Assembly: GCA_905612295.1 (NCBI GenBank) | Contig: CAJQRN010000022.1 | Location: 1 to 41,511, forward strand | DNA length: 41,511 nucleotides | Source: an uncultured Candidatus Nitrosopumilus sp. | GTDB lineage: Archaea; Thermoproteota; Nitrososphaeria; Nitrososphaerales; Nitrosopumilaceae | Reading direction: 5' to 3' | Shown: positions 1 to 41,511 of the stretch, piece after piece | Numbering within the stretch: position 1 is the stretch's first letter | How the letters are laid out: each line of letters starts with the position of its first letter | Position numbers and translations under genes: made by a program | Notes under the pieces: model-generated | Databases searched by the model: none | Seen by the model: only the letters and a program-made list of their open reading frames with translations | What the model was told of the DNA's origin: nothing

Positions 1-136
1 GTTTTTCTTTTCTTTTATTTTCTAAAAACATATTTCTAATTCTTGAAAATTTTAGATATGATTCTAATTCATTATTTGAAATACTGCATGTGGAATAAAA
101 TGACTCTCCAACTATGAATTCTGAAAATTTCTTCAA
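1..136 (-). CDS. MaoC-like (hot-dog) dehydratase, N-terminal fragment cut by the window edge
   Basis: An open minus-strand frame starts two bases after the stop of the upstream SDR gene, at a TTG, and runs off the left edge, so only about 45 residues are visible. They begin MKKFSEFIVGESFYSTCSIS and continue into a segment ending NMFLENKRKEK. The pattern of an aromatic residue, then F-x-VGE-x-F, then an S/T-I-S-x-x-E-L-x-x-Y helix resembles the start of MaoC-type enoyl-CoA hydratases. The catalytic Asp/His lie outside the window, so activity cannot be judged. The tight spacing suggests one transcript with the malonyl-CoA-reductase-like SDR gene. Family assignment is from memory of the pattern and is tentative; the TTG start follows from spacing and frame. 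Confidence 0.5.
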   Translation of the reverse strand, partial: MKKFSEFIVGESFYSTCSISNNELESYLKFSRIRNMFLENKRKEK

Positions 137-138
137 TC

Positions 139-1911
139 TTATCTTGTTTCGTCAACACAGAATGTTACTTCTGCAGACGAAAGTGCATGTTCTGTAACTA
201 GAAAATTAAATGCATCTGCTATTCTTTGATTGTTTGGTTCTGAACCTGTGACTGAACCTGGGAAAATTGTAAACATTCTGATTTTTGATTTTAGCACATC
301 ACTTAGTTCTTGATTAACTGTGGTAGTGAATGGTCTTAATGCTCCTCTGAAAACTTCCACTTGGGCTCTTTGTGTTCCTGTAACTTTTCTTCCTATTGGT
401 AAATCTGGACCGATAATCATGATTGCTCCTTTTGCATCTTTATACAAACGTGGATCTTCTTTACCGCCTGGTACAAATTGTTCAAGTGCTCTTTGTGCAA
501 CTGTTGCAGGTGTTGAAATAAATTTCTCAACTAATTCTTCCCATACTGGTCTAGTTACTTCAGTTAATTTTTCAATTTCTGGTAATTTTCCTGTTATGTG
601 TATGACTCCTAAAATTTCTCCGATGTTTGTTCGTGCTGTGTTTAACCATCTTTGAACTTCTTCAGGATTTTTAATATCTACTATATGTGAATGGAATTTA
701 CTACTGATATATTCTTGAAGATCAGTTGGTGTTGTTTGTGATATGAAACATGCAACTTTTCCCCCATTCTTTTCAACATGTTGTGCTAAAAATTCTACAC
801 GTTCTGCATCTGTTTTGTCTGTTGCATCAATTGTAAACACAACAGCTTTTCCCGTAAAATTTGGTTGATGAACTCCTGGTGCGGTAGTTCCAATATGTGG
901 TTTAACTGGATAAAATACTCTATCTCCTGGAATTACTTTTCCATTAACAATTTTTGCAATTTCATCATCACACAAATTTAGAACTGTTTCTGCAACTTGT
1001 CCTTGAGTTAAGAATTCTTTATTTGCAATCATATGTGATGTATTATTTTGAACTTTTTCTGCAATTGTTTGTATTTTATTTAATAAGTTAGTTAATGTCT
1101 CAGTTAATTTCACAATATCTTTACCATTTGCTAATTTTGTTGCTGCATTTGCAATTCCTTCTTTGATAACTGAATCATCTTCTCCCAACAGTGAAAGTAA
1201 TTCTTTGTTTGCTGCATCCACTTCTGTTGGATTAAGATCTTCAAATCCTCCAACTCTCATAAATTCTGCTGCTGCTTTTGGATATACTGTTTTGTAAATT
1301 CTATCTGAGTGAACTGGACCTGGATTTGTTGCAATTGAAATAATTCCTTTATCTGTTAATTCCCATGACATTAATTCTGCTAATCTATTCTTTGCACCTT
1401 GTGCTGCAGTATATGGACTTCTAAATCTATATGGTCTTTGTTCTAGTGGCTTTTCTTCTGTGAAAAATGTTGAAATTGTAATAATTTTCCCTCCTTCTTT
1501 CATAACTTTGAGTGCTTGAACTGAACCCCAGAATGTACCTGTAAGGTGAATTCCAATTGTACTTTTGAATTCATCTAATGATGCATTAGGAAAACATGTG
1601 ACTGGACCTGAGACACCTGCATTATTGACAATATTATCTACTGTTACGTTATCATTTTTTAAATCCTCAAACATCTTATTCATTGCATTTTCATCACTCA
1701 CATCTACCCCTGAAAAAATTCTAACACTTGCACCGCTCTGTTTTTCTGCAATAATTGATTCTAACATTTTAGATGTTTCATCTAATGGCTCTCTTCGTCT
1801 CCCTAGTATGATGACACTTGCACCATTTTCAACAAATTTTTTGGCAATGGCTTGGCCTATTCCTGTTCCACTCCCTGTGATTAAAGATGTTTTATTTTGA
1901 AATTTTAACAT
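139..1911 (-). CDS. Double SDR-domain oxidoreductase resembling the N-terminal half of malonyl-CoA reductase
   Basis: A 590-residue protein with two short-chain dehydrogenase-like halves. Half 1 (about 1-250) has the NAD(P) glycine motif TGSGTGIG at 12-19, NNAG at 96-99, Ser147, Tyr167 and a PG motif NPGPVHSDRI at 196-205. Half 2 (about 345-590) is a degenerate Rossmann half with FPGSVTGSEP near its end. The length, the two-SDR layout and local similarity (NPGPVHSDRI, and a C-terminus ending S-A-E-V-T-F) match the part of Chloroflexus malonyl-CoA reductase that reduces malonic semialdehyde to 3-hydroxypropionate. The residue four after Tyr167, normally the catalytic Lys, is Gln171, so activity is not assured. 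It precedes a MaoC-like gene by two bases, suggesting 3-hydroxyacyl chemistry. SDR family membership is secure; the substrate is inference. Confidence 0.8.
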   Translation of the reverse strand: MLKFQNKTSLITGSGTGIGQAIAKKFVENGASVIILGRRREPLDETSKMLESIIAEKQSGASVRIFSGVDVSDENAMNKMFEDLKNDNVTVDNIVNNAGVSGPVTCFPNASLDEFKSTIGIHLTGTFWGSVQALKVMKEGGKIITISTFFTEEKPLEQRPYRFRSPYTAAQGAKNRLAELMSWELTDKGIISIATNPGPVHSDRIYKTVYPKAAAEFMRVGGFEDLNPTEVDAANKELLSLLGEDDSVIKEGIANAATKLANGKDIVKLTETLTNLLNKIQTIAEKVQNNTSHMIANKEFLTQGQVAETVLNLCDDEIAKIVNGKVIPGDRVFYPVKPHIGTTAPGVHQPNFTGKAVVFTIDATDKTDAERVEFLAQHVEKNGGKVACFISQTTPTDLQEYISSKFHSHIVDIKNPEEVQRWLNTARTNIGEILGVIHITGKLPEIEKLTEVTRPVWEELVEKFISTPATVAQRALEQFVPGGKEDPRLYKDAKGAIMIIGPDLPIGRKVTGTQRAQVEVFRGALRPFTTTVNQELSDVLKSKIRMFTIFPGSVTGSEPNNQRIADAFNFLVTEHALSSAEVTFCVDETR

Positions 1912-2000
1912 AAGTAATTTGCCACATCTTTTGTGATATTTATTTGGATTGATCTTTATCTCCTTTTTTTCTTGATATCTTTATTTGTGGGTATGATGTG

Positions 2001-2246
2001 ATGTTTTTTATGCATGATACAGAATCTGACACATTTATCCGTCAAACATGGCCTGAAAAATTTAGTGCCATGCTAAAAGAGATCGGGGTAGATTCTGAGT
2101 CTAAAGATATTGCAACTGATGCTGTTGAAACTGATGATTACTATAGTGGATATTTTTCTCAAACTGCAAGAATGGTTACTAACAAAGGATGTATTGATAT
2201 TAAAAATTCTAACATTGACGTCGTACAAATTATTCAAAAAGGATAA
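2001..2246 (+). CDS. Small acidic protein of unknown function
   Basis: About 81 residues with no family I recognise. It is rich in Asp, Glu, Thr and Ser, with a core around WPEKFSAMLKEIGVD and a YYSGYFS aromatic patch. No membrane segment or cysteine pair is visible apart from a single Cys. Starts are possible at GTG 1998, ATG 2001 and ATG 2010; one of the ATGs is more likely. It lies two bases before the next gene on the same strand, so the two are probably co-transcribed, diverging from the SDR gene across an 86-base gap. Confidence 0.6.
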   Translation: MFFMHDTESDTFIRQTWPEKFSAMLKEIGVDSESKDIATDAVETDDYYSGYFSQTARMVTNKGCIDIKNSNIDVVQIIQKG

Positions 2247-2248
2247 TC

Positions 2249-2626
2249 ATGCCAGATCCAAATCCACTTCCATGGGGCGCACAAGATAGATTTCAAGCAC
2301 ATTTTATTGTTCGAAAAAATGTTGGTGCATCTGCTGTAAATTATACTGCTAAAACTCGTCTTCACACAAAAGGTCATTTTGCTTCAAAAGTTGTTACCAA
2401 AGTGGAATGGAACGGGCATGGTGGTTTATCTTTGAAATTAAATGCTGATAATGAACTAAATGATATGATTTCTAAACAATCTGTTAAGGGTGCAACCATT
2501 TTTGTTGAACCTACTGATACTGCTGTTAGAATAAGGGGTAAATGGGATAATCATATCTCATTTGGTATCACTAAGGAACTTTTTGAAATTTATGATAGAA
2601 TTGCTGGACACATAAAATCTGTTTAA
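2249..2626 (+). CDS. Conserved-looking soluble protein of unknown function
   Basis: 125 residues, starting MPDPNPLPWGAQDRF. An AAGGA stretch lies just before the ATG. It alternates hydrophobic and polar residues typical of a small beta-rich fold (HFIVRKNVGASAV, GATIFVEPTDTAVRIRGKW) and ends in a helix ELFEIYDRIAGHI. No signal peptide, zinc site or catalytic motif is visible. It follows the preceding small gene by two bases and overlaps the end of the convergent endA by four bases. Function unknown. Confidence 0.65.
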   Translation: MPDPNPLPWGAQDRFQAHFIVRKNVGASAVNYTAKTRLHTKGHFASKVVTKVEWNGHGGLSLKLNADNELNDMISKQSVKGATIFVEPTDTAVRIRGKWDNHISFGITKELFEIYDRIAGHIKSV

Positions 2627-3159
2627 GCTTTCCACCAATCTAATCCGAGAAAATCTACTTTATCTTTTCCTTTAGGAATTGCAAAAATGAATTGTTTTCT
2701 AACTGATGATGCAAGCCTCCCTGTAATTGTAATTTCTGTTGCTGGAATCGTGTCATTTCTACCATAAACTTGTACCAAATACGGTGAATGATCAATCCCT
2801 GGACCTTTTTCATAAACTGCAAAATCACATCCGAATTTTATTCCTGGATTAATTATGTATCCTTTGTCCCGAAAATGTTTGTAAACTAAATATTTATTTT
2901 CAAAATCAAAATAAGCATTTTTCCCTATTTCAATTAATTCTTCAACTGTTATTTTCTTTTTTAATTTATTAATTGTAATTTTTTTATTTTTTAAAAGATA
3001 TAATCCTTCAATTAGATCTAAAACTAATGGTGCATCTATTTCTTCAATTTTTGGTTTTGGAATACCAATTGGTTTTCCGTAATACCCTTGACTGAAAAGT
3101 TTTCGTGAGTCCTCAATACTCCACACTATTATTCTATTTTCTATTAACTCACTTTTCAT
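2623..3159 (-). CDS. endA: tRNA-splicing endonuclease (EndA, homodimer/homotetramer-type catalytic subunit)
   Basis: 178 residues, the usual length of a one-unit archaeal tRNA-intron endonuclease, which cuts bulge-helix-bulge structures in pre-tRNA and pre-rRNA. The C-terminal catalytic domain shows the family signature: GYIINPGIKFGCDFAVY (100-116), then DHSPYLV with His124, and VRKQFIFA with Lys155. Tyr116, His124 and Lys155 correspond to the catalytic triad of the family (Tyr115/His125/Lys156 in the Methanocaldococcus enzyme, from memory). The N-terminal 80 residues form the usual alpha/beta domain. Its stop overlaps the convergent upstream gene by four bases. It is a plausible processor of the rRNA stems seen elsewhere in this window. 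Confidence 0.9.
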   Translation of the reverse strand: MKSELIENRIIVWSIEDSRKLFSQGYYGKPIGIPKPKIEEIDAPLVLDLIEGLYLLKNKKITINKLKKKITVEELIEIGKNAYFDFENKYLVYKHFRDKGYIINPGIKFGCDFAVYEKGPGIDHSPYLVQVYGRNDTIPATEITITGRLASSVRKQFIFAIPKGKDKVDFLGLDWWKA

Positions 3160-3251
3160 ATTTTAATAAAATATTATATGTATATGAATTCTATAGTGCG
3201 GATACGTGGTTATGGATATTAAAAATAAAATAGAATTAAAATTATTTTTTT

Positions 3252-3905
3252 CTATAGGCTTAATGCTAGCAGTATGAATGAATCTGAAACTTTCTGACAT
3301 TTGTCTGACATTTCTTCAATACCTTCTATGACATCTTTAATTAACAACAATTCTTTAGGATCTTTTACTTGATCTAGAAGTTTTATTGTTGCTTCTCTAT
3401 ATTTGATGTCTATTTGTCTTTCTATGGTTTGTGTTTCTTGAGCCAATTCAATTGCATTGGCTGTATTTGTATTGAGACTTCTAATAATTTCATTTAGTTT
3501 GTAGACTTCATCCACAACTAATGAAATTAGTTCTGAAATATCTTTGTCAAGTTTTGAACTTTTCAGCGTAGCTATATTTACATTTGAAAGTTTGAATGCA
3601 ATGCCTGTGATGTAACCAGCTATTTCATCCATCGTATAAGATGTGTTTAGAAGATTTTCTCTGTTCATGATTAATCCTCCTACATCTGCAACTTCTCGTG
3701 TAATTTTTCTTCTCAGATTTTCTACTTCTTCTTCTATGGTTGAGATTTGTTCCAACGTATTTTTGACTGCTTTCTTATCTTTTTTCATTAAAGATTCAGT
3801 TAGCGTTCCAAGTTCTCTGGATGCGTTTAGAATTCTATTGATCTCATCTTGTAAAACTGCTATGGCCTTTCTTTTTGCTTGAACTTCAAGTTCTCCACTA
3901 TACAT
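3252..3905 (-). CDS. PhoU-like DUF47 family protein
   Basis: 217 residues, almost entirely helical. It has the heptad-like charged helices of the DUF47/PhoU-related family, ending in the characteristic GIEEMSDKCQKVSDSFILLALS helix (E-x-x-x-D-x-x metal-site type). In other prokaryotes such proteins lie beside PitA-type phosphate transporters and modulate uptake; no transporter is present here. No signal peptide or membrane segment is visible. The next gene on the strand (membrane protein side) is separated by the ligase; spacing to the ligase stop is 66 bases, so it may be transcribed separately. Family call fairly firm, role inferred. Confidence 0.75.
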   Translation of the reverse strand: MYSGELEVQAKRKAIAVLQDEINRILNASRELGTLTESLMKKDKKAVKNTLEQISTIEEEVENLRRKITREVADVGGLIMNRENLLNTSYTMDEIAGYITGIAFKLSNVNIATLKSSKLDKDISELISLVVDEVYKLNEIIRSLNTNTANAIELAQETQTIERQIDIKYREATIKLLDQVKDPKELLLIKDVIEGIEEMSDKCQKVSDSFILLALSL

Positions 3906-3971
3906 AACAAAGAGTAATAGACCTCGTGGTAATTTAAGTCCTCTATGGTTTTTGATATTTTTTGAGTATTA

Positions 3972-5738
3972 TTACATCAAATTTTTATCATGTGCTGCCT
4001 TATTCTGTCCTTTGTATAATGACATTACTTCTTCATCTGTTGATGCATCTTCAACTGTTTTCTCTACTCTGATTTTTCCTGTAAATTTTGGAAATCTTAA
4101 TGCCAATCCTGTATCTTTTCTTATTTCATTTATTGCAGTTTTATGAATTGGACTTAGAGTAATTTCTGATGCTACGACCTCAATTACTAATTCTGGTTCA
4201 AACCAAACATCTGCTTCCATTTCGCTATTGACGCGTGGATTTTTTTTAATTGTAATTTTTGGATTTAAAATTTGATATAGTTGATCTAAACTTTCATCTG
4301 TAAATCCTGTACCTACTTTACAAATACTTGGAAATGTATCTGTATTTTGATCATATGTTGCAAGTAGCAATGTGCCATAACTCCCTGTTCTTCTACCTTT
4401 TCCAAAAAATCCACCAATCACAACAAGATCTAAACTATCTCCCAATTCATTTCGATACTCTCTTTTTAATTTTAGCCAATGACTTCCTCTTGCTCCTGCT
4501 TGATATGGCTTGTCTAACATTTTTAGCATTAATCCTTCACTTCCTGCATTGATACTATTTTCAAAAAATTCCTCAATTTCATTTTCTGTTTTTGCTATTG
4601 TCATTGGTATGTATTTTGCAAATTCATTTTCTTTTACTATGTTTTCTAGTTTTTTCCTTCTTTCATGATAGCTTAATTCTGTACAATTTTTTCCATTACA
4701 ATAGAGTACATCAAAAAAATTAACTGTGATGGGATATTCTTTTACTGCTTTTTCAATTTTATATTTCCTTCTTCGGTGCATTAATTCTTGAAATGGTAAA
4801 AAATCTCCTGTATTTTCATTTATTGCTACTATCTCTGCTTCTAGTATTGCATTTTCTGCTTGAAATATTTTTGGAATTTTTTCTATGATGTCTGGATAAT
4901 AATTTGAAATTTTTTCTAAACTTCTAGAAAATAATTCTATTTTGTCCCCTTCGATGTGAATTTGTACCCTTTCTCCATCTAATTTGTACTCTATGGCAAA
5001 CTCATTTCCCATTTTTTCAATTACCTCATTTTCACTCTTTACTCTGTCTGCAAGCATAGGGCGAATTGGATTGAATAATTCTATTTTAAATTCTTCAATC
5101 CCTTTTATCCCTTCTATTGCTACTATTTCTGCAACTTTTCCTAAATCACTTGAAACATTATATGCATGTTCTAACATTTTTCTATTCTCTTTATTTCCTG
5201 AATATGCTATTGCTAATGCATCCATCACTGTATTTTCTGCAACACCTAATCTTAGAGTTCCAAGTAATATTTTTAAAATATAAGTTGCCTCTAATGGATT
5301 TGCATCATTTAGTAAACTCGATATATATTTAATTTTCATATCCTGAGATCTTGACCCTTCTAACCTTGCAATTTTAAATAATGTTTCATACACCCTTTCT
5401 ACAGTAATATTTTCAACAAGAAAAGTTGTTTGTGTTTTTTGTTCTAGAATTTTTGCTGCTGCATGACCTAGATCTCCTCCTTTGTTATATTCATCTTCAA
5501 TTTTTTTAATTGCTATTCCTGATGATTTTGAAATTGCTCTCATTGCTAGTTTTTCTGCAACACCTAATTCTATCCCTTCAAAATCTGGTCTTAATTTCCC
5601 TTGAAGAAGATATGTGATTTTTGAAATTACATCATGTGGTGTTTTTTCAAATAATTCTACTAGATATTGTGTTAACTCTAATCTTTTTCTTGTTGATTCC
5701 ATTTTTTCAAAAGACTCTGCTAAAATAGAATATTGCAT
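3972..5738 (-). CDS. lig: ATP-dependent DNA ligase
   Basis: 588 residues, the normal size of archaeal/eukaryotic-type DNA ligase I, which seals nicks during replication and repair. An N-terminal helical DNA-binding domain (1 to about 210) is followed by the adenylation domain with motif I EYKLDGERVQIH, whose nucleotide-accepting lysine is Lys252. Further nucleotidyltransferase motifs are ELFSRSLEKI, ILEAEIVA, SEGLMLK and WLKLKREY. The C-terminal OB-fold carries VVIGGFFGKGRRTGSYG. All core motifs are intact. The ATG at 5738 gives the expected N-terminus MQYSILAESFEKM. Confidence 0.95.
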   Translation of the reverse strand: MQYSILAESFEKMESTRKRLELTQYLVELFEKTPHDVISKITYLLQGKLRPDFEGIELGVAEKLAMRAISKSSGIAIKKIEDEYNKGGDLGHAAAKILEQKTQTTFLVENITVERVYETLFKIARLEGSRSQDMKIKYISSLLNDANPLEATYILKILLGTLRLGVAENTVMDALAIAYSGNKENRKMLEHAYNVSSDLGKVAEIVAIEGIKGIEEFKIELFNPIRPMLADRVKSENEVIEKMGNEFAIEYKLDGERVQIHIEGDKIELFSRSLEKISNYYPDIIEKIPKIFQAENAILEAEIVAINENTGDFLPFQELMHRRRKYKIEKAVKEYPITVNFFDVLYCNGKNCTELSYHERRKKLENIVKENEFAKYIPMTIAKTENEIEEFFENSINAGSEGLMLKMLDKPYQAGARGSHWLKLKREYRNELGDSLDLVVIGGFFGKGRRTGSYGTLLLATYDQNTDTFPSICKVGTGFTDESLDQLYQILNPKITIKKNPRVNSEMEADVWFEPELVIEVVASEITLSPIHKTAINEIRKDTGLALRFPKFTGKIRVEKTVEDASTDEEVMSLYKGQNKAAHDKNLM

Positions 5739-5775
5739 AATCTGATTCTATCTTTTCCTGAATAAAAGTCTGAAT

Positions 5776-6186
5776 CTAAATATATCTAAAAATTGTTGGT
5801 TTATCTGAATTCCCAAGATCTGATACTAGTGCAAAATTATGTAGTGGATACGTTTGCTTATACTGTTTCATAAAACTCCATGCTACATCATGCGTTTTAA
5901 ATTCGGTTCTAATCCCGTCAATTTCACATTTTTTAGCAAATACATCTATTGGAACAACTTTGTAGTTTTTGGGACGATTATGTGGCCTGGCTCTAAGAAA
6001 CCATGTAAATGCAAAAATTAATCCTGCGCTTAAAATCACACAATCTCTAGATCTCTTAAAAAATGTTAAAATTATTTGTGGTATAGTTTTTCCAAATGAT
6101 ATTACCATAAAACTTGAAAATGAACTTATTGCCAATATTGTAAAAATATACGTCTTCAGATCAAAGATTTTTAGGAAGGTAATCAT
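5776..6186 (-). CDS. Small membrane protein of unknown function
   Basis: 136 residues. Two hydrophobic stretches (about 10-35 and 37-65, with KTIPQII between them and VILSAGLIFAFTWFL the clearer segment) suggest two membrane helices, followed by a basic stretch RARPHNRPKNYK and a soluble tail of about 65 residues ending in FALVSDLGNSDKPTIFRYI. The tail, probably cytoplasmic by the positive-inside rule, is not a domain I recognise. It lies 37 bases before the ligase gene on the same strand and could be in its transcript. Confidence 0.6.
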   Translation of the reverse strand: MITFLKIFDLKTYIFTILAISSFSSFMVISFGKTIPQIILTFFKRSRDCVILSAGLIFAFTWFLRARPHNRPKNYKVVPIDVFAKKCEIDGIRTEFKTHDVAWSFMKQYKQTYPLHNFALVSDLGNSDKPTIFRYI

Positions 6187-6250
6187 ACCTGTCCCTTAAT
6201 CTAGTCTTTTTCATTTAACTATTTCGTAAGATTATGAAAATACGAGATCA

Positions 6251-7390
6251 TTAATCTGGATCTTCGTAATTTTCTTTTCTATCTGTATTGGATTTATCTT
6301 CTTTTTTCATTGGTTTCATTTTTGATTCAAGAACACTCATTCTTGCTTTGTACCCTTCAGCATATTCTAATTCTGATGGTACTAAGGTTGCTGGGTGAAT
6401 GAATCCCTGACTTCTGATTGTAATTGCTTTTTTTGTTGCAATTTCTCTAATGTAATCCCAATCTGGTGTTGAGAATCCATCAAATGGTCCTACCAATTTA
6501 CCATTGTGCATACTAAAGACCAGTGCTTCTACAATTGGAATGCAAAAGTTGATTGATGCTGCCGAGTTTAATTTCACTGGCATTAATGGCATGTTGTGAC
6601 TTCCTCTTGTATTACCTGCAACAAAGTGTGGATTGTTAAACATACTTCCAACTTCTTCTGTTGCTGGAAAATTCTTTTGTGTTCTTACTAACATTATTGG
6701 ATCATCTTTTCCAACATATGTTCCTGCAATGTTGTGTAATCTATCTGTAGATGCATCTAGAATCGGTTCTCCTTCTTTTGTGTATACTGAATCTACAACA
6801 TATCTTCCTGGATACATTAATGCTGCTTCTATAGTTGGTTTATCTTCCCATAAACGTAATTCTGCAATTTCTGCTTTTTCTACATCCATGATATTCATCA
6901 CCACTCCACTTGCAAGAGATTGGTTTACAATTAATGCTGTATTGCTTAATGAATCTACAAACATTCTGTATATTGGATAGTTGAATGCACCTGGTTCTGT
7001 TTTATCAGCTGCAAAAACTGTGAATGCTTCATTAGGTCTTTCTTCAAATTCTAATTCTGCAACACCTGGACCCATTCCTTTTACGTTTCCTGAAAAAGAA
7101 TCTTTTAACAAATCTTGACCTGCACCATACAGACCTTCATCTTTTGCTACTTGTGTTCCTGCCATGAATGCATCCCATGCTAGCTTGTGAATTTTTTCAT
7201 TATCTACACCATGTCTATGAGTCATTACGATGTGTGTATCATCTCCACAATACCCGATGTAATGATCGATAAGTAAATCTCCTGAGTTTTCAACGGTATC
7301 TCTAATTGCTTTGATTAGTCCGTCACTTGGTTTTGTATGTCCGCCAATTCCGCCGACATCTGCTTTGATAACTGAAACTGTAATTTTCAT
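6251..7390 (-). CDS. fbp: Bifunctional fructose-1,6-bisphosphate aldolase/phosphatase
   Basis: 379 residues, the archaeal FBPA/P family. One active site condenses dihydroxyacetone phosphate with glyceraldehyde 3-phosphate and then dephosphorylates the product, which makes gluconeogenesis unidirectional. The N-terminus KADVGGIGGHTKPS (metal ligands Asp11, His18) and GYCGDDTHIVMTH (Asp50, Asp51) match the family. The aldolase part shows TYVGKDDP, with Tyr225 and Schiff-base-forming Lys228 (Lys232 in the Thermoproteus enzyme, from memory). The C-terminal 15 residues are charged and may be disordered. It diverges from EF-1alpha across 129 bases. In an autotroph it leads fixed carbon into sugars. 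Confidence 0.95.
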   Translation of the reverse strand: MKITVSVIKADVGGIGGHTKPSDGLIKAIRDTVENSGDLLIDHYIGYCGDDTHIVMTHRHGVDNEKIHKLAWDAFMAGTQVAKDEGLYGAGQDLLKDSFSGNVKGMGPGVAELEFEERPNEAFTVFAADKTEPGAFNYPIYRMFVDSLSNTALIVNQSLASGVVMNIMDVEKAEIAELRLWEDKPTIEAALMYPGRYVVDSVYTKEGEPILDASTDRLHNIAGTYVGKDDPIMLVRTQKNFPATEEVGSMFNNPHFVAGNTRGSHNMPLMPVKLNSAASINFCIPIVEALVFSMHNGKLVGPFDGFSTPDWDYIREIATKKAITIRSQGFIHPATLVPSELEYAEGYKARMSVLESKMKPMKKEDKSNTDRKENYEDPD

Positions 7391-7490
7391 ATATCTATTT
7401 TTTTCTTCTTTGATTTATGTGCTTTTAGTAAAGTCATAAGTTCTAAAATAAATTAAAAAAATAATTTTAATCAAAAAAAATTCATTACAG

Positions 7491-7498
7491 TAATATAT
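7491..7498 (+). promoter_or_regulatory. Candidate TATA box for the EF-1alpha gene
   Basis: TAATATAT lies about 25 bases before the ATG at 7520. In archaea transcription starts about 25 bases after the box, so the mRNA would begin at or almost at the start codon. This is inference from spacing only. Confidence 0.4.
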
Positions 7499-7519
7499 CC
7501 CCTTGACGTCGAACACGAT

Positions 7520-8818
7520 ATGGCAGATAAACCACACTTAAACATGATCGTAACTGGTCATATTGATAACGGTAAATCTACAACTATGGGTCATTTCTTA
7601 ATGGATCTTGGAGTTGTGGATGAGAGAACTATTGCAGCACACGGAGCCGAATCCGAGAAGACCGGAAAAGGTGATACTTTCAAGTATGCATGGGTTATGG
7701 ATAATATTAAAGATGAAAGAGAAAGAGGAATTACAATCGATTTAGCATTCCAAAAATTTGAGTCTGCAAAATACTTCTTCACATTAATTGATGCACCTGG
7801 TCACAGGGACTTCATTAAAAACATGATTACTGGTGCATCTGAAGCAGATGCAGCAATCTTAGTACTTTCAGCAAAAGAAGGTGAAACTGATACTGCAACT
7901 GCAGCTGGTGGACAAGCAAGAGAACACGCATTTTTGCTTAAAACATTAGGTGTAAAACAAATTATTGTTGCAATCAACAAGATGGATGCAGTTGACTACA
8001 AAGAAGATGCATTCAAAGCCGCCAAAGAGAAAGGTGAAAAATTAGTAAGATCTGTTGGTTACAAACTAGAAGATGTACCTGTCATTCCAGTTTCTGGATG
8101 GAAAGGCGATAACTTAGTTAAGAAAACTGAGAACATGCCATGGTATTCTGGTAAAACACTACTTGAAGCATTTGATGACTTTACAGTAGAAGAAAAACCA
8201 ATTGGTAAACCATTACGTGTCCCAATTCAAGATGTTTACACAATTACTGGTGTAGGAACTGTACCTGTAGGTAGAGTCGAGACTGGTATTATGAAAGCAG
8301 GACAAAAAATTATTGTAATGCCTTCTGGTGCACTTGGTGAAATCAAATCTATTGAAACACATCATACAGAAATGCCAACTGCAGAAGCAGGTGACAACAT
8401 TGGTTTCAACCTAAGAGGTATTGAAAAGAAAGATATCAAGAGAGGAGATGTTCTTGGTACCCCTGATGCCCCACCAAATGTAGCAAAAGAATTCAAAGCC
8501 CAAATTATTGTTATTCACCATCCAACAGCAATTGCTCCTGGATACACTCCAGTTATGCACGCTCACACAACACAAGTTGCAGCAACTGTTACTGAGTTCC
8601 TTCAAAAAATCAACCCAGCAACTGGTGCAGTTGAGGAAGAAAATCCAAAATTCCTTAAAGTAGGCGATGCAGCAATTGTAAAGATTAGACCGGTGAGACC
8701 AACTTGTATTGAAACCTTCGAAGCATTCCCTGAAATGGGAAGATTCGCACTTAGAGATATGGGTGCAACAATCGCAGCAGGTATTGTTAAGGAAATTACC
8801 GAAGAGCACAAACCATAG
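7520..8818 (+). CDS. tuf: Translation elongation factor 1-alpha (aEF1A, EF-Tu)
   Basis: 432 residues. The GTPase brings aminoacyl-tRNA to the ribosome. All G motifs are intact: GHIDNGKST (13-21), DNIKDERERGITID (61-74), DAPGHRD (91-97), NKMD (153-156). Domains 2 and 3 follow from about residue 220, with the conserved PVGRVETG and the C-terminal MGRFALRDMGATIAAGIV. Asn17 stands where many EF-1A have His or Ser, a tolerated position. Codon use is visibly different from neighbours (more ...C and ...A endings), as expected of a highly expressed gene. S10 follows eight bases later, the classic archaeal pair. Confidence 0.98.
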   Translation: MADKPHLNMIVTGHIDNGKSTTMGHFLMDLGVVDERTIAAHGAESEKTGKGDTFKYAWVMDNIKDERERGITIDLAFQKFESAKYFFTLIDAPGHRDFIKNMITGASEADAAILVLSAKEGETDTATAAGGQAREHAFLLKTLGVKQIIVAINKMDAVDYKEDAFKAAKEKGEKLVRSVGYKLEDVPVIPVSGWKGDNLVKKTENMPWYSGKTLLEAFDDFTVEEKPIGKPLRVPIQDVYTITGVGTVPVGRVETGIMKAGQKIIVMPSGALGEIKSIETHHTEMPTAEAGDNIGFNLRGIEKKDIKRGDVLGTPDAPPNVAKEFKAQIIVIHHPTAIAPGYTPVMHAHTTQVAATVTEFLQKINPATGAVEEENPKFLKVGDAAIVKIRPVRPTCIETFEAFPEMGRFALRDMGATIAAGIVKEITEEHKP

Positions 8819-8826
8819 GCGTTTTT

Positions 8827-9135
8827 ATGACACAAACTGCCCGTGTAAAACTCACATCTATCAGTCTCCCTAAATTGGATACTGTTTGTGATGAGATAAT
8901 GGGTATTGGTAAAAAAACTGGTGTTAAAGTTAAAGGTCCAACTCCACTTCCTGTAAAAAGATTACATATTGCTACAAGAAAATCTCCTTGTGGTAGTGGT
9001 ACTGAAACTTATGAGAAATGGGAAATGCGAATGCATAGAAGAATAATCAATATTAGTGCAGATGATAAAGCCATCAGACAACTAATGCGATTAAAAATTC
9101 CTGATGATGTTTACATTGAATTGTCTTTAACTTGA
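8827..9135 (+). CDS. rps10: 30S ribosomal protein S10 (uS10)
   Basis: 102 residues, the normal length. It shows the S10 signature: TSISLPKLDTVCDEI, KGPTPLPVKRLHIATRKSP, YEKWEMRMHRRIINI and a C-terminal DDVYIELSL. It binds 16S rRNA in the small-subunit head. It starts eight bases after the EF-1alpha stop and is likely in the same transcript. Confidence 0.97.
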   Translation: MTQTARVKLTSISLPKLDTVCDEIMGIGKKTGVKVKGPTPLPVKRLHIATRKSPCGSGTETYEKWEMRMHRRIINISADDKAIRQLMRLKIPDDVYIELSLT

Positions 9136-9174
9136 TTTGGTATCCTTAAATTATAGAAATTATTGATGATAAAC

Positions 9175-9381
9175 ATGACTGAAGAAATAACTGAAGAAAT
9201 AACTGAAGAAGTAGAAGAAACTCCTGCTGAAGTATTTGATGTAAATTATGCTTGCTTAAGATGCGGAACTATTGTTTCAAATACAGAATTATCTCGTTTA
9301 CCTGAAATCAAATGTATTTGTGGTTTTAGAGTATTCACTAAAAATAGACCTCCAGTGGTTAAAACAATAAAGGCAATTTAA
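9175..9381 (+). CDS. rpo12: RNA polymerase subunit Rpo12 (RpoP)
   Basis: About 68 residues from the ATG at 9175; an ATG at 9166 and a TTG at 9163 are alternatives. The core YACLRCGTIV...IKCICGFRVFTKNRPPVVKTIKAI has the CxxC...CxCG zinc ribbon and the R-x-x-x-K-x-R-P-P-x-V-K tail typical of Rpb12/Rpo12, which bridges Rpo3 and Rpo2 in the polymerase. The unusual part is an acidic N-terminal extension of about 20 residues made of repeated TEEI units. It is downstream of S10 and probably co-transcribed. It ends directly against the convergent zinc-finger gene with no gap. Confidence 0.9.
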   Translation: MTEEITEEITEEVEETPAEVFDVNYACLRCGTIVSNTELSRLPEIKCICGFRVFTKNRPPVVKTIKAI

Positions 9382-9579
9382 TTATCTGTCTTTTTTGTAA
9401 CTATGTTTTCTTTGTAGATGTGTTCTCATATCTTCCATATTAGAAAATTCTTTGTCACATTCTTTACAATCATACTGTGAATCTTTTCCATGAACAATTT
9501 GTTTATGATTCATAAATTCTTCTTCTTTTGAAAATTTTTTATTACACTTGTCACATTGATACTTTTTAAAAAAATTCAC
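9382..9579 (-). CDS. Two-finger C2H2 zinc-finger protein
   Basis: 65 residues, two classical C2H2 fingers and little else: YQCDKCNKKFSKEEEF...H-x4-H and YDCKECDKEFSNMEDM...H-x4-H. Spacing C-x2-C-x12-H-x4-H is canonical. Such fingers bind nucleic acid or protein; nothing here tells which. The start is GTG at 9579. It follows the zinc-ribbon gene by two bases, so the two form an operon of zinc proteins. Confidence 0.8.
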   Translation of the reverse strand: MNFFKKYQCDKCNKKFSKEEEFMNHKQIVHGKDSQYDCKECDKEFSNMEDMRTHLQRKHSYKKDR

Positions 9580-9581
9580 TT

Positions 9582-10001
9582 TTATCCAAACTCGGATTTC
9601 TTTTTATCCCAGCATTTTCTACATAATTGACCTTCTATTTTCCAATGGTTTTTTGGATTGTGTCTGATTAACCCCATTTTTGTATCACATAATGAACAAA
9701 AATTTTTCTTTTGAGCAAAATCCTTTTCTTTTTGATCAAAACAATTCTTACATAGTAACCCCTCCATATCCCATTGCCATCTTGGTTCCCACAAATCCGT
9801 AATTTTCTGTGTTGCCTTACATTTTACACATGGTTGTCTTACTTGACCTTCATAGTATTCTTTTGATTTATCAAAATGACAATCTCCACATAGTAACCCT
9901 TTCAAATTCCATTCTTTTTTTGGTTTATGTTTGTGGGTTAATTCCTTACTGCAAACTACACAATATACTGGCTTTTTAGTAAATAGTCCCATTCTTTTCA
10001 T
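9582..10001 (-). CDS. Protein with three tandem zinc-ribbon repeats
   Basis: 139 residues built from three copies of one unit: C-x2-C, a basic stretch, W-x-x-x-G-x-L-C-x2-C. Cysteine pairs are at 14/17 with 38/41, 58/61 with 84/87, and 102/105 with 127/130, and each unit ends in a charged helix (DKSKEYYEG, DQKEKDFAQ, DKKKSEF). Twelve cysteines predict three structural zinc ions. I do not recognise the family. A second in-frame ATG at 9992 would give an MGLFTKK start. It is upstream of and two bases from the C2H2 gene. Confidence 0.75.
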   Translation of the reverse strand: MKRMGLFTKKPVYCVVCSKELTHKHKPKKEWNLKGLLCGDCHFDKSKEYYEGQVRQPCVKCKATQKITDLWEPRWQWDMEGLLCKNCFDQKEKDFAQKKNFCSLCDTKMGLIRHNPKNHWKIEGQLCRKCWDKKKSEFG

Positions 10002-10111
10002 TTAATTTTAAAATATTTAATTATTAAATGTAAACAACCCATCCAAACTGTTGCTAAATACACACTAAATCATATTGAATAATAAAAATAATTAAAAATT
10101 ATAAAAACTGA

Positions 10112-10234
10112 TTATTGACTAAGGATTTTTTCAAGAGCTTGACTTGCATTAAGCATGCCGTTCTTCTTGGCAAATTCTTCAATCATTTTGTATTGTTTTT
10201 CACTAAAACATACTGGCATTGAACGTGTTTTCAT
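10112..10234 (-). CDS. Ribbon-helix-helix-like micro-protein, 40 residues
   Basis: An ATG frame at 10234 encodes 40 residues starting MKTRSMPVCFSEKQYKMIEE and ending LNASQALEKILSQ. The pattern fits a ribbon-helix-helix DNA-binding unit: a strand (RSMPVCF), a helix (EKQYKMIEEFAKKNG) and a second helix beginning with the N-cap NASQALEKIL. RHH proteins bind DNA as dimers, and autoregulation is common. It stands alone in the gap between the zinc-ribbon gene and the LOG-like gene, and could regulate either. It is too short for routine gene calling; frame, start and fold pattern support it. Confidence 0.65.
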   Translation of the reverse strand: MKTRSMPVCFSEKQYKMIEEFAKKNGMLNASQALEKILSQ

Positions 10235-10308
10235 AGTAACATTTCATATAATTCCCTAATATCTTTTTCTCTACGAACATATTTCAAACCGTTTCTTTGA
10301 GTTATGTT

Positions 10309-10818
10309 ATGGTAAAGAAAACACAGATCTTAGTTATTGGAAATAACACTAATGGCTGTACTCCTAAACATGAAAAAATGGCATACGATATTGGACTTGA
10401 AATTGCAAAATCTAACTCTGTTTTAATTACTGGTGGTTTGGGCGGTGTGATGAATGCCTGTTCTCATGGTGCAAAAGATGGTAATGGGATTACTGTTGGA
10501 ATATTACCTCAAGATGATCCTAAATTTGCTAACGATTACTGTGATATTGTGATCCCTTCTGGAATGGGTTTTACTCGTGATTTTCTTAATGCATTATCTG
10601 CTGATGGTGTAATAATTGTCGGTGGTGGTTCTGGAACTTTATCTGAGGTATGTGCTGCATATATGAGCAAAAAACCCATGGTTGCAATTCGAGGAATTGA
10701 AAGTTCTATCACCCCCTACATTGATGGATTTGTAGATCATAGAAAGAATGTAAAAATTATTGGTGCTGATACTGCAAAAGAGGCAGTTGAAAAAATTTTA
10801 GAATTAATTACAACATAG
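10309..10818 (+). CDS. LOG-like Rossmann-fold protein (TIGR00725-type family)
   Basis: 169 residues from the ATG at 10309 (a TTG lies 12 bases earlier). It has the lysine-decarboxylase-like/LOG fold: ILVIGNNTNG at the N-terminus, VLITGGLGGVMNACSHGA, and GGGSGTLSEV near 105-114, the family's GGxGTxxE motif that binds nucleotide phosphate. True LOG enzymes release cytokinin bases from nucleotides; archaeal relatives are uncharacterised, so the substrate is unknown. Its last 11 bases overlap the end of the convergent hydroxyacyl-CoA dehydrogenase gene. Confidence 0.8.
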   Translation: MVKKTQILVIGNNTNGCTPKHEKMAYDIGLEIAKSNSVLITGGLGGVMNACSHGAKDGNGITVGILPQDDPKFANDYCDIVIPSGMGFTRDFLNALSADGVIIVGGGSGTLSEVCAAYMSKKPMVAIRGIESSITPYIDGFVDHRKNVKIIGADTAKEAVEKILELITT

Positions 10819-11947
10819 AAATTAGTAAAGGATCTGGTTTGTAAAACTCACCGTGTTCTTTTTCAAGTCTATTTAATTCCGCTACAATATTTTTAATTCC
10901 AATTTCTTTTGCAGTTTCAAATAATGGTTTTCTTAACCCTAATCCTAATTGTGCTGCTTTTTCAATTTCACTAATATCACTTGCACCGTTTGTAATTAAC
11001 CATGCTGCATTGTTTAGAATATTTGCTACCAGTTGAATGGGGTTAAATTTTTCTGCTAACTCTTCAGATAATGCAACTCTTTCATACTTGTCATCAGAAT
11101 ATTTGTAATAACCTTCACCTGATTTTTGACCCAATTTCTTTTCATCAAACATTTTTCCTATTGTTGGATGTGGATTGATTACTTTTTTATCTCGTAAGTG
11201 CATTTCTACAGTTGCTTTATGAATTACGTCCATACCTGTGAAATCTGCTAACTCAAAAATCCCCATTGGAAAACCTAACTTAAATTTCACTGCAGAATCA
11301 ATTTCTTCAAGTGTTGCATTAGTCCTATCTTGAGCATAGCATGCTTCATGAACCATTGGAATGAATAATCTATTGATGATAAATCCTGGAACATCTTTTC
11401 TACATAGCACAGCTTGTTTATTTACTGATTTTACATATTCTTGAGTCAAATCTGTAATTGCTTGAGTTGTTTTTTCTCCTGGAATTATTTCAACTAATTT
11501 CATTAATTGTGGTGGATTGAAAAAATGAATTCCTATGAATTTTTCTGGACGCGATGTCGTATTTGCTATTTCTGTAATTGGTAATGTACTTGTATTTGAT
11601 GCAAATATTACATCTGGTCCTGCAACTGCATCTAATTCTGCATACACTTTTTTCTTTAATTCCATTATTTCTGGAACCACTTCTATTATCATTTCTGCGT
11701 TCTTTACGGCTTCCTTCAAATCTACAATTGGAATTATTCTTGAAAAAATTGAATCAGCTTTTTCTTTTGTTATTTTTTCTTTAGAAACTAGTTTGTCTAA
11801 ACTCCATTTTATTTTCTCCATTGCTTTATCTAAAAATTCTTGTTTAATGTCTCGTAATACTACATTATATCCTGCAGTTGCTGATACTTGGGCGATTCCG
11901 TGACCCATTACTCCTGAACCTAAAACTGTGATATTTTTTACTAACAT
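10808..11947 (-). CDS. 3-hydroxyacyl-CoA dehydrogenase (3-hydroxybutyryl-CoA dehydrogenase type)
   Basis: About 379 residues from the ATG at 11947. The frame is open to 11992, but those 15 extra residues are not homologous-looking and would leave only nine bases to the divergent gene. The NAD site is VLGSGVMGHGIAQ, near residues 8-20. The catalytic region has IEVVPE, FASNTSTLPIT, GIHFFNPP and VVP...NRLFIPMVHEA, followed by two helical C-terminal units. It oxidises 3-hydroxyacyl-CoA with NAD+. In ammonia-oxidising archaea such an enzyme acts in the 3-hydroxypropionate/4-hydroxybutyrate cycle, making acetoacetyl-CoA; that role is inferred from the organism. Confidence 0.9.
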   Translation of the reverse strand: MLVKNITVLGSGVMGHGIAQVSATAGYNVVLRDIKQEFLDKAMEKIKWSLDKLVSKEKITKEKADSIFSRIIPIVDLKEAVKNAEMIIEVVPEIMELKKKVYAELDAVAGPDVIFASNTSTLPITEIANTTSRPEKFIGIHFFNPPQLMKLVEIIPGEKTTQAITDLTQEYVKSVNKQAVLCRKDVPGFIINRLFIPMVHEACYAQDRTNATLEEIDSAVKFKLGFPMGIFELADFTGMDVIHKATVEMHLRDKKVINPHPTIGKMFDEKKLGQKSGEGYYKYSDDKYERVALSEELAEKFNPIQLVANILNNAAWLITNGASDISEIEKAAQLGLGLRKPLFETAKEIGIKNIVAELNRLEKEHGEFYKPDPLLISML

Positions 11948-12001
11948 GTGTTGATGGAATTCAGTATCCTTTATAACGTATTTCTTCATCATTGTGATAT
12001 T

Positions 12002-12166
12002 ATGGGATTATTCAAACGTAACAAGGATGATGATAATAAAACCAAATGTGATACATGTGGAACTGAATTACATGATCCTGAAAAATTAAAAAGACACATG
12101 AAAAAAGCTCATGGTAACGTACCTGCCAAAAAACCTAATGCTGACGGGGACGGCGGCTTATGGTAA
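12002..12166 (+). CDS. Single C2H2 zinc-finger micro-protein
   Basis: 54 residues from the ATG at 12002, starting MGLFKRNKDDDNKTKCDTCG. One C2H2 finger follows: C-DT-C...LKRHMKKAH, then a Pro/Lys/Gly tail ending in GGLW. The frame is open further upstream, but that stretch overlaps the start of the divergent dehydrogenase and has no finger. It ends two bases (TAA then A) before the ATG of the next gene, so the two are probably co-transcribed. Confidence 0.7.
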   Translation: MGLFKRNKDDDNKTKCDTCGTELHDPEKLKRHMKKAHGNVPAKKPNADGDGGLW

Positions 12167-12167
12167 A

Positions 12168-12446
12168 ATGAAGTTAAGTTCTAGTCAACAACAAGGATTA
12201 GTTTTTGTGTGTGCTTTTTTGGCTGTTGGGATAGTTTTGTCCACAATGGTGTTTCCGTTTTGGCACTTAATTCGAGAGGATATCTTTGAGGATGTTGTTA
12301 TTTTGAATAATGATAACGGTACTTGCTATGTAGAAACAACTGATGCTGTTCCTAAAATTATAGAAAATTGTGAATTAAATACTGGCGATGAGGTTACAAT
12401 AAAATTTGGAAAGGATTTGGCATGGGCTAATATTGTTACTCCATAA
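12168..12446 (+). CDS. Small single-pass membrane protein of unknown function
   Basis: 92 residues from the ATG at 12168. After a short polar start (KLSSSQQQG) comes one hydrophobic helix, LVFVCAFLAVGIVLSTMVFP, then a soluble domain of about 60 residues with two cysteines (GTCYVE and IENCEL) that could pair outside the cell. It may be a membrane-anchored beta-domain with the domain external. The longer open frame to 12111 runs through the preceding gene and is rejected. Family not recognised. Confidence 0.6.
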   Translation: MKLSSSQQQGLVFVCAFLAVGIVLSTMVFPFWHLIREDIFEDVVILNNDNGTCYVETTDAVPKIIENCELNTGDEVTIKFGKDLAWANIVTP

Positions 12447-12483
12447 TAGATACTTTGATATTTTAAAAATTTAATTTGTATTT

Positions 12484-12891
12484 ATGGACTGTATTTTTTG
12501 TAAAATTATTTCTAGACAAATTCCTGCTAAAATTCTTCATGAAACATCTCATTCAATATGTTTCTTGGATGCATTTCCACTTACAAAAGGACATGTACTA
12601 GTAATTCCAAAAAATCATCATAAAAAAATTCAGGACATGAGTAGTAGCGAAAATTCTGATTTATTTTCTTTAGTTCATGTTATGATGTCTAAAGTTGATT
12701 CTATCACTGGTTCAACTTTGATTGCAATTCATAATGGTGAAACTGCTGGTCAGGAGATACCTCATGTTCATGTACACTTAGTTCCTAGAAGTGAATCTGA
12801 TTCAGCTGGACCTATTCACAGTATGTTTAACTCTTCGTTAAATTTATCAAATTCTGAAATTGAAAAATACTATAACTTATTAAAAATTTAG
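12484..12891 (+). CDS. HIT-family nucleotide hydrolase
   Basis: 135 residues. The histidine triad HVHVHLVP is intact at 94-100 (His94, His96, His98), and an N-terminal CIFC pair (Cys3, Cys6) is the partial zinc site of the Hint/Ap4A branch. HIT proteins hydrolyse dinucleoside polyphosphates or nucleoside phosphoramidates. Its stop overlaps the end of the convergent J-domain gene by four bases. Confidence 0.92.
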   Translation: MDCIFCKIISRQIPAKILHETSHSICFLDAFPLTKGHVLVIPKNHHKKIQDMSSSENSDLFSLVHVMMSKVDSITGSTLIAIHNGETAGQEIPHVHVHLVPRSESDSAGPIHSMFNSSLNLSNSEIEKYYNLLKI

Positions 12892-13559
12892 TACGGGAAT
12901 AATTTTTCTTTTGTTCTAATATTTTCTACACTTATTGCTTTTGTTGGACATGTTTGTGCCGCATTCATTATTTTATTTACACCTGCACCTTTTTGATTAA
13001 TTACTTTTGATTTGGGGTTTGTTCTACTTTGTTTATCTATTTCAAATACTTCAGGTGCAATAATCTCACAACTACAACAACCAATACACAAAGATTTGTC
13101 TACCTCTACCTGAAGATTTGGTTGCTGATCTGGCTCTTCTGCTTTTTCATATTCTCCATTTTTACCGTCTGCTCGTATTCGTGCATTGTAATCCTCCCAA
13201 AATTTTTTTTCATATTCTTTCCAAAAAACTGGATCACCTTCTTCAAATTCACGTGTATATTTACCCCAATCTTGCTCTGGAATGTTTCCATTATCCGGTG
13301 CACCCCATTGTGGTTTGGGTCTTGCATCTCTTTGATTGCCTGAGTTTTTCTTTGTTTGTTGATGTATTGTATTGTCAACTTTATTCTTTTTTAGAAAATT
13401 ATATGCCTCTGTAATTTTTTTAAATTTTGCATCTTCATAATTTTCTTTATTTTTATCTGGATGTAATTCTAGTGCCATTTTTCTATATGATGCCTTGATT
13501 TCTTCTTGTGATGAATTCTGCTCAATCTTTAGTATAGTTAAGGCCTCTCGTCTATCCAT
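12888..13559 (-). CDS. J-domain/ferredoxin fusion protein
   Basis: 223 residues joining two unrelated modules. Residues 1-60 are a J-domain with the HPD motif at 33-35 (ASYRKMALELHPDKNKE), which in other proteins stimulates DnaK/Hsp70. A linker rich in Trp, Glu, Asn and Pro (61-150) follows. Residues 150-223 are a single-cluster ferredoxin: CIGCCSC (Cys158, 161, 164, with an extra Cys162) and CP at 204, predicting one [4Fe-4S] cluster. The architecture suggests an Hsp70 co-chaperone for iron-sulphur assembly or a redox-sensing J-protein. No DnaK or Isc gene lies nearby in this window. Function is inference. Confidence 0.85.
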   Translation of the reverse strand: MDRREALTILKIEQNSSQEEIKASYRKMALELHPDKNKENYEDAKFKKITEAYNFLKKNKVDNTIHQQTKKNSGNQRDARPKPQWGAPDNGNIPEQDWGKYTREFEEGDPVFWKEYEKKFWEDYNARIRADGKNGEYEKAEEPDQQPNLQVEVDKSLCIGCCSCEIIAPEVFEIDKQSRTNPKSKVINQKGAGVNKIMNAAQTCPTKAISVENIRTKEKLFPY

Positions 13560-13608
13560 AATACTTCTAATTATGCATATGTTAAAAATAATTACATTGT
13601 ATAATGTA

Positions 13609-13974
13609 CTATTCTTCTAAAATTTCATCATCTTCTGCTTTCCATGCTGGCTCTACAATGCATAAAAAACTCAAATTTTCTGACCCGATATTTTCAATAA
13701 ATTGTTTTGAATTTGACGGAACATGTGCTGAATCATTTTTTTCTAAACAAAATATCTCTTCATTTATTTTTAAATTCCCTTTACCTTCTAAAATATAGTA
13801 TATTTCAGATGACTTAATTTTATGAAGTTTAGTTTTTTTCCCAACATCTAATGAACATTGTGCTATACTATAATTAATCTGATTCAATGTATTATCTGGA
13901 TTAAAGTATTCTTTTATTTTTACTCCTTCACCACCTTCTATAGAATCTATTTTTGAATTTTGTATTATTGACAT
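13609..13974 (-). CDS. Cupin-domain protein with incomplete metal site
   Basis: 121 residues, one cupin barrel. Cupin motif 1 reads KLHKIKSSEIYYILEGKG: His51 and Glu57 are present, but the second His of HxH is Ile53. Motif 2 has Gln91 where the last ligand His is usual. The tail CIVEPAWKAEDDE is the familiar cupin end. Two of four metal ligands are therefore missing, which points to a binding or altered role rather than a normal dioxygenase or isomerase. It follows the second cupin gene by five bases. Confidence 0.75.
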   Translation of the reverse strand: MSIIQNSKIDSIEGGEGVKIKEYFNPDNTLNQINYSIAQCSLDVGKKTKLHKIKSSEIYYILEGKGNLKINEEIFCLEKNDSAHVPSNSKQFIENIGSENLSFLCIVEPAWKAEDDEILEE

Positions 13975-13979
13975 TATTT

Positions 13980-14435
13980 TTAAATAATTTTTGTTACTTT
14001 ATTTTTAAAATCTGATTCATACCATGTTGTTTTGTATGTTGAATTTTTTTTAGGTAATATGTTTATTGCAATGTGTGAAAATTCTTTATTTTTATTAATT
14101 GATCCATGGGTGTGGAATGTTTTTGCTGGAATATGTACAATATCTCCCTCATTGAGACTAATTCTTTCTATTCTTTTAATTTTAAATTCTGTTTTTTTTG
14201 AACCAAATTTTTTAAAAAGTTCTAGACTTCCTTTTCCTTTCACTGCCATTAAAACTTGATTTCCGTTGTGAAAATGAAGTTTAGTTCTAGAACCGTTTTC
14301 AAAATGTACGTGGTAGATATCTTGATCTTTTGATTTAATTTTATCTGAAAGGACTTTCATCCATGTTTTATCTGTAAACCACTCTGGATTTACTTTTCTT
14401 TTATCTGCATGGCCATTAATGTTGGATTTCTTCAT
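13980..14435 (-). CDS. Cupin-domain protein
   Basis: 151 residues. Cupin motif 1 is SRTKLHFHNGNQVLMAVKGKG with His54 and His56, with Gln60 in place of the usual Glu. Motif 2 is EGDIVHIPAKTFHTHG with His108 (and His110). Three of four ligands are present, so metal binding is plausible. The N-terminal 35 residues (VNPEWFTDKTWMKVL) resemble the lead-in of small cupins that follow sugar or acid substrates. Substrate unknown. It is the first gene of a two-cupin operon, diverging from the next gene over 112 bases. Confidence 0.75.
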   Translation of the reverse strand: MKKSNINGHADKRKVNPEWFTDKTWMKVLSDKIKSKDQDIYHVHFENGSRTKLHFHNGNQVLMAVKGKGSLELFKKFGSKKTEFKIKRIERISLNEGDIVHIPAKTFHTHGSINKNKEFSHIAINILPKKNSTYKTTWYESDFKNKVTKII

Positions 14436-14547
14436 CTATTTTTAATAGAAATTAGCTCCTTTTCTTTCTTTGGAATTTTGATTTTCTAGATATTCTTATT
14501 TTAAAATATTCACTACTTCTTTATTTTTAAATTGGAATTGGTTTAAT

Positions 14548-15279
14548 ATGATGACTTGTATACGTTGGTTAGTTTTGAAAAATAAATTTGATCCCAAAAT
14601 AATAGTCTTACGAAAAAAAATTGATGAAAACGAAGTATTAGAAATTGTTGATGATAAGAAATCCTCTTTGTTTAAATCTCTACTTTCACGTCCAAAAAAT
14701 AGTGATATTCATATTCATTCTATGAAATTACATTATGAATGCATCTTGAATATATCTGGCAAGTACGTGGCAAATTATTTTAGAGCAGCAACTCATTCCA
14801 TTTCTGTTGACTCTAACGTATCTGAGATTATTTTAGGTGATGGAATTTTTCCAGTTCAAACCAAGTCTAATTTTAAGAAAACACTTGTTGGAAAACGCGG
14901 TAAAAATAAAATCAATTTAAAATTGGAAGAACATGTATTTGTTGAAAATGAGAATGAATTAGCATTTGATCACCATGGAAGAGAAATTAAATTTCCTTTT
15001 AAATTAAATTCAAAAACAACTGAAAATTACCCAAACCAAATATTAGAAAAAAATTTAGCAAATGTAAAAAAAACTGAATTAACTTATGATGATGCAATTG
15101 AAAAACTTCAATCCTTTTTAAAAAAACCTTTAGAAGATGATGTGAGAAAACTTGAAGAAGAATTTGTATTGCGTGAAATTAGCGAGGTATATGTTCCGAT
15201 TTATGAGGCAAGATTGATTGGACCAAAAAAGAAAATTGCTATAATTAGAATAGATGCTGTGCGTAATAAAATTTTATAA
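14548..15279 (+). CDS. Conserved-looking protein of unknown function, 243 residues
   Basis: Starts are ATG at 14548 or 14551. A beta-rich first half (IIVLRKKIDENEV, HYECILNISGKYVANYF) carries a HIHSMKLHYE segment, and a basic strip VGKRGKNKINLKLEEH lies near the middle. The second half is helical (LTYDDAIEKLQSFLKKPLEDDVRKLEEEFV) and ends with VPIYEARLIGPKKKIAIIRIDAV, a repeat-like beta ending. No cysteine motif, signal peptide or membrane segment is visible, and I do not recognise the family. The last six bases overlap the convergent TPR gene. Confidence 0.6.
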   Translation: MMTCIRWLVLKNKFDPKIIVLRKKIDENEVLEIVDDKKSSLFKSLLSRPKNSDIHIHSMKLHYECILNISGKYVANYFRAATHSISVDSNVSEIILGDGIFPVQTKSNFKKTLVGKRGKNKINLKLEEHVFVENENELAFDHHGREIKFPFKLNSKTTENYPNQILEKNLANVKKTELTYDDAIEKLQSFLKKPLEDDVRKLEEEFVLREISEVYVPIYEARLIGPKKKIAIIRIDAVRNKIL

Positions 15280-16095
15280 CTTTACCAATGCTCTGAATTT
15301 ATCATTACTGTGCAGTTTTGTAAATATTGGTTCTTCTTTTGCCCATGTACGTATTATTTTTGGATTTCTTGAAATTGCTTGTTTTAGTAATTCTAGTGCT
15401 TCTGGATACTCTTCTAATGCTGCCTTGCTTCTAGATTTTGCATAAATTACATTTAGATTATCTTTGTATTTTTTTAGAATTTCATCAAACACCTCTAGTG
15501 CCTTTTCATGCCTCCCTAATTCTGCTAACTGCACTCCTTTTTGAAAAAATGCATCCTGGTTGTTTGGATATTTTTTGCAAATATTTTGAAAACAATTTAG
15601 TGCCTCTTCGTGCCTTTTCATTTTCCCTAAAACAATCCCTTTGTAGACCATTGCATTTGGTTTTCTTGAATCTACAGAAATTGCTTTTTCTAATGCAATT
15701 AGTGCCTCTTCGTGCTCTTGAAGTTTGTCAAGCAACACTCCTTTGTTAAAATACGATGGTGCATATTTTGGGTTTGCCTCAATTGCCATATCATAGCATT
15801 CTGATGCTGATTGAATATTTCCATTTTCTGCCATCGCAATGCCTTTGTTATTCAATGCTTGAGCATCTTTTGGATTAATTTCTAATATTTTATCAAAACA
15901 TGTAATCGCATCGCTGTATTTTCTTATTTTATTTAATGACAATCCTTTGTTGAGCAATACATCTATGTCTTCTGGATTTTGTTTTAGTATTTTATTAAAT
16001 AATGATATTGCTGCTTTTGGTTGATTTTTCTCCATCATGGATATTGCATCATACTTCATATCTTCTGGATTTTTTTTTGATCCAAACAATCCCAT
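15274..16095 (-). CDS. Tetratricopeptide-repeat protein
   Basis: 273 residues. After a short start, MGLFGSKKNPEDMKYDA, there are about seven 34-residue TPR units with the usual W/L-G-Y-A-P pattern (for example DALNNKGIAMAENG, APSYFNKGVLLDKLQEHEEA, AMVYKGIVLGKMKRHEEAL). TPR scaffolds bind partner peptides. No catalytic domain or signal peptide is visible, so it is probably cytoplasmic. The partner is unknown; a second TPR gene lies about 1 kb further along the strand. Confidence 0.85.
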   Translation of the reverse strand: MGLFGSKKNPEDMKYDAISMMEKNQPKAAISLFNKILKQNPEDIDVLLNKGLSLNKIRKYSDAITCFDKILEINPKDAQALNNKGIAMAENGNIQSASECYDMAIEANPKYAPSYFNKGVLLDKLQEHEEALIALEKAISVDSRKPNAMVYKGIVLGKMKRHEEALNCFQNICKKYPNNQDAFFQKGVQLAELGRHEKALEVFDEILKKYKDNLNVIYAKSRSKAALEEYPEALELLKQAISRNPKIIRTWAKEEPIFTKLHSNDKFRALVKL

Positions 16096-16132
16096 ATTTT
16101 TATTAAAATACTATTGCTAATGAAAGTTTAGT

Positions 16133-16249
16133 TTAATTCATTGATTTGAATTTTTTAATTGCCTCTTTTGCCATTTCTTCCTGTTTTTTTGCAGAAGTAT
16201 CTGTTGGATCTTCAGTTGCATATGCCTCTTTTTCTTTTTTCTTTTCCAT
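16133..16249 (-). CDS. Possible 38-residue charged micro-protein
   Basis: An ATG frame at 16249 encodes MEKKKEKEAYATEDPTDTSA followed by KKQEEMAKEAIKKFKSMN. It is strongly charged and helical in its second half, typical of small AOA micro-proteins. It lies 37 bases before the TPR gene on the same strand and may lead its transcript. Composition gives only moderate support; no family recognised. Confidence 0.4.
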   Translation of the reverse strand: MEKKKEKEAYATEDPTDTSAKKQEEMAKEAIKKFKSMN

Positions 16250-16702
16250 GAATTACTGTACTTGTTATTTTATAAAAACTTGAAGAATTTTCTTAAAAAT
16301 AACTCTTAATTTGTTGATTCATCTATTGAATCTCTTGATGTACAATGTCCACTAATTTCCTAAATATTCTCTATCTTTGACTGTCATATTGAAACCTGTA
16401 TTGATTATTGGAATTAGAAACAAATTCTAAAAAAATAAATTCTATCAAGATATTCACCATCAGATTCAGATATCAGTGAAAGAGATATCAATTCTTACTG
16501 GTTGTTAGAATTACATCTTCTAATCCCTGATAACATACTACGTCATACGGATAATTTACATTACAAAATTTACATTTAAGCATAAACAATCATCTCTACA
16601 CGTCAATTTTATATTCTTTCTTCTTACAATTTAAAACGAGTTTTTGTAATGTACATTTAAAATCATCCTCCGAATTAAATATGAACTTCATAAGAATACA
16701 TT
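16250..16702. other. 453-base gap without a confident gene
   Basis: Very AT-rich. Two tiny minus-strand ATG frames are visible. 16596-16691 encodes 31 residues, starting MKFIFNSEDDFKCTLQKL and ending CKKKEYKIDV. 16488-16583 encodes 31 residues, starting MLKCKFCNVNYPYDVVCYQG, with a CxxC pair. Neither reaches a length or pattern that proves coding, and they could be remnants of one small zinc-finger gene. No tRNA-like cloverleaf is apparent. The right end must contain the promoter of the 65-residue gene at 16703. Confidence 0.35.
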
Positions 16703-16900
16703 ATGACCGATTCAGAAGTAAAATATGAGAAACCAAAAAAAGTAATAAAATCTAAGAAATCAAAAACTAAAGCGATACCTGTATGGAATTCTCCAGAAGC
16801 TAAAGATTTGTATGTAGAATACATGCAAGCAAAAATTGCTGATCCAAAATGGGTTTATGGTACTGCTTTACCAAAAGGATTCATTCCAGAAACAAAATAG
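16703..16900 (+). CDS. Small basic protein of unknown function
   Basis: 65 residues. The first 27 are lysine-rich (KYEKPKKVIKSKKSKTKAIP); the rest reads like a compact folded tail, VWNSPEAKDLYVEYMQAKIADPKWVYGTALPKGFIPETK. The C-terminal part has several aromatic residues and looks conserved rather than random. It may bind nucleic acid through the basic arm, but that is only a guess from composition. Family not recognised. Confidence 0.6.
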   Translation: MTDSEVKYEKPKKVIKSKKSKTKAIPVWNSPEAKDLYVEYMQAKIADPKWVYGTALPKGFIPETK

Positions 16901-16950
16901 AATACTGTTGCTAAAACAAATTATGAATGGTATGTTTAAGAGTAAATAAT

Positions 16951-17058
16951 ATGTCTGTGGATTATTTTCAAGATATTAAATTAGAAACATACACAGTTCA
17001 ATCTATGGAGATGACGGACTTCACGTCGACATTAAAAATAAAACAACCATTCAACTAG
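16951..17058 (+). CDS. Possible 35-residue micro-protein
   Basis: An ATG frame encoding MSVDYFQDIKLETYTVQSME and a further 15 residues ending KIKQPFN. It begins about 50 bases after the 65-residue gene and overlaps the end of the convergent TPR gene by eight bases. Support is only an ATG, plausible residue composition and position, so the call is weak. Confidence 0.3.
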   Translation: MSVDYFQDIKLETYTVQSMEMTDFTSTLKIKQPFN

Positions 17059-17542
17059 TTACTTCTTTAAATTCATTTAAAAGTTTGATATCCATAAAAT
17101 CAATATCACATTTTGCTTGTTGTTTATACGAAGAATCCAATTTAATTAATTGAGATAATACTGCTAGTCCCTCTTCTAGTTTACCTGATTTGATAATGGA
17201 TGATGCTTTGTTGTATAGTGCAGTCTTGTTTTGTGATTTTACTTTTAAAACAATATCAAAACACTCTATGGCCACATCATACTGTCCAATTTTATGATAG
17301 CATAGCCCTTTGTTTAGTAATGCCAAGACATTTTCTTTTTCTTGTAAAATAACATCATCATAACAAATGATTGCATCATTAAATCTTCCAAATTTACCAA
17401 AGATATTACCTTTTTTTAGTAATGCTGTTAGATGTTTTGGATTCTGTTCAAGAATTTTTTGATAAAATGATAATGCTTCTTTTGGATTACCTAAATTTAA
17501 TGATGTTTGTGCTTTGTTTAGTAATATTTCTATTTCCGACAT
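17051..17542 (-). CDS. Short tetratricopeptide-repeat protein
   Basis: 163 residues from the ATG at 17542 (MSEIEILLNKAQTSLNLG); the frame is open five codons further to a TTG. About four TPR units (AQTSLNLGNPKEALSFYQKIL, ALLKKGNIFGKFGRFNDAI, ALLNKGLCYHKIGQYDVAI, ALYNKASSIIKSGKLEEGL) fill most of the chain. The units resemble those of the TPR protein at 15274, consistent with a shared origin. Partner unknown. No signal peptide. Confidence 0.8.
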   Translation of the reverse strand: MSEIEILLNKAQTSLNLGNPKEALSFYQKILEQNPKHLTALLKKGNIFGKFGRFNDAIICYDDVILQEKENVLALLNKGLCYHKIGQYDVAIECFDIVLKVKSQNKTALYNKASSIIKSGKLEEGLAVLSQLIKLDSSYKQQAKCDIDFMDIKLLNEFKEVTS

Positions 17543-17667
17543 GACTAAAATTCTCAAATGTTTCTATCTACAAATACATTGCCAAAGGTGTAAGATGCAT
17601 CATTAATTGTTACATTAATTGGATTAAATTACTTGATCTAGTTTCATTGAGATGAATATTTTAACAA

Positions 17668-17787
17668 TTACCACACACTTCCTTTATCTGAACAATCATA
17701 GTTTGCCCCACAGTTTGGACATATCAAATGGCAAGTAGTCATTTTTTCCATATCGTGTCCACATCTATCACACGTTTCCTTATCCAT
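17668..17787 (-). CDS. 39-residue zinc-ribbon micro-protein
   Basis: An ATG frame at 17787 encodes MDKETCDRCGHDMEKMTTCH and continues LICPNCGANYDCSDKGSVW. Two CxxC knuckles (C-DR-C-G and C-PN-C-G) plus extra Cys/His give a clean zinc-ribbon pattern, which is unlikely by chance. Zinc-binding role is inferred. It stands alone between the short TPR gene and the aminotransferase, on their strand, and is too short for routine calling. A GTG two codons upstream is an alternative start. Confidence 0.7.
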   Translation of the reverse strand: MDKETCDRCGHDMEKMTTCHLICPNCGANYDCSDKGSVW

Positions 17788-17873
17788 ATCCACTATAGAT
17801 TTTACATTTGTTTAGATGTTTTTAATCAATTAATTTCTTGGAAACGTAAAATTAATTCATAACTATTCTATTT

Positions 17874-19178
17874 TTAGAAAGTTTCTGAAGCTAAAATAAT
17901 TTTTTTAATATCTTCTTTGGTGTGACTAATGGATATTGCTCCTAGTTTACCTGGCAAGAAAAATATCCCATCTTTAGAAATCATTTTAAAATGATATTTT
18001 TGTAACATTCCTGAATCACATTTGGCAACATCTGTTGAATTTGTTATTTCTGTAACCCCGTTTTTTATAAAATGCGTCATAAATAGCGAGCCCTTACCTG
18101 TTACAATTACTTTACCATCAAATACTTTTTCAAGTTCTTTTCTTGCATAATCTCCTATTGAGTTAATTTTTGAATATGTTGATTTGTTTGTTTTTAAATA
18201 ATTTAGTGTGGCATATCCTGATGTCATAGATGTTGGATTTGCTGAAAACGTGCCTCCTCCAATATATGCTCTTTCAGATTTCTTCTTACCTGTTGTATCT
18301 GCATGCTCCATAATTTCTTTTTTACCACATATGACACCAATTGCCATACCTCCCCCCGTTATTTTTCCTAAGGTTACAATGTCTGGATCTAATTTCATAG
18401 TTGGATACAAACATCCGTATCTAAATCTAAAACCTGTAACTATTTCATCTAAAATAAATAATGATTTATTTTTATGAACAAATTCTTGAATTCCTTTGAG
18501 ATATTCTTTTGTTGCTGGTATGCATCCGCCTCCACCTAACACAGGTTCAATGATAACACCTGCAAGATTCTTTGAATGTTTTTTTAATATTTTTAATGAA
18601 ACTTCTAAATTATTATATGGTATTGAAATAATTTTTTCATCATTTACTGTACCACTACTTTCTGATTCTTTAAATGGCCAGTTTACACTTTTTAGTAAAT
18701 CTGATGTGTACCCGTGCCATCCTCCATCTATCTTTGCAATTATTTTTTTACCTGTAACTGAACGTGCTAATCTTACTGCATACATTGTAGCTTCTGTACC
18801 TGATGTTACGTATCTAATTTTTTCTGCAACGGGAACTGCTTTTGAAATTAACTCTGATAATTTTATTGTCTGTTCATTTACTGTTCCATACATCCAACTT
18901 TTTTCAATTTGTTTTTTAATTGATTCTTTAACATTTTTTTGACCATGTCCTAATATCAAAGACCAATGACCCATCCAATAATCTGTATACTTGTTGTTAT
19001 CTACATCTAACAAATTTTTTCCTAAAGATGATTTAACTACAAATGGATATGGATCGTAAAATCTTATGTTATGTGAAACACCATTAACATGAAATTTTAA
19101 TGATTTTGAAAATATTTTTGCCGATCCAGGTGTTTTTTGTTTATAATTTTCTATATGATCCAATGTTGATCTGTCCAA
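17874..19178 (-). CDS. Class III PLP aminotransferase, glutamate-1-semialdehyde 2,1-aminomutase-like
   Basis: 434 residues, the usual size. Key motifs: [16 protein letters not shown] (124-139), the DGGWHGY cofactor-ring motif (151-157), [12 protein letters not shown] (241-252) and TLGKITGGG with the PLP lysine at Lys272. The motif order and TLGKITGGG are those of HemL, which makes 5-aminolevulinate from glutamate-1-semialdehyde. The sequence lacks the extra spacing of a textbook HemL, and some archaea carry a second HemL-like paralogue, so a different amino-acid substrate is possible. Neighbours give no heme or cobalamin context. Confidence 0.8.
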
Positions 19179-19463
19179 AACTTACTATGATTTTAATCAA
19201 CATTCGATCTTTGACTAGTATTATTTTGGATCGTCCTAGTTTGAGGTCTTTTTAATCAAAATTCCTTCTAATTTTTACAATTTTTGGGTCGATCAGGCAT
19301 ACTTCCTCGTATGGTTTATATGGATTCTTCAATCATCGGATTCTGCATACGTAAAGCAATAGGCGGCGCTCGTGATGAAGTATGGCAATATGCCACTTTG
19401 TGATTCATGGGCCTCCATTTACGCATACAAGAATGAGGATTTGATCTGAAAGATCATTTCTGA

Positions 19464-19487
19464 GATGTGAACATTATGTGCATCCGT
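19464..19487 (+). other. 5' strand of pre-16S processing stem
   Basis: These 24 bases pair base for base, with three G-U pairs, to 21038-21061 just behind 16S. The core TGTGAACATTATGT (19466-19479) is the exact complement of ACATAATGTTCACA (21046-21059). Outside the stem, 19457-19460 can pair with 21062-21065 if 19461-19463 bulge out as three bases, as in half of a bulge-helix-bulge site cut by EndA. Confidence 0.7.
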
Positions 19488-19502
19488 CAATTCCAAATAT
19501 AC

Positions 19503-19518
19503 AAGTACAATTGTACTT
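19503..19518. repeat. 16-bp perfect palindrome in the pre-16S leader
   Basis: AAGTACAATTGTACTT reads the same on both strands and lies about 35 bases before the 16S 5' end. It may form a short hairpin in the pre-rRNA or a protein site in DNA; nothing distinguishes these. Confidence 0.6.
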
Positions 19519-19550
19519 CAATAATCAAGACCAAAAAGAAAATTATTCAG

Positions 19551-21021
<1,471 letters not shown>

Positions 21022-21163
21022 TAGACATGGAAAGTGTACGGGTGTACATAATGTTCACATTGAAATCATCGATGCAATGCATCACGAAAGTGATGTATGA
21101 AGGATGTAGTGGGTCGCTTACCGGCGACTTGCAATGATCGTCGTGCATAGTCGTGTAATATGT
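21022..21163 (+). other. 16S-23S internal transcribed spacer without tRNA
   Basis: About 140 bases. Euryarchaea usually carry tRNA-Ala here; no cloverleaf or CCA-proximal pattern is present. The spacer consists of the 16S stem strand, a GAAA-capped hairpin and the start of the 23S stem strand. Confidence 0.8.
21038..21061 (+). other. 3' strand of pre-16S processing stem
   Basis: Complement of 19464-19487, giving a 24-bp helix that loops out the whole 16S. Just downstream, 21078-21097 forms an 8-bp hairpin closed by a GAAA tetraloop. Confidence 0.7.

Positions 21164-21165
<2 letters not shown>
21136..21165 (+). other. 5' strand of pre-23S processing stem
   Basis: Pairs with 24221-24248 over 28 base pairs, four of them G-U, with single unpaired bases at 21148 and 21157. 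The core is GTCGTGT-A-ATATGTGG against CCACATAT-ACACGAC. Confidence 0.7.
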
Positions 21166-24172
<3,007 letters not shown>

Positions 24173-24176
24173 CTTA

Positions 24177-24248
24177 CATAGAGACTATGCGCGATGAATC
24201 ATTTTCATTCATCAACAAATCCACATATACACGACTTGTACGATGATT
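24177..24248 (+). other. Pre-23S trailer with hairpins and 3' strand of processing stem
   Basis: CATAG-AGA-CTATG (24177-24189) and GATGAAT-loop-ATTCATC (24193-24213) are hairpins. 24221-24248 pairs with 21136-21165 to close the 23S processing stem. No 5S rRNA gene follows. Confidence 0.65.
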
Positions 24249-24454
24249 TCATTTTAAATCACACATAGCGTTAGCTATGCACTGTTGATTTCATTTTAAA
24301 TCACACATAGCGTTAGCTATGCACTGTTGATTTCATTTTAAATCACACATAGCGTTAGCTATGCACTGTTGATTTCATTTTAAATCACACATAGCGTTAG
24401 CTATGCACTGTTGATTTCATTTTAAATCACACATAGCGTTAGCTATGCACTGTT
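24245..24454 (+). repeat. Five perfect tandem copies of a 42-bp unit behind 23S
   Basis: Five head-to-tail copies with no differences. Each unit has two inverted repeats: GATTT-CATTTT-AAATC (5-bp stem) and CATAGC-GTTA-GCTATG (6-bp stem, tetraloop), and ends CACTGTT. A sixth copy stops after GATTT. The first four bases are also the outermost bases of the 23S processing stem. An RNA read through it would form ten hairpins; no spacers exist, so it is not CRISPR. It is likely in or at the end of the rRNA transcript. Confidence 0.95.
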
Positions 24455-24472
24455 GATTTGAAAATTAATTCA

Positions 24473-24952
24473 TTAATCTTTCATATATTTAAAATCTGAA
24501 TTATCTTCTGAATCTTTAATTTTTATAATTAATGTATTCCCTAATTTGTTGCATATTCTTTGCCTTTTTTCATTTGTAATTATCCATCCTAAAATTATGT
24601 CTATTGGAAGTATGAATGATTTTCCAAAACTACTGATAATAACCCCTATCAAACTTGGGCTTTCACCTAAATTATTCACAATTTTTAGGTTAAACATTTT
24701 TTTTCCAATAGTTTGACCTGTTTTATATTCTAAAATTATCCAATATACCAAAAACATAACACTTGTTGGAATATACATTCCATCATCGGAGACAAAATTT
24801 TCAAAATTGTAATCTAGGTATAGAAAAGATATGAAGAAAATTAATGTTGATATCATTGAAATAATAATAAAATCCACTAACCATGCAAGAAATCTATCCT
24901 TCCATTTGGCAAGTATTATTTTTGATGATCCATTACTATCTACATTACTCAA
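24473..24952 (-). CDS. RDD-family membrane protein
   Basis: 159 residues. The RDD pattern is clear: WKDRFLAWLVDFIIISMIS (Arg then Asp in helix 1), a second helix SVMFLVYWIILEYKTG, then GQTIGKKMFNLKIVN and a third membrane region SFGKSFILPIDIILGWII. RDD proteins are small polytopic membrane proteins, some implicated in ion or solute transport. It is convergent with the rRNA operon, its stop lying 18 bases past the tandem repeats. Confidence 0.8.
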   Translation of the reverse strand: MSNVDSNGSSKIILAKWKDRFLAWLVDFIIISMISTLIFFISFLYLDYNFENFVSDDGMYIPTSVMFLVYWIILEYKTGQTIGKKMFNLKIVNNLGESPSLIGVIISSFGKSFILPIDIILGWIITNEKRQRICNKLGNTLIIKIKDSEDNSDFKYMKD

Positions 24953-25056
24953 TATCTGATCTTTTTTTTAGTTAGTAAAATACGTTAACTATTAAAATAA
25001 TTTTGAATATTTTTAAAAATTAACTTAGAAATTAATAGTACTAATTTTAAATAAAT

Positions 25057-25917
25057 TTGAAATTATTTTTGATAACTATAAACCCGATTGATGTATTTCT
25101 TTGGACATTTCGTAAAAACGAAAAAGATGTGATAAATCTATACAATACAATGTCTCCTGTTATGCAGCTTGCCACTGGAGGTAGTATGCTTAATTTTGGT
25201 TACTGGTCTTCAAAGCATCTAGATCCAATCTCTGCACAAGATAATTTATGCAACGTTTTTGGAAATTTATCTGAATTATCTACTGCAAAAAATGCCATTG
25301 ATGTTGGAAGTGGATTGTCTGCCCCCTCTAAATTGTGGCGAGACTCTTTTCCAGATCTTAATCTTTATGACGTAAATATTAATTTTAAGCAATTATCTTT
25401 TTCAAAACATCAGAAAAATATTGAATTTTTAAATTCCACCTCTACTAAATTACCCTTTAGTGATAATTCTGTGGATCGTGTATTAGCTTTAGAATCTGCA
25501 CAACATTTCAAACCTTTATCTGATTTTATTGTTGAATCTAAACGAGTTTTAATTAAATCTGGGTTTCTAGTAATTGCTATTCCAATAACTGTTAATGATT
25601 CCTCCCTTGGAAAGTTAGGATTATTAAAATTTACGTGGTCATCTGAACACTATAGTTTAGATTATTTAAGAAATCTTCTTACTTCTAATGGTTTTAAAAT
25701 AACTGATGAAATGTTAATCGGTTCTAATGTTTATGATCCACTGACAGATTATTATGTTGAAAATAGAAAAACTCTGAGCCGTACAATTCTTGAACATTAT
25801 CCTGGCTATATGGAAAAAATTCTTTACAAATCATTATTAAAAATGAAAAAAGCATCACAAGAAAAAATTATTGATTATGTACTTTTGAAATGTTCTTTAG
25901 ATTCTGATTTGGAATAA
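25057..25917 (+). CDS. SAM-dependent methyltransferase
   Basis: 286 residues from a TTG at 25057; the next in-frame ATG (codon 32) would remove a conserved-looking lead NLYNTMSPVMQLATGGSMLNFGYW. Motif I is AIDVGSGLSAPSKLW (Asp82-Gly86) and motif post-I ends NLYDVN; LPFSDNSVDRVLALES is the acidic-loop region before motif III. The N-terminal ATGG-x-MLNFGYW lead resembles methyltransferases acting on lipids or quinones. It is not fused to anything; substrate unknown. Confidence 0.8.
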   Translation: MKLFLITINPIDVFLWTFRKNEKDVINLYNTMSPVMQLATGGSMLNFGYWSSKHLDPISAQDNLCNVFGNLSELSTAKNAIDVGSGLSAPSKLWRDSFPDLNLYDVNINFKQLSFSKHQKNIEFLNSTSTKLPFSDNSVDRVLALESAQHFKPLSDFIVESKRVLIKSGFLVIAIPITVNDSSLGKLGLLKFTWSSEHYSLDYLRNLLTSNGFKITDEMLIGSNVYDPLTDYYVENRKTLSRTILEHYPGYMEKILYKSLLKMKKASQEKIIDYVLLKCSLDSDLE

Positions 25918-25997
25918 TTTATTTTATTCTTAAATTTATGATCCATAATTTTTAATTCCGTATAGGTTTTTATCTTGATATTGATATACTTGGTATA

Positions 25998-26378
25998 ATG
26001 GTTGAATCAACTCAATTCAAACTTTATGGTGAAAAATGTGCACAACTACAAGGTGAATCTGAAATTCGGTTTGCTGGAATTATTGATAAAGATGGACAGT
26101 TAATTGCTGGTGGATTTAAGGAGGGATTAGTTCCTCATGAGAATGATGAAGCTAGATTACAATCATTTTTAGAATTTGTTTCAAAGGCATCTATTAGAAC
26201 TGAATATGATGAAAGTTTAGGTCCGATTAACTATCTTGCAGCAAGACGTGACAAGGCTGTTTTAGTAAGTTTTCCTTTTCCTGTCACACAAATCCTATTG
26301 TTGATTTCTGCTGAACCTAGCGCAAACATTGAAAATTTAGCTAAAAAAGTAGTTGAAATTTTTACTGATGTTAAATAA
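25998..26378 (+). CDS. Roadblock/LC7-like small protein
   Basis: 126 residues. The fold pattern is roadblock-like: a first helix (YGEKCAQLQGESEIRFAGIIDKDGQLIAGGF), where FAGIIDKDG-x-LIAGG is the typical beta-turn, and a last strand/helix KAVLVSFPFPVTQILLLISAEPSANIENLAKKVVEIF. Roadblock proteins usually bind small GTPases; none lies nearby. A T-rich box, TTTTTATC at 25967-25974, lies about 27 bases before the ATG. Confidence 0.6.
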   Translation: MVESTQFKLYGEKCAQLQGESEIRFAGIIDKDGQLIAGGFKEGLVPHENDEARLQSFLEFVSKASIRTEYDESLGPINYLAARRDKAVLVSFPFPVTQILLLISAEPSANIENLAKKVVEIFTDVK

Positions 26379-26432
26379 TTTTAAAAATTTAACCACATCC
26401 TTTTAATTTGGTACTGGGGAATATTTATTGAA

Positions 26433-26885
26433 TTGAAAGCAACATTTGGTGCAGGATGTTTTTGGCATGTTGAAGATTTACTTAGTAAAACTAAAGGTGT
26501 AACTTCCACTGCAGTTGGGTATATTGGTGGACAATTACCAAATCCAACATATGAGGAAGTGTGTACTGCTCAAACTGGACATGCAGAAGCTGTAGAGGTA
26601 GAATATAACCCTGATGAGATAACTTATGAGGCATTACTAGATATTTTTTGGCGTAATCATAACCCTACAACATTAAATCGACAAGGACCCGATGTTGGTA
26701 ACCAATACCGTTCTGCAATTTTCTATCATGATCAAATACAGAAAGAAATTGCTGAAAAATCTAAACAGTCACTTGATTCTTCTAAATCATTTAATGATCC
26801 TATAGTCACTCAAATTATACCTGCACCTAAATTCTACAAAGCAGAAGAATACCATCAAAAATATTTCAAAAAACAGGGATTTTAA
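26433..26885 (+). CDS. msrA: Peptide methionine sulfoxide reductase A
   Basis: 150 residues from a TTG. It starts KATFGAGCFWHVEDLL, with the GCFW motif holding the catalytic Cys9, and continues TSTAVGYIGG, GHAEAVEVEYNP and NHNPTTLNRQGPDVGNQYRSAIFY, all MsrA signatures. It reduces Met-S-sulfoxide, repairing oxidative damage. It has no MsrB fusion. It is convergent with the universal stress gene across five bases. Confidence 0.95.
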   Translation: MKATFGAGCFWHVEDLLSKTKGVTSTAVGYIGGQLPNPTYEEVCTAQTGHAEAVEVEYNPDEITYEALLDIFWRNHNPTTLNRQGPDVGNQYRSAIFYHDQIQKEIAEKSKQSLDSSKSFNDPIVTQIIPAPKFYKAEEYHQKYFKKQGF

Positions 26886-26890
26886 ATTAA

Positions 26891-27322
26891 TTATTTTACA
26901 ATAACAACTGGAATTTTTGATGTGTGAATGACATAGTTTGATACACTTCCAAAGAACATTTCTTTTGTAGAACTTCTTCCTCTTGACCCAATCACAATCA
27001 TGTCAAACTTTGATTTCCCGTGAGCCATTTTAATTATGTTGTATCCTATTTCCCCATGCACTATTTTATCTGTAAATACGATGCCATTTTGTGCTGCTAA
27101 TGTTTTAGCTTCATCGATAAATTTTTTCATATTGATATTATATGCCTCTTCTACTGAACCTACGCCTTTAAATTCTGAATGTGGCGGTGCGTAAATTGAG
27201 TGAACACCTGTAATTACTGCATCACAATTTCTTGCTAATGTGATTGCAGTTTCAAGACCTCGCACAGAATTTTTTGATCCATCTAGCGGTACTAAAATTT
27301 TTGAAATTTTCTTTTTTATCAC
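26891..27322 (-). CDS. Universal stress protein (UspA family)
   Basis: 143 residues, one Usp domain. ILVPLDGSKNSVRGLETAITLA opens the domain, and the ATP-binding signature G-x2-G-x9-G-S is intact: GSRGRSSTKEMFFGS (112-126). The end KIPVVIVK is standard. It probably binds ATP and acts in stress response. It ends five bases from msrA, convergent. Confidence 0.9.
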   Translation of the reverse strand: MIKKKISKILVPLDGSKNSVRGLETAITLARNCDAVITGVHSIYAPPHSEFKGVGSVEEAYNINMKKFIDEAKTLAAQNGIVFTDKIVHGEIGYNIIKMAHGKSKFDMIVIGSRGRSSTKEMFFGSVSNYVIHTSKIPVVIVK

Positions 27323-27563
27323 AAAATTATGTCATTTTTGATCTTAAAATACGATACTATTGTGGTGTTTTCATTTTTACTATGGATGCAAACTAATTAC
27401 TATAACTTTTATGTTAAATGACAATTATCCATTTCTAATAAAAAACACATTGACATTGATAACATTCTCTTTAAAATTTTAAAACCTATTGAATATATTA
27501 AAAAATAATATTGAATCATTTTAATTCCAATAACTTAATTCATCTCATTTTTTAATTGCATAT

Positions 27564-27974
27564 ATGGTTGAAATGCAAGAAGTTACCTGGAATGATATTG
27601 AAGAAATAATTGAAAAACTTTCTGAACGTATTTTAGAATTAAATCGATCTTTTTCTAGTATTACTACCATAAGTCGTGGTGGCTTAATCCCTTCTAGATT
27701 AATTGCTGATGCACTCAATATTAAAAAAATCTATGTTGATCAAAATAATATTTCATCTGATTCTTTGTTTGTAGATGATATTTTTGATAGCGGTAAAACC
27801 TTCAATAATATTTTTTTACACGTTGATGATGATTCTAAATTTATTTTTGCTACTTTATACGCTAGACGTGGGATGACGTACCCTGAACAATTAATGTATG
27901 GTGAAAAAACATTTGATGATTCATACGTTGTTTTTCCTTGGGATAAATTAGAATTTAAAAATAATACTCAATAA
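27564..27974 (+). CDS. Phosphoribosyltransferase (purine type)
   Basis: 136 residues. PRTase signature VDDIFDSGKT at 70-79 binds PRPP; TISRGGLIPSRLIAD (36-49) is the PPi-loop region. W-N-D-I-E-E at the start and FPWDKLEF at the end are like Gpt-type xanthine/guanine phosphoribosyltransferases. It likely salvages a purine base. Base specificity cannot be read. The 241-base gap before it has no gene. Confidence 0.82.
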   Translation: MVEMQEVTWNDIEEIIEKLSERILELNRSFSSITTISRGGLIPSRLIADALNIKKIYVDQNNISSDSLFVDDIFDSGKTFNNIFLHVDDDSKFIFATLYARRGMTYPEQLMYGEKTFDDSYVVFPWDKLEFKNNTQ

Positions 27975-28012
27975 AATCTTTAATTATCCTATATTATTGA
28001 AATCATATTTTT

Positions 28013-29443
28013 TTAACTTAGTAAACAATATGCATATGATGGCGTATATGTTGGATACATGATGTTTGTTCTATCCTTTGTATGCTGTAGGCCTATTGAG
28101 TGACCAACCTCATGTGTCATTATTTTTTCTACACTTTCTACATCATACAGTTGAAAACTACCGTCACACGTATAATCTCCCAATGCTACTTCGACAACTC
28201 CCTTTCCAAGATGTGCGTGCCCCAATACTCCTTCACCCATATCTCGTACAACCCAAGTTACCCACACATTAGCTTCATGCTTTAATTGAGTTATTTCAAA
28301 TATCATTTTTGCTTTTTGATTATTTGTTTTCAATTCTTTAGATTCCCAAAATTTGAATGTATTTTCTAACGTACTTACATGATCTAATGGAAGTCCTATA
28401 GGTTGCTGATTTATGTACACTTTGTATTTGATAATGTATGTATCGTTGATTATTTCATATGTTGGATCAGGAAATCCAGATGATGGCATTTTTACTTGTT
28501 GATCAAAATTCCATTTTACATAATCTCTGAGAAATTTTTTAATTACATCTTGACTTGGATTTGAATATTCTATGTATCTTTTTTCTTTAGATATGTTATT
28601 TTTGATGTCTCTGAGGTATTTGTTGAACAAATACACTTCGTACTCTAACTCTTTTTGTGATTTTTGCTTCATTTTATCTGATTTGATAAATTTATTTTCT
28701 ATTAACCAATTCATATTTTTAAAAAACTCTGAATTTGGAATTTCTCCTTGACTCCATAAATTTAGATTTCCTTTAACCCATGATAGCATTTTTAATTCTT
28801 TTGTATTTTCAAATGAACTTTCCTTTGGAATTTTAATTATGTCCTTTTTTATCAGATATTCTAATATGCTAAAAAAATCATTATCCGTAATTTTTTCTAC
28901 TCCCCATAAACTAACTACACTTTTTACCCATACTGGTACCTCTCCGTTATTTTTAACTGCAGTTGACACTGGTTTTTCTGTAGGCACGTATCTATATTTT
29001 ATATTTATATCATCAATAATTTTTTTATAATTTTTTATGATTTTATTATCTGGTTCTTCTTTTAATGCACTTTCTAAATAATTTGATGCTTCTTTGTATT
29101 CTCCTAAATTTCCAAAGCTTACTCCCATACCTGTTAATGCCATCACATTATTTGGATCCTGCTGAATAATTTTGTAAAAATCTTTTAAAGAATTTAATTC
29201 ATCACCTGAATTACTCAATGCAATTGCTTTCATTTTTAATAGAGGTATGTTATTTGGATTATTTTCTAACAATCGTTCATAAATTCTAACAGCTTGTTTG
29301 TATTCCCCATTGACTAAATGCTCTTTTGCATTTTCTAATTCTATTTTTTCTACATTTTGAGCTAGTGCATCATTTGACATGATGTATGATGTGGTTAAGA
29401 TGATCATTGCAACATAAATTGTAATTTTAATTATTTTCTTCAT
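28013..29443 (-). CDS. Secreted TPR-containing matrixin-like metalloprotease
   Basis: 476 residues. A signal peptide (IYVAMIILTTSYIMSNDALAQ, cleavage near 29) is followed by about three TPR units (31-145). Two copies of a W-x-K...W...I...F...L...II module (169-206, 219-254) and a peptidase domain (about 280-476) come next. The zinc site HEVGHSIGLQH at 444-454 and the Met-turn IMYP at 461-464 are those of matrixins and astacin-like metzincins. It lacks an obvious C-terminal anchor, so it would be exported or surface-held. Substrate unknown; intact active site. Confidence 0.85.
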   Translation of the reverse strand: MKKIIKITIYVAMIILTTSYIMSNDALAQNVEKIELENAKEHLVNGEYKQAVRIYERLLENNPNNIPLLKMKAIALSNSGDELNSLKDFYKIIQQDPNNVMALTGMGVSFGNLGEYKEASNYLESALKEEPDNKIIKNYKKIIDDINIKYRYVPTEKPVSTAVKNNGEVPVWVKSVVSLWGVEKITDNDFFSILEYLIKKDIIKIPKESSFENTKELKMLSWVKGNLNLWSQGEIPNSEFFKNMNWLIENKFIKSDKMKQKSQKELEYEVYLFNKYLRDIKNNISKEKRYIEYSNPSQDVIKKFLRDYVKWNFDQQVKMPSSGFPDPTYEIINDTYIIKYKVYINQQPIGLPLDHVSTLENTFKFWESKELKTNNQKAKMIFEITQLKHEANVWVTWVVRDMGEGVLGHAHLGKGVVEVALGDYTCDGSFQLYDVESVEKIMTHEVGHSIGLQHTKDRTNIMYPTYTPSYAYCLLS

Positions 29444-29565
29444 GTGGTATTTTGTCCTTTTTTCTTTCTATATATTGCAATTTTGAAGATAAATCGTGCC
29501 TTGTACTTTTCTTTTTAAATAATGCATGAAAATCTTTAATTCATTCATAATTGCGTCTTTTTATA

Positions 29566-29931
29566 ATGACTGAAATTAAAATTTCTAATACTATTCCTAA
29601 TTTACGTAAAGAAATTGAACAAATTCATTCTGAATTAACTAACATGGGTGATGTAGTTTCAAATATCCCTGAACTGATTACTTCATCTAATTTACTTCGT
29701 TCAAATGAATCTCTAGTAAAATCCGATCAAAAAAAAACAGATCTTATTTCTCTTTATGCCCAGTATGCCTCATCCATGGAGGCTATGCTGTCATCCCTTT
29801 TTGAAATACAACACGAATTAACTGGCATTTTACAAGAACAGTCTTCTATGCTTACATCTTCTTCTAAACCAAAATCTAAACCAAAATCTAAACCAAAATC
29901 TAAACCAAAATCTAAACCAAAATCTAAATAA
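29566..29931 (+). CDS. Coiled-coil protein with a lysine/proline repeat tail
   Basis: 121 residues from the ATG at 29566 (frame open five codons further). The first 100 form helices with a possible coiled coil (LRKEIEQIHSELTNMGDVV, YASSMEAMLSSLFEIQHELTG). The last 20 residues are KPKS repeated five times plus Lys, encoded by five identical 12-bp units. The basic tail suggests DNA or polyphosphate binding, as in histone tails, but is not proof. Family not recognised. Confidence 0.65.
   Translation: MTEIKISNTIPNLRKEIEQIHSELTNMGDVVSNIPELITSSNLLRSNESLVKSDQKKTDLISLYAQYASSMEAMLSSLFEIQHELTGILQEQSSMLTSSSKPKSKPKSKPKSKPKSKPKSK
29866..29925 (+). repeat. Five perfect 12-bp coding repeats (KPKS tail)
   Basis: AAACCAAAATCT, five copies in frame, translates as KPKS each time. 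The identity at DNA level indicates recent copy-number change by slippage, within the end of the coiled-coil gene. Confidence 0.95.
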
Positions 29932-29946
29932 AATTTTAAAAATATT

Positions 29947-30954
29947 TTATTTTTCTAAATGAACTATGTCGCCTGCAATAACTTTGCTTATCTTTTCTTT
30001 ATTTTTAATTATTAATCTACCATATTCATCAATCTTAATTGCATCTCCTTTTATTTTTCCATTAACTGTATCCATTTCTACTTTTTTTCCAATTGTTGAT
30101 GATCTTTTTGTCCATTCTGAAATAATTTTTTTAGTTTGATTTGTATTTAATAATTCATATATTTTTTCTAATTCTAGTAGAAATGATTGAACTAATTCGA
30201 CTGCAGTAACTTCATTTTTTTGTTCACTTAAACTTGCAATTCCATAATAGTTTATTGTATTTTTCAATTCTTTTCCAATTTCTTTTACATTCACATTAAA
30301 ATTAATTCCAACTCCTAAAACTAAACTTTCAATTCTATTTGATTGCATTGATACATCCACTAACATCCCTGCCAGTTTTTTACCTTTGACTGTTAAATCA
30401 TTTGGCCATTTTAATGATGGTGATATTTTACATGTTTTTTCAATTGCATATGATAATGCCAGTGATGATGCAATTGGAAATAATGTTGTAATTGAAATAT
30501 CAAATTTTGGATGTAATATTATGGATAACCATATTCCTCCCTTGGGTGAAATCCATTTCCTCCCTGATCTGCCTCTCCCACCTGTTTGTTTCTCTGCAAT
30601 TATTATTACTCCATCATTTTTTTGATCATCTGCCATTTTCAGTGCTTGATTTTGCGTAGAATCTATGGAATCAAAATAATATGCTTGCTGTCCTAATGTT
30701 TTTGTTTTAATTCCTGAAATAATTTCCCATGGCAACAGTAAATTTGAATTTGTTGTAAGTTTGTATCCCTCTTTTTGTTTTGATTCTATTGTATATCCTA
30801 ATGTTTGAATTTTTTTAATATGCTTCCAAACTGCAACTCTACTAATTCGTAGAACATCACTAAGATCTTGCCCTGAAAGATATTCCGTGTTATGTGTTTT
30901 TAAAAATGTTAAAACTCTGAGTAAGCCTGTATCGTCAAATGAATTATAAATCAA
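29947..30954 (-). CDS. birA: Biotin-protein ligase with N-terminal helix-turn-helix (BirA)
   Basis: 335 residues. An N-terminal winged helix (YLSGQDLSDVLRISRVAVW, 25-43) is followed by the ligase domain: GGRGRSGRKW (125-134) closes over biotinyl-AMP, LKWPNDL (181-187) and KKLAGMLVD (192-200) are the other signatures, and a small C-terminal SH3-like domain ends in GDIVHLEK. It biotinylates the carrier of acetyl/propionyl-CoA carboxylase, needed for carbon fixation in these archaea, and may repress biotin genes. It is convergent with the KPKS-tail gene. Confidence 0.92.
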   Translation of the reverse strand: MIYNSFDDTGLLRVLTFLKTHNTEYLSGQDLSDVLRISRVAVWKHIKKIQTLGYTIESKQKEGYKLTTNSNLLLPWEIISGIKTKTLGQQAYYFDSIDSTQNQALKMADDQKNDGVIIIAEKQTGGRGRSGRKWISPKGGIWLSIILHPKFDISITTLFPIASSLALSYAIEKTCKISPSLKWPNDLTVKGKKLAGMLVDVSMQSNRIESLVLGVGINFNVNVKEIGKELKNTINYYGIASLSEQKNEVTAVELVQSFLLELEKIYELLNTNQTKKIISEWTKRSSTIGKKVEMDTVNGKIKGDAIKIDEYGRLIIKNKEKISKVIAGDIVHLEK

Positions 30955-30990
30955 TCATCTGTTATTTTTTCTTCAAGTATAAAATACTCT

Positions 30991-31503
30991 CTAGAATCCA
31001 ATATCAAAATCCATACCTCCATCATCCATACCTCCATCATCCATACCTCCATCATTCATACCATTATCGCCCATATTCTCTTGTGAAACATAATCTGACA
31101 TTCCAATACCCATCATACTAAACATCATTGAAAACATCATCATATCCATTACGCCAAAAAACATCATACTGGGCAAAAATGATTTATTTTCTTCCATTTT
31201 TTCTTGAAGTTTTTGTTTATTCCCACTTTGATAAAGTACCTGCATTTCTTTCCATTTGGATTGTATTTCTATAATTTTTTCATCTAATTCATTTGAACCG
31301 TTATCTGTTATTTTTAATTCTATTTTTTTACCAAACCACCCTTTTGATTCTTCAACTTTGATAAATTTTTTATTTTCTAATTCTTCTAAAATTAAATTTA
31401 ATTCTTCTGGATTGATTTTTGTTTCATTTTGTATGTTTGAAAATTTTTTTTTGCCCCGTCTAATTGATCCTAATACGATGACGTCTTTTGGCTCTGTTTG
31501 CAT
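30991..31503 (-). CDS. Winged-helix protein with methionine-rich C-terminus
   Basis: 170 residues. A winged-helix-like N-terminus (IRRGKKKFSNIQNETKINPE, EELENKKFIKVEE, KKIELKITDNGSNELDEKI) is followed by a charged helix. Residues 113-135 hold eleven Met in a hydrophobic stretch (SMMFFGVMDMMMFSMMFSMM), probably a membrane segment or a metal site. The tail is five Met at exact five-residue spacing in Asp/Gly (MNDGGMDDGGMDDGGM), part of which comes from three 15-bp repeats. Methionine-rich stretches often bind Cu(I); a metal-responsive regulator is only a guess. Confidence 0.65.
   Translation of the reverse strand: MQTEPKDVIVLGSIRRGKKKFSNIQNETKINPEELNLILEELENKKFIKVEESKGWFGKKIELKITDNGSNELDEKIIEIQSKWKEMQVLYQSGNKQKLQEKMEENKSFLPSMMFFGVMDMMMFSMMFSMMGIGMSDYVSQENMGDNGMNDGGMDDGGMDDGGMDFDIGF
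31011..31055 (-). repeat. Three perfect 15-bp coding repeats (Met-Asp-Asp-Gly-Gly tail)
   Basis: Unit CCATACCTCCATCAT on the plus strand, three identical copies, within the tail of the methionine-rich winged-helix gene. Confidence 0.9.
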
Positions 31504-31547
31504 GTGATTATAATTTTTTTTATGACTAAAATACTCTCTGATTATAA

Positions 31548-32468
31548 TTAAATCCTATTTTTTGATTTTAATTCTGATACGACTTGTTTAATTCCGTCTT
31601 TATAATTTGGATATTTGAAATCATATATTTTTAATATTTTTTTATTTGATACTTTGATAGGTGTGGTTAGCAATTTTATCAAATCTGTTCCTAATACTGC
31701 CTTTGCCAAAAATACTGGAACACTTCCTGGATGTTTTGCACTTATTTGATCTGCTGTAAAATTTGAAAATTCTTTAAAAGTTACTGGCACAGAGTCTGCA
31801 ATAATGAATGATTCTCCAAATGATTCTTTCTCCAGTATTGCAATAATACTTCCTACTGCATCATCCACATGAACAAAACATTTGTAATAATCTCCGCCCT
31901 TGGGCATTCTGAATGTATTTTTTTTTAATCTTTTGATAAGCATTTCATAAAACCATCCATCTTGTCCATAAACATCTCCAAAATGGGCAACAGCAAAATC
32001 TATTTTATGCTCCAGTGAATTATCCTTCAAGTATTTTTCTGCATCTAGTCTAATTTTAACAAAATTTGTATTTGGACTATATTTCTGACTTTCATCTACT
32101 ACTATTTCACCCGTCTCTCCATACACTCCTAAACCTGAAATGTAAATTATTGATTTTGTTATTGATTTAATTTCTTTGAATAATTTCTTTGTTCCTTCTA
32201 AATTTACTTTTTCTAATATTTTTTTATTTTTTTCTAATGGTGTGTGTGATGCAAGATGAAATACACAATCAAATTCTAAATCTTTAAAATCTATTTTATC
32301 ATCTGTTATGTCGCCATAAATTATATTTGATTTTAAATTTCCTTCTTTTCCCTTACGGATTAGGCTAGTTACATTGTATCCTTTCTCTATCAATGAATTC
32401 ACTAATCTTGAACCTATGAACCCTGTTGCTCCTGTTACTAGAATTGATTTTGTCAATATTCTTTCCAT
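31548..32468 (-). CDS. Extended-SDR (NAD-dependent epimerase/dehydratase-like) protein with altered active site
   Basis: 306 residues. The NAD motif ILVTGATGFIGSRL (9-22) and YGDITD, HLASHTP, SGLGVYGETG (111-120) are those of sugar-nucleotide epimerases. Where the catalytic YxxxK should be, the sequence reads FVKIR (136-140): Phe for Tyr and Arg for Lys. The protein is therefore not a normal epimerase; it may be an atypical SDR acting as a binding or regulatory subunit. No glycan genes adjoin it. Confidence 0.8.
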   Translation of the reverse strand: MERILTKSILVTGATGFIGSRLVNSLIEKGYNVTSLIRKGKEGNLKSNIIYGDITDDKIDFKDLEFDCVFHLASHTPLEKNKKILEKVNLEGTKKLFKEIKSITKSIIYISGLGVYGETGEIVVDESQKYSPNTNFVKIRLDAEKYLKDNSLEHKIDFAVAHFGDVYGQDGWFYEMLIKRLKKNTFRMPKGGDYYKCFVHVDDAVGSIIAILEKESFGESFIIADSVPVTFKEFSNFTADQISAKHPGSVPVFLAKAVLGTDLIKLLTTPIKVSNKKILKIYDFKYPNYKDGIKQVVSELKSKNRI

Positions 32469-32557
32469 TTTTTTTTACCATTTATTCTATTTGTATCTAT
32501 TTTACTAGTGCCATTAATTAATTCATAAATTATATGCGACATTATTGAAATGTTTTT

Positions 32558-32971
32558 ATGGACACAGATTCTCATTCAGATGAAAAAATAATTGATGTAT
32601 TATCTTTGAAAACTGTTGCTGTAATTGGAATGTCTAAGCACTCATCAAAAGCTGCTCATTACGTTCCAAAATATCTAATTGATAATGGATATGACGTAAT
32701 TCCTGTAAACCCTACTGCTGATAAAATTTTGAATAGCCGTTGCTATGACTCTGTTGCTGAAATTGATGGCCCTGTTGATATCATTGATGTCTTTAGGCCG
32801 TCTGATCAAATCTCTTCAATTATACATGATTGTATTGAGAAAAAACCCAAAGTGATATGGTTACAAGAAGGAATTCATGATTTTGAATCTGAAGAATTAG
32901 CTAGGAAATCTGGAATTATTGTTATTTTTAATAGATGTATGTTGGCAGAACATCAGAGATTGTCACCATGA
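32558..32971 (+). CDS. CoA-binding domain protein (YccU-like)
   Basis: 137 residues, one CoA_binding_2 Rossmann domain: VAVIGMSKHSSKAAHYVPKYLIDNGYDVIPVNPTA is typical, followed by DIIDVFRP and IWLQEGIHD and ending in a conserved-looking NRCMLAEHQ. Binding of CoA is a family expectation; role unknown. The next gene starts within the stop codon (ATGA). Confidence 0.85.
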   Translation: MDTDSHSDEKIIDVLSLKTVAVIGMSKHSSKAAHYVPKYLIDNGYDVIPVNPTADKILNSRCYDSVAEIDGPVDIIDVFRPSDQISSIIHDCIEKKPKVIWLQEGIHDFESEELARKSGIIVIFNRCMLAEHQRLSP

Positions 32972-33339
32972 ATAATTTTGAAAACTTTCGTCAAGATCTA
33001 ATTGATTTAGTAAAAAAATATGAGCATGATGTACCTCTGAAGGTTGAGGAAGATATTGAAAATAACATTATCAAAATATTTGGTGCAAAAATAACTTCAT
33101 TGGCTAGAGCTCAGAATGGTCTTAACGATATGACTGAATTAGCATATACTACAGCTGAACATCATCCTTATTGGAATTTATTGTACAATTGTTCCGAAAT
33201 CGCCAATACTGTTTTAGATAAATGGAAAAATTCCTTATCTTCTGACGATGTTGCAGATATTGAATGGGCCTTAAAACAAATTAATCAAACATTAGAAAAA
33301 ATTAAAAATAATCCTAATGTTTCTTCTCATGAACATTAA
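32968..33339 (+). CDS. Helical protein of unknown function
   Basis: 123 residues from the ATG at 32968, which overlaps the preceding stop as ATGA; an upstream start at 32935 lies within the CoA-binding gene. It is helical, with LARAQNGLNDMTELAYTTAE and HHPYWNLLYNCSEIANTVLD, and ends in SSHEH. No known motif. The four-base overlap indicates translational coupling to the CoA-binding protein. Confidence 0.6.
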   Translation: MNNFENFRQDLIDLVKKYEHDVPLKVEEDIENNIIKIFGAKITSLARAQNGLNDMTELAYTTAEHHPYWNLLYNCSEIANTVLDKWKNSLSSDDVADIEWALKQINQTLEKIKNNPNVSSHEH

Positions 33340-33340
33340 A

Positions 33341-34399
33341 TTATTTTAATATCTGCTTACTTATTTTTTCTAATTTTTCTTTATGTTCTAACAATTCACT
33401 TTTACATTCTATTATGTCGTGTTTTGTTAAAATTCCTTTTTGAATATAATCTAGTGTTTTCGTTGAGTTGAATGAAGAATCTTGACATGCCATTTTTGAA
33501 AGTCTTTCAAGATTAAGTGAATGCATATCCCACATATGTGATGTTTTGAAATTTTCTATTTCATCCATGATTTTAAACCATAACGCAATACTTTCAATCA
33601 AATATTTTTCTTTATCTTTCTGAATTATTGATTTGATGTGATTTGATAACAAATCTATAAAAAATTCATTATTATTTATAATTGCGCCATTTTTATCCCT
33701 TGAAGTTATTTCTAAAATTGCATGACTAACTTGGTGATAAAATATGAAATCCACTACATCTAGTGTAATTTTTGAAATATGTTTTTCAGTAAATCCTTTT
33801 GATTTGTATTCTTCTGTCAGTTTCTGATATATGTCTGAAATTATTTCATAACATATTACTATCATTTTTGTGTTTGTATTGTAATATGCTTTTTTTTCTT
33901 GACATTCTCCAAGTCCTATGACAGTGTCTTTTGGTAATTTGACATGTTCATTTAGATAAAATATTTGTTTTTCAAAATATTGATTTTGACGTAACCATAC
34001 TTCAATTTTTTCTGGTTCTATATTTTTTGAATATGGTTCAGGAGATGAAATGTGTCCTGGATATGGTCCATCTCCATAATTCTCTATGCTCATATAGAAT
34101 ATGGAAAATTTTCCCATTTTCGAATCTTCTATTGAAATTGAATCAAAAATATCTACTTCCTTACTTTCATTTTCTATAATTTTGATAATTCCACTATTTT
34201 TCAAAAATGTTAGTGATTGAACAAATTCTATATTTGAGATTCTTTCTTCTAACCACCAATTCCCAAGAATTTTTGTCCATGATGGTATTTTGTTTGATTG
34301 TTCTGCATTGACTAATTCATTTGAAAATATTGTTAAACTCATCAATGCAATGATCCCTAGTAGAAAAATTCTTAGATACAATGAGTAGTATGGTTTCAA
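33341..34399 (-). CDS. Secreted DUF4344-like protein with mutated HExxH
   Basis: 352 residues. A signal peptide (LRIFLLGIIALMSLTIFSNE) ends near 32. A W-x-K...WW...I...F...L...II module follows at 39-74, like that in the metalloprotease at 28013. The C-terminal region resembles the DUF4344 putative metallopeptidase family (GLGECQEKKAYYNTNTKMIV, VICYEIISDIY). The expected zinc motif HELGH is HQVSH at 222-226, so the catalytic Glu is Gln. It is probably inactive as a protease or has another job. Family call is from pattern memory. Confidence 0.7.
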   Translation of the reverse strand: MKPYYSLYLRIFLLGIIALMSLTIFSNELVNAEQSNKIPSWTKILGNWWLEERISNIEFVQSLTFLKNSGIIKIIENESKEVDIFDSISIEDSKMGKFSIFYMSIENYGDGPYPGHISSPEPYSKNIEPEKIEVWLRQNQYFEKQIFYLNEHVKLPKDTVIGLGECQEKKAYYNTNTKMIVICYEIISDIYQKLTEEYKSKGFTEKHISKITLDVVDFIFYHQVSHAILEITSRDKNGAIINNNEFFIDLLSNHIKSIIQKDKEKYLIESIALWFKIMDEIENFKTSHMWDMHSLNLERLSKMACQDSSFNSTKTLDYIQKGILTKHDIIECKSELLEHKEKLEKISKQILK

Positions 34400-34500
34400 T
34401 TTTTATAAATAAATTCTGAAAAATACATAATTTTGTATAGTTTGACTCAATTTTATCTAAAAATATGCTGATCTTATTACCCTTGAGATATTGTTATTAC

Positions 34501-34509
34501 TTTATAAAA
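34501..34509 (+). promoter_or_regulatory. Candidate TATA box, TTTATAAAA
   Basis: A strong archaeal box whose centre is about 27 bases before the ATG at 34532, which predicts a leaderless mRNA. Confidence 0.5.
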
Positions 34510-34531
34510 TACCTCATCTGCTGATTTATTG

Positions 34532-35119
34532 ATGAGCTCCAAAAATGATAACTCTGAAGGTCTATTTGGTACTGTAAAAGTGGGTTTTGGAGCCGGCTTG
34601 GTTGCAGGATGCGCTTTATTCTCATCATTTCTTTCGATTGATCAACAGATTAACATTCCACATGGAACATTTTACAAAACAATAGGAATCCCTATGGGTG
34701 TTGAAGGTATGGGTGCAGTTGCATTAGGCTTCATGGCACACATTATTGTTTCCGCACTAATTGGTATCTGTTTTAATTTAGCAGCATCATATTGGAGAAC
34801 ATTTAGAATTGTAACTGTTCCTAAGGGAATTTTAACTGGTGCAGTTACTGGTGCAATTGTATTTAGTTTAGCGTTCTTACCTATGCATACCATGGTGATG
34901 ATGCCTCTTCTAGAAAATGAACTTACTTCCGCTGAATCCTTACTCAATATTATGCCAGAAGAGAAAGAAGCATTAGCTACATTATTGATTAACAATGATT
35001 TCGTATTGTGGTATTCTGCACTTTTGCATGTAATATTTGGTTCTGTAATGGGTCTAATGTCTGGATTCCTTCTACATGATAGATATAGAACTGTAGAGCG
35101 AATTCGTTCATTTTGGTAA
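34532..35119 (+). CDS. Four-helix membrane protein of unknown function
   Basis: 195 residues from ATG 34532 (a TTG lies three bases earlier). Hydrophobic segments at about 14-35, 60-85, 100-125 and 160-185 suggest four membrane helices, with Gly-rich helices (GFGAGLVAGCALFSSFL, GILTGAVTGAIVFSLAF). HTMVMMPLL and the acidic loop LNIMPEEKEALATLL lie between helices 3 and 4. It contains several His and Met in the membrane region. Not recognised. Strong TATA box upstream. Confidence 0.7.
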   Translation: MSSKNDNSEGLFGTVKVGFGAGLVAGCALFSSFLSIDQQINIPHGTFYKTIGIPMGVEGMGAVALGFMAHIIVSALIGICFNLAASYWRTFRIVTVPKGILTGAVTGAIVFSLAFLPMHTMVMMPLLENELTSAESLLNIMPEEKEALATLLINNDFVLWYSALLHVIFGSVMGLMSGFLLHDRYRTVERIRSFW

Positions 35120-35168
35120 TTATTAATTTCTTTATCTAATTTTAAAATTAATTTTTAATTTTATTTTA

Positions 35169-36326
35169 TTACATAAAATCTAAAATTGTTTTTTGTCTAA
35201 CTCTGTTAATCATATCTCCATTCACAATCCATTCTTTTTTACTTACACTTGTTTTTGCTGATGCTAAATTTAATGCATGATTAAAGTCTGATACAATCTG
35301 TGGTTTTTGCTTCATAGCTTCTCTGATACCTTCACGAACTTGCCACACTCCAACTGGAATGGCATATTCTGGTCTGATTTCTCTAAAAATTAAAACCCCT
35401 GCTTGAATTTTATTTTTTAACAAATATTCTGAAACTCCTAGTTTTGCAGCAAAATATGCCCCTGCAATACGTGGTGGATGATCTATTCCTCGTGCATCCT
35501 CGCTATCTGAACCAAATCCTAAAATTCCATTTGAATACCACCCCTCAATCATTTCAAAAATCCATCTATGTGGGAATAGAATCACTGAAAATACATTTCC
35601 TAAATGTTCATATGAAAAAACTTTGCATGTGTCAATTATACTATTTTCTAAAATTTCTTTAACTATTGATTTTGAAATTATATCATCTGTTGCAGTAATA
35701 CTCCATTTTGTTGGAACTAATTTTCTTTTCTTACCTAACATTCCAATACTGAAACATTTTTGAATTTTAGAAATTTCAATTCCTGAATTATATAATTTTA
35801 AAACTGCATCTTGTGCTTTCATATCTTTATCATAAAATATTTTTTCAATTGGTTTGGTGGATGAACTTCCAGAAAACTTTGCAGATTTTATTTCACCTGT
35901 AGGGCCAAAAGGTGCACTTTCACCATCCATAGAAATATTTGATGATGTATTTTTCATAAAAACTAAATCTAAATCTGTAGGTTTTTCTGACATAGTTATT
36001 TCTTGAAGATTCTCAATGTACCTGCCTTCTGTTTGCTCAATTCCTGTTTTTTGAATTCCTCTTACTAAATTTAGACGAAAATTTATAATTTCTTCAAGTG
36101 ATCTGCCTTTCCATTTTTCAGGACTATCCAACAAACTGGTATCTCCATGAATTGGTGGAACCATTGGACCGACAAACACTTTTGGATAATTATACGATCC
36201 AACAAATACTGATGGTGGACTAGTACCGCTAATTGTATCTGATGAAAATAAATTTCCATATTTTGATAATGTTTTATGCCATTTTGATAATATTGATCGT
36301 CGTATCTCTTGAGAATCTGATGACAT
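35169..36326 (-). CDS. nreA: NreA-family DNA repair protein with a C-terminal PCNA motif
   Basis: 385 residues. SGTSPPSVFVGSYNYPKVFVGPMVPP (33-58), FGPTGEIKSAKF and IFEMIEGWYSNGILG are typical of the Nre family, archaeal proteins linked to repair of DNA-damaging-agent lesions. The last residues, QKTILDFM, fit a PIP box (Q-x-x-I-x-x-F-M) for PCNA binding. The N-terminal four-cysteine zinc finger seen in many euryarchaeal NreA proteins is absent: no Cys occurs in the first 100 residues. Confidence 0.82.
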   Translation of the reverse strand: MSSDSQEIRRSILSKWHKTLSKYGNLFSSDTISGTSPPSVFVGSYNYPKVFVGPMVPPIHGDTSLLDSPEKWKGRSLEEIINFRLNLVRGIQKTGIEQTEGRYIENLQEITMSEKPTDLDLVFMKNTSSNISMDGESAPFGPTGEIKSAKFSGSSSTKPIEKIFYDKDMKAQDAVLKLYNSGIEISKIQKCFSIGMLGKKRKLVPTKWSITATDDIISKSIVKEILENSIIDTCKVFSYEHLGNVFSVILFPHRWIFEMIEGWYSNGILGFGSDSEDARGIDHPPRIAGAYFAAKLGVSEYLLKNKIQAGVLIFREIRPEYAIPVGVWQVREGIREAMKQKPQIVSDFNHALNLASAKTSVSKKEWIVNGDMINRVRQKTILDFM

Positions 36327-36427
36327 TGTTATTTGTGCCTAAAATGAGCCTATTAACTTGACTAATTTTTAAAATTGATAGTCACTGTATGTGCTATCTT
36401 TAAACTTTGTAACATCTATCTTTAATC

Positions 36428-37351
36428 ATGGCTGTAAATAGAATTGTTTCATTTCTACCTAGTGCTACTGAATTATTGTATGAATTTGGTGTGCAAGATA
36501 AATTATTTGGAGTTACACATGAATGTAAATATCCTGACTCTGCTAAATTGAAACCTCAGGTAATTTCTTCTGTAATAAATTCTGATGAATTAACAAGTAA
36601 TGAAATCAACACTGTTACCTGTACTCTATTGCGTGACGGAAAAGATATTTTTACTTTAAATGAAAAAAATCTTAAAAATGCAAATCCTGATTTAATTATT
36701 TCTCAAGAAACTTGTGAGGTTTGTGCAGCTTATACTACACAAGTTAAAAATGCACTCGACATTCTTCCAAAAAAACCTGAATTGTATTCTATGGATCCTC
36801 ATAACTTGGATGAAATAATACAATCCGTTATAACATTGGGAAAAATTTTGGATAAAAACCAAAAAGCTTTAGAAATTGTAAATTCCTTAAAAAAAAGAAT
36901 TCAAAATATACAAAATTCAAAAAATAAACTATCACTCAAAGTACTTGCAATAGAATGGATTGAACCATTTTTTACTGCAGGTCACTGGATTCCTCAAATG
37001 ATTGAATCTGCTGGAGGAATTAACTTAATCAGTAAATCTGGTGAACATTCTCGACGTATGACTATGAATGAAATTGTAGATTCTGATCCTGATGTGATTA
37101 TTTTCATGCCCTGTGGATTTGATACTTTACGTACTGTATCTGAATATGATACAATTTTGAGGAATAATCCTGATTGGAATTCTCTAAATGCTGTAAAGAA
37201 TAAACAAATTTTTGCTGTTGATGCAAATTCTTTTTTTAGCAAACCTAGTATTCGAACCGTTGAAGGGTTGGAGATTTTGGCTAAAATCATACAACCTGAC
37301 AAATTTGGTGATTTAGTTGTGTCTGAAGGTTCTTTTTCCAATATTTCTTAA
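36428..37351 (+). CDS. BtuF/FecB-like periplasmic-binding-protein fold without signal peptide
   Basis: 307 residues. It has the cobalamin/siderophore substrate-binding fold: RIVSFLPSATELLYEFG, SSVINSDELTSNEINTV and NPDLIISQETCEVCA, then WNSLNAVKNKQIFAVDANSFF. It starts MAVNRIV with no signal peptide or lipobox, so it is predicted cytoplasmic, unlike true ABC-importer binding proteins. No permease or ATPase gene adjoins it. It may bind a cobalamin-like or metal ligand. A TTTAAAC box about 26 bases upstream (36399-36405) may be its promoter. Confidence 0.75.
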   Translation: MAVNRIVSFLPSATELLYEFGVQDKLFGVTHECKYPDSAKLKPQVISSVINSDELTSNEINTVTCTLLRDGKDIFTLNEKNLKNANPDLIISQETCEVCAAYTTQVKNALDILPKKPELYSMDPHNLDEIIQSVITLGKILDKNQKALEIVNSLKKRIQNIQNSKNKLSLKVLAIEWIEPFFTAGHWIPQMIESAGGINLISKSGEHSRRMTMNEIVDSDPDVIIFMPCGFDTLRTVSEYDTILRNNPDWNSLNAVKNKQIFAVDANSFFSKPSIRTVEGLEILAKIIQPDKFGDLVVSEGSFSNIS

Positions 37352-37386
37352 AAATCCCTTATCTATGGCAAAATACCACACTTTGT

Positions 37387-37587
37387 ATGGTTCGAGTAAA
37401 ACTAACTGAAAAAGAAAAAGAAAAAGCAAAGAAAGAACAAACTGTAAGGGCAGAACAATCTCGTGCTGCTAGAAGAAGCGGTAAAAGTACAAAAGTTGAG
37501 GGTAAGGTTGCTAAATCAACTTCAAAAACAAAGGAATCTAGGTCATCTAAGAAAATTGCAACTATAAAAAAGAGAACTAGAAGTTAA
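37387..37587 (+). CDS. Small lysine/arginine-rich protein
   Basis: 66 residues, about 40% Lys/Arg, with a run MVRVKLTEKEKEKAKKEQ and a repetitive Ser/Lys tail. It is predicted to bind DNA or RNA through charge. No known motif. It starts 36 bases after the BtuF-like gene and may be in its transcript. Confidence 0.55.
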   Translation: MVRVKLTEKEKEKAKKEQTVRAEQSRAARRSGKSTKVEGKVAKSTSKTKESRSSKKIATIKKRTRS

Positions 37588-37675
37588 TTATCTTCATTTC
37601 TTGTCTATGATTACTAATTACATTGACAATGAAAGTTGCTAACGTAAAGCAAATTGTCGATTTAATCATAATAAA

Positions 37676-38440
37676 ATGAAAACAATGAGTGATACTTCTG
37701 AAATAATTTTTTCAAATTATGGAATTTATGATTTAGGTGATAATCTTGAATTATCCCTTCCAAACACTTTGATTAAATTTCAAAGAATAAGCGATAATGC
37801 TTTTTCATATTTTCGAGAAAATTCAGAAGGTCAAATAATTGAAAAAATTATCCCTGTAAAATCCAATGATGTTAAAATTGAACTGGCTCCTATCCGACCT
37901 CTTAATCACCCTGCAAAAAGAACAAACTATGTTTTTTTAAAACTTGATAAAGAAATTCACCTTGGTGAAAATTCAGCTGCAAGTATTTTTGTTCACTGTC
38001 CTATTGAAATTGGAATATTTTTAATCTATGGTGACAATCATGAGCCTCTTGATTGGATAACTTGTAGTCCTTTTAATTCTAGATTTAGCCTATATGGTTC
38101 TCCTGACACCGGAACATTATGTAAATATGCAGAAGTATCATTAGCTACTGATTACAATGACTCTGTTTCTTATGTGAATGGAGTGATGCATATTGTCATT
38201 GAAAATACTTTATCTTTTGCACAAACTATCAGTAAAGTAATTTTTCCTATAACTGATAACAATCTATACTATAAGGATTCTAAATCTATTGTAGATGGAA
38301 TAAAAATAATTATGAAAAAACGTGCAGCTGTAAATATTGCTGAGATAAAACCAACTCTTGTGGATACTGAGTGGACCCCAGCACCTGCTTGGGATAACTC
38401 AATTACCAGTGTTCATCATATGGAGATGACTTTAGAATAA
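37676..38440 (+). CDS. DUF432 family protein
   Basis: 254 residues. The order YGIYDLGDNLELSLPNTLIKF, KRTNYVFLKLDKEI, ASIFVHCPIEIGIFL and ALYGSPDTGTLCKYAEV-like segments match DUF432, usually encoded beside a small mechanosensitive channel in archaea. An ATG at 37685 is a second start. Its stop and the mscS start share one base (TAATG), so the two are translationally coupled. Its function is unknown; it may modulate the channel. Confidence 0.78.
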   Translation: MKTMSDTSEIIFSNYGIYDLGDNLELSLPNTLIKFQRISDNAFSYFRENSEGQIIEKIIPVKSNDVKIELAPIRPLNHPAKRTNYVFLKLDKEIHLGENSAASIFVHCPIEIGIFLIYGDNHEPLDWITCSPFNSRFSLYGSPDTGTLCKYAEVSLATDYNDSVSYVNGVMHIVIENTLSFAQTISKVIFPITDNNLYYKDSKSIVDGIKIIMKKRAAVNIAEIKPTLVDTEWTPAPAWDNSITSVHHMEMTLE

Positions 38441-39264
38441 TGGTGCTAGAATTACTACAGAGTTTATCTGAAATGCAACTTGTTGGAGAATTAACTGTTC
38501 TTTCCTTGTTAATCGGTGGTATTATCATGGCAGGTGGTATAATCATTGCAAAAATTGCAAAATTATTATTTCATAAATATTATGCACCGTCATTACCTAA
38601 AGACACTGCTCAGAATATCAGCAAATTAATTTATTTTGGAATTTTAATAATTTCTTTTCTAGGATTTACTTCTAGCCAGGGGATTGATTTATCTGGAATT
38701 ATGGTTGCAGGTGGAATATTTGCAGTGGTTATTGGATTTGCAACACAATCTGTTGTTTCTAATTTAATATCTGGCCTTTTTTTGATTGTTGAAAAACCTG
38801 CAAAACATGGAGACACTATCGATCTTCCTGATATGGGGATTTCTGGAACTCTTTTAGATATTGGAACGTTTTCCAGTAAAGTTAGAAGATTTGATGGCAC
38901 TGTTACTAGAATTCCTAATGACAAATTCTTTACATCCAACATTCGCTCCCTCACTTTATCTACTGTTAGACGTGCTGACGCTGTGGTAGGAATTTCATAC
39001 AATTCCGATATAGAAAATGCAATTTTAGTCATGAAAAATGAGATTTTACAAACCATGCCTTTTGTACTTCAAATCCCTGAACCTGAATTTCGAATTGAGG
39101 CATTAGGTGACTCTAGTGTAAATATTCATGTCTTTGTTTGGTATCCTAAAGATGATTGGAGTCAAGCTCAACCTATTCTTCTTGGAACCCTTAAACGAGC
39201 TCTTGATAATGCTGCAATTGAAATCCCTTTCCCACAAAGAGTGATTTGGTCTGGAAAAGATTAA
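38440..39264 (+). CDS. mscS: Small-conductance mechanosensitive channel (MscS)
   Basis: 274 residues. Three membrane helices (about 15-38, 60-80 and 84-118) lead to the pore helix GIMVAGGIFAVVIGFATQSV, with the Gly/Ala spacing of MscS TM3. The beta domain follows (PAKHGDTIDLPDMGISGTLL, RFDGTVTRIPND). The protein relieves pressure on osmotic downshock. Coupled to DUF432. Its end overlaps by four bases the convergent small membrane gene. Confidence 0.9.
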   Translation: MVLELLQSLSEMQLVGELTVLSLLIGGIIMAGGIIIAKIAKLLFHKYYAPSLPKDTAQNISKLIYFGILIISFLGFTSSQGIDLSGIMVAGGIFAVVIGFATQSVVSNLISGLFLIVEKPAKHGDTIDLPDMGISGTLLDIGTFSSKVRRFDGTVTRIPNDKFFTSNIRSLTLSTVRRADAVVGISYNSDIENAILVMKNEILQTMPFVLQIPEPEFRIEALGDSSVNIHVFVWYPKDDWSQAQPILLGTLKRALDNAAIEIPFPQRVIWSGKD

Positions 39265-39539
39265 CTAGTTTTTGCTTGTTTTTTATCTGCACGTCTTTTC
39301 TTAATTAAACTAAACATGATCATACCTACATTGATAATTGAAATAATTTCAATCAAATCTACACCGTATAGGAACCAATCAATTATTGGGTGAACTCTTG
39401 AAATGATTCCTGCTTCAAGCATTATGTCTGCATTCCACACCATGTGCGGTATTTGAATAAATTGTATTATTGCAATTATAACTATACTTCCTAGTATTTT
39501 ATTTTCATACCAATTCCAAAATTTAGTCCACGGATTCAT
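39261..39539 (-). CDS. Small two-helix membrane protein
   Basis: 92 residues. Hydrophobic segments GSIVIIAIIQFIQIPHMVW (17-35) and LIEIISIINVGMIMFSLI (62-79), with a basic tail KKRRADKKQAKTS that is probably cytoplasmic. IPHMVWNAD between them holds His and Trp. Function unknown. The 14-bp repeats at 39590 are about 50 bases upstream of its start. Confidence 0.6.
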   Translation of the reverse strand: MNPWTKFWNWYENKILGSIVIIAIIQFIQIPHMVWNADIMLEAGIISRVHPIIDWFLYGVDLIEIISIINVGMIMFSLIKKRRADKKQAKTS

Positions 39540-39589
39540 GAATTATTTTATTCTTTAATTGTATTAAACGCTGTTAAAATTAGACATAA

Positions 39590-39645
39590 CTAATTAGATT
39601 CACCTAATTAGATTCACCTAATTAGATTCACCTAATTAGATTCAC
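39590..39645. repeat. Four perfect tandem copies of a 14-bp unit
   Basis: CTAATTAGATTCAC repeated four times without change. Each unit holds the palindrome CTAATTAG. It lies 51 bases upstream of the small membrane gene (minus strand) and ends five bases before the stop of cysS. It may be an operator/promoter array or part of a cysS 3' end; the T-rich run after it is on the plus strand only. Confidence 0.95.
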
Positions 39646-39650
39646 TTTTT

Positions 39651-41039
39651 TTATTTTTCTGATTTTATTTTTTCTTTTTTCATCCAAATTGTTCTTTCTT
39701 TATGATCAATTAATTCTATGTTCATTTTATTTAATTTATCTCGAATTTTATCTGCTTTATCAAATTGTTTTTCTTCTCTAAATTTTTCTCTGTTTAAAAT
39801 TAGTTCATCTATCTCTTGTATTTCATTTTGACTCATTTCAGGTACAGTTAATCCTAGTATTGATGAAATTCTTTCAAACTCTTTTTTAATAATCGCCCCG
39901 TTTTCTTTTCCTAATTTTTCTGCTGCAGCTAATCTGTTTGTTTCTTTTACTAATTGAAAAAATGCCGATAATGCAAGATGTGTGTTGAAGTCATCCTCTA
40001 ATGATTTATCAAATTCTATGCCTATTTTCTGAACATTTTCTGATATATTTTCCTGATTTTTATTATTTGCATGAATTAATTCAAAATAACATGTTTCTAC
40101 TTGTCTCCATTTTGTAAGATTTTCTTTTAACATATCTTCTGAATAATCTATTACTTTGGAATAATGTCCTGATAAGCAAAACAATCTGATTATGTTTGGA
40201 CCCCAATTTTCTAACACTTGTTTAATTGATTTTGTATTTCCTAATGATTTTGACATTTTTTCACCACTAATTGTAACCATACCTACATGCATCCAAATTT
40301 TTGCAAAAGGTAAATTTGTACATGCTTCTGATTGTGCAATTTCATTTTCGTGGTGAGGAAAAATTAAATCTCGTCCACCGCCATGAATATCAAAATTTTC
40401 TCCAAGGTACTTTAAACTCATTACTGAGCATTCGATATGCCATCCTGGTCTTCCTTTCCCCCATGGACTCTCCCATGTTGGATTAATATCTGAAAATTTC
40501 CATACTGCAAAATCTGCTGGATCCTTTTTTGTTTCATCTATTTGTATTCTTGATCCTGACTGTAGTTCGTCTATTTTCTTTTTTGAAAGTTTTCCATACC
40601 CTGAAAATTTTGAAACTGCAAAATACACTCCGTTTTTTGTAACGTATGCTATTTCTTTATCAATTAATTTTTTAATAAATTCTATAATGTCTTCTATGTG
40701 TTCTGTGGCTTTTGGATAATTTGTGGCACGTTTAACATTTAACTCCTCAAAATCTCTAAAATAATTTTCAATGTATTTTGAACTAATTTCTTCTGCAGTT
40801 ACATTTTCTTTAGTGGCACGATTTATGATTTTATCGTCTACATCCGTAAAATTTTGAACAAAATCCACTTCAACTTGTTTACTTTCTAGATATTTTCTTA
40901 AAACATCAAAAACTATGATTGTTCTGGCATGTCCTATGTGCGATTCATCATACACTGTAACCCCACAGAGATAAATTTTAATTTTTTTTGTAATGTCTAA
41001 TTCCTGTTCAACTGCTGTTAATGTGTCCTGGAGATTCAT
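39651..41039 (-). CDS. cysS: Cysteinyl-tRNA synthetase
   Basis: 462 residues, the expected length. Class I signatures: HIGH at 34-37 (VYDESHIGHA) and KMSKS at 261-265. The zinc ligands of CysRS are seen as Cys25, Cys204 and His229/His230 (IFPHHENE). FTDVDDKIINRA is the family motif. The C-terminal helical domain ends in a lysine-rich tail. Starts four bases after nadE, so they form an operon. It charges tRNA-Cys directly, so Sep-tRNA chemistry is not required. Confidence 0.97.
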   Translation of the reverse strand: MNLQDTLTAVEQELDITKKIKIYLCGVTVYDESHIGHARTIIVFDVLRKYLESKQVEVDFVQNFTDVDDKIINRATKENVTAEEISSKYIENYFRDFEELNVKRATNYPKATEHIEDIIEFIKKLIDKEIAYVTKNGVYFAVSKFSGYGKLSKKKIDELQSGSRIQIDETKKDPADFAVWKFSDINPTWESPWGKGRPGWHIECSVMSLKYLGENFDIHGGGRDLIFPHHENEIAQSEACTNLPFAKIWMHVGMVTISGEKMSKSLGNTKSIKQVLENWGPNIIRLFCLSGHYSKVIDYSEDMLKENLTKWRQVETCYFELIHANNKNQENISENVQKIGIEFDKSLEDDFNTHLALSAFFQLVKETNRLAAAEKLGKENGAIIKKEFERISSILGLTVPEMSQNEIQEIDELILNREKFREEKQFDKADKIRDKLNKMNIELIDHKERTIWMKKEKIKSEK

Positions 41040-41043
41040 TTTA

Positions 41044-41511
41044 CTATCTATCTGGTTTTGTAGCTAGTAATCTTTTATGTTCACTGTTTATGTTTAATTC
41101 ATAAATTTTTTCAACTGTTTTTTTATCTATTTTTGTAATTTCTGCTGTTTCTTGGACCGTAAGTTTTTTTTCAAATAGACAATATAGTATGGAGTCCACT
41201 TCTTCGTACTGTATTCCTAATTCTTTTTCTGCTTCGTGATCTTTCCAAAGATGCGGACTAGATTTTTTTAATATTATATTTTCTGGAATTCCTAAATATT
41301 TTGCAATTTCTCTAACTTGTAATTTGTATAGTGAAACAATTGGTGTTAAATCTGATGCACCATCACCAAATTTTGTAAAATATCCAATTAGATGTTCACT
41401 TTTATCACTTGATCCTAACACTAAATAATTTTCAATATTTGCATAATAGTATAAAATATTTGTTCTGACTCTTGCCCTTAGATTCCCTTTCGCTTTTTCA
41501 TTTGGTTGTAA
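41044..41511 (-). CDS. nadE: NAD+ synthetase, C-terminal part (5' end outside the window)
   Basis: The frame is open to the window edge, giving 155 visible residues: LQPNEKAKGNLRARVRTNIL, ENYLVLGSSDKSEHLIGYFTKFGDGASDLTPI, SLYKLQVREIAKYLGIP and a tail with SSPHLW. GTGNKSE-type LGSSDKSE, GYFTKFGDGA and the KLQVREIA helix are typical of NadE. The enzyme forms NAD+ from deamido-NAD+ and ammonia or glutamine; the amidotransferase half, if any, would lie outside. It overlaps nothing and precedes cysS by four bases. Confidence 0.9.
   Translation of the reverse strand, partial: LQPNEKAKGNLRARVRTNILYYYANIENYLVLGSSDKSEHLIGYFTKFGDGASDLTPIVSLYKLQVREIAKYLGIPENIILKKSSPHLWKDHEAEKELGIQYEEVDSILYCLFEKKLTVQETAEITKIDKKTVEKIYELNINSEHKRLLATKPDR

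Follow-up and report, generated by a model that had tools for sequence, protein, structure and literature searches.

Bifunctional malonyl-CoA reductases (MCRs) of Chloroflexus aurantiacus and Roseiflexus castenholzii consist of two fused halves, each a double short-chain dehydrogenase/reductase (SDR) unit, in about 1,220 residues. In Roseiflexus MCR, Tyr743, Arg746, and Tyr749 keep the malonyl end in place, the CoA thiolate is proposed to receive its proton from the Tyr743-Arg746 pair, CoA binding involves Arg785, and the exchange Lys753Ala in the C-terminal half (C-half) abolishes activity (PMC10470521). Semialdehyde reduction is served by Tyr172, Arg175, Tyr178, and Lys182 of the N-terminal half (N-half); Lys182 is assigned to proton relay when the aldehyde is reduced, and cleavage of the thioester is ascribed to the Tyr-Arg pair (PMC10470521).

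Ammonia-oxidizing archaea (AOA) rank with the most abundant autotrophs of sea and soil. Reductase steps of their CO2-fixation cycle, the 3-hydroxypropionate/4-hydroxybutyrate (3HP/4HB) cycle, stand without genes in the portions available of three studies, which state that MCR activity was measured in extracts of N. maritimus and that the gene was not identified (PMC4510362; PMC6038301; PMC6964070). The cycle is likewise described, in the accessible text of one of them, as having no settled succinyl-CoA reductase (PMC6038301), and another, in its available part, assigns malonic semialdehyde reductase to Nmar_1110 (PMC4510362). Searches of the open-licence PMC literature turned up no paper that assigns the protein described below or names a gene for malonyl-CoA reductase in AOA. 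This double-SDR protein is deeply conserved, AOA-specific, and of MCR type, with an invariant Tyr...Gln active site, and a role as malonyl-CoA reductase is the best-supported explanation for it, as an unproven candidate.

Gene and Domain Architecture

The window analyzed in this study is a stretch of 41,511 nucleotides from a Nitrosopumilus-like draft genome (G000) of 72.6% completeness, which also contains complete 16S and 23S rRNA genes at 19551–24168 on the forward strand. The double-SDR gene occupies positions 139–1911 on the reverse strand and runs uninterrupted from an ATG start to a TAA stop over 590 codons; the double-SDR layout that the initial annotation had proposed from this frame is borne out by Pfam for the first half and by AlphaFold models for the second.

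The first SDR domain (residues 1–202; positions 1306–1911, reverse strand) matches Pfam adh_short over residues 7–203 (E 1.2e-35) and contains the cofactor motif TGxxxGIG (here TGSGTGIG), Arg38-Arg39, Asp70, NNAG, Thr148, and the active-site helix. Its signature, Y161-x-x-R164-x-x-Y167-x-x-x-Q171-x-x-K174, lies at 1390–1431 (reverse strand), with TAT as the codon of Tyr167 and CAA (1399–1401, reverse strand) as the codon of Gln171, where SDRs have Lys. A helical insertion (residues 203–322; positions 946–1305, reverse strand) separates the PGP motif from the last strand of domain 1 and is intermediate in length between the corresponding region of the MCR N-half and the "extra domain" region of the C-half. 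The second SDR-fold domain (residues 345–590; positions 142–879, reverse strand) shows no GxxxGxG and carries Arg515, Arg522, and Arg526, which, like Arg219, are invariant in orthologues.

The Pfam search of the window protein left this second half without a match and returned no semialdehyde-dehydrogenase family for the protein. The second half of orthologues from family f3 matches adh_short at E about 1e-4, and the AlphaFold model of the second half is an SDR domain (pLDDT 92, pTM 0.90). The model of the whole protein reached a pLDDT of 81 and a pTM of 0.83, with low-confidence stretches at residues 100–105, 150–166, 330–344, and 580–590; the active-site loop at 150–166 is modeled with pLDDT under 50.

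Conservation of Glutamine 171

The Tyr-x-x-x-Lys pair of classical SDRs is only half present, with Tyr167 in place and Gln171 in the position of Lys, just as first annotated. Gln171 is invariant in all 125 full-length orthologues aligned, which comprise 110 distinct sequences and reach as low as about 44% identity, and a Lys at this position, the sign by which a sequencing error was to be recognized, occurs in none of the 125. These rows leave out five of 129 loci, the ORFs of which have 560 aa or less. Gln was also found in all 81 loci of the first set, a count that takes in the window and omits three unrelated SDR loci. Since every orthologue carries Gln, a sequencing error or a lone mutation is ruled out.

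The rest of the signature is equally constant: it is invariant in 125/125 rows, Lys174 included. The cofactor residues, Thr148, Tyr161, Arg164, Tyr167, and Arg204 are invariant or nearly so across orthologues, with Arg38 present in 110/110 distinct sequences and Asp70 in 125/125 rows.

Distribution Among Archaea

A contig scan, which reaches close relatives only, kept 80 of 127 relative-encoding loci, all 80 titled thaumarchaeal or "archaeon". Among 398 genomes of the phylum, 78 match at E 1e-15, five of them through single-SDR matches, and the long double-SDR gene is present in 73, all belonging to three families (f1, f2, and f3) of one order that are probably Nitrosopumilaceae, Nitrosocaldaceae, and Nitrososphaeraceae, respectively. 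A profile search of the class recovered the gene in 145 of 200 genomes, namely 113/116 of f1, 6/6 of f2, 25/25 of f3, and the single genome of f67, part of these matches being partial genes at contig ends; none of 15 genomes from other families of the same order had a profile match. At G291:C6:27978-29752, a frameshift or an assembly error splits the gene into overlapping frames of 545 and 87 aa. Although 78 plasmid records matched, none covers 80% of the query, and the 15 matches listed involve the first domain only.

In 40 chosen genomes, archaeal amoA was identified in 19/19 carriers and was absent from 20 of the 21 non-carriers, the lone exception being an 89%-complete draft (G510) with amoA present. 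On this co-occurrence the gene marks ammonia oxidizers, being present in AOA and absent from non-AOA relatives with that one exception, which by itself is weak evidence of function because many genes are AOA-specific. The 4-hydroxybutyryl-CoA-dehydratase-type domain PF11794 is found in 161/200 genomes of the class, including genomes of family f4 that have neither the double-SDR gene nor amoA. Six f4 genomes (G338, G470, G487, G493, G499, and G523) have a strong HpaB_N gene of this dehydratase type and neither amoA nor the double-SDR gene; G338 and G493 have four aldehyde dehydrogenase matches each.

Relationship to Bacterial Malonyl-CoA Reductase

A free-standing relative of bacterial MCR had been proposed initially, subject to significant similarity being found, and full-length bifunctional MCR indeed ranks first by whole-sequence E-value in PDB searches, both with the single protein (4.1e-31) and with profiles (2.7e-38 and 2.2e-45). 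For the first domain taken separately, the A2 profile scores 2et6 (91.4 bits) and 4iuy (88.9 bits) above an MCR half (84.2 bits); classical SDRs thus score similarly per domain, and sequence ranking alone would not decide kinship with MCR. The link therefore rests on the two-domain arrangement together with the Tyr/Arg residues.

Regarding the arrangement, a Foldseek search with the predicted model returned MCR entries in the top 24 rows (TMq 0.64–0.72), followed by peroxisomal multifunctional enzyme type 2 (MFE-2; 2et6, TMq 0.55), the one further double SDR among the leading matches, and the model matches MCR over residues 1–586. VIA-align gave Z 28.9 over 513 residues for the C-half (best match 6k8u) and Z 28.6 over 482 residues for the N-half (8hi6, 8aew, and 6k8v). 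The second domain alone carries no MCR-specific signal and ties with SDRs in general (hhalign E 0.0017 against the C-half, 0.18 and 0.012 against the N-half).

Regarding the residues, Tyr, Arg, Tyr, and Arg occupy positions 161, 164, 167, and 204 in all 18 rows of a joint alignment (five MCR and 13 AOA sequences). None of 34 control SDRs (29 of 30 fetched, one being dropped for a weak score, plus five others) has Arg at 164, Arg at 204, or Gln at 171. Arg38 and Asp70 align with the NADPH contacts Arg616 and Asp651 of the Roseiflexus C-half, and are not MCR-specific because both are also common in the control SDRs. Equivalents of Arg799 (extra domain) and Arg1164 (SDR4), which bind malonyl-CoA in the MCR C-half, were not located, the alignment beyond the PGP motif being unreliable; by eye, Arg1164 falls on Asp538, and the invariant Arg219, Arg515, Arg522, and Arg526 are candidates for this function. 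The AOA protein thus shares with an MCR-type unit the predicted packing of a second SDR domain and the Tyr/Arg/Arg set and lacks its catalytic Lys, and with 590 aa it forms one unit instead of the two fused double-SDR halves of the bacterial bifunctional enzyme.

The initial annotation had likened the protein to the malonic-semialdehyde-reducing N-half, a label that we do not retain. HMMER profile scores for the first domain favor the C-half (73.9 and 66.5 bits vs. 58.5 and 55.1 for the N-half; with the A2 profile, 84.2 and 82.9 vs. 71.1 and 69.0), and hhalign gave 159 for the C. aurantiacus C-half, 143 for its N-half, and 178 for a three-sequence, three-species N-half profile, values obtained at unequal profile depth. 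In a 23-row tree, all MCR-type rows group together (89/69) and the AOA protein joins the N-half at 81/74, a weakly supported position with long-branch warnings. HMMER, hhalign, fold, and tree therefore tie or disagree on an N-half assignment, and the malonic semialdehyde step has already been assigned to Nmar_1110. A C-half assignment, which has the per-domain HMMER scores and the longer loop in its favor but not the tree, is not claimed either. By profile, fold, and tree the protein is about equally far from both halves, and we take it to form a third lineage of MCR-type double-SDR enzymes, built as a single unit, alongside the two bacterial halves.

Candidate Role in the 3HP/4HB Cycle

Two other protein families were surveyed for the malonyl-CoA step, aldehyde dehydrogenases (PF00171) and the semialdehyde-dehydrogenase family (PF01118), in 17 carrier genomes, comprising 16 near-complete ones (97% or more) and the draft of the window. 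PF00171 proteins are absent from three near-complete, single-contig AOA genomes (G108, G311, and G366) and from the window draft; with 3/16 near-complete carriers lacking it, this family cannot account for the step in every carrier. Each of the 16 near-complete carriers has exactly two PF01118 proteins above the cut-off, and these we infer to be the biosynthetic ArgC/LysY-type and aspartate-semialdehyde enzymes. Given the PF00171 gaps and the biosynthetic reading of both PF01118 proteins, the double-SDR protein with its malonate-type residues is the best remaining candidate, although a promiscuous aspartate-semialdehyde dehydrogenase could perform the malonyl-CoA step instead.

The best explanation, and one for which we consider the chances evenly balanced, is that the double-SDR protein acts as malonyl-CoA reductase, and perhaps also as succinyl-CoA reductase, of the AOA 3HP/4HB cycle, a place in the cycle that the initial annotation had found attractive and that we likewise judge plausible. 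The fuller proposal is held more tentatively, at somewhat short of an even chance: the protein would be the malonyl-CoA (possibly succinyl-CoA) reductase of all AOA, an unfused MCR-type lineage in which the Lys-to-Gln exchange became permanent and which would reduce the thioester without over-reducing the aldehyde.

By analogy with the bacterial enzyme, the first domain would bind NADPH through Arg38 and Asp70, while Tyr161, Arg164, and Tyr167 might grip the substrate at its malonyl end and donate a proton to the departing CoA thiolate, an action proposed for Tyr743-Arg746 in the Roseiflexus C-half; Arg204 would correspond to the CoA-binding Arg785. Hydride transfer would then yield malonic semialdehyde, which would be released. 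Lys753Ala abolishes activity of the Roseiflexus C-half, so an enzyme with Gln at this place would have to work by a different mechanism. Gln171 could orient the nicotinamide ribose via hydrogen bonds, and the enzyme, having no proton-relay Lys, may be biased to stop at the aldehyde; Lys174, one turn further along, could take over part of the role of the missing Lys. A comparable Tyr-x6-Lys spacing is known from FabI. The released malonic semialdehyde would be reduced by Nmar_1110, presumably a member of the iron-containing alcohol dehydrogenase (Fe-ADH) family, and one double-SDR enzyme may reduce both malonyl-CoA and succinyl-CoA. The data establish the family, the conservation of its residues, and its distribution; substrate and mechanism are proposals.

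Several observations count against this role. Thr148 is N-half-like, and by sequence the protein stands about as far from the N-half, which reduces the aldehyde, as from the C-half, which reduces the thioester. The inactivity of Lys753Ala, the missing counterparts of Arg799 and Arg1164, and the low pLDDT of the loop at 150–166 weigh on the same side. 4-Hydroxybutyryl-CoA-dehydratase-like genes occur in relatives without the double-SDR gene. No other cycle gene was recognized by eye beside the double-SDR gene in the loci read, so gene clustering lends the role no support.

Gene Neighborhood and Alternative Functions

Downstream of the double-SDR gene, the window contains the start of a weakly MaoC-like (hot-dog) gene (2–136, reverse strand), truncated at the end of the window. 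A TTG at 136, two bases past the double-SDR stop codon, opens its frame, of which 45 codons fall within the window; the complete neighbor at orthologous loci measures about 150 aa and in most cases begins some two bases downstream of the stop. While the initially noted spacing thus stands, the MaoC-like label is weakly supported: the best Pfam MaoC match, in one of three neighbors, has an E-value of 0.14 and does not reach the cut-off, and the match of an eight-neighbor profile to the MaoC-type protein 1q6w (E 4.6e-5) spans no more than 51 residues. The gene follows the double-SDR gene in 96/129 loci, which are partly redundant. Of 123 testable loci, 27 lack it despite having more than 500 nt of room; these include every examined locus of f2 and f3 as well as 14 from nearer f1 relatives. 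The pairing is therefore dispensable and forms no part of our core claim, and an operon logic that requires the MaoC-like gene is ruled out. At five loci without the hot-dog neighbor (L006, L009, L035, L114, and L119), a convergent putative membrane transporter, TauE/SafE-like by eye, lies near the double-SDR gene, also in distant families.

The frequent adjacency would fit an NADPH-dependent enzyme that serves some other pathway specific to AOA (for lipids, a cofactor, or a 3-oxoacyl-CoA step) and is partnered by the hot-dog protein in some lineages; the general SDR likeness of domain 2 and the fact that AOA share many signature genes would fit as well. We consider this unlikely, if still deserving of attention, in view of the loci that have room for the neighbor and lack it, among them every f2 and f3 locus examined, and of the Tyr-Arg-Arg set, common to MCR and absent from the control SDRs.

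Equally deserving of mention, and doubtful to a slightly greater degree, is a reading as a reductase of malonic or succinic semialdehyde that works like the MCR N-half. Thr148 corresponds to Thr165 of the N-half, the PGPxxSDRI motif is close to that half, the tree joins the two weakly, and succinic semialdehyde reductase, too, has no settled gene in AOA. Yet the Lys that the available part of the MCR study assigns to the aldehyde proton relay is Gln in all orthologues (PMC10470521). A strong Fe-ADH match is also present in 16/17 carrier genomes examined, so the malonic semialdehyde step looks covered in those genomes. Such a match, which we take to represent the Nmar_1110 type, is absent from 6/6 f2 genomes and the one f67 genome, all carriers, which speaks for a semialdehyde reductase.

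The seven genomes without it are G197, G257, G273, G350, G488, and G461 (f2) and G436 (f67). In these, a malonic semialdehyde reductase of the Nmar_1110 type may be absent or have a substitute; a strong match (E about 1e-24 or better) is present in the remaining 16 AOA genomes examined.

A catalytically dead, regulatory or scaffolding SDR, the non-catalytic role that the loss of the SDR lysine had initially suggested, is very improbable, since residues 145–220 are the most conserved part of the protein (mean identity 95% vs. 78–81% elsewhere in 110 distinct sequences) and the cofactor and active-site residues are retained, which indicates an active site under strong selection rather than in decay.

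Comparison With Known Systems

If the protein is a malonyl-CoA reductase, bacteria and archaea would have drawn on one unusual double-SDR fold to handle malonyl-CoA in cycles that are unrelated, and an SDR may work without the textbook lysine. A named candidate in all AOA families surveyed makes the gap in the cycle directly testable and offers a marker gene for the pathway.

The C-half of C. aurantiacus and R. castenholzii MCR (SDR3-ED-SDR4; 8hjw and 8hi4) resembles the AOA protein in its order of SDR, helical insertion, and second SDR, and its Tyr743, Arg746, Tyr749, and Arg785 correspond to Tyr161, Arg164, Tyr167, and Arg204. At about 20% identity, the AOA protein differs from it in having Gln for Lys753, Thr for Ser731, and a shorter insertion. 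The N-half (SDR1-SDR2) shares Thr165 (Thr148 in AOA) and Tyr172, Arg175, and Tyr178 (Tyr161, Arg164, and Tyr167), whereas the AOA protein has Gln for Lys182, a longer loop before the Tyr, and a longer helical insertion. MFE-2 (2et6) likewise has two SDR domains per chain, but its overall arrangement differs (TMq 0.55, rmsd 19).

In Crenarchaeota, a single enzyme of the aspartate-semialdehyde-dehydrogenase type is said to reduce both malonyl-CoA and succinyl-CoA; if the proposed AOA role is true, the double-SDR protein would catalyze the same step of the same cycle with a different fold. Nmar_1110 belongs to the same cycle and lineage as the AOA double-SDR protein, but it comes from an unrelated family and acts at the next step.

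Follow-up and report, generated by a model that had tools for sequence, protein, structure and literature searches.

A conserved 23S rRNA trailer element, tandemly amplified in one Nitrosopumilus lineage

We asked why an rRNA operon of Nitrosopumilus should end in a row of identical repeats. The window (the whole stretch of 41,511 nucleotides analysed here, from an uncultured Candidatus Nitrosopumilus sp.) carries, directly 3' of the pre-23S processing stem of its rRNA operon, a 42-bp tandem array for which TRF reported 5.1 copies with 100% matches (24244-24459) and a score of 432, the highest in the window. As the initial annotation had noticed, five identical units of TGATTTCATTTTAAATCACACATAGCGTTAGCTATGCACTGT stand behind the stem (24244-24453), and one extra TGATTT follows copy 5 and ends at 24459 (Table 1). 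The 16-nt core CATAGC-GTTA-GCTATG occurred five times versus none expected in shuffles. Each unit has 16 T and 12 A, which gives U-richness on the rRNA strand, and contains one U4 tract; the U tracts of the array reach only U4.

A search of the window at Rfam gathering score returned the two rRNAs only, without a family match for the array or the trailer element, and no tRNA was found in the 16S-23S spacer. Several other kinds of repeat were rejected: CRISPR, as the copies abut without spacers; a dispersed repeat, as no further copy of the unit occurred in its own genome or in the relative G006 (a single locus); a phage, viral or mobile origin, as there was no viral or phage match; and a coding repeat, as the array lies between the 23S rRNA and the stop codon of the downstream RDD gene and no ORF of at least 80 aa covers it.

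Table 1. Features of the rRNA operon, its trailer and the 42-bp array, in window coordinates.
Feature	Position	Strand	Remark
16S rRNA	19551-21021		
Pre-23S stem base, 5' strand, TGAAATCATCG	21061-21071	+	leader + trailer fold
Inner processing stem, 5' strand	21133-21166	+	BHB-like bulge UAU 21159-21161; leader + trailer fold, prediction only
23S rRNA (archaeal LSU)	21171-24168	+	Rfam RF02540, 2654 bits
Inner processing stem, 3' strand	24169-24203	+	BHB-like bulge AGA 24180-24182; leader + trailer fold, prediction only
Conserved motif TACACGACTTGTACGATGATTTCA	24228-24251	+	last 11 nt (24241-24251) are the 3' strand of the stem base
Repeat unit copy 1	24244-24285	+	first 8 nt within stem base
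First predicted long hairpin, AAAUCA-CA-CAUAGC-GUUA-GCUAUG-CAC-UG-U-UGAUUU	24256-24291	+	recurs every 42 nt
Repeat unit copy 2	24286-24327	+	
First U-rich linker, CAUUUU	24292-24297	+	between predicted long hairpins
Repeat unit copy 3	24328-24369	+	
Repeat unit copy 4	24370-24411	+	
Repeat unit copy 5	24412-24453	+	
Terminal TGATTT	24454-24459	+	closing arm of fifth predicted long hairpin; putative remnant of founding direct repeat
RDD-family membrane protein gene, convergent	24473-24952	-	PF06271, E 1.4e-17; stop codon 13 bp behind array

The processing stem and the predicted fold of the trailer

When leader and trailer were folded together, the stem base CGATGATTTCA (24241-24251) paired with TGAAATCATCG in the leader (21061-21071). 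The array had been thought to start inside the last four bases of this stem; in the fold the shared stretch is 8 nt, with TGATTTCA (24244-24251) predicted to pair with leader TGAAATCA (21061-21068). The leader base AATCATCG was kept in 16 of 19 relatives with a readable leader. The inner part of the predicted fold pairs leader and trailer around the 23S rRNA with two 3-nt bulges on opposite strands, as in a BHB, the central helix being predicted at 6 bp versus the canonical 4 bp; the array is outside this motif. The RDD gene lies directly behind the array in those members of the window's clade (see below) with enough flank, and since it is convergent the array could shield the gene from antisense read-through, rather than insulate a promoter.

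The motif TACACGAC(T) (24228-24249) recurs in the trailers of relatives, once in the stem motif and a second time behind the last hairpin (e.g., CTATGCACGACTAT); this distal copy was seen in, for example, L009, L011 and L022 and is absent from the window's clade. Because TACACGAC(T) is complementary to the leader strand of the BHB-like stem, GTCGTGCATAGTCGTGTAATATG (21140-21162), alternative leader-trailer pairings are possible. An apparent further hairpin at 24193-24213, GATGAATCATTTTCATTCATC, has arms that co-vary among relatives (e.g., GATGATCATATTCATATCATC) and competes with the processing stem.

Folded in silico, as the initial annotation had proposed, the trailer was strongly structured: 24170-24475 folded better than 100 of 100 shuffles (z = -6.0). 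A single 42-nt unit folded alone formed two small hairpins (-9.4 kcal/mol), in keeping with the earlier picture of up to ten hairpins along the array; when the next TGATTT was included, the prediction changed to one longer bulged hairpin (-10.9 kcal/mol; 1 of 200 shuffles was as good), so that five bulged hairpins, and not ten small ones, are the more stable form. With pairing limited to 45 nt, five long hairpins separated by CAUUUU were obtained, the fifth closed by the terminal TGATTT. Unrestricted folding permits pairing between copies, and the five-hairpin picture would therefore apply only to local or co-transcriptional folding. In two relatives (L008 and L078) the two-hairpin form was favoured over the fold with the outer helix.

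Compensatory changes, as seen in conserved structured RNAs, were found in the inner helix, where four of the six pairs had changed on both sides and the structure-wide score was reached in 0 of 500 shuffles; the outer helix gave a weaker signal, with at least four outer pairs in 37 of 49 sequences versus 24 expected, modestly above shuffles. Covariation was measured here by a count on the named structure, which did better than RNAalifold; applied to the whole first-unit alignment, the latter yielded hardly any covariation term, owing to the strong conservation of the sequence.

A family-wide trailer element and its multiplication

It had been supposed that normal archaeal rRNA operons have nothing of this kind. 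This stood for the tandem multiplication and failed for the element itself, which in single copy is a regular feature behind the 23S rRNA across Nitrosopumilaceae: stem base TACGATGATTT, a TAGC-N4-GCTA hairpin and usually a T5-T8 run. Nearly all 23S trailers of Nitrosopumilus and Nitrosarchaeum have TACACGACTTGTACGATGATTTYATTTTWAATCA, then the hairpin, usually then T5-T8, and often diverged further hairpins downstream (e.g., TAGT-GAAA-ACTA). With an exact 20-mer of the motif TACACGACTTGTACGATGATTTCA, 49 genome-contig stretches were recovered. A covariance model trained on 22 trailer sequences found the element in 43 of the genus's 56 good-quality genomes and also in other genera of the family, no match outside the family being listed among the genomes of the order that were sampled; there is essentially one trailer-element locus per genome. 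One Nitrosopumilus-type 23S rRNA with trailer (L043, CAMYLW010000159.1) stands on a contig assigned to a Desulfobacterota MAG, most likely through a binning error. The array is a lineage-specific tandem amplification of this conserved trailer element, which is absent from Rfam; our literature search returned no description of this trailer, nor of the ending of the rRNA operon in ammonia-oxidising archaea.

The window's clade in the 23S tree is one well-supported group of 11 members (100/99), and the 42-bp array was present in all 11. Conservation among close relatives, on which the initial annotation had let its reading depend, is thus present, and the comparison of copy number that it had suggested gave 2-6 copies. 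Over the whole 23S tree the array state needs at least five changes, and the well-supported branches alone force only two. Arrays with units of their own occur in other lineages: 46 bp x3 (L016), 42 bp x4.7 (L070), 43 bp x3 (L076), 44 bp x4 (L079) and, read from the sequence, 87 bp x2 (L056, isolate NORP47). The 87-bp duplicated unit includes the TACACGACTTGTACGATGATT motif, and a T8 run behind the hairpin is kept only in its last copy.

Within a genome all copies agree (save for one base in G006), and from genome to genome they differ, the pattern expected under concerted evolution; together with the range of copy number among relatives, this agrees with the recent expansion or homogenisation that had been proposed. 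In three single-copy relatives (L010, L011 and L013) TGATTT boxes stand exactly 42 bp apart around one hairpin, which identifies the unit as the segment between two direct repeats and explains it by slippage. A segment between direct repeats with an internal hairpin is a classical slippage substrate. Slippage between two such boxes flanking the hairpin in the clade ancestor would have given the duplication, and further slippage or unequal exchange would set the copy number and keep the copies identical.

Divergence between clade members was 4.4% in the unit, 24% in the 40 bp that follow the array and 28% in the RDD gene at third codon positions; six sites of the unit vary, all outside the inner stem. 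The low divergence of the unit relative to the third codon positions shows that it is constrained. As the copies are homogenised, this constraint attaches to the unit and not to each copy separately, and it does not imply that each copy matters.

Formation of the 3' end and competing explanations

Of the 38 genomes without an array, 28 had a run of 5-8 T no more than 14 nt from hairpin 1, versus 0 of 18 array genomes. Array and loss of the U5+ run involve about five changes, two of them on well-supported branches, and because independent comparisons are so few the correlation is suggestive, not significant phylogenetically. This genome has a gene that passes the arCOG00543 (TIGR03675) cut-off; we take this archaeal KH/beta-CASP family to be aCPSF1/FttA. 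Archaeal termination occurs at U-tracts, usually of 4-7 U, with aCPSF1/FttA; the aCPSF1 of the thaumarchaeon Cenarchaeum works with U-tracts likewise, and published archaeal terminators mostly need no hairpin (PMC8716108, PMC7515710). On the strength of the U5+ loss in array genomes, U-tract/aCPSF1 termination and the arCOG00543 gene, we favour with moderate confidence, from sequence comparison, the explanation that the array consists of serial weak terminators or 3'-end-forming hairpins, in which U4 tracts and aCPSF1/FttA would replace one stronger U-tract signal.

The trailer element (stem base, hairpin and U-rich tract) would, on this explanation, make the 3' end of the rRNA transcript. RNA polymerase that has passed the stem would meet n successive modules of a hairpin and a U-rich block ending in UUUU, each of them a weak pause or cleavage site for U-tract-dependent termination with aCPSF1/FttA, and together these modules would take the place of the one stronger signal, a hairpin with U5-8, that relatives have. 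The array would be transcribed, termination or cleavage would take place there with an additive effect of the copies, read-through into the convergent RDD gene would be limited, and the transcript would be left with a hairpin-capped 3' end. Several points speak against serial terminators: the tracts in the array are only U4; a scan of 23900-25100 for a hairpin + T-run terminator consensus returned 0 sites; the archaeal terminators described in the literature mostly do without a hairpin; the correlation with U5+ loss has few independent events behind it; the outer helix is only modestly above shuffles and gives way to two hairpins in L008 and L078; and the constraint belongs to the unit, not to every copy. 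A bacterial-type intrinsic terminator, a GC-rich hairpin with a T run directly behind it, was rejected, both because of that negative scan and because the hairpin in the window is followed by CACTGTTGATTT, not by a T run. A wider proposal, which we put forward tentatively and regard as rather unlikely, is that a dedicated, previously undescribed hairpin ends Nitrosopumilaceae rRNA and that in one clade copy number sets termination efficiency, a fast-changing array thereby acting as an evolvable dial on rRNA 3'-end formation and repeatedly replacing the single strong U-tract.

Neutral slippage of a constrained element is a strong rival, possible in our judgement though short of probable. The array would then be a minisatellite with one functional copy of the trailer element, and turnover would keep the extra, passenger copies the same. 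Slippage is especially frequent where direct repeats enclose a hairpin, and single-copy relatives have such repeats at the required distance; arrays came into being on several occasions, with differing units and phases; and copy number varies from 2 to 6, the nearest relative (L184) having the window's own unit x3. Homogenisation would mask any sequence constraint on the extra copies. Neutral turnover sits less well with the retention of the array in 11 of 11 clade members in the tree, none of which has gone back to one copy, and with its rank as the highest-scoring noncoding tandem repeat of G006, a genome with few of these (23 of period at least 20); moreover array genomes are without the U5+ run, as expected had the copies taken over.

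A processing or stability element, as opposed to a terminator, is unlikely. Its hairpins would block exosome 3'-5' decay, serve a trimming nuclease or guide folding of the stem, which would fit with copy 1 overlapping the stem base, with the conserved complementarity of the leader and with the stability of the predicted hairpins. In Haloferax, circular pre-rRNA and mature rRNA both depend on the processing stem and BHB (PMC7038931), which also speaks for this reading. However, the U-rich block that follows the hairpin in most relatives would be superfluous for a pure stability role, and the stem-overlapping part is the same in single-copy species, so that multiplication is not explained.

We consider it very improbable that the array is a protein-binding DNA site, a polymerase roadblock or replication-fork barrier in the manner of the eukaryotic rRNA terminator boxes, with the hairpin as palindromic dimer site and 42 bp as four helical turns. 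The core is palindromic, the spacing is exact and the site follows a very active operon and is itself followed by a convergent gene, but the periods of 43, 44, 46 and 87 bp in other lineages do not keep helical phase, the T run after the palindrome is strand-asymmetric in single-copy species, and there is no second locus with the site.

That copies were inflated or invented by assembly is hardly credible: a perfect repeat of 216 bp is beyond short-read length, exactly 3 copies (about the maximum spanned by a 150-base read) occur in many relatives and some contigs terminate inside the array, but more than a dozen independent assemblies have at least 2 copies, unit variants are species-specific, and the single contig of G006 has five copies with a marker base, the one that differs, in copy 2. 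Tandem arrays occur at the same place in many independent assemblies, so a one-off artefact can be dismissed. The count of five in the window, a draft assembly, is uncertain, because the array is longer than a short read and the contigs of several relatives (G023, G116 and G069) break within it; in L184 the unit has the same sequence as in the window and 3 copies.

Comparable systems and other repeats in the window

The ending of the most heavily transcribed operon in ammonia-oxidising archaea appears to be little studied. Eukaryotic 28S rRNA genes have tandem terminator boxes behind them (Sal boxes / TTF-I), which are protein-bound DNA sites; the array is like these in placing short tandem terminator-like repeats immediately behind the large rRNA, and unlike them in that RNA hairpins are favoured here, and there is no homology. 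Serial terminators of bacteria include those of rRNA operons, e.g., T1-T2 of E. coli rrnB. Clustered or serial intrinsic terminators in bacteria (PMC8355165) likewise close an operon with a succession of hairpins, but their copies are not identical tandem ones, the polymerase is another, and the hairpin + T-run scan was negative here. The array may resemble archaeal U-tract/aCPSF1 (FttA) terminators (PMC7515710, PMC8716108) in its U-rich blocks of at least 4 U behind a transcript, in its consecutive sites and in the presence of the factor gene; those terminators are mostly hairpin-free, whereas in the array every U-rich block has a conserved hairpin in front of it, and the module is tandemly repeated. 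As regards the archaeal pre-23S BHB stem (PMC7038931), the array begins in the stem base and the operon has a BHB-like motif, but the array itself is outside the BHB and not in the described stem.

A family-wide trailer element that was repeatedly made into arrays offers natural variants with 2-6 copies of one module at one site, which would make the roles of hairpin and U-tract in archaeal termination and pre-23S processing directly testable; it also adds a conserved RNA element not in Rfam.

Two other short tandem repeats were seen in the window. At 39590-39645, immediately past the stop codon of a minus-strand ORF (39651-41039), the 14-bp unit CTAATTAGATTCAC occurs in four perfect copies, which makes this the second perfect noncoding array next to the 3' end of a gene. 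At 29863-29928, the 12-bp unit TCTAAACCAAAA is present x5.5 at the end of a plus-strand ORF (29551-29931), where it apparently encodes a short repetitive lysine-rich tail.
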